A DNA stretch of 64,000 nt from Haloarcula marismortui ATCC 43049 (lineage in GTDB: Archaea; Halobacteriota; Halobacteria; Halobacteriales; Haloarculaceae). A program made the translations under genes and the position numbers. The notes beneath the pieces were generated by a model that did not search any database, was not told the origin of the DNA, and saw nothing but the letters and a program-made list of their open reading frames with translations. Numbering within the stretch: position 1 is the stretch's first letter; each line of letters begins with the position of its first letter. Where the stretch lies: the NCBI RefSeq assembly GCF_000011085.1, contig NC_006396.1:62001-126000 (forward strand), given 5' to 3'. This document shows, one piece after another, positions 1-64,000 of the stretch.

Positions 1-195
1 ATCGAGGCATTCGAGGCTGTAGCACCGGCCCTTGGTGGGAGCGACGCGACGGACGTGTCGGGCGGGATGGCCGGCAAGGTCCGTGCGCTGCTCGCACTCT
101 CGGCCCCTGCGCTCGTGTTCGGCCCTGACGCGCTCTCCGCGTTTCTCGCCGGTGAGAGTCCGGGGACGACTATCGCTGGTGATGACGCCGATTGA
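1..195 (+). CDS. ipk: Isopentenyl phosphate kinase, C-terminal fragment
   Basis: Only the last 64 codons are in the window; the gene enters from the left edge in frame 1 and ends with TGA. The residues DVSGGMAGKVRALL followed by VFGPDALSAFLAGESPGTTI match the C-terminal end of archaeal isopentenyl phosphate kinases of the amino acid kinase fold, where a D-T/S-GGM-xxK motif contacts nucleotide. The enzyme makes isopentenyl diphosphate from isopentenyl phosphate in the archaeal mevalonate pathway. The context fits: RNase J and GGPP synthase follow, and in haloarchaea a mevalonate kinase and ipk commonly precede them. Confidence is limited only by the truncation. Confidence 0.8.
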   Translation: MEAFEAVAPALGGSDATDVSGGMAGKVRALLALSAPALVFGPDALSAFLAGESPGTTIAGDDAD

Positions 196-368
196 TGGGA
201 CTGCCAGTCCTGTCGTCAGTGAATTCTGCTCAGAGCACGATTACTCGAAGTCAAGCCCAAACTGACTGATGGAGCGGTATCACTGCTTGCTCTCGACGGA
301 CAGGTAGCTTAAATATCACTTCACCGGCCGTCGTAACATATTTGTTCTCTGTTATCAATTATGCGACT

Positions 369-1859
369 ATGTCTGCAGTAGGTCTGACCGACGTCTATCG
401 ATACGGAACGAGGTTTCTCGGGACATTACTTGTCGTCGCCGGCGTCGGTGGCGGCCTCATCGCTGCAGGGTACGTGCTGATACAGAACGGCTCGTTCAGT
501 TCGCTCTCGGGGAACGCGGGCTATCGTGCGGTACTCGGCATCGTCGTCGGCGCGCTCGGTGGCCTCCTGTTGCTCTCCGGCTTGCTTGGCCTGACTCACA
601 AGCTCATCGCCGACGCGACGATGGCGGGCACGCTCGCGGCCCAGACGGCACAGCCTGATGCGAGCGATGTGGCAGCTGGGAGTCCTCCGGCAAGTGACCA
701 GACAGCGACTGACACTGCCGATGGTAGCGCTGCATCCGCTACCGAACCGGCTTCGAAGTCCGATGACCCGATGCCGGAGTCGACCGAGCCTGAGCCCGCT
801 GTTTCCCGGGATACCGAGCCGGCTGCTGACCCGGCGGCTGCCGAGCCGGCGACCGGCGAGTCCGACGTGTCGGAACCGGTCGCTGACTCCGAGCCGAACA
901 CTGACTCGGCCGGTGACTCGGGAATCCACGCGCCCGCACAGCAACACTCCGACCCATCCGACGCGGCAGCGCCGTCTGCTGCCTCCGACACTGCGACGGC
1001 CGGGACTGACGGCGCTCCGGTGACGGCAGCCGACGAAGACCCGCTGGCGGATGCTGACTCGGCGACAGCTGATGACCCGGTGGCAGACGATGTCCCAGCG
1101 ACAGATACGGGCCGCTTGGACGCCGACGACGCTTCAAAACCACCGACTGCTGACGAGACGATGGCCCCAGCGACAGCCGAAGACGCAGTGGAGACAGCGG
1201 CGGCCCAAGACGAACCGCTATCGGAGCAACAGCCGGCTGAAAACGTTGCCGGACCGGAACCTGAAACCGTGGACGACACCACTGCGGAGCCATCCCCGGC
1301 GGATCTCGCCGGCGACTCGGAAACGGTAGAACCCCGGTCCGAACCCAGCGAGCAGTCGGACCGCGACCTGCTCGCTGAGGACGCCGCTGAAGAACCAGAG
1401 CCGAGTACGGAACCACAGGAATGGACGCCGCCGGACCCTGCGGAGTTCGACACGGGGAGCGAGGAACCCACGGCGGCTGACGACTGGGAAGCAGATGAGC
1501 AAGCACCAGCCGACGACTGGGAGACCGAACCTGACGCCGATACCGAACCGACTGGTGTCGGCTCACTCGATGCTGACGAGGCGGACCAGCACGACGCCGT
1601 GACTCAGGACACCCGATTACTCGACGAATCTGGTGCGGCAGACACGTCTGGGGGCCCGCGAACGACGGACGACCTGTTTGGCGGCACTGATGACGACCAA
1701 CCCGGACCCGAGGTTGACGAGAGCATGCAGGACGAGTCGGAGTCTCAGGACGCTGAGACACCTGCTGACGAGGACTCGACGCTTGCAGATGACGGTGTCA
1801 CTGGCTTCGATGTTTCAGGTGACGACGACCCCCTCTCCGACCCCTTAGACGACGAGTAG
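369..1859 (+). CDS. Membrane-anchored protein with long acidic low-complexity tail
   Basis: About 496 residues. I prefer the ATG at 369 over an alternative start at 342, because it begins MSAVGLTDVYRYGTR directly before the first hydrophobic segment. Two transmembrane helices are visible (about residues 14-36 and 48-72), separated by a short loop. The remaining ~420 residues are a disordered, Ala/Asp/Glu/Pro/Thr/Ser-rich tail with no recognisable fold. Topology cannot be fixed. An AT-rich TATA-like stretch lies at 308-316. The gene sits inside the conserved ipk-rnj-idsA neighbourhood, on the same strand. Function is unknown. The tail composition resembles haloarchaeal intrinsically disordered linkers, so homology searches should use only the N-terminal 80 residues. 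Confidence 0.75.
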   Translation: MSAVGLTDVYRYGTRFLGTLLVVAGVGGGLIAAGYVLIQNGSFSSLSGNAGYRAVLGIVVGALGGLLLLSGLLGLTHKLIADATMAGTLAAQTAQPDASDVAAGSPPASDQTATDTADGSAASATEPASKSDDPMPESTEPEPAVSRDTEPAADPAAAEPATGESDVSEPVADSEPNTDSAGDSGIHAPAQQHSDPSDAAAPSAASDTATAGTDGAPVTAADEDPLADADSATADDPVADDVPATDTGRLDADDASKPPTADETMAPATAEDAVETAAAQDEPLSEQQPAENVAGPEPETVDDTTAEPSPADLAGDSETVEPRSEPSEQSDRDLLAEDAAEEPEPSTEPQEWTPPDPAEFDTGSEEPTAADDWEADEQAPADDWETEPDADTEPTGVGSLDADEADQHDAVTQDTRLLDESGAADTSGGPRTTDDLFGGTDDDQPGPEVDESMQDESESQDAETPADEDSTLADDGVTGFDVSGDDDPLSDPLDDE

Positions 1860-1874
1860 GGACGAACCCACACC

Positions 1875-2123
1875 GTTTTAAGAAGCGCCGTTGTAGACCG
1901 AAGTAACCGAGCGCACGGCCGCCCGTGGACTGCGGTTTGGCGGCCGGCAGACGGCGGATGTAAGTTGCGGGACGGAAGTCCCTCCCACTGCGGTTGCACA
2001 GGCTACGGGCGTACCCGACTGGCCTGGAGCGCCGACGCGGACGAAGTCGCCTACATTGCAGATACCGTCGTTGCCGTGCCCCACCGGATGCCCGCGGCCG
2101 GCTTTCCACTCGGAGCTACAACT
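1875..2123 (+). promoter_or_regulatory. Candidate long structured 5' leader (or small RNA) before RNase J
   Basis: The interval between the acidic membrane protein and RNase J carries a TATA-like GTTTTAAG at 1875-1882, which would place a transcript start near 1905 and give a leader of over 200 nt. Three compact hairpins are visible: 1916-1946 (8-bp perfect stem CGGCCGCC/GGCGGCCG), 1969-1982 (GGGAC/GUCCC closing a GGAA tetraloop of GNRA type) and 2006-2017 (CGGG/CCCG around CGTA). The open frame extends upstream to 1965, but no residues there resemble RNase J. Whether this is a regulatory leader, a separate RNA or just GC-rich spacer cannot be settled from sequence alone. Confidence 0.45.
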
Positions 2124-3470
2124 ATGGAAGTCGAAATTGCGACAATTGGCGGTTACGAGGCTGTAGGCCGACAGATGACGGCCGTCCGTGCAGGGGACGA
2201 CGTCGTCATCTTCGACATGGGCCTGAACCTCTCGAAGGTACTGATTCACGACAACGTCGAGACGGAACGGATGCACTCGCTGGACCTCATCGACATGGGT
2301 GCCATCCCGGACGACCGGGTCATGTCCGACCTGGAAGGCGACGTGAAGGCTATCGTCCCGACACACGGTCACCTGGACCACATCGGCGCGATATCCAAGC
2401 TCGCCCACCGCTACGACGCACCTATTGTTGCGACGCCTTTCACCATCGAACTCGTCAAACAGCAGATCAAGAGCGAGGAGAAGTTCGGCGTCCAGAACGA
2501 CCTCGTGAAGATGGACGCCGGCGAGACGATGTCCATCGGCGAGCGCAACGAACTGGAGTTCGTCAACGTCACCCACTCCATCATCGACGCTATCAACCCT
2601 GTTCTCCACACGCCGGAAGGCTCGGTCGTCTACGGGCTGGACAAGCGGATGGACCACTCGCCGGTCATCGGCGACCCTATCGACATGAAGCGGTTCCGCG
2701 AGATCGGCCGCGAGGGCGAGGGCGTCCTCTGTTACATTGAGGACTGTACGAACGCGGGTAAGAAGGGACGTACGCCTTCCGAATCCGTGGCGCGTCGCCA
2801 CCTCAAAGACGTGATGGACAGCGTCGCCGACTACGACGGCGGTATCGTCGCGACGACGTTCTCCTCACACATCGCTCGTGTCAAGAGCCTCGTTGAGTTC
2901 GCCGACGACATCGGCCGCCAGCCGGTGCTGCTCGGTCGCTCGATGGAGAAGTACTCCGGCACCGCCGAACGACTCGACTTCGTCGACTTCCCGGAAGACC
3001 TCGGAATGTACGGCCACCGCAAGTCTGTCGACCGGACGTTCAAGCGGATCATGAACGAGGGCAAGGAGAACTTCCTCCCGATCGTCACTGGCCATCAAGG
3101 CGAGCCACGCGCGATGCTCACCCGGATGGGCCGCGGCGAGACGCCCTACGAGCTAGACGACGGCGACAAGGTCCTCTTCTCGGCTCGGGTCATTCCGGAG
3201 CCAACCAACGAGGGCCAGCGCTACCAGTCCGAGAAGCTTCTGGGCATGCAGGGCGCGCGTATCTACGACGATATCCACGTTTCGGGCCACCTCCGCGAAG
3301 AGGGCCACTACGAAATGATCGACGCGCTCCAGCCGAAGAACATCATCCCGGCTCACCAGAGCCTCGAAGGGTTCGCACCGTACGTCGACCTCGCGGAAAA
3401 CATGGGCTACAAAGCCGGACGGGACCTCCACATCACCCGCAACGGCAACATGATCAAGCTCACCGAGTAA
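2124..3470 (+). CDS. rnj: Ribonuclease J (beta-CASP metallo-beta-lactamase 5'-3' exoribonuclease)
   Basis: A 448-residue protein starting [18 protein letters not shown] at the ATG preceded by GGAG (2112-2115). It carries the metallo-beta-lactamase signature [10 protein letters not shown] that binds the two catalytic metal ions, then beta-CASP features ([31 protein letters not shown]) and a C-terminal [28 protein letters not shown] segment. Family members degrade or trim RNA from the 5' end. The length is typical of archaeal aRNase J. It is followed 4 bp later by GGPP synthase, suggesting co-transcription. An in-frame extension to 1965 is rejected because it matches no family N-terminus and overlaps the structured leader. 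Confidence 0.92.
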
Positions 3471-3474
3471 ATCG

Positions 3475-4515
3475 ATGTCCGAACGCCATCAGCAGGTCGA
3501 AGACGCGATTGTCGCCCGACGAGACCGGGTCAACGACGCCCTCCCAGAGGACCTTCCGGTGCAGAAGCCGGACCACCTCTACGAGGCGTCGCGATACCTG
3601 CTGGACGCGGGCGGGAAACGACTCCGCCCGACGGTCCTGCTGCTGGTCGCGGAGTCGCTGCTCGATGTCGACCCGCTGACGGCAGACTACCGTGACTTCC
3701 CGACGCTCGAAGGCGGGCAGGCCGATATGATGTCGGCCGCCCTCGCCATCGAGGTCATCCAGACGTTCACGCTCATCCACGACGACATCATGGACGACGA
3801 CGCGCTCCGCCGCGGGGTGCCCGCCGTTCACAAGGAGTACGACCTCTCGACGGCGATTCTCGCCGGCGACACGCTGTACTCGAAAGCGTTCGAGTTCCTG
3901 CTCGAAACGGGCGCGGCTCACGAACGGACTGTCGACGCGAACAAGCGACTCGCAACGACGTGTACCCGCATCTGCGAGGGCCAGTCCCTCGACATCGAGT
4001 TCGAGCAACGCGATGTTGTCACGCCCGAGGAGTATCTGGAGATGGTCGAACTCAAGACGGCCGTGCTGTACGGCGCGGCTGCCTCAATTCCGGCCACGCT
4101 GCTGGGGGCCGACGAGCAGACGGTCGATGCCCTGTACAACTACGGGCTCGACGTGGGGCGTGCGTTCCAGATTCAGGACGACCTGCTGGACCTGACGACG
4201 CCCTCTGAGAAACTCGGCAAGCAGCGCGGGTCCGACCTCGTCGAGAACAAGCAGACGCTGGTGACGCTGCACGCTCGCCAGCAGGGCGTCGACGTGGGCG
4301 ACCTCGTCGACACGGACTCTGTCGAGGCCGTTTCGGAAGCCGAAATCGACGACGCCGTCGAGCGTCTGCGAGAGGTAGGGTCAATCGAATACGCCCGCCA
4401 GACCGGGCAGGACCTCATTGCGAGCGGCAAGCAGAACCTCGAAGTCCTGCCGGACAACGAGGCCCGCTACCTGCTCGAAGGCATCGCGAACTACCTCGTC
4501 GAGCGCGACTACTGA
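3475..4515 (+). CDS. idsA: Geranylgeranyl diphosphate synthase (trans-isoprenyl diphosphate synthase)
   Basis: 346 residues. Both aspartate-rich motifs are present: first LIHDDIMDDDALRRG (around residue 102) and second FQIQDDLLDLTT (around residue 235), which bind Mg-diphosphate. A GGKRLRPT motif lies near residue 43. Phe sits five residues before the first Asp motif, the position that limits chain length in archaeal C20 synthases, so a GGPP product is likely. The product feeds archaeal ether lipid and carotenoid synthesis. The start codon is 4 bp after the rnj stop and the next gene begins 2 bp after its own stop, so the three are probably one transcript. Confidence 0.93.
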   Translation: MSERHQQVEDAIVARRDRVNDALPEDLPVQKPDHLYEASRYLLDAGGKRLRPTVLLLVAESLLDVDPLTADYRDFPTLEGGQADMMSAALAIEVIQTFTLIHDDIMDDDALRRGVPAVHKEYDLSTAILAGDTLYSKAFEFLLETGAAHERTVDANKRLATTCTRICEGQSLDIEFEQRDVVTPEEYLEMVELKTAVLYGAAASIPATLLGADEQTVDALYNYGLDVGRAFQIQDDLLDLTTPSEKLGKQRGSDLVENKQTLVTLHARQQGVDVGDLVDTDSVEAVSEAEIDDAVERLREVGSIEYARQTGQDLIASGKQNLEVLPDNEARYLLEGIANYLVERDY

Positions 4516-4517
4516 GC

Positions 4518-5783
4518 ATGGACCAGACCCGGCGAGCCGTTCTCGCCGGTGTCGCCGGACTTTTCGCTGGCTGTGGAACGACGAGTCAGCGGACCACAAC
4601 ACCACGCTCGACAGCAACGGTGACCAGCACCACGGAGACGGTTCGCTACACGCATCTTCAGCCCTCCGGCAATCGTCACATTTCAGGTTCGGGCCGGTTC
4701 GACGCCGTCGACCCGATAGACATCGCCATTGAGGGCCACCCGAAGTGGCTCGTCGGACTGCCAGTCGAGGGCGGGAGTCTCTGGGTTGTCGTTCCAGAGG
4801 CAGGGGCCCCAGAGGCGGTTCGGGTGAGTCAGGACCGAGTTGAATCGGTTGTCATCGAACCCGACCTGCCGGCGGGCCAGCCACCAGCCGTGGTTGTTCA
4901 GGACAACGGCGTTCGGTTCCTCACTGCCGATGAGACAGGACCCAACACCCACGCCGTCCAGTTTCCCGATGGTACTATCGTGACAGTCTCAGAGGCTGGG
5001 GCCGTCCGCGTGGACGGTGACCTGCTCATCGAGGATGCTCTGCCCGACGCCCGAATCGTCTGGCAGGACGATGTCGCTGCTGTGCTCGCCGGTGCGACGG
5101 AGCGATACGACCACGGAGCGCTCGGTGACGAGGTCGAGGCCCGCGCTATCGTTCTGTTTGTCGCAGACGGAAGTGGGACCGTCCGCCGCCGAGTTCAACT
5201 GCCTGAACCAACGGTCGTCGAAGGTGTAGCACCGATTCTTGCGGACATTGACGACGATGGTGACCCCGAAGTACTCGTCACCGTCACCGGGCCCGATGAG
5301 GGCGCTCGGGTGGTCGCCTACGGACTGGACGGCGAGCGCGTCGCGACTGGGCCCGCAATCGGGACGGGCTTTCGTTGGCGCCACCAGCTCTGTGTCGCGC
5401 CGTTCTCCCCCGACGGGGCGCCCGAAATCGCCGTCGTTCGCACCCCACACATCGGCGGGACGGTGGAGTTCTACCGTATCGACGGTGACCGGCTCTCAAT
5501 CGCGGCCCGCTACGACGGCGTCTCCTCGCACGCATTCGGCTCGCGTATCCTCGACGGTGGACTCGCCGGAGATCTGCTCGGCGATGGCCGACAGACGCTG
5601 GCCGTTCCGACCCAGGAGCGCCGGAAGCTCGTCGCACTCCAGCGGCAGGACGGCGTTCGGCAGGCAGCCCAGCGTGACATCGGCGCGTCGCTCGCCTCGA
5701 ACGTTGCGGCGACACCGACTGACGACGGCGGCTTGAGCATTGCCGTCGGTCGCAGTGACGGTGTCGTCCGCGTCTGGCAGTAG
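4518..5783 (+). CDS. Tat-exported lipoprotein with FG-GAP/beta-propeller-like repeats
   Basis: 421 residues. The N-terminus MDQTRRAVLAGVAGLFAGC has a twin-arginine motif, a short hydrophobic stretch and a lipobox-like Cys at 19, so the mature protein is probably lipid-anchored outside the cell. The body is beta-rich with recurring blade-like segments. One copy of a calcium-loop motif (ADIDDDGDPEVLVTV, about residue 238) resembles FG-GAP/VCBS repeats of beta-propellers. No catalytic residues are recognisable. It starts 2 bp after idsA and so may be co-transcribed with it, but no functional link to isoprenoids is evident. Confidence 0.75.
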   Translation: MDQTRRAVLAGVAGLFAGCGTTSQRTTTPRSTATVTSTTETVRYTHLQPSGNRHISGSGRFDAVDPIDIAIEGHPKWLVGLPVEGGSLWVVVPEAGAPEAVRVSQDRVESVVIEPDLPAGQPPAVVVQDNGVRFLTADETGPNTHAVQFPDGTIVTVSEAGAVRVDGDLLIEDALPDARIVWQDDVAAVLAGATERYDHGALGDEVEARAIVLFVADGSGTVRRRVQLPEPTVVEGVAPILADIDDDGDPEVLVTVTGPDEGARVVAYGLDGERVATGPAIGTGFRWRHQLCVAPFSPDGAPEIAVVRTPHIGGTVEFYRIDGDRLSIAARYDGVSSHAFGSRILDGGLAGDLLGDGRQTLAVPTQERRKLVALQRQDGVRQAAQRDIGASLASNVAATPTDDGGLSIAVGRSDGVVRVWQ

Positions 5784-5847
5784 GGTAGCTATTGACCCTG
5801 AATGGTGCTGGTCAGCAACTAAGACGTATCAGTTCATAGACAGCCGT

Positions 5848-6783
5848 GTGACTCGGTTCCTTCTCTACGGCGGCAAGGGCGGCGTCGGCAAGACGACCGT
5901 GGCCGCGGCGACTGGCTATCGGCTGGCGACGGCGGGCCACGAGACACTCGTTGTCTCCACCGACCCCGCGCACTCGCTGGCCGATGCCGTCGAGACCGAG
6001 GTCGGCGGCGACCCGACGGAAATCCGGTCGGGGCTGTGGGGCGTCGAGGTCGATCCACAGACGGGTATTGACCGTTACCGGTCACTGTTCGAGGTGCTGG
6101 CGTCGGAATTTTCCGATGCCGGCATCCGGATGGACGAAGAGGAAATCGCTGACCTGTTCACATCCGGCGTAATGCCCGGTAGCGACGAACTGGCAGCCAT
6201 CGAGGGCATGGCGACGTACATCGAGAGCGACCGCTGGGACCGCGTGGTGTTCGACACTGCCCCGACCGGTCACACGCTCCGCCTGCTTGACCTCCCGTCG
6301 GTGATGGACCGCGGCGTTGCCACGGCGATGGACCTCCGGGACCAAGTTCGTCGGAAAGTCAACACTGCCCGGACGATGATGTTCGGCCCGATGGCGAGCC
6401 GGCGCGACGACGGCCCGGACGACTTCACCGAGATGCGCACGCGGATGGAACGGGTCGGCACAGTGCTTCGAGACCCCAAACAGACCGCGTTCCGGGTCGT
6501 CACGATTCCCGAAACGATGGCTGTCCGCGAGACGGAGCGGCTGGTCGCGAAGCTCCGCGAGTTCGACGTGCCGGTAACGACGCTGGTCGTGAACAAGGTC
6601 ATCGAGGACGCCGGCGACTGTCAGCGCTGTCAGGGGAAGCAGGCGGTACAGCAAGAGTCTATTGCCGCGCTTCGGGAGTCGCTCCCCGACCTTGACGTGT
6701 GGACGATTCCCGACCAGTCCGGCGAGGTGACTGGTATTAGCGCGCTGGACAGGGTTGCGGAGTCTCTGGTGGATGTGAAGTGA
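5848..6783 (+). CDS. ArsA/Get3-family ATPase (single domain, CxxC)
   Basis: 311 residues from the GTG at 5848. This start puts the deviant Walker A motif GGKGGVGKTT at residues 8-17, normal for the family, and an AT-rich box at about 5817-5826 is correctly spaced for a leaderless message. An upstream in-frame start at 5740 overlaps the previous gene and is rejected. Other motifs are VSTDPAHSLADA (switch I), DTAPTGHTLRLL (switch II) and GDCQRC, the CxxC that binds zinc in dimeric Get3. Eukaryotic Get3 delivers tail-anchored membrane proteins; bacterial ArsA energises arsenite export. No ars genes are nearby, so a Get3-like chaperone role is the better guess. Confidence 0.87.
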   Translation: MTRFLLYGGKGGVGKTTVAAATGYRLATAGHETLVVSTDPAHSLADAVETEVGGDPTEIRSGLWGVEVDPQTGIDRYRSLFEVLASEFSDAGIRMDEEEIADLFTSGVMPGSDELAAIEGMATYIESDRWDRVVFDTAPTGHTLRLLDLPSVMDRGVATAMDLRDQVRRKVNTARTMMFGPMASRRDDGPDDFTEMRTRMERVGTVLRDPKQTAFRVVTIPETMAVRETERLVAKLREFDVPVTTLVVNKVIEDAGDCQRCQGKQAVQQESIAALRESLPDLDVWTIPDQSGEVTGISALDRVAESLVDVK

Positions 6784-6800
6784 CCCGTAAAGACGAGCAT

Positions 6801-6922
6801 CCGCGCGAGCGAAGCGAGCGCGGTTCACCGGAACCGAACTTAGTGAGGTTCCAGCCTTTTTCGCCCACGTTTGTCAAGGAGTGGTGGCGAGCATCGCGAG
6901 CCACCCGACGATGAAAAAGGTG
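6801..6922 (+). repeat. Dispersed multi-hairpin element, copy A
   Basis: The element lies between the Get3-like gene and gltX. It contains three perfect 23-nt hairpins, each with a 6-bp stem and an 11-nt loop: 6801-6823 (stem CCGCGC, loop GAGCGAAGCGA), 6830-6852 (stem GGAACC, loop GAACTTAGTGA) and 6883-6905 (stem GGTGGC, loop GAGCATCGCGA). A second unit, 6855-6920, is bounded by perfect 8-bp inverted repeats CCTTTTTC/GAAAAAGG and encloses the third hairpin. A related copy lies at 46909-47001 on the minus strand. Both copies follow a gene's stop codon in the direction of transcription. A role in termination or 3'-end stability is plausible but unproven. Confidence 0.75.
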
Positions 6923-6963
6923 GTCCGACGGCGTTTTGACCCTCCCAGTCGCAGGTCCCGATA

Positions 6964-8703
6964 ATGGACGACGAGCTGCGAGACCGAATCACGGAGGCGG
7001 CGGAGACAAACGCCCTCCTCAACGCGGTCAAACACGATAGCGAGGCACAGGTCGGCGCAATAATGGGCCCGCTCATGGGCGAGAACCCGGAGTTCCGCGA
7101 GTACGGCGACGAGATACCCGGCGTTATCGCGCCGGTCGTCGAGCGGGTCAACGGGATGGACGCCGAGGAGCGCCGCGAGCGGCTGGCCGAACTCGCTCCG
7201 GAGAAACTCGAAGAGCTGGAGGCTGAGGACGAGGGCGAGGACCACCCACTGCCGGACCTGCCCAGCGCCGAGGAGTACGACACCGTCCGGATGCGCGTCG
7301 CGCCAAACCCCAACGGGCCGTGGCACATCGGCCACGCGCGGATGGCCGCTGTCGTCGGGACGTACAAACAGCGCTACGACGGGGAGTTCATCTGCCGCTT
7401 CGACGACACCGACCCCGAGACCAAGCGGCCGGATCTGGATGCCTACGACGCAATTCTGGACGCAATCGACTATCTCGGCTTCGAACCGGACGACGTGGTC
7501 AACGCCAGCGACCGCGTCGAGACCTACTACGAGTACGCTCGCAAGCTCATCGACAAGGGCGGGGCCTACACCTGCTCGTGCCCGCAGGGTGAGTTTTCGG
7601 ACCTGAAGAACAACGGCGAGGCCTGTCCCCACCGGGATAAGGACGCCGAGACCACGCGCTCGGAGTTCGAGGCGATGGTCGACGGCGAGTACGACAGCGG
7701 CGAGATGGTCCTGCGGGTCCGGACCGATATTACTCACAAGAACCCCGCGCTGCGGGACTTCGTCGCCTTCCGGATGGTCGACACGCCCCATCCACGCGAG
7801 GCGGCCGAGCAGTACCGCTGCTGGCCGATGCTGGACTTCCAGAGCGGGCTTGACGACCACCTGCTGGGTGTCACCCACATTATCCGCGGTATCGACCTGC
7901 AGGACTCCGCGAAGCGCCAGCAGTTCGTCTATGACTACTTCGACTGGGAGTACCCCGAAGTCATCCACTGGGGCCACGTCCAGGTCGACGAGTACGACGT
8001 GCCGCTGTCCACGTCAAGCATCGCCGAACTCATTGAGGACGGCGAACTGGCGGGCTGGGACGATCCGCGAGCGCCGACCGTCGCCAGCCTCGAACGGCGC
8101 GGCATCCGCGGCGAGGCCGTTGTCGATGCGATGATTCAGCTGGGCACGTCCACCTCGAACGTCGACCTGGCGATGTCCTCGATCTACTCGAACAACCGTG
8201 ACCTCATCGACGACGACTCGGACCGGGCGTTCTTCGTCCGGGACAGCGACGACCACGGTGGCCTCGTTGAGCGCCAGATCGTCGGCGGGCCGGACGCCGG
8301 CGAACCGCCGCTGCACCCGGACTACGAGGAGCGTGGCCGCCGCGAGATTCCGGTGACCAGCGGTGTCGTCGTCGAGGGTGACGACCTGCCAGACCACGGC
8401 GATCGTATCTGGCTCAAGGGCTACGGCTGCGTGCGACACACTCGCGACGCCTTCGAGTACACCGGCGACGATATCGACGCCGTCCGTGAGGAGGGCGTCG
8501 ACGTGATTCACTGGGCACCGGCTGACGGCCCAGCGCTCCGCCTCCGGACGATGGACGGCGACGTATCAGGCGTGGCCGAACCGGGACTGCGCAACTACGA
8601 CACTGACGACGTGGTGCAGTTCGAACGCATTGGCTTCGCTCGCCTCGACAAGGTTGCGGACGACTCGGATACGGAGTCCGTCGCGTACTTTACCCATCCC
8701 TGA
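6964..8703 (+). CDS. gltX: Glutamyl-tRNA synthetase (archaeal type, class I)
   Basis: 579 residues. The class I HIGH motif is in APNPNGPWHIGHARMA (about residue 118), followed by CRFDDTDPETKRPDL, the glutamate-binding region of GlxRS enzymes. The N-terminal ~90 residues are the acidic helical extension usual in archaeal GluRS, and the C-terminal part is the archaeal/eukaryotic beta-barrel anticodon-binding type. The enzyme charges tRNA-Glu and probably tRNA-Gln for later amidation. The KMSKS-equivalent loop reads VPLSTSSIAEL, with Ser where many archaeal enzymes have Lys. A TATA-like GCGTTTTGAC at 6930-6939 gives a leaderless start. It is the usual downstream neighbour of this isoprenoid block. 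Confidence 0.95.
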   Translation: MDDELRDRITEAAETNALLNAVKHDSEAQVGAIMGPLMGENPEFREYGDEIPGVIAPVVERVNGMDAEERRERLAELAPEKLEELEAEDEGEDHPLPDLPSAEEYDTVRMRVAPNPNGPWHIGHARMAAVVGTYKQRYDGEFICRFDDTDPETKRPDLDAYDAILDAIDYLGFEPDDVVNASDRVETYYEYARKLIDKGGAYTCSCPQGEFSDLKNNGEACPHRDKDAETTRSEFEAMVDGEYDSGEMVLRVRTDITHKNPALRDFVAFRMVDTPHPREAAEQYRCWPMLDFQSGLDDHLLGVTHIIRGIDLQDSAKRQQFVYDYFDWEYPEVIHWGHVQVDEYDVPLSTSSIAELIEDGELAGWDDPRAPTVASLERRGIRGEAVVDAMIQLGTSTSNVDLAMSSIYSNNRDLIDDDSDRAFFVRDSDDHGGLVERQIVGGPDAGEPPLHPDYEERGRREIPVTSGVVVEGDDLPDHGDRIWLKGYGCVRHTRDAFEYTGDDIDAVREEGVDVIHWAPADGPALRLRTMDGDVSGVAEPGLRNYDTDDVVQFERIGFARLDKVADDSDTESVAYFTHP

Positions 8704-8711
8704 AGCCGCCG

Positions 8712-11150
8712 TCACAACGACCCAGCTGTCGGTTCTTCCCCCTGACTCCCAGTCTCGACACCACTGAACTCGAATCGAGCACCGCCGGCTTCGCTGTCGG
8801 TAACCGTTAGCTCCCAGCCGTGGGCCTCGGCAATCGTCTCCACTATCGCCAGGCCAAAGCCGGTGCCGTCGTCGTCGGTACTGTAGCCCGATTCGAGGAC
8901 GGCGTCGCGCTGGTCCGGCGGAATCCCCGGGCCGTCATCGGCGACGTAGAAGCCGTCCGGCGTGGCTCCGAGCGTGATGGTGACTACTCCTCCGCCATCG
9001 GCCGCTGGCCCAGCTCCGGGAGTGGCACCGTCACTGCCGTGTTCTACGGCGTTTTGCACGAGGTTCTGGAACAGTTCGGCGAGGCGGTCGGGGTCGGCCA
9101 GTACGTGCTCCGGCGAGTCCCGAACCCGGTGTTCGGCCGCGCTCGTGGGTGCGGCGTCCCAGGCCCGGGAAAACGTCTCCCGGAGCGATATCAGTTCGGG
9201 GTCGCTGATGTCACGCCCCTCGCGGGCCAGCGTCAGGGTGTGGTCGATGAGCGTCTCCATCCGGTCGAGGGCGTCCGTTGCGGCCGTTATCGATTCGCGC
9301 ACGCCCGAGTCAGCGTCTTGTGACGCCAGTTCCAGATGGCCACTGGCAACTTGCAAGGGGTTCCGGAGGTCGTGGCTGACGAGGCTGGCGAACTCGTCCA
9401 GCCGCTCGTTCTGGAGTTCCAGCTGTTGCTCCCGCCGCTTCCGTTCGGTGATATCCGTGACAACAGAGACGCTGCCAACTACGGTGCCACTGAGATCGCG
9501 AATCGGGGCGGCGGCAAGGCTCACGTCGACACGACTCCCGTCTTTTCGTTCAAGCTCTGTTTCGTGGCCCGACAGACGCTCCCCTTCGAGGACTTGCGCG
9601 TGAAGTTCGGCGGTCTGTCGTCGGTTCTCGGCCGGGATAACGGGAACCGTGTCGCCCAACACCTCGTCGGCGCGCCAGCCAAATAGTTCCGTCGCGGCGG
9701 GATTCCAGACTTCGACAGTCGCGCTGGCGTCAAGTGCAACAATCGCGAGCGGGGCAGCCTCGACGAGCGTTTCGAGGCGCTCGGTCGTCATTGCGAGTTC
9801 GGACTCGATTTCTTTTCGCTGTGAGATGTCACGGACGATGCCGACACGGCCGGACTCACCGCTGGCCAGTTCGATGTCCGCCGCGTCGACTTCACAGGGG
9901 ACCTGCTCACCGGATGCGGTCCGGATCAGGACCTCCTCCGAGCCGCCGTCCATTGGCTCGGTTCCCATCTGCCCTAGCACAGTCTCGAAGCGTTCGCCGA
10001 CGAGACTGTCCTCGACGGTACCGACCAGCTTGGCGAACGGGTCGTTGTACGTGACAAACTGGTCGTGTTCGTCGAGGACGTAGACGGGTTCGCTGACGCC
10101 CTCGAAAATCGTCTTGTACTGCGTCAGCCGTTGCTCGCGTCGCTTCCGCTCCGTGATGTCCCGGAGGACGACGAGTCGACCAACGAGTCCGTCGAACCGG
10201 TCGGCAAACGGTGTCACTTCGAGTTCGACAAACCGCTGCTGGCCGTCCACGGAGAGCGCGAGTTCCGACCAGTCTGCTTGTTCGTCGTCGACTGTGAGAC
10301 TGTCCCAGGTCGGAATAACGGCCTCTACTTGCTGGCCCACGAGCGACTCTTCGGGGCCAGCGAGGAGGGTTTCAGCCGCCGGATTCGCGTGGCTGATACA
10401 GCCGTCGATGTCCACGACGAGCGTTCCGTCCCCCATCTGCTCGACGATAGTTTCCTGCGCGGCCGGTACCGGGTCAAGCGTCTTGAACGTGTAGAGGCCG
10501 GTCGTCATCGCTATCCCAGAGACTCCCCAGGCGAAAATCGTGGCGTCCTCGGGAATCTGCAGGAAGTACTGCTGGGTCAGCGCAATGGTCCAGGGAGCCA
10601 GCGCCGCGATGAGGACGGCCGCGGCCTGTGTCCGGTACAGGTGCCGCGAGCGGACGAACAACTGAATAAGAACGATTGTCCCGGCAAGCGCCGCAATCAG
10701 AATCGTCGCTATGTGGGCGACGAACACTGCTGTGAGCCCAGCCCCCGGAGCCACCACCAGTGACCCCACAGAGCCGCTGGGCGGGAGGTCGAACAGTGAT
10801 ACGCCCGGGAAGACGAACACGCCCACAAGCACCAACAGGTCAAGCGATAGGAACCCGACAGCTCGCCGCGTCACCGACCTGTCGAAGTCGGCGTACTGCA
10901 ACGCGGCGTACAGCCAGGTGATGGCGACTACGCCCTGAGCGATGGTTGCGACCTGCCGAGCCAGCAACTGGGTCGACAGCGCCGTCGCGGTGATGTCGAC
11001 AGCGTAGCTGGAAGCACCGACTGCTAAGGCGAGGTGAAACACCACCATCGGTGTCCCGCCAGGTCCCTCACGCTTACGCCACGCGAGCAGTGAAAACACT
11101 GCGGAAAGGCCAGCTAGGACCCATAAAGCCGTCACGAAGCGGCCGTACAT
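8712..11150 (-). CDS. Membrane sensor histidine kinase with three PAS domains
   Basis: 812 residues. Residues 1-225 hold seven predicted transmembrane helices of the histKA_7TM type. Three PAS domains follow (about 235-335, 345-455 and 465-580; MGDGTLVVDIDGCISHANPAA, YVLDEHDQFVTYNDPFAKL and ALDASATVEVWNPAATELFGW). The HisKA H-box FASLVSHDLRNPLQVASGHL carries the phosphorylated His, and an HATPase_c domain ends the protein (VQNAVEHG N-box, YVADDGPGIPP G1, GTGFGLAIV G2). It autophosphorylates and presumably donates phosphate to a separate regulator. No response regulator is adjacent, so it is an orphan kinase. A TATA-like AATAAAATAAA stretch lies upstream at about 11178-11190. The ligand is unknown. 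Confidence 0.9.
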   Translation of the reverse strand: MYGRFVTALWVLAGLSAVFSLLAWRKREGPGGTPMVVFHLALAVGASSYAVDITATALSTQLLARQVATIAQGVVAITWLYAALQYADFDRSVTRRAVGFLSLDLLVLVGVFVFPGVSLFDLPPSGSVGSLVVAPGAGLTAVFVAHIATILIAALAGTIVLIQLFVRSRHLYRTQAAAVLIAALAPWTIALTQQYFLQIPEDATIFAWGVSGIAMTTGLYTFKTLDPVPAAQETIVEQMGDGTLVVDIDGCISHANPAAETLLAGPEESLVGQQVEAVIPTWDSLTVDDEQADWSELALSVDGQQRFVELEVTPFADRFDGLVGRLVVLRDITERKRREQRLTQYKTIFEGVSEPVYVLDEHDQFVTYNDPFAKLVGTVEDSLVGERFETVLGQMGTEPMDGGSEEVLIRTASGEQVPCEVDAADIELASGESGRVGIVRDISQRKEIESELAMTTERLETLVEAAPLAIVALDASATVEVWNPAATELFGWRADEVLGDTVPVIPAENRRQTAELHAQVLEGERLSGHETELERKDGSRVDVSLAAAPIRDLSGTVVGSVSVVTDITERKRREQQLELQNERLDEFASLVSHDLRNPLQVASGHLELASQDADSGVRESITAATDALDRMETLIDHTLTLAREGRDISDPELISLRETFSRAWDAAPTSAAEHRVRDSPEHVLADPDRLAELFQNLVQNAVEHGSDGATPGAGPAADGGGVVTITLGATPDGFYVADDGPGIPPDQRDAVLESGYSTDDDGTGFGLAIVETIAEAHGWELTVTDSEAGGARFEFSGVETGSQGEEPTAGSL

Positions 11151-11310
11151 CGTTCCACTGAATATCGTCGCATCGTCACTTTATTTTATTGGTTAACGGC
11201 GCATTGACAGTAAAGAAGAACGGCTGTCTGTAGTCGGTTCCGTAGCACCCGGATTTGGGGCTCTAGTGCAACTGGGTCCTGCTCGCGGTGGTTGCTCTTA
11301 AGACCGCAGT

Positions 11311-11400
11311 GAGGTATCTAGTTGTTTGTTCCCATACCTCAAGGTACGTAAGGTTTTTTACGAACCGCAACACAACTGTCAAATGGATACGAGGTGATGG
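11311..11400 (+). promoter_or_regulatory. hsp20 promoter with nested inverted repeats
   Basis: Upstream of Hsp20, GAGGTAT (11311-11317) and ATACCTC (11334-11340) form a perfect 7-bp inverted repeat with a 16-bp spacer. The right arm overlaps a second palindrome, TACCT-CA-AGGTA (11335-11346). The TATA-like T-rich box TTTTTTA follows at 11354-11360, and a strong Shine-Dalgarno GAGGTGAT at 11391-11398 precedes the ATG at 11404. Inverted repeats directly upstream of TATA/BRE are a typical place for archaeal heat-shock regulators to bind. The regulator itself is not identifiable here. Confidence 0.5.
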
Positions 11401-11403
11401 CCA

Positions 11404-11775
11404 ATGGCACTGCCAACAACCACACCGAGTTCCTGGATGCGCGGTCTTGACCTTCCGTCCCGCCTGTTCGAAACCGGTAGCGACGACTACGAACTGTACG
11501 AAGAGGACGACGAGTTCGTCCTCAACGTCGAGCTCCCGGGCTTTGATGTCGAGGACATCGACGTCTCCTGGGACGACGGCATGTTGAACATCGCCGCCGA
11601 ACGTGAGGACGAACAGCGCGGCGAGCGTCGGACCTACCACCGACGCTTCCGGTTCCCGAAGCGGGTCGACGATGAGGGTATCGCCGCGAACTACACCAAC
11701 GGTATCCTCGAGGTGCGCCTGCCCGTCGAGGTAGGCGCGACGGCCCGCGGCAAGCAGATCAAGGTCGAAGGTTGA
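11404..11775 (+). CDS. hsp20: Hsp20/alpha-crystallin small heat shock protein
   Basis: 123 residues. The alpha-crystallin domain spans about residues 28-115: YELYEEDDEFVLNVELPGFDVEDIDVSWDDGMLNIAAERE at the start and YTNGILEVRLPV, the conserved A-x-x-x-n-G-v-L region, near the end. The N-terminal arm is short (about 27 residues). Members form oligomers that hold unfolding proteins without ATP. The ATG at 11404 has a strong Shine-Dalgarno GAGGTGAT six bases upstream, unusual among the mostly leaderless genes here. Immediately downstream, 11793-11854 can fold into a long hairpin (CAGGTG/CACCTG arms) that might end transcription. Confidence 0.93.
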   Translation: MALPTTTPSSWMRGLDLPSRLFETGSDDYELYEEDDEFVLNVELPGFDVEDIDVSWDDGMLNIAAEREDEQRGERRTYHRRFRFPKRVDDEGIAANYTNGILEVRLPVEVGATARGKQIKVEG

Positions 11776-11919
11776 CCGTCGGGCCGCAGGTGTACCGCCC
11801 GATAACCGACCTGTTCGCTTCGTTCGGAACGAGGCACCTGACGCTCAAGCTAGTTCCCAGCAGACCGCGGTGCCGGCGCGTCGTTCGACCCCGAGGCGAG
11901 AGCTGATAGCGTCGGGCTT

Positions 11920-12903
11920 ATGTCCACGACGGCCCGACCAATGCCCGTGACAGAACGCGCCCCGGAGTCAGTGACAGTGCAGCGCGACATCCCGTTCCAC
12001 GAGGTGGACGGCGAGACGCTGACGCTCGACCTGTACGACGCAGCGGCGGCCAGCGGCCCGAAACCGGTCGCCGTGCTCGTCCGCGGCGGCGCGTTCACGT
12101 CTGGCGACAAGGGTGAGTTCGCCCGGCACGCGCTTGACCTCGCCGCGGACGGCTTTCTGGTCATCGAGCCGCAGTATCGGCTCGCACCGGAATGGACGTT
12201 TCCGGCGGCGCTCGTAGATGTAAAGGCCGCTATCGAGTGGGCCCGGACGGAGGGAGAAAGCTACGGCGCGGACACCAGCCGAGTCGTGGGTGTCGGTCAC
12301 TCAGCCGGCGCGAATCTCATCGTCCTGGCCGCGCTGACGGCGGACGAACCCGGATTCGAACCCGAACTGTACCCCGGCGCGTCTTCGGCACTGTCGGCCG
12401 CCGTCGGCTACGCCGGCGTCTATGACTTCCACGCGCTCGATACCGCGACTGATGTCCCAGCGGGTGAGGGCCATCGGGCGTATCTCGGCGGCGGGCCCGA
12501 CGACGAACCTGCGGCGTACGACCTCGCCTCGCCGGTCGGTCAGGTGAATACCGACGCCCCGCCGACGTTGTTGCTCCACGGCTCTGAAGACGACGTTGTG
12601 CCGCCATCTCAGTCCGAACTGCTTGCCGACGCGCTCGGCCCCATGACCGATGTGGTCCACGAGACGGTGCCGTCGGACCACGGGTTCCCGTTCCACGGGG
12701 CCCAGTACGACGACGTGTACGAACGGACCGTTGAGTTCATTCGGCGAATCGGAACCGACAGTCCGGACACTGACGGCCCAAGAGGCGCAGGCGATGATAC
12801 CGGCTTGCCCGGCGGCGACCTGTCAGGACCGACTGACCGCATCAGCGACCTCGGGTCGGGGGATGTTCACGGCTCGGATCGCCGCGACGGCCCCGGATTC
12901 TGA
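11920..12903 (+). CDS. Alpha/beta hydrolase (carboxylesterase-like)
   Basis: 327 residues from ATG 11920; a second ATG at 11941 is equally possible. The fold is shown by VAVLVRGGAFTSGDKGE (an RGG variant of the HGG oxyanion-hole motif, about residue 50), the nucleophile elbow GVGHSAGANL (Ser about residue 128), the acid region LLHGSEDDVVPPSQS, and the final His in PSDHGFPFHG. The order Ser-Asp-His is as in hormone-sensitive-lipase-type esterases and acetylxylan/kynurenine formamidase-like hydrolases. The last ~45 residues after VEFIRRIG are a low-complexity tail that may be unstructured. No signal peptide is visible, so it is probably cytoplasmic. The substrate cannot be predicted. Confidence 0.8.
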   Translation: MSTTARPMPVTERAPESVTVQRDIPFHEVDGETLTLDLYDAAAASGPKPVAVLVRGGAFTSGDKGEFARHALDLAADGFLVIEPQYRLAPEWTFPAALVDVKAAIEWARTEGESYGADTSRVVGVGHSAGANLIVLAALTADEPGFEPELYPGASSALSAAVGYAGVYDFHALDTATDVPAGEGHRAYLGGGPDDEPAAYDLASPVGQVNTDAPPTLLLHGSEDDVVPPSQSELLADALGPMTDVVHETVPSDHGFPFHGAQYDDVYERTVEFIRRIGTDSPDTDGPRGAGDDTGLPGGDLSGPTDRISDLGSGDVHGSDRRDGPGF

Positions 12904-12940
12904 CGGTCAGGTCGAAAAGTTAAGTAGCTCCCAAAAGTGA

Positions 12941-13282
<342 letters not shown>

Positions 13283-13438
13283 GTTACGAACGCTCCTGTT
13301 TTCGCTGGATTGTCGTACTTCGCACCCCGAATCTGAACGACCTGTAGCTATCGGTTCGTCAATATACTGGGCGCTGCCCGGATTCTCCGTCCCCTGAGAC
13401 AGGGTCGCATACCTGTCATTCAGAATTGTAAACATACA

Positions 13439-13489
13439 TTTATTATAGATTCTTGTGTGAGATACACTCACGAGGGTCATGGTACCATG
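13439..13489 (+). promoter_or_regulatory. etfB promoter with two palindromes
   Basis: A TATA box (TTTATTATAG, 13439-13448) is followed by the inverted repeat GTGAG-ATACA-CTCAC (13457-13471), which spans the expected transcription start. A perfect 12-bp palindrome CATGGTACCATG (13478-13489) follows, and its last three bases are the ATG of etfB. Symmetric sites at and after the start point are typical of archaeal repressors, and the second could also influence translation initiation. The binding protein is unknown. Confidence 0.5.
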
Positions 13490-14341
13490 CATACAGTTGT
13501 TATGACAAAGGGCGTTCCGGACTTCCGCGAGGGACAGGTATCGTTCGACGAGGACGGGCATCTCGAACGGGGAAAGACACCGACGGTGATGAACCCCAAC
13601 GACAAGCACGCGCTCCGTGCGGCGTTCCAGACGAAAGTCCGCAACGGCGGCCACGTCTCGCTGATGAGCATGGGGCCGCCGGGGTACAAAGAGGTCTTGC
13701 AGGAAGGAATGCGGGACGTGTACGCAGACGACCTGTATCTCCTCTCGGACCGCGAGATGGGGGCCGCGGACACCTGGGCGACTGCGATGACTGTCGCCAC
13801 TGGCCTCCAGAACCTTGAGGAGCAGCCTGATCTGGTGTTTGCCGGGTTCAAAACGGCCGACGGCGAGACCGGCCATACCGGTCCACAGACCTGCTGGTGT
13901 CTGGACTGGCCGATAATCACCCATGTTCTCTCACTCGATATCGACGAGGACGCGGGCACCGTTCGGGCGAAGCGACTGGTCGACGGCGACATCTCCGAGA
14001 TTGAAACGGTCGAAGCGCCGATGCCGTGTTTCATCGTCGCCGACCCCGAGTTCGAACCGACCTATCGGAAGGCGAGCCACCGATTGAAACACAAGGACCT
14101 CCGCGAGGAGACTCAAGAGCGGGCCACGGAGTACGAGGAGTACCTCACGATCTGGGATCACGAAGGCCTCAACCTCGACCCGGACTACATCGGTCTGGAC
14201 GGTTCGCCGACCATCGTCGCCGGCGTTGACCCGATTCCAAAGGCCCCCTCGGAGCGAGAAGCGACGGTTATCGAGGCCGACGAACGCGAGGCATTAGAAC
14301 CGGTACTGGACGAACTCACGCCGTACGCGGCAGGTGACTGA
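13487..14341 (+). CDS. etfB: Electron transfer flavoprotein beta subunit (FixA-like)
   Basis: 284 residues from ATG 13487; the upstream in-frame start at 13457 lies in the promoter and is rejected. The sequence MHTVVMTKGVPDFREGQVSF and the nucleotide-binding fold with LVFAGFKTADGETGHTGPQTCWCLDWPIITHV match EtfB/FixA, which binds AMP or, in bifurcating forms, a second FAD. It pairs with the next gene, 2 bp downstream. The presence of FixC and FixX homologues in the same run points to a FixABCX-type complex that oxidises NADH and passes electrons both to quinone and to ferredoxin, not a plain fatty-acid-oxidation ETF. Bifurcation itself is inference. Confidence 0.9.
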   Translation: MHTVVMTKGVPDFREGQVSFDEDGHLERGKTPTVMNPNDKHALRAAFQTKVRNGGHVSLMSMGPPGYKEVLQEGMRDVYADDLYLLSDREMGAADTWATAMTVATGLQNLEEQPDLVFAGFKTADGETGHTGPQTCWCLDWPIITHVLSLDIDEDAGTVRAKRLVDGDISEIETVEAPMPCFIVADPEFEPTYRKASHRLKHKDLREETQERATEYEEYLTIWDHEGLNLDPDYIGLDGSPTIVAGVDPIPKAPSEREATVIEADEREALEPVLDELTPYAAGD

Positions 14342-14343
14342 CA

Positions 14344-16008
14344 ATGCCTGATATCGATCCCACGGAACACGAGATCGCCGAACTCGGACCGAAGATCAAG
14401 GACGTTGACGACGCCGACGAACTACAGGCGATGCTGGCACTGGAGGAAGACGGCGAGGACCGGGTTCCCGTCAAGACGCTTATCAAGGACCGCATCGAGA
14501 AGGTCGAAAGCGACGATGACGGCGAGATAGATCCGGAAGCCGTCGACCTCTCCGACCTTACTGTCGCCGATGTGGCGAACATGGTCCGAGACGTTGACGA
14601 CGCCGACGTGCTCCGGGACCTGCTCGAACGCGAGAAAGCGGGCCAGGACCGGAAGACAGCGAAATCCCAGATAGAGAGTCGAATCGAATCCGTCGAGGGG
14701 ACCGAAGAAGCCGAGGGCGAGGCGGTGACGGAGGTCGAGTACGTCCCGCCGGAAGAGAAGTACCCCGAACTCGACCACCCGACCAACGACAAGCAGTGGG
14801 TCGAGGGAACCGTCGGCGCGGAGTACCGCGATATGTGGGTCTACTGTGAGACGCAGGCCGGCGACCTCGTGGACGTTTCGAAGGAGATGCTCGGGAAGGC
14901 TCGGGAACTGATGAACGACTACAACGCGGCGTACGATGAGGACGAGCGCGTCGTCGCTGTGCTCATCGGGGCCGCCGCGAGCGACCACGTTGAAGATGTC
15001 ATCGCCTACGGCGCGGATCTCGTCGTCTATCACGAGGACGACCGCCTTGATCGCTTCCGCCACCAGCCCTACACCGAAATCTTTTGTGACATGGCCAGAG
15101 CGGGTGGCGACCTGGCCGCCGATGGTCGTGAGGAGACCGAGTGGAAGGACTACCACGAACCGCGCTACACCGTCTTCCCGGCGACGAACAACGGTCGGGA
15201 CCTTTCGGCGCTCGTTCAGGGGGAACTCGACTCAGGATTAGCGTCGGACTGTTCGGGGCTGTATATCGAGAGCGCGATGATATCCAACCCCGCGAAGGTT
15301 GGCACCGCCGGCGACAAGAAGGAGTTCGAGCGCGTGCTCCATATGAAGCGCCCGGACTTCTCCGGGTTCGAGTACTCGACGATTCTCTGTATCGACAAAC
15401 CCCACCGGGATTTCCACCCACAAGGGGCGTCGGTGATTCCGGGGAGCTTCGAGATGCCCGACCCCGACTACGAACGCGACGGCGAGGTCGTCGACTACGG
15501 GATGGACATTGACGACGACTGGTTCACAGTCGAGGTCGAGGAGTACGACCGCCTCTCTGGCGGTGTCGACCTCTCCGGCCACGACGTGATTGTCGCCGTG
15601 GGCCGCGGTATCGGCGACGACCCGACGCGGGGCATCGAGCAGGCGCTGGACCTCGTCGACGCCTTCGACGACGCCGATCTGGGACTGTCCCGCGGAGTCA
15701 TCACCTCATCATACTCTTTCGACGGCCACGTCGAGCAGTACGTCACCGAGGAGCGACAGATCGGCGAGTCCGGGCAGGAAGTCGAACCCGACGTGTACAT
15801 CGCCGCAGGTATCTCCGGAGCGATTCAGCACAAGGTCGGCTGTGACGAGTCCGATACGCTCATCGCCGTCAACACCGACCCGGACGCCGATATCCGGGAC
15901 TTCTCGGACTATCTCATCGAGGGCGACTTATTCGAGGTCTTGCCGCGCCTGACGGAGGCGGTCGAAACCGGTGAACTGGGTGCGATGATGGAGGCCAGCG
16001 ATGACTGA
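14344..16008 (+). CDS. etfA: Electron transfer flavoprotein alpha subunit (FixB-like) with duplicated N-terminal extension
   Basis: 554 residues, longer than usual EtfA (about 320). From about residue 150 the sequence is EtfA-like: YCETQAGDLVDVSKEMLGKARELM, a GRGIGDDPTRGIEQALDLVDAF region, and the C-terminal FAD-binding core SYSFDGHVEQYVTEERQIGESGQEVEPDVYIAAGISGAIQHKVGCDESDTLIAVNTDPDADI. The first 130 residues are extra and contain a tandem duplication: residues 17-55 and 80-118 share DVDDAD and matched L, G-x-D-R, K, I and RIExVE positions, suggesting two copies of a small helical module. The gene overlaps fixC by 8 bp. It forms the FAD-containing heterodimer with EtfB. Confidence 0.9.
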   Translation: MPDIDPTEHEIAELGPKIKDVDDADELQAMLALEEDGEDRVPVKTLIKDRIEKVESDDDGEIDPEAVDLSDLTVADVANMVRDVDDADVLRDLLEREKAGQDRKTAKSQIESRIESVEGTEEAEGEAVTEVEYVPPEEKYPELDHPTNDKQWVEGTVGAEYRDMWVYCETQAGDLVDVSKEMLGKARELMNDYNAAYDEDERVVAVLIGAAASDHVEDVIAYGADLVVYHEDDRLDRFRHQPYTEIFCDMARAGGDLAADGREETEWKDYHEPRYTVFPATNNGRDLSALVQGELDSGLASDCSGLYIESAMISNPAKVGTAGDKKEFERVLHMKRPDFSGFEYSTILCIDKPHRDFHPQGASVIPGSFEMPDPDYERDGEVVDYGMDIDDDWFTVEVEEYDRLSGGVDLSGHDVIVAVGRGIGDDPTRGIEQALDLVDAFDDADLGLSRGVITSSYSFDGHVEQYVTEERQIGESGQEVEPDVYIAAGISGAIQHKVGCDESDTLIAVNTDPDADIRDFSDYLIEGDLFEVLPRLTEAVETGELGAMMEASDD

Positions 16009-17662
16009 CACCGCCGAGAAGTACGAGGCAGTCGTCGTCGGCTGTGGCCCGGGCGGGGCCGCTGCGGCGGCGACGCTCGCCCGCAACGGCGTCGAAACGC
16101 TCGTCCTCGAACGCGGCGTCGACGCCGGGTCGAAGAACGTCTCGGGCGGGCTCATCTACGCCGAGGAGTCGGCACCCTACACCATCGACGGCCTGTTCCC
16201 GGACTTCCGCGAGGAAGCGGCGGAGCGGCCGGTGACGGAGAACCTCATCCACAATATCGCCGGCGACAGGGTGAAATCCTTCGACATCGGCGACCTGCAT
16301 CACCACGACACGGCGTGGGCCGACGCGGTGTTGCGCCGGAAGATGGACTCCTGGCTCGCCCAGCAGGTCCACGAGCGCACCCGGGAGACCGGCGGCGGCC
16401 TGCTGACCGAGGTCCACGTCACCGGCCTGTTGCGCGAACGAGGCGAAATTGTCGGCGTGACGACAGAGGAGTTGGACCCCATCAAAGCCGACATCATCGT
16501 GGCGGCCGACGGCGTCAACTCCGAACTCGCCCGCGACGCCGGGCTGATGGACTGGGACGAGCCCGAAGAGTGGTTTCAGGGCGTCAAGGCAGTCGTCGAC
16601 ATGGAGCCGGAGGTCATCAACGACCGCTTCGACGTGGCCTCCGACGACGGCGCGGCCCACCTGTTCTCGGGCGACCTGTTCGACGGCGTCCGTGGTGGCG
16701 GCTTCCTCTACACCAATGAGTCCTCGCTGTCTATCGGCACCGTGTTCCACCTCGATTCCATCGCCGAGGAGCGGGCCGAGCCCCACGAACTGCTCGACAG
16801 CCTGCTCACGCATCCGCTCATGGCCCAGTGGCTCGGCGACGAATACGACGAGCGCGAGTACAGCGCGAAACTCGTCCCGGACTCGAAGAAGGCGGCCCAT
16901 CCCTCGCCGCACGAGGACCGCCTCGTGCTGGTCGGCGACGCCGCCGGCCAGATGCAGGCACAGGGACCCATCATCAAGGGGATGAACCACGCGGTCACTG
17001 CCGGGGCGCTGGCCGCCGAGGCGTTCGCCGACGCGAGGGCACGCGGCGACCCGTCTCAGGCCGGCAAACTGTACGAGAAGAAGCTCCACGACGAGGGCGT
17101 GATGGACAAGCTCCGGCCGACCGGGTACAGGGTGTTCGGACAGCTCGGCGAACTCGGGCCTGTCGACAACCTCTCGAACGCTATCGCGGAGTCCGCCGTC
17201 GGCCGGTTCGGGGTCCGCGCGGCAGCCGGACTGCTCGAACGGGCCTACTCGTCACCGCGGTTGGTGTCGATGATTCCCGACACCAAACTGCCCTACGTGA
17301 CGCTGCCGACGGTCATTGCCGAGGAACTGGGTGAGCCCGTGACCGACGAGAACACCGTCTCGCCACCCGACCTGGGTGACCGTATCGGCGACCTGACCTA
17401 TGACGTGGGTGACCCGCACATCGAACTGGTCGACAAGTCCTTCGAGGCCTCGGGCACCGCCGTCACGGCCTGCCCGGTCAGCGCCGAAGACTTCGGCGGC
17501 GGCTGTTACCGCGACGAAATGGTCCAGACCAACGGCAGCGAGGAACACCTCGTGAGCCTCGACACCCAGCCCTGCGTCGAGTGTGGCACCTGTGCTATCG
17601 TCGCCGACACCGAGTGGGAACACCCCGCTGGCGGGAAAGGCGTGGAGTTCAACCAGGGGTGA
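16001..17662 (+). CDS. fixC: FixC-FixX fusion: ETF-quinone oxidoreductase-like flavoprotein with C-terminal ferredoxin domain
   Basis: 553 residues. The N-terminal FAD motif VVVGCGPGGAAAAATLARNGVETLVLERG, SKNVSGGLIYAEE and LVLVGDAAGQMQAQGPIIKGMNHAV define the FixC/ETF-QO/geranylgeranyl reductase superfamily. From about residue 470 the sequence changes to a FixX-like Fe-S domain, with AVTACPVSAEDF then QPCVECGTCAIVADTEWEHPAGGKGVEFNQG. The CxxCxxC plus an upstream Cys would hold a 4Fe-4S cluster. In bacteria FixC and FixX are separate proteins; here they are one chain, as in mitochondrial ETF-QO. It is expected to hand electrons from EtfAB to membrane quinone. It overlaps etfA by 8 bp. Confidence 0.9.
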   Translation: MTDTAEKYEAVVVGCGPGGAAAAATLARNGVETLVLERGVDAGSKNVSGGLIYAEESAPYTIDGLFPDFREEAAERPVTENLIHNIAGDRVKSFDIGDLHHHDTAWADAVLRRKMDSWLAQQVHERTRETGGGLLTEVHVTGLLRERGEIVGVTTEELDPIKADIIVAADGVNSELARDAGLMDWDEPEEWFQGVKAVVDMEPEVINDRFDVASDDGAAHLFSGDLFDGVRGGGFLYTNESSLSIGTVFHLDSIAEERAEPHELLDSLLTHPLMAQWLGDEYDEREYSAKLVPDSKKAAHPSPHEDRLVLVGDAAGQMQAQGPIIKGMNHAVTAGALAAEAFADARARGDPSQAGKLYEKKLHDEGVMDKLRPTGYRVFGQLGELGPVDNLSNAIAESAVGRFGVRAAAGLLERAYSSPRLVSMIPDTKLPYVTLPTVIAEELGEPVTDENTVSPPDLGDRIGDLTYDVGDPHIELVDKSFEASGTAVTACPVSAEDFGGGCYRDEMVQTNGSEEHLVSLDTQPCVECGTCAIVADTEWEHPAGGKGVEFNQG

Positions 17663-17673
17663 CCCGTTCGGTG

Positions 17674-18033
17674 ATGAGTGGCCAGTACGACGACCGCCTT
17701 CGGGTGCTCTCCCGCCGGGCCGAGCAGACCCGCGAGTCGCTGGATCCCGACCCGCCGGACGAGGAGCGCGCGATGGAACTCCTTCGGGACGGGTTCGGCC
17801 CCACGGTCGCTCTGTACTGTGAGGCCCGGACCGGCGGGTCGTGGGTCCGCTTCTCCGGGGCGGAGTTCGAGCGACTGGAACGGATCATGAACGACTGGCT
17901 TGACTGCTACGCCGCCTGCTACGGCGTGGAGTTAGCCGGCACCTACAGCGTCAGAGCGGCCGCAGAACTGCTCGTCGATACACACAACGCTCGGGATGTG
18001 GCAGTGCTTCTGACCGGTGTTCCGGAGCAGTAG
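17674..18033 (+). CDS. Conserved-looking small helical protein downstream of fixC, unknown function
   Basis: 119 residues from ATG 17674, 11 bp after the fixC stop; upstream in-frame codons overlap fixC and are not used. The protein is mostly helical and has three Cys/Trp-rich positions (VALYCEARTGGSW, NDWLDCYAACYGVEL), but no metal site or known domain that I recognise. Placement directly after the Etf/Fix genes suggests co-transcription and possibly a role in assembly or regulation of that complex. That is inference from position only. Confidence 0.7.
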   Translation: MSGQYDDRLRVLSRRAEQTRESLDPDPPDEERAMELLRDGFGPTVALYCEARTGGSWVRFSGAEFERLERIMNDWLDCYAACYGVELAGTYSVRAAAELLVDTHNARDVAVLLTGVPEQ

Positions 18034-18101
18034 CGACTGTTTAGTTAAAAGTACATGGTTTTTGATAAAGGATTAAGTACTGTGTAGTGGTAGCAGATAC
18101 C

Positions 18102-18833
18102 ATGGAGCTGACAGAGCCACTGCAGTTCGACCACGAGGACAGACGGGACATCTACGAGTACGTCGAATCACACGGGTCTGTAGGACCGAGAGGCGCTCGG
18201 TCGGCGCTACAGATGGACCCGCGACCGTTCGGCCATCACGTTGCGATACTCAAACGCGACGGCGTACTGGAGGAGATCGACGGGGAACTCCGCGTCGCCT
18301 ACAACGACACCGTCGAGGAGGAGTTCGAGGCCGACGACATCGAGTTCACCATTCGGCAGGCCCGTCAGGAGGACCTGACCGGCCTTGTCGGGGCCATCCG
18401 AGCCGCTATCGGCGGCGGCGAGTACGTCGACGCGGAGACCGTCGCCGACGTGGTGGACAGCGAGGGCGTGCTGCTCCGGCACAACGAGCTGGAGTCACGC
18501 ATCTTCTTCGTCGCCTGCATCAACGACGACGTGGTCGGGTGGGTCCACCTCAAACATCCCGAAGTTGAGAAGCTCAGTCACACGGCAGAGCTAACGCTGG
18601 GTGTGCTCGAACGGTATCGGGGCCATGGCATCGGCTCGCAGTTACTCGCCCGGGGCACCGAGTGGGCGGCGTCGAACGGCTACGAGAAGCTGTACAACTC
18701 TGTCCCATCGACGAACGAGGACGCAATCGAGTTCCTCGAAGACCACGGCTGGGACACTGACGCCATCCGTGAGGACCACTACAAGTTCGGCGACGAGTAC
18801 GCCGACGAGGTGATGATGGAAATTGACCTCTAA
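18102..18833 (+). CDS. Winged-helix/GNAT acetyltransferase fusion
   Basis: 243 residues from ATG 18102. An AT-rich TTTTTGATAAAGG element lies at about 18059-18071. Residues 1-65 look like a winged helix (RRDIYEYVESHGSVGPRGARSALQMDPRPFGHHVAILKRDGVLEEI). Residues 75-240 form a GNAT N-acetyltransferase domain, with acetyl-CoA binding motif LGVLERYRGHGIGSQLLARGTEWAASNGYEKLY and EFLEDHGW. Such fusions can couple DNA binding to acetylation of a small molecule or protein, but the substrate is unknown. Its 3' end overlaps the opposite-strand LLM oxidoreductase by 4 bp. Confidence 0.82.
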   Translation: MELTEPLQFDHEDRRDIYEYVESHGSVGPRGARSALQMDPRPFGHHVAILKRDGVLEEIDGELRVAYNDTVEEEFEADDIEFTIRQARQEDLTGLVGAIRAAIGGGEYVDAETVADVVDSEGVLLRHNELESRIFFVACINDDVVGWVHLKHPEVEKLSHTAELTLGVLERYRGHGIGSQLLARGTEWAASNGYEKLYNSVPSTNEDAIEFLEDHGWDTDAIREDHYKFGDEYADEVMMEIDL

Positions 18834-19804
18834 TTCGGCCCCAGCGCCCGAATTGTCTTCCGAGCCAGCTCCCCGTCGACCTGCTGTGGCACAGTTAGCA
18901 GAAGCCGGTCGATGACAGCTCTGTCCGCAATTTTATCCCGTTTCTCTCGCGCCTGTTCCGGCGTCCCGGCGATGCCGAGATCAGCCGTCATTTCGTCAGT
19001 GACGAGCTCCGTCGCCTCGCCGCGGTCACCCGCCTGCCAGGCGTCGGCGATGCGCTCCGCTCGGTCCGGATACGTCTCCGCAACAGCCCGGCGGTACCCC
19101 TCGCCGCTGCCGACGTAGTAGGCGATGTGTTGCCGGAGTTCCTCGGTCGCTCGCTCGGAATCCTCGTGGACAACTGCCGGCACGTACGGTGCAACGGTGA
19201 TGTCGTCTGGGTCCCGGTCAGCGTCGCGTGCCGTCTCTGCGATGTAGTCGAACGCCGACTCCAGTTCGGAGAACGCAATCATGTGGGGCAGCCAGCCGTC
19301 AGCGAGTCTGGCGACGACTCGCCTGTTCGCCGGCCCGAGGGCGGCGTGGTACACCGGCACGTCACGGTCTAGCGGCGGCACGCCCCTGACCGAGACCGCC
19401 TCACCGTCGTAGGTCACCCGCTCGTCGCCCGTCATGAGTTGTTTGATGATATCGATCGTCTCGTGGGCGCGACGGACCGGTCGCTCGAACTCCATGCTGT
19501 GCATATTCTCGATGGACCGGGCTGTACTCGTTCCCAGCCCCAGCACTGCCCGTCCGTCCGAGACCCTGTCGAGGGTCGTCGCTGTCATCGCCAGCACGGC
19601 CGGTGACCGTGAGAAGACGTTGAGTATCGCGCTGCCGATCTCGATATCGTCGGTCCGTGTCGCGATATCCGTGAGTTCGACAACGGAGCTAGCGCCCCAC
19701 AGTTCGTTCAGCCAGACCGAATCGTAGCCGTGTCCTTCGGCTTCGACGGCCAGCTCGATTGTGCTGTGGTCATCAACGCGTGGCACGACGACTCCTAGAT
19801 GCAT
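18830..19804 (-). CDS. LLM-class F420-dependent oxidoreductase
   Basis: 324 residues. The luciferase-like TIM-barrel signature is clear: MHLGVVVPRVDDHSTIELAVEAEGHGYDSVWLNELWG, EIGSAILNVFSRSPAVLAMTATTLDRVSDGRAVLGLGTS and VPVYHAALGPANRRVVARLADGWLPHM. These enzymes use reduced F420 or FMN. In haloarchaea, which make F420, members of this subgroup are usually assigned to F420. The N-terminal Met is 25-30 bp downstream of a TTTATTAGG TATA-like box (about 19830-19838), suggesting a leaderless message. The substrate is unknown. It is convergent with the GNAT gene. Confidence 0.88.
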   Translation of the reverse strand: MHLGVVVPRVDDHSTIELAVEAEGHGYDSVWLNELWGASSVVELTDIATRTDDIEIGSAILNVFSRSPAVLAMTATTLDRVSDGRAVLGLGTSTARSIENMHSMEFERPVRRAHETIDIIKQLMTGDERVTYDGEAVSVRGVPPLDRDVPVYHAALGPANRRVVARLADGWLPHMIAFSELESAFDYIAETARDADRDPDDITVAPYVPAVVHEDSERATEELRQHIAYYVGSGEGYRRAVAETYPDRAERIADAWQAGDRGEATELVTDEMTADLGIAGTPEQAREKRDKIADRAVIDRLLLTVPQQVDGELARKTIRALGPN

Positions 19805-19879
19805 GGTGTGACCGACTGTTGGAAACCTAATAAAGAATCGTGTTAATATCGTCCCAGCGTCTCACAGCCACCGCCGCGC

Positions 19880-21481
19880 TCACTCCTGGCCGATCATCCG
19901 CTCCTGCTCTTGCCAGTACTCTTCGCGGAGTTCGTACTTCTGGATTTTCCCAGTCGCCGTTTCAGGAAGCGAGTCCCGGAAGTCGATGCCTGCAGGGACC
20001 TTGTAGCTCGCGACGCGTTCTCTGAGGAATTCGAGGATATCCTGTTCGGTCGCGTCGCTGTCGGCCGTCGGGACGACAATTGCCATCGGGGTCTCGCCCC
20101 AGTCCTCACTCGGAGTTGGAATGACCGCGGCTTTCAGGACACCGGGGTGGTCGTACAGTTCGTCCTCCAGTTCGATCGAGGAGATGTTTTCGCCGCCAGA
20201 GATGATGATGTCCTTCCGGCGGTCCATGATCTGTATCATCCCGTCCTCGTCCCACGCCGCGAGGTCCCCAGTGTGGAAGTACCCCTCGGCGCGGTCGTTG
20301 AATGCTTCCTCGGTGATCTCGGGTTTGTTGAGATAGCGGTCCATTACCTGGTTGCCCTGCACCACGACCTCGCCGATCGTCGCCCCGTCGCGTGGCACGT
20401 CGGTCCCGTCCTCGTCGACGATTCGGATGTCGGTACACAGCGTCTCTGAGCCCTGCTTGACCTTGAGTTCACGGCCCCGTTCGGCGATACGCCGCGGGGA
20501 GTTGCTGGTCGTGATGATCGGGGCCGTCTCGGTCAGGCCGTAGATGTGGATGATTCGCCAGCCAAACTCGTCTTCGACGCGCTCGATGGTCGCCGTCGCC
20601 GGGGCGCTGCCGGCCGTCGCGATCCGCACGTCGCGGTCCCCCTGTGTCACTACGTCGCCGTCGTTTGCTCGGTAGTGCTGAATGAGCTTGTTCAGCACCG
20701 TCGGCGCGCCACACATGAACGACACGTCGTACTCGCGGACCCGACGGAAGGTGTCCGCGGCGTCGAAGGTCCGCTGACAGACGTGCGTCCCGCCGGTCCC
20801 GGTGATAGCGTAGGTGTGGCCCCAGCCGTTGCAGTGGAACATCGGGAGCGTCCAGAGGTACGTGTCGTCGTCGCGTATCTCCATGTGCTGATTGAGCACC
20901 AGCGAGTGCCAGCTTTCGGTCCGATGGGTCCTGACCACGCCCTTCGGGTCCCCTGTTGTGCCGGACGTGTAGTTGATGCTGGCGTCGTCGTCCTCGGCCA
21001 TCTCCGGTCGGTCCGGTTCGGCTGTCGGCTGCCCATCGAGGATACCGCTGTACGCCTCCCACTCCCCGTCGATACGGTCGGGCTCGTAGCCGATGAACGT
21101 CTCCGCAGGGATGTCGTCCCGTACCGGCTGGACCTTCTCCGCGAAGTCGTAGTCGGCGATGACCGTCGCGGCTTCACAGTCGTTCAGAATATACTCGATT
21201 TTCGCGGGGTCGAGCCGGTAGTTCAGCGGGACGAACACCGCGCCGAGTTTGTTTGTCGCGTACAGCGTCTCGATGAAGTAGTGTGTGTTCGGCGCGAGGA
21301 GGGCCACGCGACTCCCCTTTGAGACGCCCCGGTCCGACAGCGCGTGTGCCAACTGGTTGACCCGCTCGTTTACCTCCGCGTACGTGTACTCGGTGCCGTC
21401 ATGGGCGACGATACCGGTCACGTCGTCGTAGATGTCCGCTGCACGGTCGATGAAGTCGGTGGTGAGCATCTCGCGTTTCAT
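19880..21481 (-). CDS. AMP-forming acyl-CoA synthetase (long/medium-chain fatty acid-CoA ligase family)
   Basis: 533 residues from ATG 21481; an upstream TTG is not preferred. AMP-binding motifs are INYTSGTTGDPKGVVRTHRT (P-loop), HIYGLTETAPI, GYFHTGDLAAWDEDGMIQIMDRRKDIIISGGENISSIELEDEL and C-terminal ATGKIQKYELREEYW, which contains the catalytic Lys. It activates a carboxylic acid as an adenylate and then a CoA thioester. The ANL family is broad, and the substrate (fatty or aromatic acid) cannot be assigned. A very AT-rich TATA region (AAATATAATAATAATT, about 21514-21530) lies upstream. No beta-oxidation genes are adjacent, although the Etf module is about 2 kb away. Confidence 0.9.
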   Translation of the reverse strand: MKREMLTTDFIDRAADIYDDVTGIVAHDGTEYTYAEVNERVNQLAHALSDRGVSKGSRVALLAPNTHYFIETLYATNKLGAVFVPLNYRLDPAKIEYILNDCEAATVIADYDFAEKVQPVRDDIPAETFIGYEPDRIDGEWEAYSGILDGQPTAEPDRPEMAEDDDASINYTSGTTGDPKGVVRTHRTESWHSLVLNQHMEIRDDDTYLWTLPMFHCNGWGHTYAITGTGGTHVCQRTFDAADTFRRVREYDVSFMCGAPTVLNKLIQHYRANDGDVVTQGDRDVRIATAGSAPATATIERVEDEFGWRIIHIYGLTETAPIITTSNSPRRIAERGRELKVKQGSETLCTDIRIVDEDGTDVPRDGATIGEVVVQGNQVMDRYLNKPEITEEAFNDRAEGYFHTGDLAAWDEDGMIQIMDRRKDIIISGGENISSIELEDELYDHPGVLKAAVIPTPSEDWGETPMAIVVPTADSDATEQDILEFLRERVASYKVPAGIDFRDSLPETATGKIQKYELREEYWQEQERMIGQE

Positions 21482-21604
21482 GATAACATGCCTCAATTGT
21501 CGTATTCAAACCCAATTATTATTATATTTTCTTCGTGAACGTTTGACACCCTCTTAGCTCGGTACCTACGTGTGAATTAAAGCGTCAATTTCTGCGACAG
21601 CAGT

Positions 21605-21769
21605 CTATGGCCACTCGTCCTCCTGGCCGTCCATCGGCGCTGGGACGACGCCGTCCTTCTGCGCCCAGACGCGAGCGTGGGCCGGACACACGTCTCGGTT
21701 CGCGTCCCAGGGGATGTGGAGTTCGACCGCGGCCTCGTTTTCGCAGCCGTCCTCCGCACACTGTGTCAT
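21605..21769 (-). CDS. 54-residue zinc-finger-like small protein
   Basis: A 54-residue protein beginning MTQCAEDGCENEAAVELHIPWDANRDVCPAHARVWA. The pattern C-x4-C ... C-x2-H matches a small treble-clef/zinc knuckle, with Cys4, Cys9, Cys28 and His31 as likely ligands. Its ATG overlaps the stop of the preceding DUF456 gene (ATGA), which supports translational coupling in the tmcA operon. It probably binds zinc and perhaps nucleic acid or a partner protein; no function is known to me. Small zinc-finger proteins of this sort are common and mostly unannotated in haloarchaea. Confidence 0.75.
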   Translation of the reverse strand: MTQCAEDGCENEAAVELHIPWDANRDVCPAHARVWAQKDGVVPAPMDGQEDEWP

Positions 21770-22263
21770 AGAAGCGCGACGGCAATCATGGTGACCAGTA
21801 TCGACGCGGTCAGCAAGGCCTGGACGACGCCGGAGGCCAGCATTCCGACGGTGGTTACCAGCGCGGCCTTCGCGCTCCCTCTGGCGTCCTCCTGCCGATA
21901 GAACTCGACGACGAACACCGTCCCGGCGACGCCCAGCAGGATGCCGAGCGGGCCGGTGACGAAAAAGAGAACGAGCGCTACGACGCCGGCGAGGGCTGCC
22001 GTCCAGTTCGACGCCCCGCCAACGCGTGCAGCAACGGCTCCGCCCGCGATATCGACGGCCCACGTCAGCAGGCCAACCAGCGTCAACAGGGCCAGCAAGA
22101 GCGTCCCGGGGTCGGTCATGCCGCTGGCGACCCAGTAGAGATAGACGCCGGCGAGCGAGACGAGCGCGCCGGGGACTTGGGGCGTGAGGCTACCGATGAC
22201 ACCGCCGACTAGCAGGGCGAACGCGAGCACGAACAGCAGCGCTTCGAGGCCAAGCAGGCTCAT
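21766..22263 (-). CDS. DUF456 family membrane protein
   Basis: 165 residues from ATG 22263, which overlaps the tmcA stop by 4 bp (ATGA). The protein is almost entirely hydrophobic, with about four or five transmembrane helices and glycine-rich turns (GGVIGSLTPQVPGALVSLAGVYLYWVASG, FFVTGPLGILLGVAGTVFVVEFYRQED), which matches DUF456. The family function is unknown. A longer upstream reading frame lies within tmcA and is rejected. It is the middle gene of a three-gene overlapping operon. Confidence 0.85.
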   Translation of the reverse strand: MSLLGLEALLFVLAFALLVGGVIGSLTPQVPGALVSLAGVYLYWVASGMTDPGTLLLALLTLVGLLTWAVDIAGGAVAARVGGASNWTAALAGVVALVLFFVTGPLGILLGVAGTVFVVEFYRQEDARGSAKAALVTTVGMLASGVVQALLTASILVTMIAVALL

Positions 22264-24497
22264 AGGTGTCTGTCGAGTTCCTCCTGTACCCAAGGGTCGC
22301 CGTACAGACGCGTCAACCTTTCGACTATTCCGCCGAGGGTACGCATGCACTCACGCTCAGAGACGAACGCCAGTTCCTCGGTGACAGTTGACCATGGATG
22401 TGCCTGCAAGACCTTTCGGACAAGCAGGCGTTCTTCCCGCGGCGAGAGCGCGGTCGCGTCGGCTGGGTGCGACAGGTGTCGGCGGGTGAGGTCACGGAAC
22501 GGCTTCGGGTTCGTGTCGAGAACCGACGCGCCGCCGGGGACGCCGGCAACCAGCCGCCATTCCCACTCTGAGAGCGATACCGGCCGCTCGCCGTCGGTCG
22601 CTCGAAGCACGGCTCGAACCACGTCGGGGTCACAGTCGTCGAGTGGGTCCGACAGCACCGCCGCGATTCGGTCCTGAAACCACTCCCTGTGGCGCGCCGC
22701 GAGCGCCGCCGCGTCGTCGGAACAGGGGTCGAGCATCACGACGGAGTACTCGCCGCTGGTCGCGTTCCGTGAGGTTGCGAGGTGGACGGTGTTGTAGCCG
22801 TTATCCGCCCAGAAGCGGACGAGTTCCGGCGTTGCACCGTAGCTGACCCCAACCCAGTCCACATGGTCGGCGAACTCCGCTCTGATTTCCGAGAGGAGTT
22901 TGGAGCCGAGTCCACGGGACCGGACCGCAGCGTGGGTTGCGATGCGGAGGACTCGCTGGCCGACCGGAACCCCGGCGGCTTCGTCCCGGAGTTGTGTCGA
23001 TAGCACGTCTGGGAGCATATTCCCGCGAACGCGTCCGCCTTCGTACATCGTAGCCCGGGTCGACGCCGAGAGCCCGCCTTCCTGTGCCAGCAACGCCACT
23101 GCAACGACGTGGCCTTCGTGGGTCAGCGCCCGGACGGTGAGGTTCGGTGCATCAAGCAGTCGGGCCAGGTCCGAGGGTTCCGTCCGGTAATGCGCCAGCA
23201 CGAGCAGGCCGAACACCTCCCGGAGCAGGTGCGTGTCGGCGAGCAGGTCAGCCGCCGACAGCTGTCGGTACTCCACGGTCTCCGGCGTCGCGTCTTCGAT
23301 AAGCTGGTCGACCGGCGGGCGCGCGTCCAGCAACAGCGCCCGGAACGCCCACACCTCCACAGGGTCGGCGTCGCTGTATCGAATCGGCGTCGTCATCGAC
23401 ACGTCGGTGACGGCGAGGTCGCTTTCGGCAAGTCGGTCACGGAACCGGACGGAGAAGCCCCGGCCTGCCCCCTCGTAGCCGTGGACGGTCGTGGCGAAGG
23501 TGACCGCTGGCGCGTCGAGGAACTGTTCGAGTCGCCGGACCGGCAGGGCTGCGGCCTCGTCGACGATGACCACGTCGGGACCATCCGGAAGCGATGCCGC
23601 TTCGTCCGGCGGCGCATACCGCACGCAGCCCGCCCCTGCAACGTCGAGCCGCTGGGGGTCTGACGAACGGTCGCGCGTGAAGTCGACGCCGAACGCCTCC
23701 AGCAGGTGTGCCGCCCGCACGAACACCTCGGCGGCGCTCCGGTACTGCGGCCCGGTCACCAGTACGTCCCTGTCCGCCGCGGCGAGGTTTCCGGCAGCCA
23801 GCCCGGCGGCGCTGGATTTCCCTCGCCCCCGGTCGGCCTCGACCACGACTGCCTCGCCGGCGGTCTGCAGGGACTCGAACGCCTGGACCGCGTCGCGCTG
23901 GTCGTCGGTGAGACACTGAGCGTAGGTCTCAGAGCGAAACCACGCGTCGGTTGGCGGGGTCGGGCTTGGAACCGGGCGGCTCGGTGGCGGGTCCGTCAGG
24001 CCGTCCTGCTCGACAGTGCCCCTGTCGACGTCGACGATAGCGATACCTCGGTGTGCTCGCAACGTTTCGACGAACCGACGGCGGAAGTGGCCGCTCACGT
24101 CCTCGACGCCGAAGGGCGGGACTGCGAGCGAGGCGTCGAACCCATCGCGTTCCTCGGGCCACGTCTCCAGCGGCGGCGCGAGGAGGACGTAGAGGCCGCC
24201 GCCGTCGACCGCACCGACGGTCCGCCCGACCGCGTCCGGCCGCAGTTCCTCGTGGGCGTCGAAGACGACAGCCGTCCGCGTCCGGCCGAGAAGCTCCTCG
24301 GCACGGGACTGGTCGTGGTGTTCACAGTCGAGGAACGGCTCCGGACCGACGACGGTCGTCTCCGCGCTGGGAACGTCCGCCAAATCGAGCGCTGTTGCCG
24401 CTCGCTCCCGCGTCCGGTCGGGGTCGCCCGCCAGAACGAGTAGCCGCCGCTCGTTCGCGCGGCGGGCCTCCGCTCGAAGCGAGCGCGCGATGTCCAT
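22260..24497 (-). CDS. tmcA: tRNA(Met) cytidine acetyltransferase TmcA
   Basis: 745 residues from ATG 24497, starting MDIARSLRAEARRANERR; an apparent N-terminal extension to 25184 is the shadow of the divergent gene and is rejected. Domains in order: N-terminal TmcA domain (1-190); helicase-like ATPase with Walker A EADRGRGKSSAAG and Walker B VVIVDEAAALPV; GNAT domain with acetyl-CoA loop RVLRIATHAAVRSRGLGSKLL; and a C-terminal tRNA-binding part. The enzyme makes N4-acetylcytidine at the tRNA-Met wobble base, and in archaea related enzymes act on other RNAs too. It heads a three-gene operon joined by ATGA overlaps. It is divergent from the nitronate monooxygenase-like gene. Confidence 0.95.
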   Translation of the reverse strand: MDIARSLRAEARRANERRLLVLAGDPDRTRERAATALDLADVPSAETTVVGPEPFLDCEHHDQSRAEELLGRTRTAVVFDAHEELRPDAVGRTVGAVDGGGLYVLLAPPLETWPEERDGFDASLAVPPFGVEDVSGHFRRRFVETLRAHRGIAIVDVDRGTVEQDGLTDPPPSRPVPSPTPPTDAWFRSETYAQCLTDDQRDAVQAFESLQTAGEAVVVEADRGRGKSSAAGLAAGNLAAADRDVLVTGPQYRSAAEVFVRAAHLLEAFGVDFTRDRSSDPQRLDVAGAGCVRYAPPDEAASLPDGPDVVIVDEAAALPVRRLEQFLDAPAVTFATTVHGYEGAGRGFSVRFRDRLAESDLAVTDVSMTTPIRYSDADPVEVWAFRALLLDARPPVDQLIEDATPETVEYRQLSAADLLADTHLLREVFGLLVLAHYRTEPSDLARLLDAPNLTVRALTHEGHVVAVALLAQEGGLSASTRATMYEGGRVRGNMLPDVLSTQLRDEAAGVPVGQRVLRIATHAAVRSRGLGSKLLSEIRAEFADHVDWVGVSYGATPELVRFWADNGYNTVHLATSRNATSGEYSVVMLDPCSDDAAALAARHREWFQDRIAAVLSDPLDDCDPDVVRAVLRATDGERPVSLSEWEWRLVAGVPGGASVLDTNPKPFRDLTRRHLSHPADATALSPREERLLVRKVLQAHPWSTVTEELAFVSERECMRTLGGIVERLTRLYGDPWVQEELDRHL

Positions 24498-24585
24498 ACC
24501 GGTGGTGGCGGACGCGCCAGTATGGACCTGACGGTCACGGCGCTCCCCAGGTACGCTTTTTATCGGACCGGACACAGTCGTCGGC

Positions 24586-25599
24586 ATGGCTCCCCTCCAG
24601 ACCCCGCTCTGTTCCGAGATCGGTATCGACCACCCAGTCGTGCAGGCACCAGTCGGGAGCGTCTCGACGCCGTCCCTGGCCGCAGCAGTCGCTGACGCGG
24701 GCGGCCTCGGGATGCTGGCGATGTCGTGGCGTGAGGCCGACGCGATCCGAGACGCGTACACGGACGCTGCAAACGCGACTGACGGCGTGGTCGGCGTCAA
24801 CGTCGTCCTCGACGAGTCCACAGGTGTGCTCTCGCCGTCGGCCTGTCTCGACGCCTGTCTGGACGCTGGCGCACCGGTTGTCTCCTTCTCATTTGGCGAT
24901 GCCGGGCCGTACATCGACCGGGTCCACGAGGTCGGCGGGACGGTGATGGTCACGGTTGCCAGCGCTGCCGAGGCCAGGGCGGCCGTCGACGCCGGGGCCG
25001 ACGTAGTGGTCGCACAGGGCCGGGAGGCTGGTGGCCACGTCCAGAGCGACGTGACGACGATGTCGTTGCTCCCGCGGGTGGCCGACGGGGTTCCGGTCCC
25101 GGTCGTCGCGGCCGGCGGTCTCGGGGATGGTCGCGGCCTCGCGGCGGCGCTGACGCTGGATGCTGACGGCGGCTGGTTCGGCACTCGGTTCGTGGCGACC
25201 GAAGAATCAGGCGCGCACGAGGCATACCGGCAACAAATCGTTGACGCGCCAGAGACGGCGACGCGGTTTACCGACCTGTTCGACCGGGGCTGGCCGGACC
25301 AGCCACACCGAGTCCTCGAAACCGACGAGGTCCGACAGCAGGCCGGTGCCGATTCAGGTGGGGAAAGCGACGGTAGCGACCCCGAACAAATTGCACAGAT
25401 GCCCGACGGCGAGCCGATTAGTCGGTTTGCTGATATGCCCCCGCTTGCGGGGATGACCGGCGATGTCGAGGCCCTGCCACACTACGCCGGGCAAAGCACC
25501 GGTCTCGCACAGGACGTCCGGCCCGCCGGTGAGGTGGTGGCCCGTCTCGTCTCGGACGCGCGGGCCGCGCTGGCCGATGCGTCGGCGGCCGCGGAATAG
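24586..25599 (+). CDS. Nitronate monooxygenase / enoyl-ACP reductase II-like FMN enzyme
   Basis: 337 residues. A TIM-barrel FMN-binding protein with HPVVQAPVGSVSTPSLAAAVADAGGLGML at the N-terminus, ADVVVAQGREAGGHVQSDVTTMSLLPRVADGVPVPVVAAGGLGDGRGLAAAL (the phosphate-binding GG and His region) and WFGTRFVATEES. These are hallmarks of the 2-nitropropane dioxygenase/nitronate monooxygenase and FabK family. Haloarchaea lack bacterial fatty-acid synthase, so FabK function is unlikely. Nitronate detoxification or another FMN oxidoreductase role is more plausible. A TATA-like CTTTTTATC at 24556-24564 precedes the ATG by about 27 bp. Confidence 0.85.
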   Translation: MAPLQTPLCSEIGIDHPVVQAPVGSVSTPSLAAAVADAGGLGMLAMSWREADAIRDAYTDAANATDGVVGVNVVLDESTGVLSPSACLDACLDAGAPVVSFSFGDAGPYIDRVHEVGGTVMVTVASAAEARAAVDAGADVVVAQGREAGGHVQSDVTTMSLLPRVADGVPVPVVAAGGLGDGRGLAAALTLDADGGWFGTRFVATEESGAHEAYRQQIVDAPETATRFTDLFDRGWPDQPHRVLETDEVRQQAGADSGGESDGSDPEQIAQMPDGEPISRFADMPPLAGMTGDVEALPHYAGQSTGLAQDVRPAGEVVARLVSDARAALADASAAAE

Positions 25600-25656
25600 G
25601 CAGACCCCCCGACAGCACCCGTGTGGCGGGCTGGCACGGGATTTCGGCTTCGAAAG

Positions 25657-25812
25657 CGCTTTTAGGGCCGGTAGCACAGAATGGGGTACAGCCTGCGCCG
25701 AGTTGATGATGCTCCCAGCCTTTTCAGGATACACACCATCACGGTGTGACGGGCCTCGCGGCCCGGACACGGCGGGGGAGCCTGAGCTCGCGCGCAGGAG
25801 GTGAACATACAA
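25657..25812 (+). promoter_or_regulatory. L7Ae operon promoter and box C/D-like kink-turn leader
   Basis: TATA-like GCTTTTAG at 25657-25664 predicts a start near 25685. In the leader, a 9-bp outer stem (25695-25703 with 25786-25795, one bulged C) encloses box C-like TGATGA at 25704-25709 and box D CTGA at 25782-25785. These are followed inward by a perfect 6-bp stem GCTCCC/GGGAGC (25711-25716 with 25776-25781). Two perfect hairpins cap the fold: CACACC/GGTGTG (25732-25748) and GGGCC/GGCCC (25751-25764). The 3' strand of the outer stem touches the Shine-Dalgarno AGGAGGTGA (25796-25804). L7Ae binds exactly this kind of kink-turn, so autoregulation is the obvious reading. The box C purine is U here. 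Confidence 0.7.
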
Positions 25813-26175
25813 ATGCCAGTATACGTAGATTTCGACGTTCCCGCGGACCTCGAAGACGACGCCCTTGAGGCGCTCGAGGTTGCCCGGGACACAGGCGCAG
25901 TAAAGAAGGGTACAAACGAGACGACCAAGTCCATCGAGCGCGGCTCCGCTGAGCTCGTCTTCGTCGCCGAAGACGTCCAGCCCGAGGAAATCGTCATGCA
26001 CATTCCGGAGCTTGCCGACGAGAAGGGCGTTCCCTTCATCTTCGTCGAGCAGCAGGACGACCTCGGTCACGCCGCCGGGCTCGAAGTCGGCTCGGCCGCT
26101 GCAGCCGTCACCGACGCCGGTGAGGCTGACGCCGATGTCGAGGACATCGCCGACAAGGTCGAGGAGCTTCGGTGA
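25813..26175 (+). CDS. rpl7ae: Ribosomal protein L7Ae / box C/D and RNase P subunit
   Basis: 120 residues from ATG 25813, eight bases after a strong AGGAGGTGA; an in-frame GTG at 25801 overlaps that site and is rejected. The L7Ae RNA-binding motif is visible: [72 protein letters not shown]. The NETTK segment contacts the tandem G-A pairs of kink-turns and VGSAAA the flipped base. It is part of the large ribosomal subunit, box C/D and H/ACA guide RNPs, and archaeal RNase P. It is first in a conserved operon with S28e, L24e and Ndk. Confidence 0.96.
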
Positions 26176-26186
26176 GGTGACCTCGG

Positions 26187-26414
26187 ATGAGCGCTGAGGA
26201 ATCCGAAAGCAGCGGTTCCACGCCCGCCGAGGTTATCGAAGTCGTGGGCCGGACGGGGATGCACGGCGAGGCCATGCAGGTCAAGTGCCGCATCCGCGAA
26301 GGCGAGAATCAGGGGCGCATCATCACGCGCAACGTTCTCGGCCCGGTCCGCGAAGGTGACGTGCTTCAGCTCCGCGAGACGGCTCGCGAAGCCGACACCA
26401 TCGGAGGGCAGTAA
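26187..26414 (+). CDS. rps28e: Ribosomal protein S28e
   Basis: 75 residues, [69 protein letters not shown]. The OB-fold core and the [17 protein letters not shown] signature are those of archaeal/eukaryotic S28e of the small subunit. A GAGGTGA Shine-Dalgarno lies at 26174-26180, ahead of the ATG. It is the second gene of the L7Ae operon and is 2 bp from L24e. The first ~10 residues are an acidic/serine-rich halophilic extension. Confidence 0.96.
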
Positions 26415-26416
26415 CC

Positions 26417-26767
26417 ATGCCCCGGACACGCGAATGTGACTACTGCGGCACGGACATCGAACCCGGCACGGGCACGATGTTCGTCCACAAGGACGGCGCG
26501 ACGACGCACTTCTGTTCCTCGAAGTGCGAGAACAACGCTGACCTGGGCCGCGAGGCCCGCAACCTCGAATGGACCGACACCGCTCGCGGTGAAGCCGGTG
26601 AGGCCGAGGACGAGGCTGAAGAAGCCGAAGCTGACGAAGCCGAGGAAGCTGCTGCCGACGCCGACGAGGCAGAAGCTGACGCTGACGCCGAAGAAGCTGA
26701 CGCCGACGAGGCCGACGCAGATGCTGAGGACGAGGCGGGCGAGGAAGCTGAGGAGGCAGAGGCCTGA
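26417..26767 (+). CDS. rpl24e: Ribosomal protein L24e with acidic C-terminal tail
   Basis: 116 residues. Residues 1-55 are a standard L24e zinc ribbon: [50 protein letters not shown], with Cys ligands in CxxC and CxxxC pairs. After residue 58 the protein continues as about 58 residues made almost only of Ala, Glu and Asp in short repeats ([22 protein letters not shown]). Archaeal L24e is usually about 55-65 residues, so the tail is an added acidic low-complexity region. It ends with TGATG, overlapping the ndk start by one base. Confidence 0.95.
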
Positions 26768-27231
26768 TGTCCGAACACGAGCGCACGTTCGTGATGGTCA
26801 AACCTGACGGCGTCCAGCGCGGTCTCATCGGGGACATCGTCTCCCGCTTCGAGGACCGCGGCCTGAAGATGGTCGGCGGCAAGTTCATGCAGATCGACCA
26901 AGAGCTCGCCGAGGAGCACTACGGCGAGCACGAGGACAAGCCGTTCTTCGACGGGCTTGTCGACTTCATCACCTCCGGGCCCGTGTTCGCGATGGTCTGG
27001 GAAGGTCAGGACGCGACTCGGCAGGTCCGCACCATGATGGGCGAGACGGACCCCGCCGAATCGGCTCCCGGCACCATCCGTGGTGACTACGGGCTTGACC
27101 TCGGTCGGAACGTCATCCACGGCTCCGACCACGAGGACGAGGGCGCAAACGAGCGCGAAATCGAGCTGTTCTTCGACGAGGCTGAACTCGTCGACTGGGA
27201 CCAGATCGACTCGTCCTGGCTGTACGAGTAA
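26767..27231 (+). CDS. ndk: Nucleoside diphosphate kinase
   Basis: 154 residues, [36 protein letters not shown] at the N-terminus and the catalytic-His motif [24 protein letters not shown]. It moves the gamma phosphate between nucleoside triphosphates through a phospho-His intermediate. The length and motifs are standard. Translation is coupled to rpl24e by a TGATG overlap. The L7Ae-S28e-L24e-Ndk order is conserved in Archaea. Confidence 0.97.
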
Positions 27232-27239
27232 CGCCAGGT

Positions 27240-27258
27240 CGACCGCCGCGTTTTTTCG
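27240..27258 (+). terminator. Poly-T terminator after ndk
   Basis: A GC-rich stretch (CGACCGCCGCG, 27240-27250) runs into six T residues (27251-27256) nine bases after the ndk stop. This is the usual archaeal intrinsic terminator form, and the next gene begins about 40 bp later. Confidence 0.5.
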
Positions 27259-27296
27259 AGCACAACCACCTTGAGGACGGCGTCCGTATCGCCAGT

Positions 27297-27554
27297 ATGA
27301 GCCTGACGCTCTACCAGCTCGACGGCTGTCCGTATTGTGAGAAGGTTGCCGACCGACTGGACGAACTCGGTATCGAGTACGACAGCGTCTGGGTCGAGGC
27401 GCTACACTCGAAACGCGACGAGGTGAAGCGGGTCTCCGGTCAGCGGGGGGTCCCGGTTCTAGTCGATGACGACCGCGGCGTCACGATGGCCGAGTCTGAC
27501 CGCATCCTCGAGCTTATCGAGACGACTTACGCGCCCGAAGCCCAGTCGGCGTAG
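27297..27554 (+). CDS. Glutaredoxin/thioredoxin-fold protein (CPYC)
   Basis: 85 residues, MSLTLYQLDGCPYCEKVADRLDELGIEYDSVWVEALHSKRDEVKRVSGQRGVPVLVDDDRGVTMAESDRILELIETTY. The active site CPYC (residues 11-14), the cis-Pro loop RGVPVLVDD and the MAESDxIL segment match glutaredoxins and GST N-terminal domains. It probably catalyses thiol-disulfide exchange with gamma-glutamylcysteine or a protein thiol in the cytoplasm; haloarchaea use gamma-glutamylcysteine in place of glutathione. Its 3' end overlaps the opposite-strand broken membrane gene by 28 bp. Confidence 0.88.
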   Translation: MSLTLYQLDGCPYCEKVADRLDELGIEYDSVWVEALHSKRDEVKRVSGQRGVPVLVDDDRGVTMAESDRILELIETTYAPEAQSA

Positions 27555-28240
27555 AGATAGCGAGCGGCCGCGCCGAGACTCGCAAATAGCAGTGGGAGGA
27601 AAAACAGCAGAATGAGGAGCCATAGCACCGCAGGTGCGGCCTGTCCCTCACCGCCGCCATCGAACATGACCGTCCGGACGAACACGAAGCTCCCGGCGAA
27701 TCCCGTTGCGACATAGCCGAAGCCGATGCCGGTTCCGACGAGCGCCGCTTCCTCGAGCAGGCTGTCCGACCGGGCATCGCCGCGATAGCGCTCAAACAGC
27801 GCGCCGACGACAAGCAGCGAGACAATCGGAATCAGAAAATAGACTATCGGCGGGATGCTCGCTCCCTGTGCGCCGTACAGGACGTTCCGTGCGGCCGAGC
27901 CGTACACCTCTGCGTCCGATGCCGTCACCAGCGTCGGCACGTGGTGGGCGTTGTACAGCACGAACCCGTACTGGACTAGTCGGTCCGACAGTTCTGGCAG
28001 GTCGACCGACGACGGGCCGACGAGAAACAGCAGGGCGACGAGCAGATACTCGACAGCCAGCGTCCCGGCTGCGACGCCGGCCGCGCGGAGCCACGGAAAC
28101 GTTCGGAGGCTCTCAGCTAGCAGGTGACTCTCCGGCTGTGGCTATTCGGCAGTCGCAGTCGGTGGTTCATCGACCAGCGACTCGTCGACCGATGGTCCGG
28201 CCCCGTCGTCGCCCGCCTCGTCGGTCCCATGTTCAGTCAC
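27527..28240 (-). pseudogene. Membrane protein gene interrupted by an in-frame amber codon
   Basis: Read on the minus strand from GTG 28240, the frame gives a 32-residue acidic N-terminus ending ...PPTATAE. A TAG stop follows at 28142-28144, then the same frame stays open for 204 codons to 27527. The downstream part begins PQPESHLLAESLRTFPWLRA and contains about five transmembrane helices (AAGVAAGTLAVEYLLVALLF, IPPIVYFLIPIVSLLVV, ALVGTGIGFGYVATGFAGS, VLWLLILLFFLPLLFASLG). Between the TAG and codon 27961 there is no ATG, GTG or TTG, so the first helix cannot be started separately. The simplest explanation is a CAG-to-TAG change. The protein family is not recognised. Confidence 0.7.
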
Positions 28241-28288
28241 GTCTAGCCGTATCAACTTCAATGACGGAAAAAAGGGTTCCGGTGGTCG

Positions 28289-28693
28289 CTACTCTGACTC
28301 GAAGTCAAGCGCCGCGCCGTTGATGCAGTACCGCTTCCCGCTCGGCTCTGGTCCGTCGTCGAACACGTGGCCCAGATGACCGCCACACTCGGCACAGACG
28401 ACTTCCGTTCGCTCCATCCCGTGGCTGTTGTCCGCTCGTGTTTCGACGTTGCCTTCCTGATACACGTCCCAGAAGCTCGGCCAGCCGGTTTCTGATTCGA
28501 ATTTCCTGTCGCTATCGAACAGTTCCGTCCCACAGCCGGCACAGGTGAAGACGCCCTCGTCCTCTACGTCGATGAGGTCGCTGCTGAACCGCGGCTCTGT
28601 TCCAGACTCGCGGAGGATTCGGTACTCTTCGTCGGAGAGTATTTCGCGCCACTCTTCGTCGTTGTCCGGGAGTTCTTCTTCAGATTCACTCAT
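28289..28693 (-). CDS. msrB: Peptide-methionine (R)-S-oxide reductase MsrB
   Basis: 134 residues from ATG 28693, starting MSESEEELPDNDEEWREILSDEEYRILRESGTEPRFSSDLIDV; the longer upstream frame lacks family similarity. Zinc-binding pairs CAGC and CAEC, the GWPSFWDV segment, GGHLGHVFDDGP and the catalytic Cys in KRYCINGAALDFE are all present. It reduces the R epimer of oxidised Met in proteins. It is a single-domain enzyme without MsrA fusion. The stop lies about 50 bp upstream of the broken membrane gene on the same strand. Confidence 0.94.
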   Translation of the reverse strand: MSESEEELPDNDEEWREILSDEEYRILRESGTEPRFSSDLIDVEDEGVFTCAGCGTELFDSDRKFESETGWPSFWDVYQEGNVETRADNSHGMERTEVVCAECGGHLGHVFDDGPEPSGKRYCINGAALDFESE

Positions 28694-28822
28694 GCTCTCC
28701 CGTACGCCCTCCAGCGGTAAAAGCGTAGACCTCTCCGGTAGTGCCAACCACGGTACGGTGGCAAAGACGCGGCATGCAATGGCCGTCTCTGGCGGCGCAC
28801 AGGGCGTCTGCCAGCGTGGCAA

Positions 28823-30505
28823 TCACAGCTCCTCGTCGATGTGATCCGCCGTCTTCAGCGCGAGCGCAGCAATCGTGAGTGTTGGGTTGTTCGCTCCAGC
28901 GGTGGTGAATACGCTCGACGACGCGATCCAGAGGTTCGCGAGGTCATGTGTCCGACACTGTTCGTTTACTACACTTTCTGCCGGATCAGTACCCATCCGC
29001 GTTGTTCCCATGTGGTGCGTACTCATTCCTCTCCCGCTCAGAGTTTTCACATCGGTAATCTCGGCACCGAGCTCTGTCAGAATCGACTTTTGGATCTCTA
29101 AACAGTGCTCCATCGTCTCCTGAGCGTGGGCTCCGTCAGAAAGATTGATCGACGGCACCGGTCGGCCGTGGTTATCTGTTTTCGAGTAATCCAGTGTGAC
29201 CCGGTTGTCAGGCCGCGGCAGCATCTCGCCCGCGCCACGTATCGAGAGTGGATACGGTGGTCCCGAAGTCGTCGGAAGTTCAAGAGCGTCACCCAGTTGC
29301 ATCTCGTTGAGCGGGTCTGTCGCGAGTTCAGCCAGTGCATCCGGAGTCGGGTTGCGAACGATGTCGAGGAACCGCGATGGAGATGTCGGTGGAAGTCTGG
29401 ACTGCGCACCTCCTGACGTAGACTTCGCGGTGTTGCTAAACGTGAGGTGGTAGCTCCCGGGGCCGGTCTCCTCGTGCGCATAGAACTGATCGCTCCGACT
29501 GGAAACCCAGCCGATATTGCTCTGTCGTGTCGGCTCTTCGAGTGTCCCTGTCGTCCTAACGCTAGGGTGGTCCATGAGGTACCGACCGACTGCCCCGCTG
29601 GAGTTGGCTAATCCATCCGGATACACGTCCGAATCCGACAACAGCAGCAACCGCGGCGTTTCGATTCCGCCACACGCGATGACGAAGTGGTCTGCCTCTT
29701 GCCGGTACTGACGCCCGTTGGGGGTCGCGTAGACGACTGATTCCACGTAGTCACCCGTCCGGTCGTGCTCCACGGAGAGTGCCTGCACCTGATCAACGAT
29801 CCGCGCACCAGCTGACTCGGCCTTCCGGACGTGGACTTCGGCGCTGTACTTCGCCCCCGACGGACAGGCGTTGCAAACGCCGTATCCGACGCATTCGGAG
29901 CGGTCATCGTATTCCTCGGAGTTGATGGCTTTCGGTTGGGACGCCATCGCGATTCCGAGTTCCTCACAGGCCTCGGCAAACAGCGAATCCGAGTAGCTCG
30001 GCTCGAACGCTGTCAGTGGATAGGGCTCTTTTCGCGGCGGCCCGTGTGGGTTGTCATCGGCCCCTGAAACGCCCATCTCCCGTTCGGCGCGCACGTAGTA
30101 CGGCTGAAGGTCGTCGTAGCTGATCGGCCAATCCTGTGCTACCCCGTACCGCGTGTTCATCTCGAAGTCTTCTTGGTGAAGCCGCGGTGTGTTTGCGTCC
30201 CAGTGTAAGGACGTGCCACCGACCGCCTTCACACGGGTCTCGTTAAGCCGTGCATTGATGTCGCCGGTCGACGTGTATCTATCCCGTTCGCCATTACGCC
30301 AGAACGCGTCACGTTCGAAGTTCGGACGCAGCCACATCTCCATGCGTCGGTGGTGGTCCTCTGAACTCAACCGTTCGCCCGCCTCGAGTACCACGACATC
30401 GTGCCCGCGCCGTGCCAGCGAGTAGGCAGTGAAGGCTCCAGCCGGCCCTGCCCCGACGATACAGACGTCAGCCTCAGTCGGAGTTCGGTCGTCTGCGGCC
30501 GTCAT
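28823..30505 (-). CDS. GMC-type flavin dehydrogenase, large catalytic subunit
   Basis: 560 residues. FAD-binding motif VCIVGAGPAGAFTAYSLARRGHDVVVLEAG at the N-terminus, GGTSLHWDANTPR, ACGGIETPRLLLLSDS, and C-terminal STHHMGTTRMGTDPAESVVNEQCRTHDLANLWIASSSVFTTAGANNPTLTIAALAL. These define the GMC-like large subunits of gluconate/sorbitol/glucose dehydrogenases. Residues ECVGYGVCNACPSGAKYSAEVHV place three Cys before the CP-x-GAKY motif, as in FAD glucose dehydrogenases that hold a 3Fe-4S cluster. It oxidises a sugar, polyol or sugar acid. It lacks its own signal and is likely exported with the Tat-bearing small subunit, whose gene overlaps it by 4 bp. Confidence 0.88.
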   Translation of the reverse strand: MTAADDRTPTEADVCIVGAGPAGAFTAYSLARRGHDVVVLEAGERLSSEDHHRRMEMWLRPNFERDAFWRNGERDRYTSTGDINARLNETRVKAVGGTSLHWDANTPRLHQEDFEMNTRYGVAQDWPISYDDLQPYYVRAEREMGVSGADDNPHGPPRKEPYPLTAFEPSYSDSLFAEACEELGIAMASQPKAINSEEYDDRSECVGYGVCNACPSGAKYSAEVHVRKAESAGARIVDQVQALSVEHDRTGDYVESVVYATPNGRQYRQEADHFVIACGGIETPRLLLLSDSDVYPDGLANSSGAVGRYLMDHPSVRTTGTLEEPTRQSNIGWVSSRSDQFYAHEETGPGSYHLTFSNTAKSTSGGAQSRLPPTSPSRFLDIVRNPTPDALAELATDPLNEMQLGDALELPTTSGPPYPLSIRGAGEMLPRPDNRVTLDYSKTDNHGRPVPSINLSDGAHAQETMEHCLEIQKSILTELGAEITDVKTLSGRGMSTHHMGTTRMGTDPAESVVNEQCRTHDLANLWIASSSVFTTAGANNPTLTIAALALKTADHIDEEL

Positions 30506-31095
30506 CGTTCACCTCCCTCCGGCCCTTGCTGGTATGCCTCTCGCCCACCGGGATGTCCGGGCGGATTCTCGACCCCAAGCAGTTTGCCACCCGCAGGAGA
30601 CGTAAACAGGACGTACAACAGGTCGCCTACGAGATAAAACCGGACCCGTTCCGCAGTTGTTCCGTCAGCAGTGGGATGCACTGTGGTCACGCCCATTGAC
30701 TGCAAGACCTGTCGCCGCCGCCCTGCTGAAAGGTCGGCAATCCTGCCACCAAAGCGTGCGCTGGCGTGATCGTCGACCGCTTCGATAGCAGTAACGAGCT
30801 TGTCAAAATGATCTGGTTCCGGTTCAACCCGCCCAAACACGCGGCTCTCGATGAACGACCGCTCTATGGAGACCTCTGACGGGTACACCGCGCTGGCGAT
30901 AGCCGTCAGCGCGTCGATGTGGGCTGCCGATGCTGGATGGGAGCTAGACTCCGTCGCAGAATCGGCAGCCAATAACTCGGGAGAGTCGGTGCCATATCCG
31001 TAGCCTGCAGCCGCGAATGCCGTGCCACCGAGGGCTGTGAGAAATTGGCGTCTGCTCGGAACACCATCGTCTGACTCGGACTGGTTTTCAGTCAT
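30502..31095 (-). CDS. Gluconate 2-dehydrogenase subunit 3-like protein (Tat signal)
   Basis: 197 residues from ATG 31095. The N-terminus has a twin-arginine signal, PSRRQFLTALGGTAFAAAGYGYG. The mature part matches the small hitchhiker subunit of gluconate/glucose dehydrogenases: HIDALTAIASAVYPSEVSIERSFIESRVFGR ... FYLVGDLLYVLFTSPAGGKLLGVENPPGHPGG. This subunit carries the Tat signal for the folded GMC subunit and helps its maturation. Its stop overlaps the GMC start (ATGA). Its own start overlaps the end of the upstream membrane protein by 8 bp, so all three are one operon. Confidence 0.85.
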   Translation of the reverse strand: MTENQSESDDGVPSRRQFLTALGGTAFAAAGYGYGTDSPELLAADSATESSSHPASAAHIDALTAIASAVYPSEVSIERSFIESRVFGRVEPEPDHFDKLVTAIEAVDDHASARFGGRIADLSAGRRRQVLQSMGVTTVHPTADGTTAERVRFYLVGDLLYVLFTSPAGGKLLGVENPPGHPGGREAYQQGPEGGER

Positions 31096-32032
31096 TGGAC
31101 AGCCCTCCGCTGATAATCCCAACACCATGCACAGTGGATGAGAGGACCTGCTCGTGGTAGGTACACCACCAAAGCATAGCGGTTAGCGCGACTGGCGCTG
31201 AGAGAACCACTGCCAGTTCACCGTAATTATACACACTGAGCAGGGCGGTTGTCCCAACAGTGGCTATCGGCGAACCGCTGCCGAGCAAGCCGTTGACGAA
31301 CGCGCGGAATGCGCTTGCTGTCGGATACAGTCCCAGATCGTGGACGAAAACATCGAGCGCCGAGACGCCAAACAGCCACACAGTGCCGATGAAAAATACG
31401 CCGATAGCCGTCCCAGTGGTCGGCCCCTCAGGGTTTCGCCTGTGGCTCTCAGATTCGAACAACGAGTGGCCACGAGTGTCTGTCTGGCCGACATAGCTAC
31501 CGAGACGTTTGACGGCTCCAATAGCGGCCAGTCCAAACACGCTGAATCCAACAGCCGCGATGACTCCCGGAAGGAATCCACTAACGGCCGTGTAGAAGCG
31601 TTGCGCCCCCAGAACCATTACCAGCCATGCCCCAAACGCTGTTGCATTGACCCCACTGACCAGCATGATTCCGGCATAGGCCGGAGCTACCCGGTGCATC
31701 GATTTCAGGCCCTGCCTTTCCTGACCGCTAGAGAGTCCGCTAGCGAGCCACACGACCCCACAGGCAAAAGCCAGTACCCATGCCGCCGTGCCTGCCGTCC
31801 AGTACCCGATGGTCCCATGGAAGCCGTCGTGGATGATGAGCCCAGCGACGCCACCGAGCGGTGTTGTGGGACCAATGAGAACGGTCGCTGCGACGAACGC
31901 GCCACCGACATACGCCATCGAGATAGCTGTCCGCGTTGCTATCTCAACTAAGAGAAACCCGAGAACAGCCGCTAGCGTAATCGTCACTTGGTCGTCTCTA
32001 CCCACCCTGCATTGATTGTCTCTCCCCCACAT
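31088..32032 (-). CDS. Polytopic membrane protein, probable membrane subunit of the GMC dehydrogenase operon
   Basis: 314 residues from ATG 32032, with seven or eight transmembrane helices and a cytoplasm-like polar loop around residue 180 (YVGQTDTRGHSLFESESHRRNPEGPTTG). I recognise no known family: there is no CxxCH heme c motif as in the usual cytochrome subunit of gluconate dehydrogenases, and no quinone-site signature that I can name. Conserved-looking His residues occur in LIIHDGFHGT and MWWCTYHEQV-like segments. Overlap with the Tat subunit implies co-translation, so it may anchor the exported complex and receive its electrons. That role is inference. An AT-rich promoter lies at about 32060-32095. 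Confidence 0.7.
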   Translation of the reverse strand: MWGRDNQCRVGRDDQVTITLAAVLGFLLVEIATRTAISMAYVGGAFVAATVLIGPTTPLGGVAGLIIHDGFHGTIGYWTAGTAAWVLAFACGVVWLASGLSSGQERQGLKSMHRVAPAYAGIMLVSGVNATAFGAWLVMVLGAQRFYTAVSGFLPGVIAAVGFSVFGLAAIGAVKRLGSYVGQTDTRGHSLFESESHRRNPEGPTTGTAIGVFFIGTVWLFGVSALDVFVHDLGLYPTASAFRAFVNGLLGSGSPIATVGTTALLSVYNYGELAVVLSAPVALTAMLWWCTYHEQVLSSTVHGVGIISGGLSND

Positions 32033-32271
32033 ACACCCCGAATAATGCCATTCCAGTATTGTTAGCCACAATTTAATTCAAAATATATCCACGGTTACGG
32101 CTTCCTCGACACTGGCTCCGAGCCGTGCCCACGTATTCCAACAGGATGGTGTCGAGCGAACCGGGCGCGCCACAGATACCGATCACGGGTCACGGCTACA
32201 CTTCGGGAACGAATCGAAAAGCGGTGGCTTCGGCTGTCTTTTTGCAGTTCAGTTCCGAGTTAAAGCGCCGA

Positions 32272-32345
32272 AGCCAGGGGTGGGATTTGAACCCACGAAC
32301 TCTCGATTACAAGTCGAGTGCTTGGACCACCCAAGCTCCCCTGGC
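32272..32345 (-). tRNA. tRNA-Thr (UGU anticodon)
   Basis: On the minus strand 74 nt fold as a cloverleaf. The acceptor stem is GCCAGGG/CCCUGGC with discriminator U. The D-arm begins at GAGCUUGG. The anticodon stem CUCGA/UCGAG closes the loop CUUGUAA (anticodon UGU), and the T-arm is GUGGG-UUCAAAU-CCCAC. No intron is seen, and the CCA is not encoded. It lies between the GMC operon and a GNAT gene. Confidence 0.93.
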
Positions 32346-32377
32346 ACGGTTGCATACCTGCGTTGTGTGGGGACCGT

Positions 32378-32845
32378 TTAGAGAGTATCGTTTTCGGTCG
32401 GCTTTTCGAGTTCGATTCGGTGTGGTGCGTAGCCGTGTGCTCGATAGAACTGTCGGGCGGACTCATTGTCTGCCATCGCTTCCAGCGCAAGGATATCTGC
32501 ACCGGCTTGGCGGAGTAGTTCCTCCGCCGTATCGAGCAGTTCGCTGCCGATTCCCTGGTTCCTGTGGACCGGTTCGACGAAGATGTTCTCGATGATGCCC
32601 CGGGTCTCGTCCTGTTCGTACCGGCCACTGTCGAGAGTCATCATGACGAACCCGATGATGTGCTGGTCTATGCGGGCGATACGAACATTCTCGGCGACGA
32701 TGCGCTGTACGACAGTCTCCCGGACCGCAGTCCGGTTGCGGTCCCCGAACAGATGTGACCCGTGGGCACGCTGGCTCTCCGCCAGTCGGACCCACAGGTC
32801 GACGATGGTGTCCACGTCATCCATCGAGGCGGTGGCGATTTCCAC
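32378..32845 (-). CDS. GNAT family N-acetyltransferase
   Basis: 155 residues from a GTG at 32845, MEIATASMDDVDTIVDLWVRLAESQRAHGSHL. The acetyl-CoA loop IENIFVEPVHRNQGIGSELLDTAEELLRQAGADILALEAMADNESARQFYRAHGY is a full GNAT motif A/B set (Q/R-x-x-G-x-G). The substrate is unknown. It is transcribed toward tRNA-Thr and ends 33 bp before it. Confidence 0.85.
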   Translation of the reverse strand: MEIATASMDDVDTIVDLWVRLAESQRAHGSHLFGDRNRTAVRETVVQRIVAENVRIARIDQHIIGFVMMTLDSGRYEQDETRGIIENIFVEPVHRNQGIGSELLDTAEELLRQAGADILALEAMADNESARQFYRAHGYAPHRIELEKPTENDTL

Positions 32846-32927
32846 GGTGCTACTCCGTGTTGTACGGTCAAAACAGTTCGGCTACACCGCTGTATCCGTC
32901 TTTGCGGGCAGAGGCCGCTGGAGTGGC

Positions 32928-33503
32928 TCAGACGTCACGACAGTCCGCACAGAGGAGCTGTCCGTTGAACGAGGCCAGATTCCGCGTAAAGGTGCTACAG
33001 GCGGAACAGATGCCCTGACTGTCGAACGAATCCTCGGCGGCGGATTGCATCCCGTCGGTCGTGGCTTCCTGCCCAGTTGTCGCAACCGGCGAGGGCTGTT
33101 CGACGACGTCTGTCGACTCGCTCTCTAATCGTGCAGTCGAGAGGATATCGTGCTCAGTCAGCGTCCCGAGCGGCTCTCCGTCAGCCGTTACTAGGAGGAA
33201 CTCAGCGGACCGTGTCGCCATTCGGTCCCGGGCCGCCGGGAGTCCAGCATCGGGGCCAATTGTCGGAATGGATTCACGCATCACGTCGCCGACGGTGGCA
33301 GTCTCGGGGTCACCGCCGTCGACGATGTATGCCAGTACGTCTCTGTCCGTCGCGACACCGACTGGTTCGTTCCCCCGTAACACGAGAATCGGATGCTGAT
33401 CCTCTCGGATCAGCAACTCCGTCGTTTCAAGGAGGTCGTCGGACTCGCTTGCACCGACGTACTCTCTGTTCATAACCTCCCGCACAGTGACCTCACCGTT
33501 CAT
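32928..33503 (-). CDS. Double CBS-domain protein with C-terminal zinc ribbon
   Basis: 191 residues from ATG 33503. A TATA-like TCTTTTAG at 33524-33531 is about 25 bp upstream, so the message is leaderless from this codon, not from the in-frame ATGs at 33518 or 33512. Two CBS motifs: VREVMNREYVGASESDDLLETTELLIREDQHPILVLRGNEPVGVATDRDVLAYI and VGDVMRESIPTIGPDAGLPAARDRMATRSAEFLLVTADGEPLGTLTEHDIL. They probably sense an adenine nucleotide. The C-terminus CSACSTFTRNLASFNGQLLCADC is a CxxC...CxxC zinc ribbon joined by a flexible linker. It may be a nucleotide-responsive regulator. No DNA-binding helix is evident. Confidence 0.85.
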   Translation of the reverse strand: MNGEVTVREVMNREYVGASESDDLLETTELLIREDQHPILVLRGNEPVGVATDRDVLAYIVDGGDPETATVGDVMRESIPTIGPDAGLPAARDRMATRSAEFLLVTADGEPLGTLTEHDILSTARLESESTDVVEQPSPVATTGQEATTDGMQSAAEDSFDSQGICSACSTFTRNLASFNGQLLCADCRDV

Positions 33504-33570
33504 GTGTGTCATTACCACATGACTGGTCTAAAAGATACCTCCACTACGTTTATATCGCGTGGTTCACAAG

Positions 33571-34344
33571 TTATTCACTTGTCTCGGTTTCGATGGTGAC
33601 GGCCTCGCCAGTCGCCCGACAGGTTTCTAGTGCGTGCTTGGCATCCATCCCGGCCGTCGCTGCCGTCCGCCCGCGTCCGACGCCGACTTTCAGCTCCACG
33701 TCGACTTCTTCGCGGACGTGGCTGATTGCGTCGTGGTAGTCCGCTTCATCCAGGTCCGGACAGACTGCGATGACGTTGTCGCCGCCGACGAAAAACGACA
33801 GCGAGTTGTGGGCCTCGCGCATGTACTTCATGAGGGCTGCGTAGCCCTGCTCGATCTGAATGAACGTGTCGAACTCGTTGAGTTGGTCGGTGTACTTCTC
33901 GGTGGCGTCGTCGACATCGAAATGCGCGAGTTGCACGTCTGTCGGTTTCCGGAACTCCTCGTCGATTGTCTGGCCACGTAGCACTTCTCGTCGCCCCTTG
34001 TCCTGTGCACTCCCGGCCTCCTGAAGTTGCTCCGTCGCCGTTCCCAGCGCCGAGACGGGTGTCGTTCCCGTTGCGACAGAGAGGCTCATCGTCACGGGGT
34101 AGCGATTACCGACGGATTCCTGAATGAGTGCGTGTGCTGCCTCGTCCAATCCGTTCGTTACGGCGATCATGTTGTCGAACCGCGAGAAGAAGATGTAGCC
34201 GTCGCGGTTCCCGACCAACTGTGCGAGGTCAGCGTACAACCGGGACTGGAGCGTCTGAAGATCGACTTCACGGCGGGGTTCAGGCGTCACAGTCCACGGC
34301 CCGTAATTATCAATCTGTATATGGGTGATTTGGGTGTTGGTCAC
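33571..34344 (-). CDS. gch3: GTP cyclohydrolase III
   Basis: 257 residues from a GTG at 34344, VTNTQITHIQIDNYGPWTVTPEPRREVDLQTLQSRLYADLAQLVG, the usual N-terminus of the archaeal enzyme; a longer upstream frame is rejected. Two palm-like halves each contain the family motif: YIFFSRFDNMIAVTNGLDEAAH and LSFFVGGDNVIAVCPDLDEADYHDAI. The enzyme opens GTP to the formamidopyrimidine FAPy, the first step toward riboflavin and F420 in archaea. The length matches the family (about 250-270). It lies upstream of the CBS gene but that gene has its own promoter. Confidence 0.92.
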   Translation of the reverse strand: MTNTQITHIQIDNYGPWTVTPEPRREVDLQTLQSRLYADLAQLVGNRDGYIFFSRFDNMIAVTNGLDEAAHALIQESVGNRYPVTMSLSVATGTTPVSALGTATEQLQEAGSAQDKGRREVLRGQTIDEEFRKPTDVQLAHFDVDDATEKYTDQLNEFDTFIQIEQGYAALMKYMREAHNSLSFFVGGDNVIAVCPDLDEADYHDAISHVREEVDVELKVGVGRGRTAATAGMDAKHALETCRATGEAVTIETETSE

Positions 34345-34453
34345 TGTCCATCGACAGTTTGGAAGCAATAGGTATTGCTCTGTCGGAATATACCCGCAGA
34401 ACGGACTGGTAGCTGGTCCGAACCGGTGTCGAGTTCCGGACACACGGCCTAGT

Positions 34454-34792
34454 TTAGCGGTTGGTAGTTGGCACCGCATCGTAGCGCTGTATCTCGACGG
34501 TTCCAACCATCGAATCGTACGTGACGGTGTCTGTCGCCGTCAGTTTTGGCAGGTGCTCCGTGAACAGCTCCTCGGTGAGTTCGTCCCTCGCAGTGTCCGG
34601 GACCGCTGCTGGCTCGATGTCACGCTCGACCGCGAGAACCGCTGCCGCGAGGTCTGACACGACTACTGGCTCATCGCGGTCAGCCAGTATCGAGAGCGCG
34701 CGCCGACGAGTGTCATTCGACAACAGGTCAGCAACAACCTCCTCGGGAAGCCCGTGTCCGGTCCGGTCACCGTTTGAAGATGTCGTCGCCAT
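34454..34792 (-). CDS. Winged-helix DNA-binding protein (DUF7344-like)
   Basis: 112 residues from ATG 34792. After a short disordered start it reads LPEEVVADLLSNDTRRRALSILADRDEPVVVSDLAAAVLAVERDI ... ARDELTEELFTEHLPKLTATDTVTYDSMVGTVEI. This is the haloarchaeal winged-helix type where a LxxxRRR recognition region and a 'HLPKLxxxxxVxYD' wing are conserved. I associate it with DUF7344, from memory. It is a probable transcription regulator of unknown target. The family occurs many times in each haloarchaeal genome. Confidence 0.75.
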   Translation of the reverse strand: MATTSSNGDRTGHGLPEEVVADLLSNDTRRRALSILADRDEPVVVSDLAAAVLAVERDIEPAAVPDTARDELTEELFTEHLPKLTATDTVTYDSMVGTVEIQRYDAVPTTNR

Positions 34793-34847
34793 ACGCGACG
34801 CTACACCGGCCACCCACAAGTATGTGTCGTGCCCACACACTACACAA

Positions 34848-35147
34848 TCAGGCCTGTTCGAGTCTGTACGGCCACCAGTCCGCCTCGCGCAGCGCGCGCC
34901 CAAGCGATTTGTGGAAGTCCGGGAAGTCCTCGAACTCCTCTTGATCGACGTATTCGAAGATGTCCGCCACGCTGACGACCGTCTCGTAATCGATCCGAAC
35001 CGGGTGGTCTCCGTACTGTTCGACGTACTCCTCGGCGGTCAGTGGGAAGTCTTCGTCCTCATCGACTTTCTTCGCCAGCACAGCGTGACCGTACTTGCGC
35101 CGGCCCTCGCTTCCTTCCTCGCCGTCCGGATCGTGTGGCCAATCCAT
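34848..35147 (-). CDS. Small conserved haloarchaeal protein (DUF5785-like)
   Basis: 99 residues from ATG 35147, MDWPHDPDGEEGSEGRRKYGHAVLAKKVDEDEDFPLTAEEYVEQYGDHPVRIDYETVVSVADIFEYVDQEEFEDFPDFHKSLGRALREADWWPYRLEQA. It is soluble and acidic, with no metal or catalytic motif that I recognise. I associate this sequence with a haloarchaea-specific DUF5785 family, from memory and not a search. The function is unknown. Confidence 0.7.
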   Translation of the reverse strand: MDWPHDPDGEEGSEGRRKYGHAVLAKKVDEDEDFPLTAEEYVEQYGDHPVRIDYETVVSVADIFEYVDQEEFEDFPDFHKSLGRALREADWWPYRLEQA

Positions 35148-35192
35148 ACGCGAGTCTCTGGACACTGGCACAAAAAGGGTTTCTCTCCCCGC

Positions 35193-36575
35193 CTACAGTT
35201 CGAAGCCGCTGTCGTTCCGGCTGCCACCCCGTCGGAGGAGCGCGATAACGACACCGAACAGCAGCAACGCACCGAGGAGTCCGCCGATGACCAGCATCGT
35301 GCTGATACCCATGACTGTCGCCGGAAGCGGGCCGAGTCCGCCGTCACCGTCAACCGCGGGTTCAGTCTGGATCGCTGGCTCTGTTCCCGTCGGTTCCGTT
35401 TCTGGTTCAGCGCCGCCGTTTCCGTCGGTCTGGACCTGGCTCTCGGTTACCTGAATCTCGCCGGCGTTGACATCGTTGAACTTGATCTGGAACGTCCCCG
35501 GCGTCGTCACGACCGTCGACAGCGTCACCGTCTGTTCGGTGTCCGCTGGCACAGTCACCGAGGTCTGGTTGACGACCGCATCGTCCACCCGCATCTGTGC
35601 GTCGTAGGGGCCCTCGATACTGCCGTCGTTGGCGACCGTCGCTTCAACGACGACCCGTTGCCCCTCAGGAGCCTGCTCGCTGACGACTGAGGTTCGCGTG
35701 ATGCTGAATGCAGGCTCGATCTTCCCAATCGCATAGGCCGATGCGCCCGCCGTGTCCGCTTCGTATACGACTTGATCAGTCCGCTCCTCAACAACGCTCG
35801 TTTCAGCGGCTTGCCATGACCCGTTCACACGGTGATACACGCGGACCGCCGAAGCATCGATCCCGGCCGACTGGAGGTTCGAGCGGTTCAACACGAACTG
35901 CATCGACGACGGCTGAACCCCTGCTGACGAGCCAACGGTAACCACACCGAACACCGATGCATCGTCGTTATCGGGTACCGCGATGTCTGCGTCCGCGGGG
36001 TCTGTGTACTCGGTTACGTTCTGTGTGAACGACCGCTGGGATGCGTTTACAGTCCATGACTGGACCGTGAACGTCCGGTTCATCGCGCTCGGCATCTCGA
36101 CTTCGTATGGCTTCGTCGTTGGAACCGCGCCGCCACGGACCTCGGTCTGTCGGCTAGTCGCATCCTGTCGTATCGTCATCGCAGTCGCTTTCTTGACCTG
36201 AACGGTACCAGCCGACCGTTTTGGACTTTTGACCGTAATCTGATATGTCCCAGGTGTGTTAAACGTTAGTGCCCGTGTCCGCTTTGCCGATGACCCGGAA
36301 TCGACGGCTACCCGTTCGGTTGCTTTCGTCGTTCCGTTCGCCACGTACTCAACGCTCATCGCACCCTCGGAGCTCCCGGTGTTCTTGACCGTTGCGGTGA
36401 CGTTTACCGATTCACCGGCCAGTATCGTGTTTACCTCTTTCGATGCGCCAGACACGAACAGTCGTGGTGCAGCAGCAGCAGGGTCTGCCGCTGTCGCTGC
36501 AAGGAGGAGAGCAACGACACAGACCGAGAGGAGGCTCGGAAGATGCTGCTCTGGGGACCTCTCTTCACGTACCAT
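35193..36575 (-). CDS. Secreted or surface CARDB-domain protein with C-terminal membrane anchor
   Basis: 460 residues. A Sec-type signal (LLSVCVVALLLAATAADPAAAA, residues 15-36) is followed by two CARDB-like beta-sandwich domains: VSGASKEVNTILAGESVNVTATVKNTGSSEGAMSVEYVANG near the N-terminus and VVSEQAPEGQRVVVEATVANDGSIEGPYDAQMRVDDAVVN near residue 320. The region between (PSSMQFVLNRSNLQSAGIDASAVRVYHRVNGSWQ) resembles PGF-pre-PGF spacers of archaeal surface proteins. After a Thr/Glu/Pro-rich linker a transmembrane helix (GISTMLVIGGLLGALLLFGVVIALL) and basic RRGG end the protein. Several N-x-S/T sites fit S-layer-type glycosylation. Likely cell-surface; ligand unknown. Confidence 0.8.
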   Translation of the reverse strand: MVREERSPEQHLPSLLSVCVVALLLAATAADPAAAAPRLFVSGASKEVNTILAGESVNVTATVKNTGSSEGAMSVEYVANGTTKATERVAVDSGSSAKRTRALTFNTPGTYQITVKSPKRSAGTVQVKKATAMTIRQDATSRQTEVRGGAVPTTKPYEVEMPSAMNRTFTVQSWTVNASQRSFTQNVTEYTDPADADIAVPDNDDASVFGVVTVGSSAGVQPSSMQFVLNRSNLQSAGIDASAVRVYHRVNGSWQAAETSVVEERTDQVVYEADTAGASAYAIGKIEPAFSITRTSVVSEQAPEGQRVVVEATVANDGSIEGPYDAQMRVDDAVVNQTSVTVPADTEQTVTLSTVVTTPGTFQIKFNDVNAGEIQVTESQVQTDGNGGAEPETEPTGTEPAIQTEPAVDGDGGLGPLPATVMGISTMLVIGGLLGALLLFGVVIALLRRGGSRNDSGFEL

Positions 36576-36953
36576 TACTCAAATATAATCCAGACCACCG
36601 ACATAGAACCGCCCGATTGCCTCGATCCGGTAAACTGTCCTTACGAATCGGAAGGCAGCGAATTCTGTCAGCCTCGCGGTGGCGTCTGTCACCCACGTAG
36701 TCTGTTGCTACTGGTCTCGATGTCATTCAGAGCAAGATGTCACACGTGCTGCGTTCATGCGCTGGGACTTGCAGGGTTCAACTCGCCAGTGTGTACCGAC
36801 GGCTCCTCGCGTATTCGCTCGGAGCAATACGGTGGGACTGGGATTTGAACCGAGCCGAGACGGTCCTGCTCACGCTGTTGCGCGGGCTGCGACTCGTCGG
36901 CTTCAAATCCCAGCTGGCGTACTTGCCACTCACGGTTTGTTCGTGGCAAAATA
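36576..36953. other. 378-bp gene-free interval with tRNA-derived repeat
   Basis: No convincing gene lies between the surface protein and tRNA-Ser. The part 36580-36600 is AT-rich and is probably the promoter of the surface protein gene. From 36826 on, the interval carries a partial copy of the tRNA-Ser 3' end (see the repeat entry). A short inverted copy of T-arm sequence (CTTCAAATCCCAG, 36901-36913) also occurs. I see nothing interpretable in 36600-36825. Confidence 0.55.
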
Positions 36954-36975
36954 CGGTGGGACTGGGATTTGAACC
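36826..36975 (-). repeat. 26-bp direct repeat of tRNA-Ser 3' end (att-like pair)
   Basis: Positions 36826-36851 and 36950-36975 are identical over 26 bp. The right copy is the last 22 nt of tRNA-Ser (3' T-arm strand, acceptor 3' strand, discriminator) plus four downstream bases. The left copy is an isolated fragment 124 bp further downstream of the tRNA. Integrases of archaeal viruses and plasmids use tRNA 3' ends as attachment cores and leave such copies. No integrase gene remains within the interval, so this would be an empty or collapsed site. Confidence 0.65.
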
Positions 36976-37037
36976 CAGGAATCCGTGAGGATACCTGCTT
37001 TCAAGGCAGGCGCAATAGGCCGCTCTGCCATCCCACC
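36954..37037 (-). tRNA. tRNA-Ser (UGA anticodon)
   Basis: On the minus strand 84 nt fold with acceptor GGUGGGA/UCCCACC and discriminator G, as expected for serine tRNAs. The anticodon stem CCUGC/GCAGG closes loop CUUGAAA (anticodon UGA). A long variable arm (UAUCCUCACGGAUUC region) and T-arm CUGGG-UUCAAAU-CCCAG follow. No intron or encoded CCA. It is followed by a TTTT run, and its 3' end is duplicated at 36826-36851. Confidence 0.93.
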
Positions 37038-37063
37038 GCAGTCAAGCATATTCGGTGGGCCTT

Positions 37064-37816
37064 CTAAGACCTGTCGGTCTCTCTGACCACAGTCGCCGAA
37101 CCCTCATCGTCAATGACACGTATTCCGAGGTCATCGAGGAACGCTGTCGTCCGTACCGGCACGACCCGACCAGCCCGGTTCCGGGCCCGGAGCAGCGGCA
37201 CGATGGTTTCGAGATCTGCTCGCGTTTCGAGGACGGCTGACGGCGGGAGAAAGTCCACGTCGAGGCCGGCATCTCCAGCACGTTCGCCGATAGTTTTGAC
37301 CGTCGGGGTGGCGTAGCTGTCCTCGAAATCTATCGGCTCGCCGAACCCGGCGTAGTAGACGCGGCCGCCCGCAGCGGGGCCAAGAACCACGCCGCTGGAC
37401 CGGAGTTTCATCGCCGCGCTGTCGATGAGTTGTCGGTTCAACAGTGCCGCTGTCGGTTCGACGGCGGCGACGGTTGCGACGTCTTCCCGGTCAAGGAGGT
37501 GCGTCACTGTGTTCCCGACCCGACCAGCGAACGTCGACCCGACTTGGACCTCGAATCGGGCGTTGCCCGGTGATTCAAGCGCCTCTGTCACTGGCTCCCG
37601 AACCGCGGTCTCGGGGTCGACACCGTCTGGCACCTGTTCCGAAGGTCGATAGTTCACTAACAACTCGGCACCGCTGATCTCCACCGCACGACAGACATCG
37701 AGCAACATGGCTTCGTATAGCTCGGCGGCCTCGGCGTCGTCTACGATGCCGCCCGCCAGATCCTGTAACACGAACCCTTCGACTGGCGGGTCAGCCAGTA
37801 CAGTTACCGTAGTCAT
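37064..37816 (-). CDS. Possible DUF2064-like nucleotidyl/glycosyltransferase-fold protein
   Basis: 250 residues from ATG 37816. It reads as a Rossmann-like alpha/beta protein: VTVLADPPVEGFVLQDLAGG at the start, AELYEAMLLDVCRAVEISGAELLVNYRP, and MKLRSSGVVLGPAAGGRVYYAGFGEPIDF in the middle. This order resembles DUF2064 (glycosyltransferase-A-like, related to CofC/MobA), where a GP...G.YY.GF region binds the sugar nucleotide, but I am not certain of the assignment. The usual DxD metal motif is not clear. Transcription runs toward tRNA-Ser. Confidence 0.55.
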   Translation of the reverse strand: MTTVTVLADPPVEGFVLQDLAGGIVDDAEAAELYEAMLLDVCRAVEISGAELLVNYRPSEQVPDGVDPETAVREPVTEALESPGNARFEVQVGSTFAGRVGNTVTHLLDREDVATVAAVEPTAALLNRQLIDSAAMKLRSSGVVLGPAAGGRVYYAGFGEPIDFEDSYATPTVKTIGERAGDAGLDVDFLPPSAVLETRADLETIVPLLRARNRAGRVVPVRTTAFLDDLGIRVIDDEGSATVVRETDRS

Positions 37817-37916
37817 ACTGTCTTCTCGGCCCGACTGTGATTAGTCGCTTGTGTTCCGGTGTAGCCACGGAACAATTATAAGATGTGAGGAATACTTGAT
37901 AACTAATAGAAACTAT

Positions 37917-38459
37917 ATGGAGCAACCCCAGACCTACAGATGTGATGGATGTGGGTCGGAGTATCGGGTGCTTGGAGAGCCGCAACCGAAGGTCGTGTGC
38001 CGCGACTGCGACCGCGAAGCCACGTTATCCGGGACGGCGGCGGCACAGCGGGCGTACCGTCTCGGCTACACACGGTACCGTGAGGCGCGCCGCCAGCTAT
38101 CGGATGCGCTGGCGACCGTCGAAGACGGGGAGCTGGCGCTCGCTCGCGGTGGGTTCGACAGTGCCGCGTCGGATTTCGAGGACAGCGTCGAGGAGTTCAC
38201 GACGGCTGTTCGCGAAGCGAACGACGACGTGCTGACCGAGTGGTCGGAACGAGCACGCAAGAAAGCGACCTGCCTCTGGCAAGCCGCCGAATGGCTCAGC
38301 GGCATGACCTACGCCAGCGAACAGGGTGAGTCGACACAGGCGAGCCAGTACCGCCACGACGCCGAGAACCGTCTACAGGCAGCAACGGAGTACGGGACAG
38401 TGTCGAGCCCGAAAGAGTTACTTCAGGCTGCTGCGACCGAAGTCCAGTCTGACACCTGA
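37917..38459 (+). CDS. Zinc-ribbon protein with helical repeat-like domain
   Basis: 180 residues from ATG 37917; an upstream in-frame start (37851) lies in the promoter region, which has an AATTATAAG box at 37873-37881. The N-terminus YRCDGCGSEYRVLGEPQPKVVCRDCDREATL is a CxxC...CxxC zinc ribbon. The rest (50-180) is helical, rich in Arg/Glu/Ala, with tetratricopeptide-like spacing (YRLGYTRYREARRQLSDALATVEDGELALARGGFDSAASDFEDSVEEF). It may be an adaptor or RNA-binding protein. No specific family recognised. The stop directly abuts the opposite-strand gene. Confidence 0.72.
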   Translation: MEQPQTYRCDGCGSEYRVLGEPQPKVVCRDCDREATLSGTAAAQRAYRLGYTRYREARRQLSDALATVEDGELALARGGFDSAASDFEDSVEEFTTAVREANDDVLTEWSERARKKATCLWQAAEWLSGMTYASEQGESTQASQYRHDAENRLQAATEYGTVSSPKELLQAAATEVQSDT

Positions 38460-39086
38460 CTACCGGCCGCGTCGGCCCTTTGTTTGCCGATAGTCCTGTC
38501 CAAGCGTCTCGCTGAAGTGTTCCAGAAACGCCGTCCGCTGTTCGTCGGTCTGTTCGCTTGGCGGAATCATTGGGAGGATCTCGAACCCGCGGCCGCGGAT
38601 CGTCGTCGCGTGGCGGTCCTCAATGTCGAGTTCGTCCTCGCTCATCGTCGTGTACTCGAAGGCCAATTCTTCGAGCGGCCGTTGTCCGACCGGCAGTAGG
38701 ATCTCGGGGTTGATCATCCGTATCTCGCTGTTGAGATACGGCTCGCAGTTGACGACTTCCTCGTCGGTCGCCTCCCTGTCGGGATGGCGACAACGGGTGA
38801 CGTACGTCAGGAAGGTGTTCTGTAGCTGCGGCCTGTCGGCGTCCGGGTCCGAACACATATCGACCGCGGCGAGGATGTCGAGCAGTTCGCGCTCGTTCTC
38901 GCCGGTAAAGGGGAGACCGGACTCGTCAGCGCCGACTGCGGGCGAATCGCCGAGAACGATGAACTCGGCCCCTACGTCACCGTAGCCGTGGACGACGTTC
39001 TCGCGCGTCTCACACAGCGCGGGACAGTTCTGACACTCCTCGTCCATCCCGAACGGGTTCGACTTGGACTCCTGTTGTGCGTCCAT
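38460..39086 (-). CDS. Uracil-DNA glycosylase superfamily protein (Fe-S type)
   Basis: 208 residues from ATG 39086; a very long upstream extension is the antisense of aroC and is rejected. Four Cys in the pattern of Fe-S family 4/5 glycosylases occur in ECQNCPALCETRENVV and VTRCRHPDREATDEEVVNCEPYL. The first active-site motif FIVLGDSPAVGADESGLPFTGENE is present. The second motif, usually H-P-S, is replaced by MIPPSEQT, so base-excision activity may differ. The superfamily removes uracil from DNA. It begins one base after the aroC stop, so the two are co-transcribed. Confidence 0.8.
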   Translation of the reverse strand: MDAQQESKSNPFGMDEECQNCPALCETRENVVHGYGDVGAEFIVLGDSPAVGADESGLPFTGENERELLDILAAVDMCSDPDADRPQLQNTFLTYVTRCRHPDREATDEEVVNCEPYLNSEIRMINPEILLPVGQRPLEELAFEYTTMSEDELDIEDRHATTIRGRGFEILPMIPPSEQTDEQRTAFLEHFSETLGQDYRQTKGRRGR

Positions 39087-39087
39087 G

Positions 39088-40287
39088 TTAGTCGTCGTCG
39101 ATAGTTTTTGCGTGGGTGTCCGCGTCCTCTGGGTCGTTCTGCGGGCTGGACGGGTGGTAGTCGGTGTCGTACTCGCCTGGCCGACCGTCGAGTCGGTCGG
39201 GATTGATGCGGCCGCCAAGGAGCATGAAGTCAAGGACCGTACAGGCGAGCATAGCCTCGACGACCGGGACCGCCCGCGGCGGCAGGACCGGGTCGTGGCG
39301 GCCGGTAACGGTAATTTCCTTGCCTTCGCCGGTCTCCCAGTCGACAGTCTCCTGCGTCTTTGGAATCGACACCGGCGCGTGCCATGACACTTCGCCGTAG
39401 ATGGGCTGGCCGGTCGTGATGCCGCCCTGAATCCCGCCGTGGTCGTTGCCGACAGGCGTGGGGTGACCGTCTTCGTCGAACTCCCAGTTCTCGGTGTACT
39501 CACTGCCCTTGGTCGTCCGGGCCTCGCGGCCGATGCCGTACTCGAAGTCGTTGACCGCCGGAATGGAGTACATCGCCTGGCCGAGCCGGGACGGGAAGCT
39601 ATCGAACCGGGGTGCGCCGAGGCCGGACGGGACGCCGCGACACTCGAAGTAAATCGCGCCGCCGATGGAGTCGCCCTCCTTCTGGTGCTGGTCGGCCACG
39701 TCGCGCATCTCCTCGGCGGCCTCGGGGTCAGCACAGCGAACCTCGTTTTCCTCGCTGTGTTCGAGCATATCCTCGAAGGTGACCGGCCCAGCCTCGACGT
39801 CGCCGATCTGGCACACGTGGGCCTTGATCTGGACATCGTAGTCGGACTGTTCGAGGACCTGCTTGGCGACGCCGCCAGCAGCGACCCAGTTGACGGTCTC
39901 GCGGGCAGAGGAGCGACCGCCGCCGCCCCAGTTCCGGGTCCCGAACTTCGCGGAGTAGGTGTAGTCACCATGAGACGGCCGCGGGGCCGTGATGAAGGGC
40001 TCGTACTTGCCCGAGCGGGCGTCCTTGTTCTGGATGACCATCCCGATAGGCGTCCCCGTCGTGTAGCCGTCCTGAATCCCGGAGTTGATCGTCACCTTAT
40101 CGGGTTCGCCCCGGGAGGTGGTGATCATCGACTGGCCGGGCTTGCGCCGGTCGAGGTCTTTCTGTATCTCTTCCTCTGAGAGTTCGACGCCCGCCGGAAC
40201 GCCGGAGACGGTACAGCCCATCGCCTCCCCGTGAGACTCGCCATAGGTCGTCATGCGGAACAGACGACCGAACTCGTTGCCGTTCAT
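39088..40287 (-). CDS. aroC: Chorismate synthase
   Basis: 399 residues, MNGNEFGRLFRMTTYGESHGEAMGCTVSGVPAGVELSEEEIQKDLDRRKPGQS at the N-terminus, GRSSARETVNWVAAGGVAKQVL in the middle and FDSFPSRLGQAMYSIPAVNDFEYG with NDHGGIQGGITTGQPI. These are the chorismate synthase signatures, with the conserved His and Arg residues of the FMN site. It converts EPSP to chorismate, the last shikimate-pathway step. The C-terminal ~45 residues are acidic and variable. aroA, the preceding enzyme of the pathway, lies 0.5 kb away on the same strand, separated by a small regulator gene. Confidence 0.96.
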   Translation of the reverse strand: MNGNEFGRLFRMTTYGESHGEAMGCTVSGVPAGVELSEEEIQKDLDRRKPGQSMITTSRGEPDKVTINSGIQDGYTTGTPIGMVIQNKDARSGKYEPFITAPRPSHGDYTYSAKFGTRNWGGGGRSSARETVNWVAAGGVAKQVLEQSDYDVQIKAHVCQIGDVEAGPVTFEDMLEHSEENEVRCADPEAAEEMRDVADQHQKEGDSIGGAIYFECRGVPSGLGAPRFDSFPSRLGQAMYSIPAVNDFEYGIGREARTTKGSEYTENWEFDEDGHPTPVGNDHGGIQGGITTGQPIYGEVSWHAPVSIPKTQETVDWETGEGKEITVTGRHDPVLPPRAVPVVEAMLACTVLDFMLLGGRINPDRLDGRPGEYDTDYHPSSPQNDPEDADTHAKTIDDD

Positions 40288-40335
40288 TACAGTGGTGTCG
40301 GGGTTGCGGGCATTTGAACCTTGTAGATGCGCCCG

Positions 40336-40731
40336 TCAGTCGTCGAGCCACCTGACCCGGTCGAGGAACTGCACCGTCTTCGCCCCCTTGACCTGTTTCT
40401 CGAAAACCGCATCGAACACCTCATCTGTGTCGTCAGGCCGGGGCTCCCAGGTGTACCGTACCAGCGTTACGTCCGGATACTTCGTGTTGACCGCACGGGC
40501 GAAGTTGCCCTCTGACGAGGCAGTGCGCCGGCGTCCGACCACCACGCAGTTGAACTCGCGGTCGGCCAGCACTGTCATCGCCCGGTCGGTGTTTGGTGTC
40601 GTTACTAGTTCGACTGCCTCGCGCTCGTCGGCAATATCGGCCTGCAAATCAAGCAACAACTGGTCGTCATCGACGTAGAGGACTGTCGTAGGGTCCGCAG
40701 TAGACTGTTCGGAAGCGCTCGTTTGATTCAC
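40336..40731 (-). CDS. Degenerate receiver-domain protein
   Basis: 131 residues from a GTG at 40731. The fold is receiver-like: TTVLYVDDDQLLLDLQADIADEREAVELVTTPNTDRAMTVLADREFNCVVVGRRRTASSEG. The acidic pocket DDD (around residue 21-23) is intact, but the phospho-acceptor Asp expected after CVVV is Gly, so phosphorylation is unlikely. It ends with a helical tail (FEKQVKGAKTVQFLDRVRWLDD). It sits between aroC and aroA on the same strand. A perfect 20-bp palindrome overlaps its start codon, pointing to self- or cross-regulation. Confidence 0.75.
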   Translation of the reverse strand: MNQTSASEQSTADPTTVLYVDDDQLLLDLQADIADEREAVELVTTPNTDRAMTVLADREFNCVVVGRRRTASSEGNFARAVNTKYPDVTLVRYTWEPRPDDTDEVFDAVFEKQVKGAKTVQFLDRVRWLDD

Positions 40732-40746
40732 AACGTGTGTTGTGAA
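40727..40746. promoter_or_regulatory. Perfect 8-4-8 palindrome over a start codon (operator candidate)
   Basis: TTCACAAC-GTGT-GTTGTGAA (40727-40746) is a perfect inverted repeat with a four-base spacer. The GTG start of the degenerate receiver gene (40729-40731 on the minus strand) lies in one arm. A TATA-like CTTTTAC on the minus strand at about 40759-40766 is correctly spaced for transcription to start within the palindrome. A bound dimer would block both initiation and elongation. Confidence 0.6.
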
Positions 40747-40833
40747 TGTTCTTCGTCGCGTAAAAGCGCACTTATCTATCAGATACGTAATACTCTTTCA
40801 TTGCAAAAACCGACCTGCTGGTGACCCGATACC

Positions 40834-42123
40834 CTATTGCTCGACAGCAGCGCCAAGCGAGTCGAGCACGTCGAAGAAGTCAGGGAAGGACACGTCAACG
40901 TGTTCTGCGCCGGTCACCGTCGTTTCGCCGTCGGCGACGAGGCCGGCGACGGCCAGCGACATGATGATGCGGTGGTCCGCACGGCCTTCCACGGTTGTGC
41001 CGACGAGGTCGCTGTCAGCGCCGTAAACGAACAGTTCGTCCTGGTGTTCTTCGACCTCCGCGCCCATCTTCGTGAGTTCCTCGGCCATCGCGCTCACGCG
41101 GTCAGTCTCCTTGTACCGGACGTGCTCGGCGTCGGTAATCCGGGTGACGCCGTCGGCAGCGGCCCCAAGCGTCGCGATGGTCGGCAGGAGGTCCGGCGTG
41201 TCTTCGACGCCGACCTCGATGCCAGTCAGCTCGGACTGTGAAACGGTGATTTCGCCGTGTTCCTCGTCCCAGTCGAGGTCGGCCCCCATCCGGTCGAGGA
41301 TGTCAACGATGGCGGCGTCACCTTGCGCGCTCGGGAACGCCGACGTGACCTGCAGGCCGTCCTCGGCGGCGAGCGCGCCGGCCGCGAGCAGGTAGCTCAT
41401 CGACGAGAAGTCCCCGGGGACGTTGTAGTCGCCGCCGTCGGGGACGTAGGTCTGGCCGCCGTCGACGGTGAAGCCAGCGTCGGTCTTCTCGGCGTCGACG
41501 CCGAACGCGTCCAGCACCTCCAGCGTGATGTCGACGTACGGTGACGACTTCAGCTCGGTCGTCAGGTCGATGTCGATGCCGTCCGGTGAGACGGCTCCGG
41601 CCATCAACAGCGCAGTGATGTACTGTGAGGACACGTCGCCGGGGATTTCGACTGCCCCGCCGTCGATGCCGCCGCCGACGACCAGCGGGGCCTGCCCGTT
41701 GTGGCGGGTCGACTCGGCGTCGCCATTCAGCTGTCCGATAGCATCGAGTAGCGGCCCCTGCGGGCGCGACCGGAGAGACTCGTCACCAGTCAGCACCGCG
41801 AGGTCGTCCTGCAGCGCGGCCGTGGCGGTGACCAGTCGCATCGTCGTCCCGCTGTTGGCACAGTCGATCACGTCGTCCGGCGTCTCCGGCCGGCCGTCGA
41901 AGCCCGTCACTTCGACCGTCGACTCGTCCTCAGCCAGCGAAACACTGCCGCCGTATGCTTCGACGGCTCGCATTGTGGCCTTCGTGTCTGCGCTCACGAG
42001 CGGGTCGTGGACCACTGCGCCGTCCGCGTAGCCCGCGGCCAGCACCGCCCGGTGGGTGTAACTCTTCGACGGCGGTGCCTGTGCCGTCCCCTCGACCGTC
42101 GACTCGGCAATCGTGATGTCCAT
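40834..42123 (-). CDS. aroA: 3-phosphoshikimate 1-carboxyvinyltransferase (EPSP synthase)
   Basis: 429 residues from ATG 42123 ([35 protein letters not shown]). The first phosphoshikimate-binding loop [20 protein letters not shown] with the catalytic region, [27 protein letters not shown], and the C-terminal [19 protein letters not shown] and [14 protein letters not shown] motifs are all there. It joins phosphoenolpyruvate to shikimate 3-phosphate. It has its own upstream region and runs in the same direction as aroC. The start at 42123 is chosen because upstream residues do not match the family. Confidence 0.96.
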
Positions 42124-42217
42124 GCCCGGTCGGTAGCGGGCGTTCGACAAGAGACTACCGCTCCCACCCCACTGCGGTGAGAGCAACGACCTTGTGGCTG
42201 GCAGCGGTACCACCGCT

Positions 42218-42922
42218 ATGGTCCCAGCGATGGACAGCGCGACCGCTGTCGTCACGGGTGCGAGTAGAGGTATCGGCGAGCAGATAGCTCACGCGGTAGC
42301 GGGTGCAGGCGCACATACGGTCATCTGTGCCCGCGACGCCGAGGCGCTTGAGCGGGTCGAAGCTGATATCCGGGACGCTGGTGGCTCCGTGACCGCGATT
42401 CGCACGGACGTACGTGATGAGTACGACGTTGAACGGCTGGTCGAAACTGCCATGCGGGAAGGAGGCGCAATACAGTACGTTGTCGCCAACGCCGGCGTCT
42501 ACCACGGCACCGCCGGCGAGACGCCGCTCACCGAGGAATCCTACACTGCCTTCGACGACCATATCCGGACGAACGCCCGCGGCGTGTTCTCGACGATCCG
42601 GGAAGCCGTTCCGCACCTCGGCCCGGATGCCCGAATCGTCGTCCCGACGGGTGTCGTCGCCCGCGAGGGAATGCCCGGCTACGGCTCCTACGCGGTTTCG
42701 AAAGCTGCCGCAGAGGCTATTGCTCGCGGATTCGCGGCCGACCTCGATACGCCGGTCGGCGCAGTCGACCCCGGACAGGTCGCGACGGACCTCTCCGGTG
42801 ACGGCGGGCGCGACCCAGTGTCAGTCGCCGAAATGGTTCTCTGGGCGCTCCGCGATGCAGACCCGTCAGCGCTGGACGGCGGTGTCCTTGACTGGGGCGA
42901 CTATCGGTCGGCGACCCGGTAA
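42218..42922 (+). CDS. Short-chain dehydrogenase/reductase
   Basis: About 234 residues from ATG 42218 (an ATG at 42230 is equally plausible and a GTG at 42194 is possible). Cofactor motif [22 protein letters not shown], the NAG motif [10 protein letters not shown], and catalytic Ser/Thr-Tyr-Lys in [27 protein letters not shown] define a classical SDR. Thr or Val replaces the usual Ser before the Tyr, which is common in the family. It probably uses NADP, given the ARD pocket; substrate unknown. It is divergent from aroA. Confidence 0.88.
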
Positions 42923-42967
42923 CCGCCATCGATGGGTTTATTGGTAACAGGCCGGTGAATGTAGATA

Positions 42968-43834
42968 ATGTCTATTAACTCAAACTCAGTATTTAATAAC
43001 TCTGGACGGGTGTCCGCCGCCGGTATCGCAAGTGTCGTCGGTCTGGCGGTCCTGTCAGCCGTCGCCGTCACCGGTGGGGCTGTGAAAGTCCTCGTTATCT
43101 CCTGGGTCGCGTTCGCAGCAATGGCACTGGGCGCGTGGCTCGGTGCACGGGCCGACGAGACGAACCCCTACCGACTGGTCTGGGGCTACGGCCTCGCGAG
43201 CGGTGCGATGGTCACGTCGGCGGCCATGTTCCTCGTCCCGCAGGCGATGGGACTGGGCGGTCAGGCCGGCGCAGCACGAATCGGCGGCGTCGGCATCGCC
43301 GCCGGACTGGTCACCGGCTACGGCACCCACACTATCGGTCATCGACTGACCCACATCGAGACGTCCTTCGACATGACCACGATCGCTATCGCCGCCCACG
43401 CGCTCTCGGCCGGACTGGTCATCGGGCTGGTCTACGCTTCGATGCCGGACCTGGGTATCCTGCTCGGCCTCGCCATCGTCTCGCACAAAGGGCCGGCCGG
43501 CTACGCCGCCGCCCGGCGGCTCGGACGTAGCGACAAGTCCGCCACGGCGCTGTTGCTCCCCGCGGCTGGCGTTGGTCTGACGGCGATCCCATCCGCGCTG
43601 CTGCCAGTTCCGGAGTCAGCGCTTCTCAACGCGGTCATCTTCGGGTTCGCCGCTGGCATCTTCCTCCACGTTGCAATGGACTTCCTGCCGAACTGCGAAG
43701 CCGGCAGCGAGATCGATGAGGTCTGTGAACTCCACGACCACTCTCACGACCTGCTCGACGAACTCCGGACGCACGCCGTCGGGTCAACAGTAGTCGGCGC
43801 GGCCGTCATTGTGCTGGCGTGGGTCGCCATCTGA
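42968..43834 (+). CDS. ZIP-family metal transporter-like protein
   Basis: 288 residues with about eight transmembrane helices. A TATA-like GTTTATTGG at 42936-42944 precedes the ATG by 25 bp, so it is leaderless. Two helices carry the residues expected of ZIP metal sites: HTIGHRLTH/IAIAAHALSAGLVIG, in place of the canonical HN-x-PEG, and LAIVSHKGPAGYAAARR, in place of the HE-x-PEG of helix V. A His-rich cytoplasmic segment (ELHDHSHDLLDELRTH) occurs near the C-terminus. Zinc or another divalent metal is the likely substrate, but the altered motifs leave direction and metal uncertain. Confidence 0.75.
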   Translation: MSINSNSVFNNSGRVSAAGIASVVGLAVLSAVAVTGGAVKVLVISWVAFAAMALGAWLGARADETNPYRLVWGYGLASGAMVTSAAMFLVPQAMGLGGQAGAARIGGVGIAAGLVTGYGTHTIGHRLTHIETSFDMTTIAIAAHALSAGLVIGLVYASMPDLGILLGLAIVSHKGPAGYAAARRLGRSDKSATALLLPAAGVGLTAIPSALLPVPESALLNAVIFGFAAGIFLHVAMDFLPNCEAGSEIDEVCELHDHSHDLLDELRTHAVGSTVVGAAVIVLAWVAI

Positions 43835-43848
43835 ACGCGTGGTTGTCG

Positions 43849-45246
43849 TCACCGCACGGGCATTGTCACGGCGATACTTGTCCCGTCACCATCGGTTTGA
43901 ATGTCGATATCGCCACCGACGTAGCTGATAAGCCAGTACGCGAACCACAGCCCTAGCCCGGACCCGTGTTCGAGCGGCTTTTCCTCCGCCGCTTCGATGA
44001 CCCGGCGCTCCTGGTCCGGAACGCCCGGCCCGTTGTCCGACACCGTCACTGTCGCTGTCGTGTCGTGGCGCTCCGCCCGAATGGTCACTCGCGGTGCCGA
44101 CGCGTCAGAGTGCTTGATACCGTTCTCGATGAGTTCCTGCAACGCCGGGACAACCTTTGCATCTATCGTCGACGACGTGACGTCGCTTTCGACGACGAAC
44201 TCGGCGTCGGGATATGCTGCGGCCAGCCCGTCTGTGATATCACTGAGGACGGCTTCGAGTTCGCGCTCGACATCGTCGGTAACTGAGTCCGCGAGCAGTT
44301 CCTGCACGTGGTGGGCTTTCTCGCTAATATCGAGCAGGGACTGAACGTTCCCTTTGATCGTCTCAAGATGAGCAAGCGCGTCCTCGTCGTCGACTAGCTC
44401 TGAGAGAATATCTGCACGTCCGCTGATCGTCGTTCCGTTGTTCCGGAGATTGTGGCGGAGAATCCGGTGAAACACGGTGAGCTGTTGCTCGCGCAGTCGA
44501 CGCCCGGTGATTTCGTTCTGAATCCCGACGAACCCCTGTATCGTCCCGTCTGCGTCCTGAATCGGGGCGATGGTCTGATTGAGGATGAACCGCTCGCCGG
44601 ACTTGCGCTCGTTTACAATCTCGCTCGTCCAGACCTCGCCGCGACAGATTGTGTCCCAGAGCCGCTCGTAGAACTGTTCGCCCTGCTCACCGGATTTGAG
44701 TATCCGCGGCGTCCGACCGATCGCTTCCTCAGCGCTGAATCCGGTGAGTTCCTCGAACGCCGGGTTAACGTACTCGATGATACCGTTCGTGTTCGTTATC
44801 AGAATCGCATGCCCCGCGTGCTCGACAGCGTTTCTGAACCGCCGGAGTTCGTTGTTTTGCTCCCTGAGGTTTTCGGCGAGGTCTTCGGTGTGGCTGCGCC
44901 GCGCGAGGAGGTTCGCGATAGTCCGAAAGAGCGCCTGCGTATCCACCGGCGCTGTCACAATATCGTTTACGACGAGTGGCTGTTCCGCAGCGTCGATATC
45001 GGGGAGGTCAATCCTGACCGGGGTCTCCTCACGACGGACCAGAATCACGGGGCAAAACACCGGATCTGCCCGGTGTTTGTACTGTTCTATCGCTGCTCTG
45101 TATTTCGGAAACGACGACTCGTCGACGATGTGGAGGTCGGCCTCCCGGAACTCGCCGTCCGTGATCGGCGTGTGGTGTTCGGCGACGACGGAGGCGAGCG
45201 CGTCCCGGTTGCCATCGCCGGCCAGCAGTAACTGGATGTCAGCCAT
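43849..45246 (-). CDS. PAS-domain histidine kinase with degenerate receiver N-terminus
   Basis: 465 residues. Residues 1-120 look like a worn receiver: DLHIVDESSFPKYRAAI and PLVVNDIVTAPVDTQALFRTIANLLARR, where the usual switch Lys is Ala. Residues 135-255 form a PAS domain plus PAC (ILITNTNGIIEYVNPAFEELTGFSAEEAIGRTPRILKSG...IQGFVGIQNEITGRR). The H-box is VFHRILRHNLRNNGTTISG (His about 264), and the ATPase has LIENGIKHSDA, VSDNGPGVPD and GSGLGLWFAYW. It is cytoplasmic, with no membrane span. It begins 6 bp after the KaiC-like gene's stop, so the two are one operon. Confidence 0.88.
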   Translation of the reverse strand: MADIQLLLAGDGNRDALASVVAEHHTPITDGEFREADLHIVDESSFPKYRAAIEQYKHRADPVFCPVILVRREETPVRIDLPDIDAAEQPLVVNDIVTAPVDTQALFRTIANLLARRSHTEDLAENLREQNNELRRFRNAVEHAGHAILITNTNGIIEYVNPAFEELTGFSAEEAIGRTPRILKSGEQGEQFYERLWDTICRGEVWTSEIVNERKSGERFILNQTIAPIQDADGTIQGFVGIQNEITGRRLREQQLTVFHRILRHNLRNNGTTISGRADILSELVDDEDALAHLETIKGNVQSLLDISEKAHHVQELLADSVTDDVERELEAVLSDITDGLAAAYPDAEFVVESDVTSSTIDAKVVPALQELIENGIKHSDASAPRVTIRAERHDTTATVTVSDNGPGVPDQERRVIEAAEEKPLEHGSGLGLWFAYWLISYVGGDIDIQTDGDGTSIAVTMPVR

Positions 45247-45252
45247 CGGTGG

Positions 45253-46743
45253 TTAGTGAGTGGACGACTGATTGTTGCCGTCGCCATGCTGTTCAGGGAC
45301 GCCCTCAAACACGCCGTGCATTCCTGAGACGGGGTCGCCGACCTGTAGGCCGTCGGCGGTTATCTCGAACCGGCGAGGCACGGTTTCGAACCCGCCGACG
45401 CGCTTTTTTAGTGCGCCGACAACACGCTGGAGTTCGCCCGCAACCTCGATGTAGTTCTGGAAGACGATGTTGTCAGCGAGGTAGCTGACGTTCTCGCTCG
45501 TCGGCTCGTGCAGCCCGGTCACGTCTCTGCGCTGGTCGATCAGGACTACAGCCGTGTTCCCGCGCGTGAGCTGCTGTGTCAGGGCGTGGAGCCGCCGACG
45601 CAGTTCCACGTCGTCTTGGCCGCGCTTGATCGCGTTCTTGTAGCCCGCGATGCCGTCGATAACTACGAGTTCGGCCCCACGCTCCTCGGCCTGGGTCTTG
45701 ACGCGGTTTGCGAACTCCTCGGGCGACAGCGCCAGCGATTCGACCTCCTCAACGAGAAGTGTTCCCTCGTCACGTAACTCCGAGAGCGGTATCCCGAACG
45801 TCTCACAGCGGTGGCTGAACGTGTCGATTGACTCATCGAACAGGTACGCGAGCGCCGGGGACCCGTCTGCCGCTGCGGAAGCCAGAAACTCCGTCGCTGT
45901 CGTCGACTTGCCGACACCGGAGGGGCCGCTAAGAATGGTTACTGTTCCGCGTTCGAGTCCGCCATCGAGGAGCGAATCCAGTTCCGGAACCCCGGCGGAA
46001 AACTGCGTGGGGTCGAACGACCGCGTCCGCTGTTCCGGTTCGAGCGCCGGATACACTTCGACGCCGGAGTCGCGGATCTCCATCCCATGTGAGCCGTCCT
46101 GCTGGCCGATGCCGCGGTGCTTGCGCAGTCGAATCCGCCGACCTGCCTTCTCGTCGCCGTAGCTGAGCGAGATGATGCCGTCGCTGAGCGACCTGAGTTG
46201 CGTGTCCATCTGATTGCTCGGCGTCTTGGTCGCCAGCACGGTCGTCTCCCTGTCCTGCAGGAAGCGCGCGAAGGAGATGACGCGCTTGCGAAACTGGTAC
46301 TCGGTCGGTTCGAGATACTGGAAATGCGTGATGGGGTCGATGAGAACGCGGTCCGGGTCAACCCGCTCGATAGCCTCGCGGATATCCGAAATCAGGTGCC
46401 CGTCTTCAACGTCTCGTGGCTTGACCACGTCGTACGACTCAGCCTCCTCGAAGAACTCCGAGTCGGGACCGACATCGAGAAACGTCGCGTTGCTGATATC
46501 GATGCCGAGTTCGGCAGTGTTCGCCCGCAGATCGGACGCAGATTCCTCCGCATGAATGAACAGCACGTCGTCGCCGGCTTCAAGTCCTGCTTCGAGAAAC
46601 TGCGTGCCAAGCAGTGTTTTGCCGGTTCCGGGCGGCCCGATAACGAGATAGAGCCGCCCTTCCACCAGTCCGCCTCTGAGAAGCGAATCAAGGCCGGAAA
46701 TACCGCTAGAAAGCTGCGTGAACTGCCGCTCGGAAGAGGACAT
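45253..46743 (-). CDS. KaiC-like tandem RecA-family ATPase
   Basis: 496 residues from ATG 46743; a TATA-like GCTTATTACTC at 46764-46774 makes it leaderless, and an 80-residue extension is rejected. Two KaiC domains are present: domain 1 with Walker A GPPGTGKTLLG (36-46) and Walker B DRVLIDPITHF; domain 2 with GPSGVGKSTTATEF (about 270) and LVVIDGIAGYKN. The first domain also has AEESASDLRANTAELGI. Archaeal KaiC-like proteins often act with histidine kinases in signal integration. There are no KaiA/KaiB genes here. The histidine kinase that follows 6 bp downstream is its likely partner. Confidence 0.88.
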   Translation of the reverse strand: MSSSERQFTQLSSGISGLDSLLRGGLVEGRLYLVIGPPGTGKTLLGTQFLEAGLEAGDDVLFIHAEESASDLRANTAELGIDISNATFLDVGPDSEFFEEAESYDVVKPRDVEDGHLISDIREAIERVDPDRVLIDPITHFQYLEPTEYQFRKRVISFARFLQDRETTVLATKTPSNQMDTQLRSLSDGIISLSYGDEKAGRRIRLRKHRGIGQQDGSHGMEIRDSGVEVYPALEPEQRTRSFDPTQFSAGVPELDSLLDGGLERGTVTILSGPSGVGKSTTATEFLASAAADGSPALAYLFDESIDTFSHRCETFGIPLSELRDEGTLLVEEVESLALSPEEFANRVKTQAEERGAELVVIDGIAGYKNAIKRGQDDVELRRRLHALTQQLTRGNTAVVLIDQRRDVTGLHEPTSENVSYLADNIVFQNYIEVAGELQRVVGALKKRVGGFETVPRRFEITADGLQVGDPVSGMHGVFEGVPEQHGDGNNQSSTH

Positions 46744-46908
46744 AGAAGGAGTATCGGACGGGGAGTAATAAGCATCTCGTGAGAAACCAACGTGTGATAA
46801 CGACGGAGCCAGCGAGTTGTCGGCTGATTTGCCTCCGCGGTATCGATTACTGATATCTATTTGCCGTCGAGCAACTGCCCGGCAAGAATCGGCACGAACG
46901 TCCGCAAT

Positions 46909-47001
46909 CCACTTTTTTAGCTCGGGTGTACCTCCTGTGGTCGCGCACCACTCCGAAAAAACGTGGGCGAAAAAGTCGACCACTCACTCCGCTCGTGGTC
47001 G
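46909..47001 (-). repeat. Dispersed multi-hairpin element, copy B
   Basis: On the minus strand, two bases after the stop of the LOR/SDH-type gene, a 7-bp hairpin with 11-nt loop GAGCGGAGTGA lies at 46977-47001 (stem CGACCAC/GTGGTCG). It is followed by a unit bounded by ACTTTTT/AAAAAGT (46970-46976 and 46911-46917), which holds the hairpin GTGGT/ACCAC at 46937-46951. Shared sequence with copy A (6801-6922) includes CTTTTTCGCCCACGTTT and GGAGTGGTG. The boundary stem differs by a compensating pair (C-G in A, A-T in B). Confidence 0.75.
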
Positions 47002-47003
47002 TC

Positions 47004-48293
47004 CTATTCTTCACTAAGCAACTGCTCCGCCAGAATCGGAACAAAGGTGCCGATATCGGTGACCATCCCGACTGCCTGTGCGGAGCCGCGGTCGAGGAGT
47101 TGCGTCACCGTCGCGGGGTTGATATCGACGCAGACGACCCGCGTTGTCGAGGGGAGACAGTTCCCGACGGCAACCGAGTGTAGCAACGTCGAGAGCATCA
47201 GTACCATGTCGGCTTCGTGGGCCTGCTCTCGGATTGCGTTCTGGGCCTCGACGGCGTCGGTGATCGTGTCCGGCAGCGGGCCGTCGTCGCGGATAGAGCC
47301 CGCAAGCACGAACGGTCGGTCGTTGTCGATACACTCGTACATGACGCCAGACTCGATGGTTCCGGACTCGACGGCCTCCTCGATGCCGCCCTCGCGGATG
47401 ACCTCGCTGATAGTGTAGATGTGGTGTTTGTGGCCGTGGCGGGGGTGGTCAAGGCTCTCGGTGTCCATCCCGAGCGAGGTGCCGTAGATATCTCGCTCGA
47501 TGTCGTGGACGGCGAAGCCGTTGCCGGCCGAGAGCATATCGACGTAGCCCTCCCGGACGAGGCGAGCGAGGTCTTCACGCGCGCCGGAGTGGATGAGCGC
47601 CGGCCCACAGACCGCCATCACCTTGCCGCCCTCCTTTTTTGTCTCCTCGATTGCGTTTGCGATCTTGCGGATGGTCGACTCCGAGGGCCGCTCCGATGAG
47701 ACGCCGCCCTGCATGAAGCCGAACGCGCCGCCGGAGTCACGGGGCCGCTCCGGCGGCTGGACCTTGATGCCCGTTTCGTCGGTGACGACCATGTCGCCCT
47801 CTTCGATGGCGTTGAGAACTTTCGTGTAGGCTCGGGGGCCGTCTCGCGGCGTTTCGTCGCCGCCGCTCGGCTGTTCCGAGGCGCGTTGCGCCTCGCTGGC
47901 GTCACCGTCCTCGACAACCACGGCGCAATCCATCTCCACGTCCTCGACTTCGATCCACTCGCCGTCGTGACGGATGAACGTCGGGTGGTTCGTCGTCGAA
48001 TAAAAGCCATGTGGGACGACCTGGTCGTCGGGCGCGGGGACGAGCGTGGCGTCTTTCGGGTCGGACGGATTGACACCGTGCTGATGGAGTTCGTGGACAA
48101 TCGACTGTAGCTGGGCCTCGTCGTCGGCCTCGACGAGCATTCGGGCGTAGGACTCCTCGTCTTTGTGGCGGCCGATATCGAACTTCTGGACGGAAAAGGA
48201 GCCGCCCAGGTCCATGATGATGCCGAAACAGGACTGCATCATCCCGGAGTCGATGATGTGGCCTTCTAGCTCGACTTCGCGAGAGACGGTCAT
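47004..48293 (-). CDS. LOR/SDH-domain protein (TIGR00300; archaeal ornithine cyclodeaminase-like)
   Basis: 429 residues from ATG 48293. The N-terminal half REVELEGHIIDSGMMQSCFGIIMDLGGSFSVQKFDIGRHKDEESYARMLVEAD is the LOR/SDH conserved domain. The C-terminal half GGKVMAVCGPALIHSGAREDLARLVREGYVDMLSAGNGFAVHDIERDIYGTSLGMD...GHKHHIYTISEVIREGGI and DMVLMLSTLLHSVAVGNCLPSTTRVVCVDINPATVTQLLDRGSAQAVGMVTDIGTF is a Rossmann nucleotide-binding part. An archaeal member of TIGR00300 was shown to convert ornithine to proline, and related domains occur in plant LKR/SDH and cyanobacterial arginine dihydrolase proteins. Proline formation is a reasonable inference, not proven here. Confidence 0.82.
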   Translation of the reverse strand: MTVSREVELEGHIIDSGMMQSCFGIIMDLGGSFSVQKFDIGRHKDEESYARMLVEADDEAQLQSIVHELHQHGVNPSDPKDATLVPAPDDQVVPHGFYSTTNHPTFIRHDGEWIEVEDVEMDCAVVVEDGDASEAQRASEQPSGGDETPRDGPRAYTKVLNAIEEGDMVVTDETGIKVQPPERPRDSGGAFGFMQGGVSSERPSESTIRKIANAIEETKKEGGKVMAVCGPALIHSGAREDLARLVREGYVDMLSAGNGFAVHDIERDIYGTSLGMDTESLDHPRHGHKHHIYTISEVIREGGIEEAVESGTIESGVMYECIDNDRPFVLAGSIRDDGPLPDTITDAVEAQNAIREQAHEADMVLMLSTLLHSVAVGNCLPSTTRVVCVDINPATVTQLLDRGSAQAVGMVTDIGTFVPILAEQLLSEE

Positions 48294-48355
48294 GGCCAAG
48301 ACATGGAGGCAGGTGTGTAAGACGGTTTTGGGTCTGCGCGACCCCGGTGGCCCGG

Positions 48356-48742
48356 CTACTGCCCGTCGACGTGTCGTTGCACAGCCCACGACCCCCCTTC
48401 ACCAGTCTCACACAGGCGCTCAAAGAACCGCTGTAGTCCGTCGGACTCTGTGGTCGGCAGGACGTGCAATCGCACCGTTCCGTCGCGGACCGCGACGCGG
48501 AACACGTCGGTTGTTTCCTCGTCGCGGACCAGCCACAGCGGCATCGGCAGGTCGTGGAAATCACCGTAGCGGTACGGCCCAGCCGCAAGAATGTCGACGA
48601 CTGTCTCGGCGAGGTCCGGCGTCGCCTGCTCCTGTTCCGGGATGAGTCGGAACTCCGTCCCGCCCTCGTATTCGACCCCGCTCCCGTGGGGAAAGCGCCG
48701 CTGTGGGTGGGCTGGGATGCTGAACGAGGGGTCCGTGGTCAT
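48356..48742 (-). CDS. Hypothetical protein
   Basis: 128 residues from ATG 48742, MTTDPSFSIPAHPQRRFPHGSGVEYEGGTEFRLIPEQEQATPDLAETVVDILAAGPYRYGDFHDLPMPLWLVRDEETTDVFRVAVRDGTVRLHVLPTTESDGLQRFFERL. It is soluble, of mixed alpha/beta type, with a strand-rich centre (PLWLVRDE...VFRVAVRDGTVRLHVLP). It is not related to any family I can name. The gene lies upstream of, and in the same direction as, the LOR/SDH-type gene, 62 bp away, so they may be co-transcribed. Confidence 0.7.
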   Translation of the reverse strand: MTTDPSFSIPAHPQRRFPHGSGVEYEGGTEFRLIPEQEQATPDLAETVVDILAAGPYRYGDFHDLPMPLWLVRDEETTDVFRVAVRDGTVRLHVLPTTESDGLQRFFERLCETGEGGSWAVQRHVDGQ

Positions 48743-48907
48743 CTGTCACGTAGTTGGGCGCTTTCGGATTTAAATTCGCGGGCCGTGCAGGGCTCGGTAG
48801 TATATTCTCCCCTGCGACTGTGGCGACCCGACGCGCTCTGGGGTCTAGCATGGCCGGCGGCGAACTAAAGTCATGAGAGTGAATTGTCTTACGAGTGAGG
48901 AATCAGT

Positions 48908-50557
48908 ATGCGCGTTAGTCTGGCGGTGGTAGACCGTCTCGTCGCGAACGGCATCGATACCGTCTTCGGAATCCCGGGGAAGCAATCCCTCCCGCTGAAC
49001 GAGGCCATCGGCAACCGGGACGACATCCGCTTTGTCGTGGCACGACACGAAACGGCGGTCTCACATCAGGCATGGGGCTATGCAGAAACGAGCGGGGAGA
49101 TAGCGAGCACTGTTGTCGTCCCCGGCCCGGGCGATATGAACGCGATGAACGGCCTGAAAAACGCGCTGAACGACTGCACGCCGCTGGTGCATTTCGCCAT
49201 TGAAACCGAGCCTGCGCTCCGGGGCGGTGATGCGATCCACGAAACCCCACCGGACACCTACGACAACGTCGTCAAAGAGAACATATTACTGAAAAACCCC
49301 GAAACGACAGCGGCGACAATCGACCGGGCAGTACAGATCGCGCAAACACCCCCGAAAGGGCCGGTTAGAGTCGGGCTCCCCAAGAATTACTTGCAGATGG
49401 ATGTCCCGCTCGCCGGTGCAAGCACACCGTCGGCTCCGAGTTCAAATACTGTCCCGGAACAAGAAGTTTCGACAGCCGCCGAGCATCTGCTCGCGGCCGA
49501 GCGGCCCCTTATTCTGGCCGGCGGTGGTGTGCGAGCGTCGGGCGGGACGGCGGCGCTCCGAAGCCTCGCGGAGCGACTCGACGCGCCTGTCGTAACGACG
49601 TACAAGGGCAAGGGCGTGTTCCCCGAGGATCACGACCTCAGTGCCGGCGTGTTGGCCGGCAGCGCGAGCCCAGAGCTACTGGACTGTCTCGCCGATTCCG
49701 ACGCTGTGCTGGCCGTCGGCTCTGACCTCGACGCACACGGGACACGCGGGTGGTCGGTCGAACTGCCTGAGACACTCATTCAGGTCACCATTGACGCTGA
49801 CGACCTCGGCACGGGCTATGACCCGACTGTCGGCATCCTCGCAGATGCCGCGGACGCGATGACGGCGATTGAGAACAGAATCGCGGCGGCTGACACCGCT
49901 CCCGCCTCGAAGACGGACGGGGCCGAACGCGCACAGGCTGTCCGTGACGCCACAGCGCGTCGAATCGAACCGCTCGTGGATTCGGAACCGCCGCTGACCT
50001 CCGTCCATGTGCTGCAAGTCCTTCGAGACGCACTCCCTTCGGATGCCATCACCGCTGTCGACGCCGGGGGGTTCCGCGTCTGGGCGCTGAATACGTTTGC
50101 GGCGTACGGCCCACGCAGCTACGTCAACCCCGGGTCGTGGGCGACGATGGGCACCGGACTACCGTCTGCGATTGGGGCACAGCTAGCGAATCCGGACACG
50201 CCGGTCGTTGCACTGACCGGTGATGGTGGCCTCATGATGTGCGTCCACGAGCTTCATACTGCGGTCGCTGAGAATCTCCCAATTACCGTCGTCGTCCTCA
50301 ACAACGATGATTACGCGATTATCAGCGAGGAGGCGGGGCGCAGCTACGACCTCGATCATCAGGCGTACGGATGGGACAGGACGCCGATCGATTTCGGGAC
50401 TGTCGCTGCCGGGATGGGGATGGAAGCCACGCAGGCCGACACGCCGTCCGAAATCCGCACGGCGGTTCACGAAGCAGTCCAGACCGACGCGCCGACACTC
50501 GTCGAGGTCAGGACCGACCCGGCGGAGCCACAGGCAAGCGAGTGGATGCGCGAGTAG
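48908..50557 (+). CDS. Thiamine diphosphate-dependent enzyme (acetolactate synthase/benzoylformate decarboxylase-like)
   Basis: 549 residues. The PYR domain has RFVVARHETAVSHQAWGYAETSGEIASTVVVPGPGDMNAMNGL, where the Glu in RHE activates ThDP. The middle nucleotide-binding-like domain follows (PLILAGGGVRASGGTAALRSLAERLDAPVVTTYKGKGVFPEDH). The PP domain has the Mg-ThDP motif TGDGGLMMCVHELHTAVAENLPITVVVLNN. The set matches the acetolactate synthase, sulfopyruvate or benzoylformate decarboxylase group, but no small subunit or ilv gene is near. A decarboxylase or carboligase on an unknown 2-oxo acid is likely. Confidence 0.85.
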   Translation: MRVSLAVVDRLVANGIDTVFGIPGKQSLPLNEAIGNRDDIRFVVARHETAVSHQAWGYAETSGEIASTVVVPGPGDMNAMNGLKNALNDCTPLVHFAIETEPALRGGDAIHETPPDTYDNVVKENILLKNPETTAATIDRAVQIAQTPPKGPVRVGLPKNYLQMDVPLAGASTPSAPSSNTVPEQEVSTAAEHLLAAERPLILAGGGVRASGGTAALRSLAERLDAPVVTTYKGKGVFPEDHDLSAGVLAGSASPELLDCLADSDAVLAVGSDLDAHGTRGWSVELPETLIQVTIDADDLGTGYDPTVGILADAADAMTAIENRIAAADTAPASKTDGAERAQAVRDATARRIEPLVDSEPPLTSVHVLQVLRDALPSDAITAVDAGGFRVWALNTFAAYGPRSYVNPGSWATMGTGLPSAIGAQLANPDTPVVALTGDGGLMMCVHELHTAVAENLPITVVVLNNDDYAIISEEAGRSYDLDHQAYGWDRTPIDFGTVAAGMGMEATQADTPSEIRTAVHEAVQTDAPTLVEVRTDPAEPQASEWMRE

Positions 50558-50591
50558 TGGATTTATCCAGCGGGAACGCCAACCACAGGTT

Positions 50592-51293
50592 ATGTGTGGC
50601 CGCTACAGTTTGTTCTCCCCTCGCGAGGAAATTGAGACGCGGTTCGACGCCGAGTTTTCCTTCGACTACGAGTCCCGATACAACGCCGCTCCGAGTCAGG
50701 ACCTGCCGGTCATCACCGACGAGTCACCGGGCACAATCCAGCGAATGGAGTGGGGCCTGATTCCGACCTGGGCCGACAGCCGAACGGACCACGGGCATAT
50801 CAACGCCCGCGCTGAGACCTTGGCCGAGAAACGGTCGTTCGCCGAGGCGTACGAGTCTCGACGCTGTCTGGTCCCTGCTGATGGGTTCTACGAGTGGGTT
50901 GAGACGAGCGGCGGCAAGCAACCGTACCGCGTGGCGCTGCCGGACGACGACCTGTTCGCGATGGCGGGACTATACGAGCGGTGGAAGCCGCCACAGCGAC
51001 AGACTGGGCTGGGAGAGTTCGGTGCAAGCGGCGGTGATTCGGGCGGAGAAGACGATATCGTCGAGTCATTCACGATTGTGACGACCGAACCGAACGAGGC
51101 CGTTGCCGACCTCCATCACCGGATGGCCGTCATTCTGGACCCCTCAGAGGAGTCAACGTGGCTTCGCGGCAGCGCCGACGACGTGGCCACACTACTTGAC
51201 CCGTACGACGGGTCTATGCAGACCTATCCAGTTTCGTCAGCGGTCAACAGCCCTGCCAACGACTCGCCAGAACTCATCGAACCGGTGGGATAG
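50592..51293 (+). CDS. YedK/HMCES-like SOS response-associated peptidase (SRAP) domain protein
   Basis: 233 residues from ATG 50592; an upstream frame overlaps the previous gene and is rejected. Catalytic Cys2 follows the initiator Met (MCGRYSLF). RYNAAPSQDLPVI, WGLIPTWAD, INARAETLAEKRSFAEAYESRRCLVPADGFYEW and the late His in ADLHHRMAVIL are the SRAP motifs. Family members crosslink covalently to abasic sites in single-stranded DNA. GATTTATCC at 50562-50570, about 27 bp upstream, marks a leaderless promoter. Residues around 135-160 are a Gly/Ser/Asp-rich insertion (GASGGDSGGEDD) absent from bacterial YedK. Confidence 0.92.
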   Translation: MCGRYSLFSPREEIETRFDAEFSFDYESRYNAAPSQDLPVITDESPGTIQRMEWGLIPTWADSRTDHGHINARAETLAEKRSFAEAYESRRCLVPADGFYEWVETSGGKQPYRVALPDDDLFAMAGLYERWKPPQRQTGLGEFGASGGDSGGEDDIVESFTIVTTEPNEAVADLHHRMAVILDPSEESTWLRGSADDVATLLDPYDGSMQTYPVSSAVNSPANDSPELIEPVG

Positions 51294-51301
51294 CAACGGC
51301 G

Positions 51302-51427
51302 TTACTCGCTCGGCGTGTTCTGGCGCTTGAACTGGTGCAGCATCTTCCAGAGCGTGTCTTCGTCGACCTGATCTTCGGCGGCGGATAGCTGACGGTACAG
51401 GCCCTCAGAGACGGTAATCTCAGGCAT
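51302..51427 (-). CDS. 41-residue small protein
   Basis: 41 residues from ATG 51427: MPEITVSEGLYRQLSAAEDQVDEDTLWKMLHQFKRQNTPSE. The start with a short beta strand then helix (EITVSEGLYRQLSAA) resembles small ribbon-helix-helix-like antitoxin or regulator proteins common in haloarchaea, but no toxin gene is beside it. It is convergent with the SRAP gene (8 bp between stops) and divergent from cysteine synthase. The coding call rests on codon composition and length only. Confidence 0.6.
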   Translation of the reverse strand: MPEITVSEGLYRQLSAAEDQVDEDTLWKMLHQFKRQNTPSE

Positions 51428-51546
51428 TACTGAAACGATTGGCTGGAGACAACATAAGCTTCTGGAGACTCGGAATCGAGTGAATGTATTCGACCCACAG
51501 TATTCTGGGTGCTCTGTTACGGGGGCCAATCGTCTTCTCCCGGTGT

Positions 51547-52476
51547 ATGCAGTCGTACGCACAGCGAGACGACGACGGCACTGTCCCAGCCAGCGTGACC
51601 GACCTCATCGGCGACACGCCGCTGGTCTGTCTCGACAGCTTTGCAGGCAATCTGCTCGGGAAGGTCGAAGCGGCCAACCCCTACTCGGTGAAGGACCGCA
51701 TCGCGCTGTACATGGTCGAGGCGGCCGCCGAGTCCGGGGATCTCACCGACGACGGGATGGTCGTCGAAGCGACCAGCGGCAACACCGGTATCGGGCTGGC
51801 CGCTGTCTGCGCTGCACGGGGCTACGACTGCGTGCTGACGATGCCTGAATCGATGAGCGAGGAGCGCCGGCAGTTGCTCTCGGGGCTTGGCGCGGACCTC
51901 GAACTCACACCGGCCGACGGCGGGATGAGCGGCGCAATCGAGCGCGCGAACGAACTGGCTGACGCGCCGGGCACCGTCCGCGCTCGACAGTTCGAGAACG
52001 AGGCGAACCCGCGCGCCCACCGTGAGACGACCGGTCCAGAGATCTGGGCCGATACCGACGGCGACGTGGACGCGGTCGTCGCCGGTGTCGGGACCGGCGG
52101 CACGATCACCGGCATCTCGGAGTACATCAAGGAAAGGGTCGGCGCGGACCTCACTTCAGTCGCTGTTGAGCCTGAACAGTCCAAACTGCTCTCGGCGGCT
52201 GACCCGGACAGCCACGACATTCAGGGCATCGGGCCCGGGTTCGTGCCGGACATTCTCCGGCGTGACCTCATCGACGAAGTGCGGACCGCGAGTAAGGCTG
52301 AATCCGTGGCAGCGTCCCAGCGCCTTGCCAGCCAGGCAGGGATTATGGTCGGCATCTCATCGGGAGCGGCGCTGCACGCGGCCGCGGAGTACGCCACCGA
52401 ACACCCCGAGGAAACGGTGGTCGTCGTCCTGCCAGACACCGGCGAACGATATCTCTCGACGGACCTCTGGGAATAA
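51547..52476 (+). CDS. cysK: Cysteine synthase (O-acetylserine sulfhydrylase)
   Basis: 309 residues from ATG 51547 (MQSYAQRDDDGTVPASVTDLIGDTPLVCLDSF); an upstream ATG at 51484 gives an unusual extension and is less likely. The PLP Lys is in VEAANPYSVKDRIALYMVE, the TSGNTGIGLA loop binds the substrate carboxylate, GVGTGGTITGISEYIKE binds the PLP phosphate, and VGISSGAALHAA contains the Ser near the ring nitrogen. It makes cysteine from O-acetylserine or a related activated serine plus sulfide. The length is standard. Confidence 0.92.
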   Translation: MQSYAQRDDDGTVPASVTDLIGDTPLVCLDSFAGNLLGKVEAANPYSVKDRIALYMVEAAAESGDLTDDGMVVEATSGNTGIGLAAVCAARGYDCVLTMPESMSEERRQLLSGLGADLELTPADGGMSGAIERANELADAPGTVRARQFENEANPRAHRETTGPEIWADTDGDVDAVVAGVGTGGTITGISEYIKERVGADLTSVAVEPEQSKLLSAADPDSHDIQGIGPGFVPDILRRDLIDEVRTASKAESVAASQRLASQAGIMVGISSGAALHAAAEYATEHPEETVVVVLPDTGERYLSTDLWE

Positions 52477-52510
52477 GGAAGAAACGTAGCCGCGCCGCGG
52501 AAAACAGGCT

Positions 52511-53122
52511 TCAGGCGACTCGACCGAACGCCAGCGTGCCGCTGATGCTCTCGATGTAGGCTTCGACGACCTGGCCTTCGCGCGCTCCGGAAACGAAGAT
52601 GGTGTACTTCCCTTTCTCGGCGACGCCGTCGCCCTCGCGGCCAGTGCCGGTAATCTTGACCTCGTAGGTCTCGCCCTCTTCGAGCGTGGGTCGGTCCTGC
52701 TGCGTGTTCGAACTCGCACCCTTGGCGACCGGGCGGAACGCACCACAGGCCTGACAGCGCAGCATGTCGACGCCGTCCTCGTTTTTGAGGACGGTGTCGG
52801 GCAGGCCACACTCGGAACAGGTGACGTACTCGGCGATGTACGCGTCAATAGCGGCCTCGAAATCGCTGGTGTCGAACGAGCCGTTGTAGCGGGCTTCGCC
52901 GCCGTCGAACTGACCGTTGGTCCCGAACTCGCGCTGGATGGCCCGGTGGAGGTGCTGTGCGTCCCGTGAGACGGCGTCAGCGATTGCCTCTAAGTTTGTC
53001 AGGCGTGTGAACGCCCCGTCTGTCTGGCCTTCCGGGTCCGGAATCGAGAGCCGTTCACCGGCCTCCCGGGGCTGGTCTGGTAGCACGTCGTACGCACGCT
53101 GTAGAGCGGACTCGTAGTTCAT
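52511..53122 (-). CDS. aIF2-beta-like protein fused to a TRAM domain
   Basis: 203 residues. Residues 1-135 match archaeal/eukaryotic initiation factor 2 beta: helical N-terminus (YESALQRAYDVLPDQP), LTNLEAIADAVSRDAQHLHRAIQREFGTNGQFDGG and the C-terminal zinc ribbon YVTCSECGLPDTVLKNEDGVDMLRCQACGAFRPV (two CxxC). From residue 148 a TRAM domain follows (GETYEVKITGTGREGDGVAEKGKYTIFVSGAREGQVVEAYIESISGTLAFGRV), an RNA-binding beta-barrel. Typical aIF2-beta is about 135-140 residues without TRAM, so this may be a second paralogue with a role in initiation or RNA handling. Confidence 0.88.
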   Translation of the reverse strand: MNYESALQRAYDVLPDQPREAGERLSIPDPEGQTDGAFTRLTNLEAIADAVSRDAQHLHRAIQREFGTNGQFDGGEARYNGSFDTSDFEAAIDAYIAEYVTCSECGLPDTVLKNEDGVDMLRCQACGAFRPVAKGASSNTQQDRPTLEEGETYEVKITGTGREGDGVAEKGKYTIFVSGAREGQVVEAYIESISGTLAFGRVA

Positions 53123-53219
53123 ACATTTTAGACGGTGCTGGCACGTAAATGGATTCCGTCACATCTGTGACTAACTACTGGCCAATGATATTAATACTGG
53201 GAGTGGATAATTGGTTGAC

Positions 53220-53600
53220 ATGGACCAGCACGAGCAGCCTGCAGAGACATCGGGATTACCGTCCGAGCGACTTGATACGCTGCTACGGGCGCTGGCAGCC
53301 GAGCCTCGGCGGATGATATACATATACCTCGCCGAACACGATTCGGCCACAGTCACGGAACTCACGGACGTGGTCGTGGGCTGGGTCAAAGCACGTGGAC
53401 GGGACGCCGACGCCTGCAACTGGGACGATACCCGCACTGCGCTCCACCACCGCCACCTTCCCGTTCTCGATGACGCTGGCATCGTTACCTACGATGCTGA
53501 CCAGCAGACCGCAACGCTGGCATCGCTGCCGCCGTCGACGACCGAGATTCTTGCGACAATAACCGATCTGGACGGCGCTGAGGCAGACCACGAACACTAA
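53220..53600 (+). CDS. Winged-helix regulator (ArsR-like)
   Basis: 126 residues from ATG 53220; a TATA-like ATATTAATA at 53188-53196 is correctly spaced. The sequence ERLDTLLRALAAEPRRMIYIYLAEHDSATVTELTDVVVGWVKARG...DTRTALHHRHLPVLDDAGIVTYDADQQTATL is a winged helix of the DUF7344/ArsR type, with the LHHxHLPxLxxxGxxxYD wing typical of haloarchaea. It lies just ahead of a DICT-domain gene with a 10-bp gap, so the two are likely co-transcribed and may work together. Confidence 0.82.
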   Translation: MDQHEQPAETSGLPSERLDTLLRALAAEPRRMIYIYLAEHDSATVTELTDVVVGWVKARGRDADACNWDDTRTALHHRHLPVLDDAGIVTYDADQQTATLASLPPSTTEILATITDLDGAEADHEH

Positions 53601-53610
53601 CGATGGGCCG

Positions 53611-54330
53611 ATGACAGTCAGCACGCTCCTCCGACGGTTTGAGGGTTCGGACGTAGCGATGACTGTGTACGGCCCGCCCGCAGCCACGGCTGTGGTCGAG
53701 CGTCTGGCAAGCCAGGGAATCGACGCCATCTGGCGGAAACTCCCGACCGGCCATCAGGATGCGTTCGTCGTCATCCGTCGGGACGGCGCGTTCGCAGAGA
53801 CAGTCCCGCTCACCGCGCTGCAGGCGTTCCTGTGTACGCCGGCGATCGGTTCCGACGACAGCGGACCGCCTGACAGTGACCCGGGTCGACAGCTGCTCTA
53901 CTCGGCGCTCGCGAACACGCTCCTCTCATCGCTCACGCCGGCACAGTTGCTTGAAACGTCTCGCGAGTTCGAGGACAGGGCCTACCGCGTCGGGAACGGA
54001 ACCCTTCGAGTGAGCTTCCAGTCGCTGTCGATTTTCCGCTCTCAGCGCGCCCGATACGAGACGCTTGCCAGCGACACGGCCCTCGACATCCACGTGTACG
54101 GACAGGCGGACTGGGAGCCGCCGACGATTCCCGGAATCACGTTCCACCCACTCACAGACACCGCCCTCGAACAGGTGTGGTTGCTGGCGTTCGACGCCGC
54201 CGGTGACGACCAGAACAAGTGTGCACTCGTTGCTGAGGAAACTGCTGACGGGCCGTTCCGGGGCCTCTGGACGTACAGCCCGCGACTGGTCGACGAAATT
54301 ATGGCAGCGGTTGTGGCTGTCGAGGAGTAG
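53611..54330 (+). CDS. DICT-domain sensory protein
   Basis: 239 residues. A first part (1-80, SDVAMTVYGPPAATAVVERLASQGIDAIWRKLPTGHQDAFVVI) is alpha/beta, followed by the DICT core: LTPAQLLETSREFEDRAYRVGNGTLRVSFQSLSIFRSQRARYETLASDTALDIHVYGQADWEPP...VWLLAFDAAGDDQNKCALVAEE...FRGLWTYSPRLVDEIMAAV. DICT domains are linked to light or redox sensing and are common in haloarchaea beside bacterio-opsin activator-like regulators. No DNA-binding domain is in this chain, so the upstream winged-helix protein is a plausible output partner. Confidence 0.82.
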   Translation: MTVSTLLRRFEGSDVAMTVYGPPAATAVVERLASQGIDAIWRKLPTGHQDAFVVIRRDGAFAETVPLTALQAFLCTPAIGSDDSGPPDSDPGRQLLYSALANTLLSSLTPAQLLETSREFEDRAYRVGNGTLRVSFQSLSIFRSQRARYETLASDTALDIHVYGQADWEPPTIPGITFHPLTDTALEQVWLLAFDAAGDDQNKCALVAEETADGPFRGLWTYSPRLVDEIMAAVVAVEE

Positions 54331-54462
54331 CCGGCGAAGTCGCGTCGATTTGAAAGACAACACAGCGGATGCTATCCCGGACACAACAGCGGAGCCAAAA
54401 CCACGAGCCCATCAACGTTTGAGTAGTGCCCCGACAGGCCGAGAGCGTTCCCGAAGCGTCCC

Positions 54463-56286
54463 CTACTCGAGGTGGTGGTAGTCAAGCTCGTAGCCGACAT
54501 CAACCGCCTCGCTGACTGCGTCGCTCGGTTCTGCGACACCACGGGTCGTCAGTTCGAGTCCTGTGTCACCCTGGTCCACGAGGATGTTCCGCCGCCAGTC
54601 GGGGTCTACGTCGGGCGCATCGGTGCGGTAGTGTGCGCCGCGGGACTCATCGCGCTTGCGCGCACCCAGTAGCAGCGCTTCGGCCACCGTGAGGCTGAAC
54701 GAGAGGTCGACAGCGAGTTCGAACGACAGGCTGGTTCGGTCGCCGTCAACATGCATGTTCCCCGTCCGCTCGCGGAGGTTTCGGAGCTTCTCCAGCCCTG
54801 CCGACACCGACTCGTCAGTGCGGAGGATGCCAGCATGCTCCCACAGCAGGTCGCCGAGGTCCGCGAGGAGCTGTTCGGGCGTCTCGTCGCCGTCCGATGC
54901 CTCTAGTTCCCGCAGCGACTGGAACTCACGCTCAGCGATAGCACGCTGCCCGTCCGGCAGGGCCCCGTTGCGGTCGTCGCCTGTCACCTGCGTTGCGACG
55001 TGGTCGCCGACGAGCGCGCCGATGGCGACCGTCTCCGCGAGCGAGTTCCCGCCGAGTCGGTTCGCACCGTGCACGCCTGCGACCGTCTCGCCGACGGCAT
55101 AGAGCCCACCGACGCCGGTTTCGCCGCTCTCGAAATCGATGTCGACGCCGCCCATCGAGTAGTGGGCAGTCGGTGCGACTTCCATCGGCTTCTCGGTGAT
55201 GTCGACGCCGAGATCCATGAACCGCTCGTACATCCGCGGGAGCCGCGATTTGATGTACTCGTCTTCGCGGTGGGAGATATCCAGATAGACGCCGCCGTTC
55301 TCCGTTCCGCGGCCTTCGCGGAGCTCCTGCGCGATGGCGCGGGCCACCACGTCCCGCGCGTCGAGTTCCATCTGGTCCGGCGAGTACTCCTCCATGAACC
55401 GCTCGCCATCAGCGTTGAGTAGTCGACCCCCCTCGCCGCGGACCGCCTCGGTGACGAGTCGGCCGTCCCAGTCCTCGCCGTAGCGGTCGCCGACCATCCC
55501 CGTCGGGTGGAACTGAACGAACTCCATGTCCATCAGCGACGCGCCGGCTTCGAGCGCCAGCGCCGGGCCGTCGCCGTTGTTCTCCTCATCACGCGAGGAA
55601 TGGCGGTTGTACAGGGCAGAGGAGCCACCCGCTGCCAGAACGATGTGGTCCGACTCGAAGAGGATGAACTCGCCGCTCTCCATGTCGTAGCCGGCCGCGC
55701 CGTAGACCTGATCGCCGTCCGAGAGCAGGCGGGTAATCATCACGTTGTCGCGGTAGGGAATCCCGAGACTCTGTGCCTTGTCGACGAGCGTATCCAGCAT
55801 CGCCTCGCCTGTCCGGTCGCCGACGAAGCAGGTCCGACGGAACGACTGCGCGCCGAAGTACCGTTGATTGATTTTCCCGTCTTCGGTACGGTCAAACGGC
55901 ATCCCCCAGTCGTCAAGCTCCCGGATTCGGTCGGGCATATGCTTGGCCGTCAGTTCGACCGCTTTTGGGTCGTTGATGAAATGCCCCTCGTCCAGCGTGT
56001 CTGCCGCGTGGATGGTCCAGTCGTCCTCGGGATCGAGCGACCCCAGCGAGGCGTTAATGCCGCCGGCTGCCCACGTCGTGTGCGCGTCGCCGTGGTCCCG
56101 TTTACCGATGACCAGCGGCTCGACACCGTTCTCGGCAAGTCCAATTGCGACCCGCGCCCCGGCAGCGCCAGCGCCGACGACCAGCACTGGGACCGACACC
56201 GTCTCGTAGTCGACTGCCGGACCCGCGTCGCTCGCCCGACCGTCGGCAGCCTGCTCGCCGTCAGCGGATGGCTTCTGTGGTGTCAT
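54463..56286 (-). CDS. FrdA/SdhA/NadB family FAD flavoprotein
   Basis: 607 residues from ATG 56286. FAD motif VPVLVVGAGAAGARVAIGLAENGVEPLVIGK, covalent-FAD or active-site-type segment HTTWAAGGINASLGSLDPEDDW, VLAAGGSSALYNRH, DMEFVQFHPTGM, GGRLLNADGERFMEEYSP, AHYSMGGVDIDF and HGANRLGGNSLAETVAIGALVGDHVA define the succinate dehydrogenase/fumarate reductase/L-aspartate oxidase flavoprotein family. There are no sdhBCD or nadAC genes nearby, so the function stays open. The His in HTTW is where FAD is attached in Frd/Sdh, while NadB enzymes have a different environment. Its promoter region contains a long alternating purine-pyrimidine tract. Confidence 0.88.
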   Translation of the reverse strand: MTPQKPSADGEQAADGRASDAGPAVDYETVSVPVLVVGAGAAGARVAIGLAENGVEPLVIGKRDHGDAHTTWAAGGINASLGSLDPEDDWTIHAADTLDEGHFINDPKAVELTAKHMPDRIRELDDWGMPFDRTEDGKINQRYFGAQSFRRTCFVGDRTGEAMLDTLVDKAQSLGIPYRDNVMITRLLSDGDQVYGAAGYDMESGEFILFESDHIVLAAGGSSALYNRHSSRDEENNGDGPALALEAGASLMDMEFVQFHPTGMVGDRYGEDWDGRLVTEAVRGEGGRLLNADGERFMEEYSPDQMELDARDVVARAIAQELREGRGTENGGVYLDISHREDEYIKSRLPRMYERFMDLGVDITEKPMEVAPTAHYSMGGVDIDFESGETGVGGLYAVGETVAGVHGANRLGGNSLAETVAIGALVGDHVATQVTGDDRNGALPDGQRAIAEREFQSLRELEASDGDETPEQLLADLGDLLWEHAGILRTDESVSAGLEKLRNLRERTGNMHVDGDRTSLSFELAVDLSFSLTVAEALLLGARKRDESRGAHYRTDAPDVDPDWRRNILVDQGDTGLELTTRGVAEPSDAVSEAVDVGYELDYHHLE

Positions 56287-56321
56287 CAACTAAAGTAGGG
56301 GCTGTGGACTTATGAGGGCTT

Positions 56322-56350
56322 CGCGCGCACACGCACACGCACACGCGCGT
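56322..56350. other. 29-bp alternating purine-pyrimidine tract (Z-DNA candidate)
   Basis: From 56322 to 56350 every step alternates pyrimidine and purine, built of CG and CA dinucleotides with a 6-bp unit ACACGC repeated three times. Such tracts adopt left-handed Z-DNA under negative supercoiling and high salt. It lies 36-64 bp upstream of the flavoprotein ATG (56286), just beyond the putative TATA (about 56307-56316), like the alternating RY box reported in the haloarchaeal bop promoter. Confidence 0.6.
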
Positions 56351-56417
56351 CTCGAAGGCCAGAAGACGACTTCCAGATGTGGTCACCGATTCGCTACCGC
56401 AGGCGGTTCGGGGCCGA

Positions 56418-57893
56418 TCAGTCTTCGCCCGCTGTCACCGATCCGGCACCACCGGGCCCCGTGGCCGGCTCTTCGCTGTCGGCTCGGTCCGCATAGACGA
56501 TCTGCCAGCCGGTCACCCCCATGAACAGGAGCACGAGCGGCGAGAGGAAGCCGAAGAAGTAGTACGGCGCGTATTCCAGCGTCGGGACGCCGAGCGTCCC
56601 GGCCATGAACAGTCCGCCGCTGCTCCACGGAATAAGCGCACTCGTCGTCGTTCCCGACGCTTCGATGGCTCGGGAGAGGTTCTGACTCTTGAGCCCCTGT
56701 TCGTTGTACAGATTACCGAGCGTCATCCCCGGCACCACGATGCTCACGTACTGCTCCGCCGCGAGAATGTTCATCGAGACGGCGGACACAGCGGTGACGC
56801 CCGTGAGGCTCGCAACGCTGTGGCAGAGTCGCCCGAGATGGTGGGAGAGCACCGCGAGCACGCCGGCCCGTTCAAGCAGGCCGCCCAGTGCGAGCGCGGC
56901 AATCGCAATCGTCACAATCCACGCGCCGCCGGTCAGGCCGCCGCTCTCTAAGAGTCCGTTTACGAGTTCCATGCCCGTCTCTGGGGCTGTCCCGGACTGT
57001 GCCGCCGACCACGCAGCGCCGAATCCGGTTCCCTGCACGAGCATTGCGGTCCCAACGCCCGCGAAGACACCTGTCCCGAGCGTCGGCAGGGCGGGGATGC
57101 CACGCAGTGCAAGCCCAAAGGTCACGATGACCGGCAAAAACACGAGCGGCGAGACGACGTACGTGCTCTCTATCGCCGCCTGGATTGACGCAACGCGGTT
57201 GGCGGGGATAGCCCCAGCCGCTCGCAGCCCGAGGCCGGCGTACAGGACGACGGCAATCGTGAACGCGGCGAGCGTGCCGGCCCGCATCGCGTTGATGTGC
57301 TCATACAGGTCCGTGTCTGTCACTGCTGCGGCCAGATTCGTCGTATCCGAGAGCGGGGACTGCTTGTCCCCCGTGTAGGCCCCGCTGAGAATCGCGCCGG
57401 CGGTCATCGGCTCTGAAATACCCAGTCCCGAACCGATCCCGATGAGCGCGACCCCGAGCGTCCCGGCCGTCGTCCACGAGGAACCAACGGCGAAGGAGAT
57501 TATTGCGGAGAGGATAGCTGCTACCGGGAGAAACACCATTGGCGTGAACAGTTCCAGCCCGAAGTACATCAGGCTTGGAATCGTGCCCGCCTGAATCCAC
57601 GACGCGATGAGCGCATAGACGGTGAACATGATGAGAATCACCCGCATTCCCATGAGCAGGCTACTGGCAATACCGTCGTACAGTTCCGACCACGAGAGCC
57701 CGAGGTGGTACCGTGCGAATAGGCCGGTGAAGGCAATTCCCCAGAACAGCGGGAACTGTGGGTCCAGATCGAAGGCAATGAGGCCCACGCTGAGGAACAC
57801 GATCATCCCCGCGATCGGCACGAGTGCAGCCCCCAATGATGGCCGTTCAGACGGGTCGATATCGTCGAACAGTCGGGGTTCGAACTCGACCAT
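56418..57893 (-). CDS. nhaC: NhaC-family sodium/proton antiporter
   Basis: 491 residues from ATG 57893, with about eleven to twelve transmembrane helices. NhaC motifs include AVGSSWTTAGTLGVALIGIGSGLGISEPMTAGAILSGAYTGDKQSPLSDTTNLAAAVTDTDLYEHI and MNILAAEQYVSIVVPGMTLGNLYNEQGLKSQNLSRAIEASGTTTSALIPWSSGGLFMAGTLGV. The charged residues in GDKQSPLSD and ILAAEQY are those usually important for ion exchange. It exports Na+ in exchange for H+, essential in a halophile. The C-terminal ~20 residues are polar and cytoplasmic. Confidence 0.93.
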   Translation of the reverse strand: MVEFEPRLFDDIDPSERPSLGAALVPIAGMIVFLSVGLIAFDLDPQFPLFWGIAFTGLFARYHLGLSWSELYDGIASSLLMGMRVILIMFTVYALIASWIQAGTIPSLMYFGLELFTPMVFLPVAAILSAIISFAVGSSWTTAGTLGVALIGIGSGLGISEPMTAGAILSGAYTGDKQSPLSDTTNLAAAVTDTDLYEHINAMRAGTLAAFTIAVVLYAGLGLRAAGAIPANRVASIQAAIESTYVVSPLVFLPVIVTFGLALRGIPALPTLGTGVFAGVGTAMLVQGTGFGAAWSAAQSGTAPETGMELVNGLLESGGLTGGAWIVTIAIAALALGGLLERAGVLAVLSHHLGRLCHSVASLTGVTAVSAVSMNILAAEQYVSIVVPGMTLGNLYNEQGLKSQNLSRAIEASGTTTSALIPWSSGGLFMAGTLGVPTLEYAPYYFFGFLSPLVLLFMGVTGWQIVYADRADSEEPATGPGGAGSVTAGED

Positions 57894-58095
57894 CACTGAC
57901 CCCCGTCGCGCCTATTTGACTGGACTCCGGCATGACTCCAGCCTATGGGTGGTGATTTCCGCCAGCCCTGTCGACACGCTCCGATACGCCTCTTCCGACC
58001 ACTTGCGACGGCACCGCGTGTCATATTGATATCGGCGATAACCACAGGTGGGTTAAAACAGACACCATTCCGGTGTCGGCGTGGGGATTGATAGC

Positions 58096-59220
58096 TTACG
58101 GCTGTCTGTCGACAATGTGTGCGTCCGCCGGGGCAAAGCCGACTGTCACGGCCCCGGTCGGCGGGTCTTCGACTCGCAACAGGAGTTCGCGGCCCTCCCA
58201 GTCGAGATGAACGCGCGTGGTTTCGCCGAGAAACTCCGCACTCGTGACCGTCGCTGTCACCGCATTTCGGCCGGCGTCGACAGCAAGGCGTTCCGGTCGC
58301 ACACAGAATGTGAGCCGGTCTCCGGACGAGACAGCCGCGGCCGGGTTGCTGTCACCATTCAGGGCCACTGAGAGCGTGGTGTCGTCGACTGTCACGTCTG
58401 CGATGGAATATCCACTCTCATCGTCAGAGTTGTCGGCGTCCTCGGCGCGGACGGTCGACCGTACCGCCGTCACCGTACCGCTGAGGACGTTGTTGTCGCC
58501 GACGAAGGTGGCGACAAACGCCGTCGCCGGCTCGCGGTAGATGGTCCGCGGCGGCGCGACCTGTTCCGGCGTCCCGTCGCGCATGACCGCCACGCGGTCG
58601 GACACGGCCAGGGCCTCTTCCTGGTCGTGGGTGACGTAAATCGTCGTAATTCCCAGTTCCTGCTGAATCTCGCGGACCTGCACGCGGAGGCGCTCCCGGA
58701 GTTTCGCGTCAAGCGCGCTCATCGGCTCGTCGAGCAAGAGTACGTCGGGGCCGGGGGCCAGTGCGCGGGCCATCGCCACCCGCTGCTGCTGGCCGCCCGA
58801 GAGCGTGTCGGGGTCCCGGTCCGCCATGCCGCCGAGGTCCACCAGCTCAAGCAGTTCGCGCACCCGGGCCTCGTCACTGCCGCCGCCTGGCGGGTCGGTG
58901 AACGAGAGCCCGTAGGCGACGTTCTCCCCGACGGTCATGTGCGGGAACAGCGCGTAGTTCTGGAAGACAACGCCTACGTCGCGGTCCTCTGGGGGGACGC
59001 CGGTGACGGACTCGCCGCCGAACCGGACTTCGCCCTGCGTCGGGTCCTCGAAGCCGGCGATGAGCCGGAGCGTCGTCGTCTTCCCGCAGCCGGAGGGTCC
59101 GACCAGCGTGAAGAACTCGCCGTCCCGAACGGAAAGCGACAGGTCCTCGACGGCGGTCGTCTCGCCGTAGCGTCTGGTGACGCCGTCGAGTTCGACGGCC
59201 GACGGGGCGGTCCGGTTCAC
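58096..59220 (-). CDS. thiQ: Thiamine ABC transporter ATP-binding protein
   Basis: 374 residues from a GTG at 59220; there is no nearby ATG, and a longer frame to 59868 is antisense-like overlap with the permease. Walker A GPSGCGKTTTLRLIAGFEDP, Q-loop VVFQNYALFPHMTVGENVAYGL, signature LSGGQQQRVAMARALAP, Walker B DVLLLDEPMSALD and switch THDQEEAL are intact. About 130 residues of TOBE-type regulatory domain follow. The closest transporter type is the Fe/thiamine/polyamine import group; the neighbours identify thiamine. It is the third gene of the thiBPQ cluster, 25 bp after thiP. Confidence 0.9.
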   Translation of the reverse strand: MNRTAPSAVELDGVTRRYGETTAVEDLSLSVRDGEFFTLVGPSGCGKTTTLRLIAGFEDPTQGEVRFGGESVTGVPPEDRDVGVVFQNYALFPHMTVGENVAYGLSFTDPPGGGSDEARVRELLELVDLGGMADRDPDTLSGGQQQRVAMARALAPGPDVLLLDEPMSALDAKLRERLRVQVREIQQELGITTIYVTHDQEEALAVSDRVAVMRDGTPEQVAPPRTIYREPATAFVATFVGDNNVLSGTVTAVRSTVRAEDADNSDDESGYSIADVTVDDTTLSVALNGDSNPAAAVSSGDRLTFCVRPERLAVDAGRNAVTATVTSAEFLGETTRVHLDWEGRELLLRVEDPPTGAVTVGFAPADAHIVDRQP

Positions 59221-59245
59221 GGCAGCACCGTCTGCGGGGGGCTCC

Positions 59246-61054
59246 TTAGAACCCAACCTCGTCACCTCCCAGCCGGTCGATGAGCAGGAAGCTCGCGCTG
59301 GTGACCACGAGCAAAACGACGCCCATCGCTGTCGCGGGACCGAGCCGGCGGCCGATGAACCGCTCGATGGCGATTGGCATCGTGAACTGGTTCGTCCCGG
59401 AGGCAAGGACAATGGTCGCCGAGAACTCCCCGATAGAGATAGCGAACGCAAAGGCGGCCCCAGCGATGACCGCTGGCCACACGAGCGGCAGTTCGATGTC
59501 CAGCAGCGCTCTGGCACGCGGCGCGCCGAGTGCGCGGGCAGATTCGACGAGCCTGTGGTCGATACCTTCGAGGCCGGGCGCGACCGTCCGAACCACGAAC
59601 GGGTAGCCCGCGACAGCGTGGGCGGCGATGATGGCGAAGCCGCCGCCGACGGCGAGACGAGTCCCGCCGACTTCGACGCCGAAGACGAGGCCTCGGAGCA
59701 GGCCGAGGCCGACGACGATGCCAGACACGGCCAGCGGGGCCATCGCCACGGCGTCGACGAGCTTCCGACCGCGGTAGTCCCGGGTCGTGAGGACGGCCAC
59801 GACGACGCCCATCGGCAGGGCAACGGCGAGCGAGGCGATCCCGAACAGCAGTGAGTTCCTGACCGCATCCCACGGCTGGACCTGGAACGATGCGCCGGTC
59901 GTCTGGCGGTCGATGAGGAACTGATAGTTCGCTAGCGTCAGTCCCTCCGGCCCGCTGAGGCTGGCGAGCACCATGCTCGCTATCGGCGCGACGAACACCG
60001 CCAGCGCGACGACGGCGTAGACAGCGAGCCCCAGTCGGGGGAGCAGTTCCCGGACTGAGAGTGACGGCGGCCTGAGTTGTCGGCGGGGCAGCGGTCGAAT
60101 CCCCCGCGACCGGACGGTATGCTTGGCCTCGTAGCGGAGATACGCGTACAGCAGCCCCAGCGAGATGCCGAGTTCAATCAGCGCGAGGGCGGCCGCCTCG
60201 GCGTACTCTAGGTCGCGGATGAGCCGGTAGACGAACACCTCGACGGTCGCAAGCTGGAAGCCGCCCAAGGCGAGGACGATGGGGAACGTACTGAAGGTGA
60301 ACACAAAAGTAAGCGCCGCGCCCATCAGCACCGATGGATACAGTTGCGGGGCGACCACGTCGCGGAACGCTCGGAAGGGGCTCGCGCCGAGGCTCCGGGC
60401 CGTCTCGACCGCGCTGGCGTCGACGGACTCCCAGGCGGCGGTGGTCACCCGCGCCACGAGGGGCGCGTTGTAGAACGCGTGAGCGATGACAACAGCCTCT
60501 AGCGTAAACAGGAGATTCACCTGTCCCAGACCGAGCGCGCCGAGCACGGCGTTGAGCGTCCCGTTCCGGCCGAACGTGGCGACGAAGCCCACCCCGACCA
60601 TTATCGACGGGAGGACGAAGGGGAGAATCGTTAGCGATCGGAGCGTTCGCCGACCGGGGAACTCATAACGAGCGAGCAGATACGCTGCCGGCAGGCCGAG
60701 GGCGACGCTGGCAACGGTTGAGAGGGCCGCCTGATATGCCGTGAAGCCGATGACGCCCAGCCGCCGGTCCGGCGACAGGACGCTCTCGATGACGGCTCCC
60801 ACTTGTTCGCCAGCGAGCAACCGCGCGGGCTCCCCGAAATAGAACGGATCCTGCAGTATCGAGACGAACACCCGTCCCGTCCAGCGGCCGTCGACGAGGA
60901 CGCTGTCGATAAAGACTGTCGCCACCGGGTAGTAGAAGATGCCGAGCAACAGCCCGATAGTGCCGACCGCGAGCCCGACGATTGCCCGACGCTCGATAGT
61001 GTTGCGGACGGTTCGGCCTCGCTTGCTGGATGGACTACTCGCTGTCTCTGTCAT
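59246..61054 (-). CDS. thiP: Thiamine ABC transporter permease (two fused membrane domains)
   Basis: 602 residues from ATG 61054 (a GTG at 61102 is possible, adding 16 acidic residues). Two homologous halves each carry about six helices and an inner-membrane-protein loop of the EAA type: VETARSLGASPFRAFRDVVAPQLYPSVLMGAALTF in the first half and VESARALGAPRARALLDIELPLVWPAVIAGAAFAF in the second. This doubled layout is that of bacterial ThiP. It forms the membrane pore fed by ThiB and driven by ThiQ. Confidence 0.92.
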   Translation of the reverse strand: MTETASSPSSKRGRTVRNTIERRAIVGLAVGTIGLLLGIFYYPVATVFIDSVLVDGRWTGRVFVSILQDPFYFGEPARLLAGEQVGAVIESVLSPDRRLGVIGFTAYQAALSTVASVALGLPAAYLLARYEFPGRRTLRSLTILPFVLPSIMVGVGFVATFGRNGTLNAVLGALGLGQVNLLFTLEAVVIAHAFYNAPLVARVTTAAWESVDASAVETARSLGASPFRAFRDVVAPQLYPSVLMGAALTFVFTFSTFPIVLALGGFQLATVEVFVYRLIRDLEYAEAAALALIELGISLGLLYAYLRYEAKHTVRSRGIRPLPRRQLRPPSLSVRELLPRLGLAVYAVVALAVFVAPIASMVLASLSGPEGLTLANYQFLIDRQTTGASFQVQPWDAVRNSLLFGIASLAVALPMGVVVAVLTTRDYRGRKLVDAVAMAPLAVSGIVVGLGLLRGLVFGVEVGGTRLAVGGGFAIIAAHAVAGYPFVVRTVAPGLEGIDHRLVESARALGAPRARALLDIELPLVWPAVIAGAAFAFAISIGEFSATIVLASGTNQFTMPIAIERFIGRRLGPATAMGVVLLVVTSASFLLIDRLGGDEVGF

Positions 61055-61114
61055 CTTTTCGCTGTCGGCACCATCCGCGCCGCCGTCGAAATCTCGGGCC
61101 ACAGTCCGTCGTCG

Positions 61115-62239
61115 TTAGTTCGAGGCGAACTGCCGTTCCCAGTCGGAGATCCAGCCCGAGACGGAGCCCTTGAGTTCGTCGTAGCCGAACGTGACTGGTT
61201 CCGGGGGCTCTTGGGCCAGTTCGGCGTAGTCCTCGGGGAGGTCGGCTGATTCTGTTGCCGGGAACTGGACGTTCCGGACGGCGATTTCGCCCTGGATTTC
61301 CGGGCGCAGCAGGAAGCCCATGAACTCCCGGGCGAGGTCGGGCGTGTCCGCTCCATCGAAGACCGCCATCCCTTCCGGGTTGGCGTAGCCCTGGTCGTTC
61401 AGGAAGCGGATCTGGTGTTCTTCCAGATTGGCGTCGTTCTGGTCCGCGAACACCTGGTCGGTGGAGTAGGAGACGACCATCGGCGCTTCGCCGCCCGACC
61501 ACGCGCTGTAGGCATCGCTCCAGGAGCCAAGCACCCGAACGTCGTTGTCCTGCAGGTCGCTCCAGTAGTCCAGATAGCCGTCCGGGCCGAACTGCTTGAC
61601 CGTGTGCAGCAGGAACGCCCGGCCGGTAGCCGAACTGGACGGATTCTGCGTGATGAGGTCGCCAGCGTGTTCCTCAGCAAGGAGGCCATCGAAGGTCTCC
61701 GGCGCTGTGGTCGCTGTGCCGTCGAACACCAGGCTGATGTAGCCAGTGTCGTAGGGAATCGCCCGCCCGTCGGGGTCGAATTGCAGCCCAGATTTGATGT
61801 CGTCCTGTCCAGCCACATCGCCGACATCGGCGAACAGCCCGTCGTCGAGGTTTTCGTCAACTCGGACGAGGTGGTCGGTGTTCAGTCCAAGGTACATATC
61901 CGCCTCAATGTCGACGCCGGCGTTCCGGCGCTCGATGTAGTGGTTGACCTCGTTGCTCGGTGTCTGCCAGATCAGGCGGGCGTCGAACTCCTCCTCGAAG
62001 CGCTGTTTCACCCACGCGCCTGGACTCGTCGACGGCGAGTCGACGAACGCGCTGTAGGTCCCGACGACCAGCGTCTCGTCGGCACCGTCGGCGCTCCCGG
62101 TACTCGTCCCGGAGGCGGTTGACTCGTCCGTGTTCGACGCCCCGGTGCTCGATTCGTCGCTGCCGCCCAGCCCCGCACAGCCGGCAAACGAGACGGACAC
62201 CGTCGCGCCGGCCGCTGTCAGGAAAGACCGTCTATCCAT
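61115..62239 (-). CDS. thiB: Thiamine-binding lipoprotein (ThiB/TbpA family)
   Basis: 374 residues from ATG 62239. The start MDRRSFLTAAGATVSVSFAGCAG is a Tat signal with a lipobox Cys at 21, followed by a Ser/Thr/Gly linker. The mature part matches ThiB: VVGTYSAFVDSPSTSPGAWVKQRFEEEFDARLIW, ADMYLGLNTDHLVRVDENLDDGLFADV, IPYDTGYISLVFD, VLGSWSDAYSAWSGGEAPMVVSYSTDQ and a C-terminal VSGWISDWERQF, as in the bacterial protein. It captures thiamine outside the cell for ThiP/ThiQ. A TATA-like region lies about 30 bp upstream. Confidence 0.92.
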   Translation of the reverse strand: MDRRSFLTAAGATVSVSFAGCAGLGGSDESSTGASNTDESTASGTSTGSADGADETLVVGTYSAFVDSPSTSPGAWVKQRFEEEFDARLIWQTPSNEVNHYIERRNAGVDIEADMYLGLNTDHLVRVDENLDDGLFADVGDVAGQDDIKSGLQFDPDGRAIPYDTGYISLVFDGTATTAPETFDGLLAEEHAGDLITQNPSSSATGRAFLLHTVKQFGPDGYLDYWSDLQDNDVRVLGSWSDAYSAWSGGEAPMVVSYSTDQVFADQNDANLEEHQIRFLNDQGYANPEGMAVFDGADTPDLAREFMGFLLRPEIQGEIAVRNVQFPATESADLPEDYAELAQEPPEPVTFGYDELKGSVSGWISDWERQFASN

Positions 62240-62303
62240 TACACCGTGGTCACACCCAGTGGTACTTAATCCCGCTGTTCCTGAATCCTGACGCCTCAGC
62301 ACT

Positions 62304-62696
62304 TCAAATGCCCGCAACAGCCGTTATTACCCCGCGGTACTGCAGGATGGTGACTGAGTTGTAGGCAACGACCGCGAGCGTCACCACGGCAAACAGGGCA
62401 AGAAAGACCGTCGCGTTGCGCTCGGAGAGCAGTCGCCATCCGGCGACCAGCCACAGCATCGCCCCGAACTTCACCAGCCAGAGGCCAGCCAGCCCGAACT
62501 CCGCAAGCATCGTGCTGACGACGGCGTTCCCCTCCTGCAGACCGACCGTGAGCCCGGTCATCGTCAGGAGGATATCTCCGACTGTTGCGACGAGGATGAC
62601 GGTCCAGAGTACCGCATGGGTGTGCGATAGGTGGTGGTCCCGCCAGAGCGTCACCCGCTCACTGTCCGCCGCTGGGCCCTCTTTGCCGAGCATCAT
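62304..62696 (-). CDS. Small membrane protein (DUF5658-like)
   Basis: 130 residues from ATG 62696 (62693 is an adjacent alternative). Three or four transmembrane helices are present: AVLWTVILVATVGDILLTMTGLTVGL, EFGLAGLWLVKFGAMLWLVAGW, NATVFLALFAVVTLAVVAYNSVTIL. The GLQEGNAVVSTML segment between the first two helices is typical of the haloarchaeal DUF5658 family as I recall it. Function unknown. It is transcribed toward thiB and is divergent from pdhA; its start is 123 bp from the pdhA ATG. Confidence 0.75.
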   Translation of the reverse strand: MMLGKEGPAADSERVTLWRDHHLSHTHAVLWTVILVATVGDILLTMTGLTVGLQEGNAVVSTMLAEFGLAGLWLVKFGAMLWLVAGWRLLSERNATVFLALFAVVTLAVVAYNSVTILQYRGVITAVAGI

Positions 62697-62818
62697 GGAT
62701 ACGTTGGGCGGACACGGCATGAATACTCGGGTCAGGACGTCGGCGCGTGCTGGAGTGGCTCGACTGACCGGAGCCGAACACAGCTTTTTGACGGTCCTCT
62801 CCGAGTGTAGGGTACGAA

Positions 62819-63931
62819 ATGACACAGGACGTTCTCAATCGGGCACCCGACGACCGTATACAGGCGCTCGATGCAGACGGTGAAATCGTCGACCCGGACC
62901 TCATTCCGGACCTGTCCGACGAGGCGCTGGTGTCGATGTACCGCGATATGCGCTTTGCCCGCCGGTTCGACGAGCGGATGATAAGCCTCCAGCGACAGGG
63001 CCGACTCGGCACCTACTCGTCGCTGGCGGGTCAGGAGGGGTCACAGGTCGGGTCGACGTACGCGCTGGCCGACGAGGACACGATCTTCTATCAGTACCGG
63101 GAACACGGCGCACTTGTGGCTCGCGGGCTCCCCTGGGAGTACGTCCTCTACTGGATGGGTCACGAAGCGGGCAACGCCGCTCTTGGCGACGTGAACGTGT
63201 TCCCGCTGAACATCTCTATCGGCGCGCATCTCCCCCACGCTGTCGGCTGGTCGTGGGCAGCAAAAAAAAGGGGCGATGAGCGGGCTGGCGTCGTCCACTT
63301 CGGCGACGGGGCCACCAGCGAGGGAGACTTCCACGAGGCGATGAACTTCGCCGGCGTGTTCGAGACGCCGACGGTGTTCTTCTGCAACAACAACCAGTGG
63401 GCTATCTCTGTCCCCCGAGAGCGCCAGACCGCCAGTCAGACGCTGGCACAGAAGGCCGATGCCTACGGCTTCGACGGCGTGCAGGTCGACGGGATGGACC
63501 CCCTGGCGACCTACTCCGTCACCGAGGCCGCCAGAGAGCGGGCTGTGGGAGCAAACGGCGGCGAGCAGGAACCAATTTTCATCGAGGCTGTCCAGTACCG
63601 CTTCGGCGCGCACACGACCGCCGACGACCCGGACGTGTACCGGGACGACGCGGAGGTCGAAGAGTGGCGCGAACGCGACCCGCTGGACCGCATGGAGGCG
63701 TTCCTCAGAAACTGCAATCTGCTGGACGACGGAAAAATTGACGTGATGGACGACACCATCGACGAGCGCCTCGGCGAGATTATTGACAACGCTGAGTCCC
63801 ATGCGCCGGACCCGACGGACCTCTTTACCGACGTGTACGACGAATCGACATCGAACATTGATGAACAGCGGGAGTACTTCGAGGGCCTCCGCGAGCGCCA
63901 CGGCGACGACGCCCTGCTGGAGTCCGAGTAG
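62819..63931 (+). CDS. pdhA: 2-oxoacid (pyruvate) dehydrogenase E1 component, alpha subunit
   Basis: 370 residues. The ThDP motif GVVHFGDGATSEGDFHEAMNFAGVFETPTVFFCNNNQWAIS (G-D-G ... N-N) and QEGSQVGSTYALADEDTIFYQYREHGALVARG, with YRFGAHTTADDPDVYR near the phosphorylation-loop position, identify E1-alpha of the pyruvate/branched-chain family. TATA-like CTTTTTGAC at 62784-62792 gives a short leader. The beta subunit is not in the visible 70 bp downstream, so the operon may be split or the E1-beta gene is beyond the edge. The substrate among 2-oxo acids is not certain in haloarchaea. Confidence 0.9.
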   Translation: MTQDVLNRAPDDRIQALDADGEIVDPDLIPDLSDEALVSMYRDMRFARRFDERMISLQRQGRLGTYSSLAGQEGSQVGSTYALADEDTIFYQYREHGALVARGLPWEYVLYWMGHEAGNAALGDVNVFPLNISIGAHLPHAVGWSWAAKKRGDERAGVVHFGDGATSEGDFHEAMNFAGVFETPTVFFCNNNQWAISVPRERQTASQTLAQKADAYGFDGVQVDGMDPLATYSVTEAARERAVGANGGEQEPIFIEAVQYRFGAHTTADDPDVYRDDAEVEEWRERDPLDRMEAFLRNCNLLDDGKIDVMDDTIDERLGEIIDNAESHAPDPTDLFTDVYDESTSNIDEQREYFEGLRERHGDDALLESE

Positions 63932-63973
63932 CCGACCGAGCCTGTTATTGCCGTTCCGTCGCTTCCGTCTACT

Positions 63974-64000
63974 GTGACAGAGTGGCCACCGGTGGACCCT
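63974..64000 (+). CDS. Possible start of a further gene (9 codons)
   Basis: After pdhA a TATA-like TGTTATTG (63942-63949) is followed 25 bp later by GTG at 63974, reading VTEWPPVDP before the window ends. The spacing suits a leaderless gene. Too little is present to name it, and it does not resemble an E1-beta start. Confidence 0.3.

Follow-up and report, generated by a model that had tools for sequence, protein, structure and literature searches.

The way in which archaeal transcripts end, and the part that RNA structure plays in it, are unsettled. A study on Haloferax reported that a T-stretch followed by C is a mapped signal of intergenic 3' ends, that this signal terminates in vivo, and that hairpins are found upstream of 503 3' ends (PMC7237163). 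Hairpins with a defined tip are also known in DNA. As DNA, GCGAAGC folds into a hairpin of extraordinary stability, whose GAA loop contains a sheared G.A pair (PMC6582339), and a Tm of 76.5 C was reported for a DNA hairpin with a 2-bp stem (PMC10527192). Tandem G:A pairs are likewise a feature of the k-turn, where they follow a 3-nt bulge (PMC6298567).

We describe here a hairpin motif first noticed in a 64,000-nt stretch of Haloarcula marismortui DNA (hereafter the window). These hairpins look like an undescribed building block of haloarchaeal gene 3'-end formation, and sometimes of its remodelling. A hairpin with a defined tip near mapped stop signals makes the question of archaeal transcript ending testable, and its relevance to the 3' ends of RNA can be addressed by point mutants in GA/GA and GNA and by stem swaps. 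Moreover, its tie to duplicated gene and tRNA ends hints at a process that rebuilds 3' ends, and a natural, widespread GCGNAGC mini-hairpin would be of interest in structural biology.

Results

Hairpins of the window

The window is part of a 3.13-Mb chromosome (genome 4.27 Mb). A preliminary description had placed in it three consecutive perfect hairpins with unrelated stems and near-identical GARCNNNGYGA loops, and a fourth further along. All four are present at those positions, and the stems and loops listed below bear this out; the fourth lies on the minus strand, a point absent from that description. Each of the four is on the same strand as its upstream gene.

5848-6783, plus strand: upstream gene, GET3/ArsA-family ATPase
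6796-6925, plus strand: composite 3'-end element, dispersed through Haloarcula
6801-6823, plus strand: GA-capped hairpin 1, CCGCGC/GAGCGAAGCGA/GCGCGG, starting 18 nt past the upstream gene's stop codon
6830-6852, plus strand: GA-capped hairpin 2, GGAACC/GAACTTAGTGA/GGTTCC, with a T5C tract 4 nt further on
6857-6869, plus strand: TTTTTCGCCCACG tract, between hairpins 2 and 3
6883-6905, plus strand: GA-capped hairpin 3, GGTGGC/GAGCATCGCGA/GCCACC, the centre of a larger inverted repeat
6913-6923, minus strand: GAAAAAGGTGG, the opposite-strand T5 tract closing the composite element (from the sequence and the element consensus)
6964-8703, plus strand: downstream gene gltX, glutamate--tRNA ligase
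46870-46901, minus strand: degenerate direct copy of the TIGR00300 gene 3' end, downstream of the element (better copies occur in relatives)
46962-46974, minus strand: TTTTTCGCCCACG tract, directly 3' of the fourth hairpin
46977-47001, minus strand: fourth GA-capped hairpin, CGACCAC/GAGCGGAGTGA/GTGGTCG, 2 nt past the TIGR00300 stop codon
47004-48293, minus strand: TIGR00300 gene

Hairpins 1 to 3 had been taken as separate, consecutive hairpins. They turned out to be parts of one dispersed element of ~130 bp, in the order hairpin 1 - hairpin 2 - TTTTTCGCCCACGTTTTT - hairpin 3 - AAAAAGGTGG, where AAAAAGGTGG ends the element and is the opposite-strand T5 tract. A search of 32 Haloarcula genomes detected this composite element in every one, a single genome giving 28 matches (E<=1), and the fourth hairpin belongs to another copy of it. 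Hairpin 1 is the genome's best R1 match (E 3.8e-5). At both sites in the window, the element sits at a gene end, 2 to 18 nt from the stop codon. The tract TTTTTCGCCCACG has 7 copies in the same genome, each directly behind a hairpin, four of these being GA-capped and three having a perfect 10-bp stem.

The closest relatives of gltX are from Haloarcula (92-96%), and the intergenic region preceding it is wholly different between Haloarcula species (L051-L063), a sign of rapid turnover. For example, L053 and L060 contain hairpin arrays, L051, L054 and L063 are without the element, and L052 has an apparent deletion that fuses hairpins 1 and 3. A second recurrent arrangement was also observed, in which TAGCGAGG-hairpin-CCTCG is followed by GCGAACGGC...GCCGTGAGC and GA/GA flanks a longer helix; its start is often at or near a stop codon (C8 sample, 120791-120846, L033/L141; G013 sample, 124811, 261348 and 348071).

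Enrichment over decoy loops

Only 4 of the 34 loop matches in the window have stems of 6-7 bp, the other 30 having stems of at most 3 bp. Six haloarchaeal genomes (the present one, G001, G006, G013, G063 and G088) contributed 2.46 Mb, in which stems of at least 6 bp close 49 of 1633 GARCNNNGYGA loops versus 15 of 8446 decoys, a pool of eleven permuted or resized loops. The same contrast was repeated at 80 gltX loci across Halobacteria. Base composition as the source of the motif is ruled out by these decoys. An unsupervised census of 2x2 internal loops in intergenic hairpins, which made no assumption about the loop sequence, returned GA/GA in 65 of 218 cases, with the runner-up at 7; 57 of the 65 combine an inner helix of exactly 2 bp with a triloop. 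Of the 49 motifs, 41 are intergenic, in DNA of which 85% is coding. For the intergenic RNA as a whole, the fold z-score is only -1.45; the case is therefore built on the motif and not on overall stability.

Structure of the cap

To refine the motif, only GA, seven free bases and GA were demanded together with a stem of at least 6 bp, and intergenic cases were retained. The motif consists of a sequence-free stem, a Y-R closing pair, tandem G.A, two base pairs, of which one covaries and one is C-G, and a GNA triloop. In this relaxed set, the stems are distinct in 39/48 and the closing pair is Y-R in 46/48; pair 3:9 is Watson-Crick in 48/51 (GC 24, AT 14, CG 10) and GT in 2, pair 4:8 is CG in 47/51, and the triloop is GNA in 38/48. 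A larger pool gave 113 Watson-Crick and 6 GT pairs at 3:9 among 121 cases; background unpaired loops have mainly CC, AC and TC at these positions. On the motif strand, the ratio of G.U to A.C is 12:6 inside the stems and 6:0 at 3:9. At orthologous loci (L299, L311 and L313), GA/GA is kept, while the stems have changed from CCAC/GTGG to CCGC/GCGG or the inner helix has lengthened to 6-7 bp.

Covariation at 3:9 and the GA/GA census back the earlier proposal of a specific fold whose loop is under selection and whose stem is free, with two corrections. Positions 3 and 9 do pair, but not within the R-Y limit first given: any Watson-Crick pair is used, CG as well as GC and AT. Similarly, the triloop stands, but it is mostly GNA instead of a free NNN, and Y-R nearly always closes the stem at the loop. 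Because of this closing pair and the pairing at 3:9, the tandem mostly reads Y-GA-R on both strands, a context that favours sheared tandem G.A. The tip of the motif, RCGNAGY and above all GCGAAGC, has the sequence of the GCGNAGC ultra-stable DNA mini-hairpin. Folding energies from the available models did not separate GNA from other triloops and were uninformative as to DNA versus RNA.

Distribution

A covariance model of 18 hairpins, whose own sequences match by construction because they were taken from loop-selected matches, gave 51 matches in the present genome, all of them on the 3.13-Mb chromosome; the remaining contigs, 1.14 Mb in total, gave none. Matches were obtained in 36 of 37 genomes of the same family. 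Across the phylum, the 7 genomes from the same order (the present one and members of its family included) have 6-45 matches each, and genomes elsewhere mostly have 0-3. The motif is abundant in Halobacteriales and rare in the rest of the phylum, in line with the earlier remark that one of its strings is often seen in haloarchaeal genomes. No Rfam family reached its gathering score in the window except for two tRNAs elsewhere in it, and the open-access literature searched yielded no description of the motif, including the string GAGCGAAGCGAG; the preliminary description had likewise known of none.

A candidate role at transcript 3' ends

Since gene calls relied on a home-made codon model and part of the motif pool was picked by the covariance model itself, the following counts are approximate: a T5 tract lies within 60 nt downstream of 36/142 motifs on the motif strand and of 4/142 on the other, and within 10 nt of 15 and 1, respectively; T5 is missing within 80 nt of roughly three quarters of them; 23 loci between tandem genes are sense and 27 antisense, with no orientation bias; and 18/142 motifs fall in divergent gaps. 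A sense-strand bias relative to neighbouring genes was suggested by loci of the present genome alone and was gone in the pool (23 vs 27). The preliminary description had named, as marks of a spurious motif, equal use of both orientations, location within coding regions, absence of stem pairing and a frequency expected from base composition; only the first is observed, and the other three are contradicted by the location between genes, the paired stems and the frequency. A stable hairpin accompanied by a T-run on the same strand is found in the composite-element class, at all 7 TTTTTCGCCCACG sites.

The motif may be a terminator or 3'-end hairpin with a stabilising cap that acts in RNA, a reading to which, judging from sequence, we give an even chance. 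The capped hairpin would be a modular part of short elements at 3' ends. In the nascent transcript it would fold fast and stably, in molar salt, and the cap could lock it beside the U-tract where the haloarchaeal RNA polymerase stops. The composite element, with T5 tracts on both strands, would then be a two-way transcription-end signal, and a structured 3' end would be left on the transcript. What the data show directly is the structure, its covariation, its lineage, the polarity towards T5, the position at Haloarcula gene ends and the change of stems with GA/GA kept; action in RNA, termination or protection, and the benefit of the cap are inferred.

Several lines of evidence argue for this role: enrichment controlled by decoys, the GA/GA census, covariation at 3:9, intergenic location, the hairpin preceding every TTTTTCGCCCACG, and the T5 polarity of 36 vs 4. 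In addition, GA/GA is retained at orthologous loci that otherwise change, and G.U exceeds A.C. It also agrees with the T-stretch and C signal and the upstream hairpins of Haloferax (PMC7237163). On the contrary, unbiased orientation, the scarcity of T5 and the presence of motifs in divergent gaps all argue against it, as do the GNA triloop, which is best known for stabilising DNA and not RNA, and folding energies that fail to discriminate.

Copies of gene and tRNA 3' ends

A direct repeat with a score of at least 40 spans 29% of the GA-capped hairpins (12/49 loci), whereas the figure is 0.5% for plain gaps and 1.4% where a gap holds another kind of perfect hairpin. In most cases one copy forms the 3' end of a coding sequence, often up to its stop codon, or of a tRNA, and the other lies outside and downstream. 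The tail copies range from 22 to 126 nt. The inserts, of about 50-250 bp, are without genes and too short for a recombinase. A tRNA lies within 300 nt of 8/49 hairpin loci (0.4 expected), and at tRNA sites GA-capped hairpins separate repeats of the T-arm and acceptor end. The association of hairpins with 3'-end copies and tRNAs suggests duplication or integration at 3' ends.

At the end of the TIGR00300 gene, Haloarcula species have an empty site (L306, L307, L309 and L312), a single unit, or three tails with units between them (L303 and L305). In L299, the displaced tail and the downstream DNA match the empty site of a relative at 103/107 positions, and the tail within the gene differs.

Additional examples were noted in passing. 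tRNA genes are followed by stray copies of their own 3' ends in L175:1356-1441, L220:2896-2968, L237:3916-3989, L259:7119-7194 and L288:9174-9258. Gene 3'-end copies lie beyond hairpins in L297-L313, L146 and L156 (the latter in the present genome), and in the G013 sample at 57425, 255487, 348071 and 353107. Such sites carry up to three tandem tails, and empty sites exist in relatives.

Discussion

The tail copies raise the possibility of a function at the level of DNA, in which the hairpins would act as single strands in duplication or integration at gene and tRNA 3' ends, in an attachment-site-like or strand-switching process that leaves a tail copy downstream. We regard this as possible but doubtful. 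It accounts for the unbiased orientation to genes, for a tip that is extraordinarily stable in DNA (PMC6582339) and for the tail copies themselves, that is, for the excess of direct repeats in which one copy is usually a coding or tRNA end, the proximity to tRNAs, the filled and empty sites with up to three tails at the TIGR00300 gene, and the displaced tail of L299. It is also in keeping with archaeal elements that integrate into tRNA and protein genes at their 3' ends (PMC6563490). Nonetheless, the direct 3'-end copy that an integrated element would have beyond the insert is present at the 12/49 loci and not at the remaining ones, so that ~75% of loci have no tail copy; copies of such variable length are unlike a fixed target-site duplication; neither an integrase of its own nor any other recombinase was identified with the gene-less inserts; and the restriction of all 51 model matches to the main chromosome is unlike the usual behaviour of mobile elements. 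The tail copies could alternatively have arisen by hairpin-driven local duplication or by recombination between species, and the latter could equally yield the L299 pattern. We tentatively consider that undescribed, gene-less mini-elements capped by GA-GNA might insert at, or duplicate, gene and tRNA 3' ends, each bringing a new tail and a two-way terminator and pushing the old tail downstream, such that these ends are repeatedly rebuilt.

It appears improbable that the motif is a selfish haloarchaeal repeat of the REP/BIME or MITE kind, with no host function and kept solely by the need of a transposase for the hairpin. Extragenic palindromes that are clustered, occur in both orientations and number dozens per genome would fit, as would the dispersed 130-bp unit and the many palindrome-bearing elements of haloarchaea (PMC3119063). 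REP and MITE, however, are sequence families, whereas 39/48 stems here are distinct and the copies are not alike over the whole palindrome, although those of the 130-bp Haloarcula composite are sequence-related. Compensatory changes at orthologous loci and the absence of matches from the non-chromosomal contigs also speak against it.

Least credible is the suggestion, prompted by tandem G.A beside a stem, of a kink-turn or kink-loop bound by L7Ae, a protein present in archaea, since its geometry fails: no 3-nt bulge precedes the G.A pairs, which form a symmetric 2x2 internal loop flanked on either side by base pairs, the covarying ones following.

With a capped 3'-end hairpin acting in RNA as our preferred reading, the motif can be set beside known systems. 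Bacterial REP/BIME are, like the motif, short, clustered extragenic palindromes with a stem mismatch near gene 3' ends, but REP elements keep the sequence of the stem, whereas the GA-capped motif keeps only the tip. Archaeal elements that have integrated at 3' ends span kilobases and encode integrases or casposases; the insert here, in contrast, is gene-less and about 50-250 bp. As here, such elements in tRNA and protein genes generate direct 3'-end repeats and displace the original stop downstream (PMC6563490). The PATE, MITE and SMR of haloarchaea resemble the motif in being short palindromic repeats without a transposase, but they are sequence families with defined ends, known from Haloquadratum, and tail copies of host genes are not described in the part of that source considered (PMC3119063). 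The T-stretch terminators of Haloferax volcanii are likewise intergenic, with a T-run followed by C and a hairpin at most 10 nt upstream of the 3' end; a GA/GNA cap, a free stem with a fixed tip, a two-way composite and tail copies go unreported in the portion of that study considered (PMC7237163). Finally, the d(GCGNAGC) mini-hairpins of Hirao and colleagues have the apical heptamer in common with the motif, but are known as synthetic DNA structures, whereas the motif is a natural genomic element that sets this tip on a tandem G.A platform (PMC6582339, PMC10527192).
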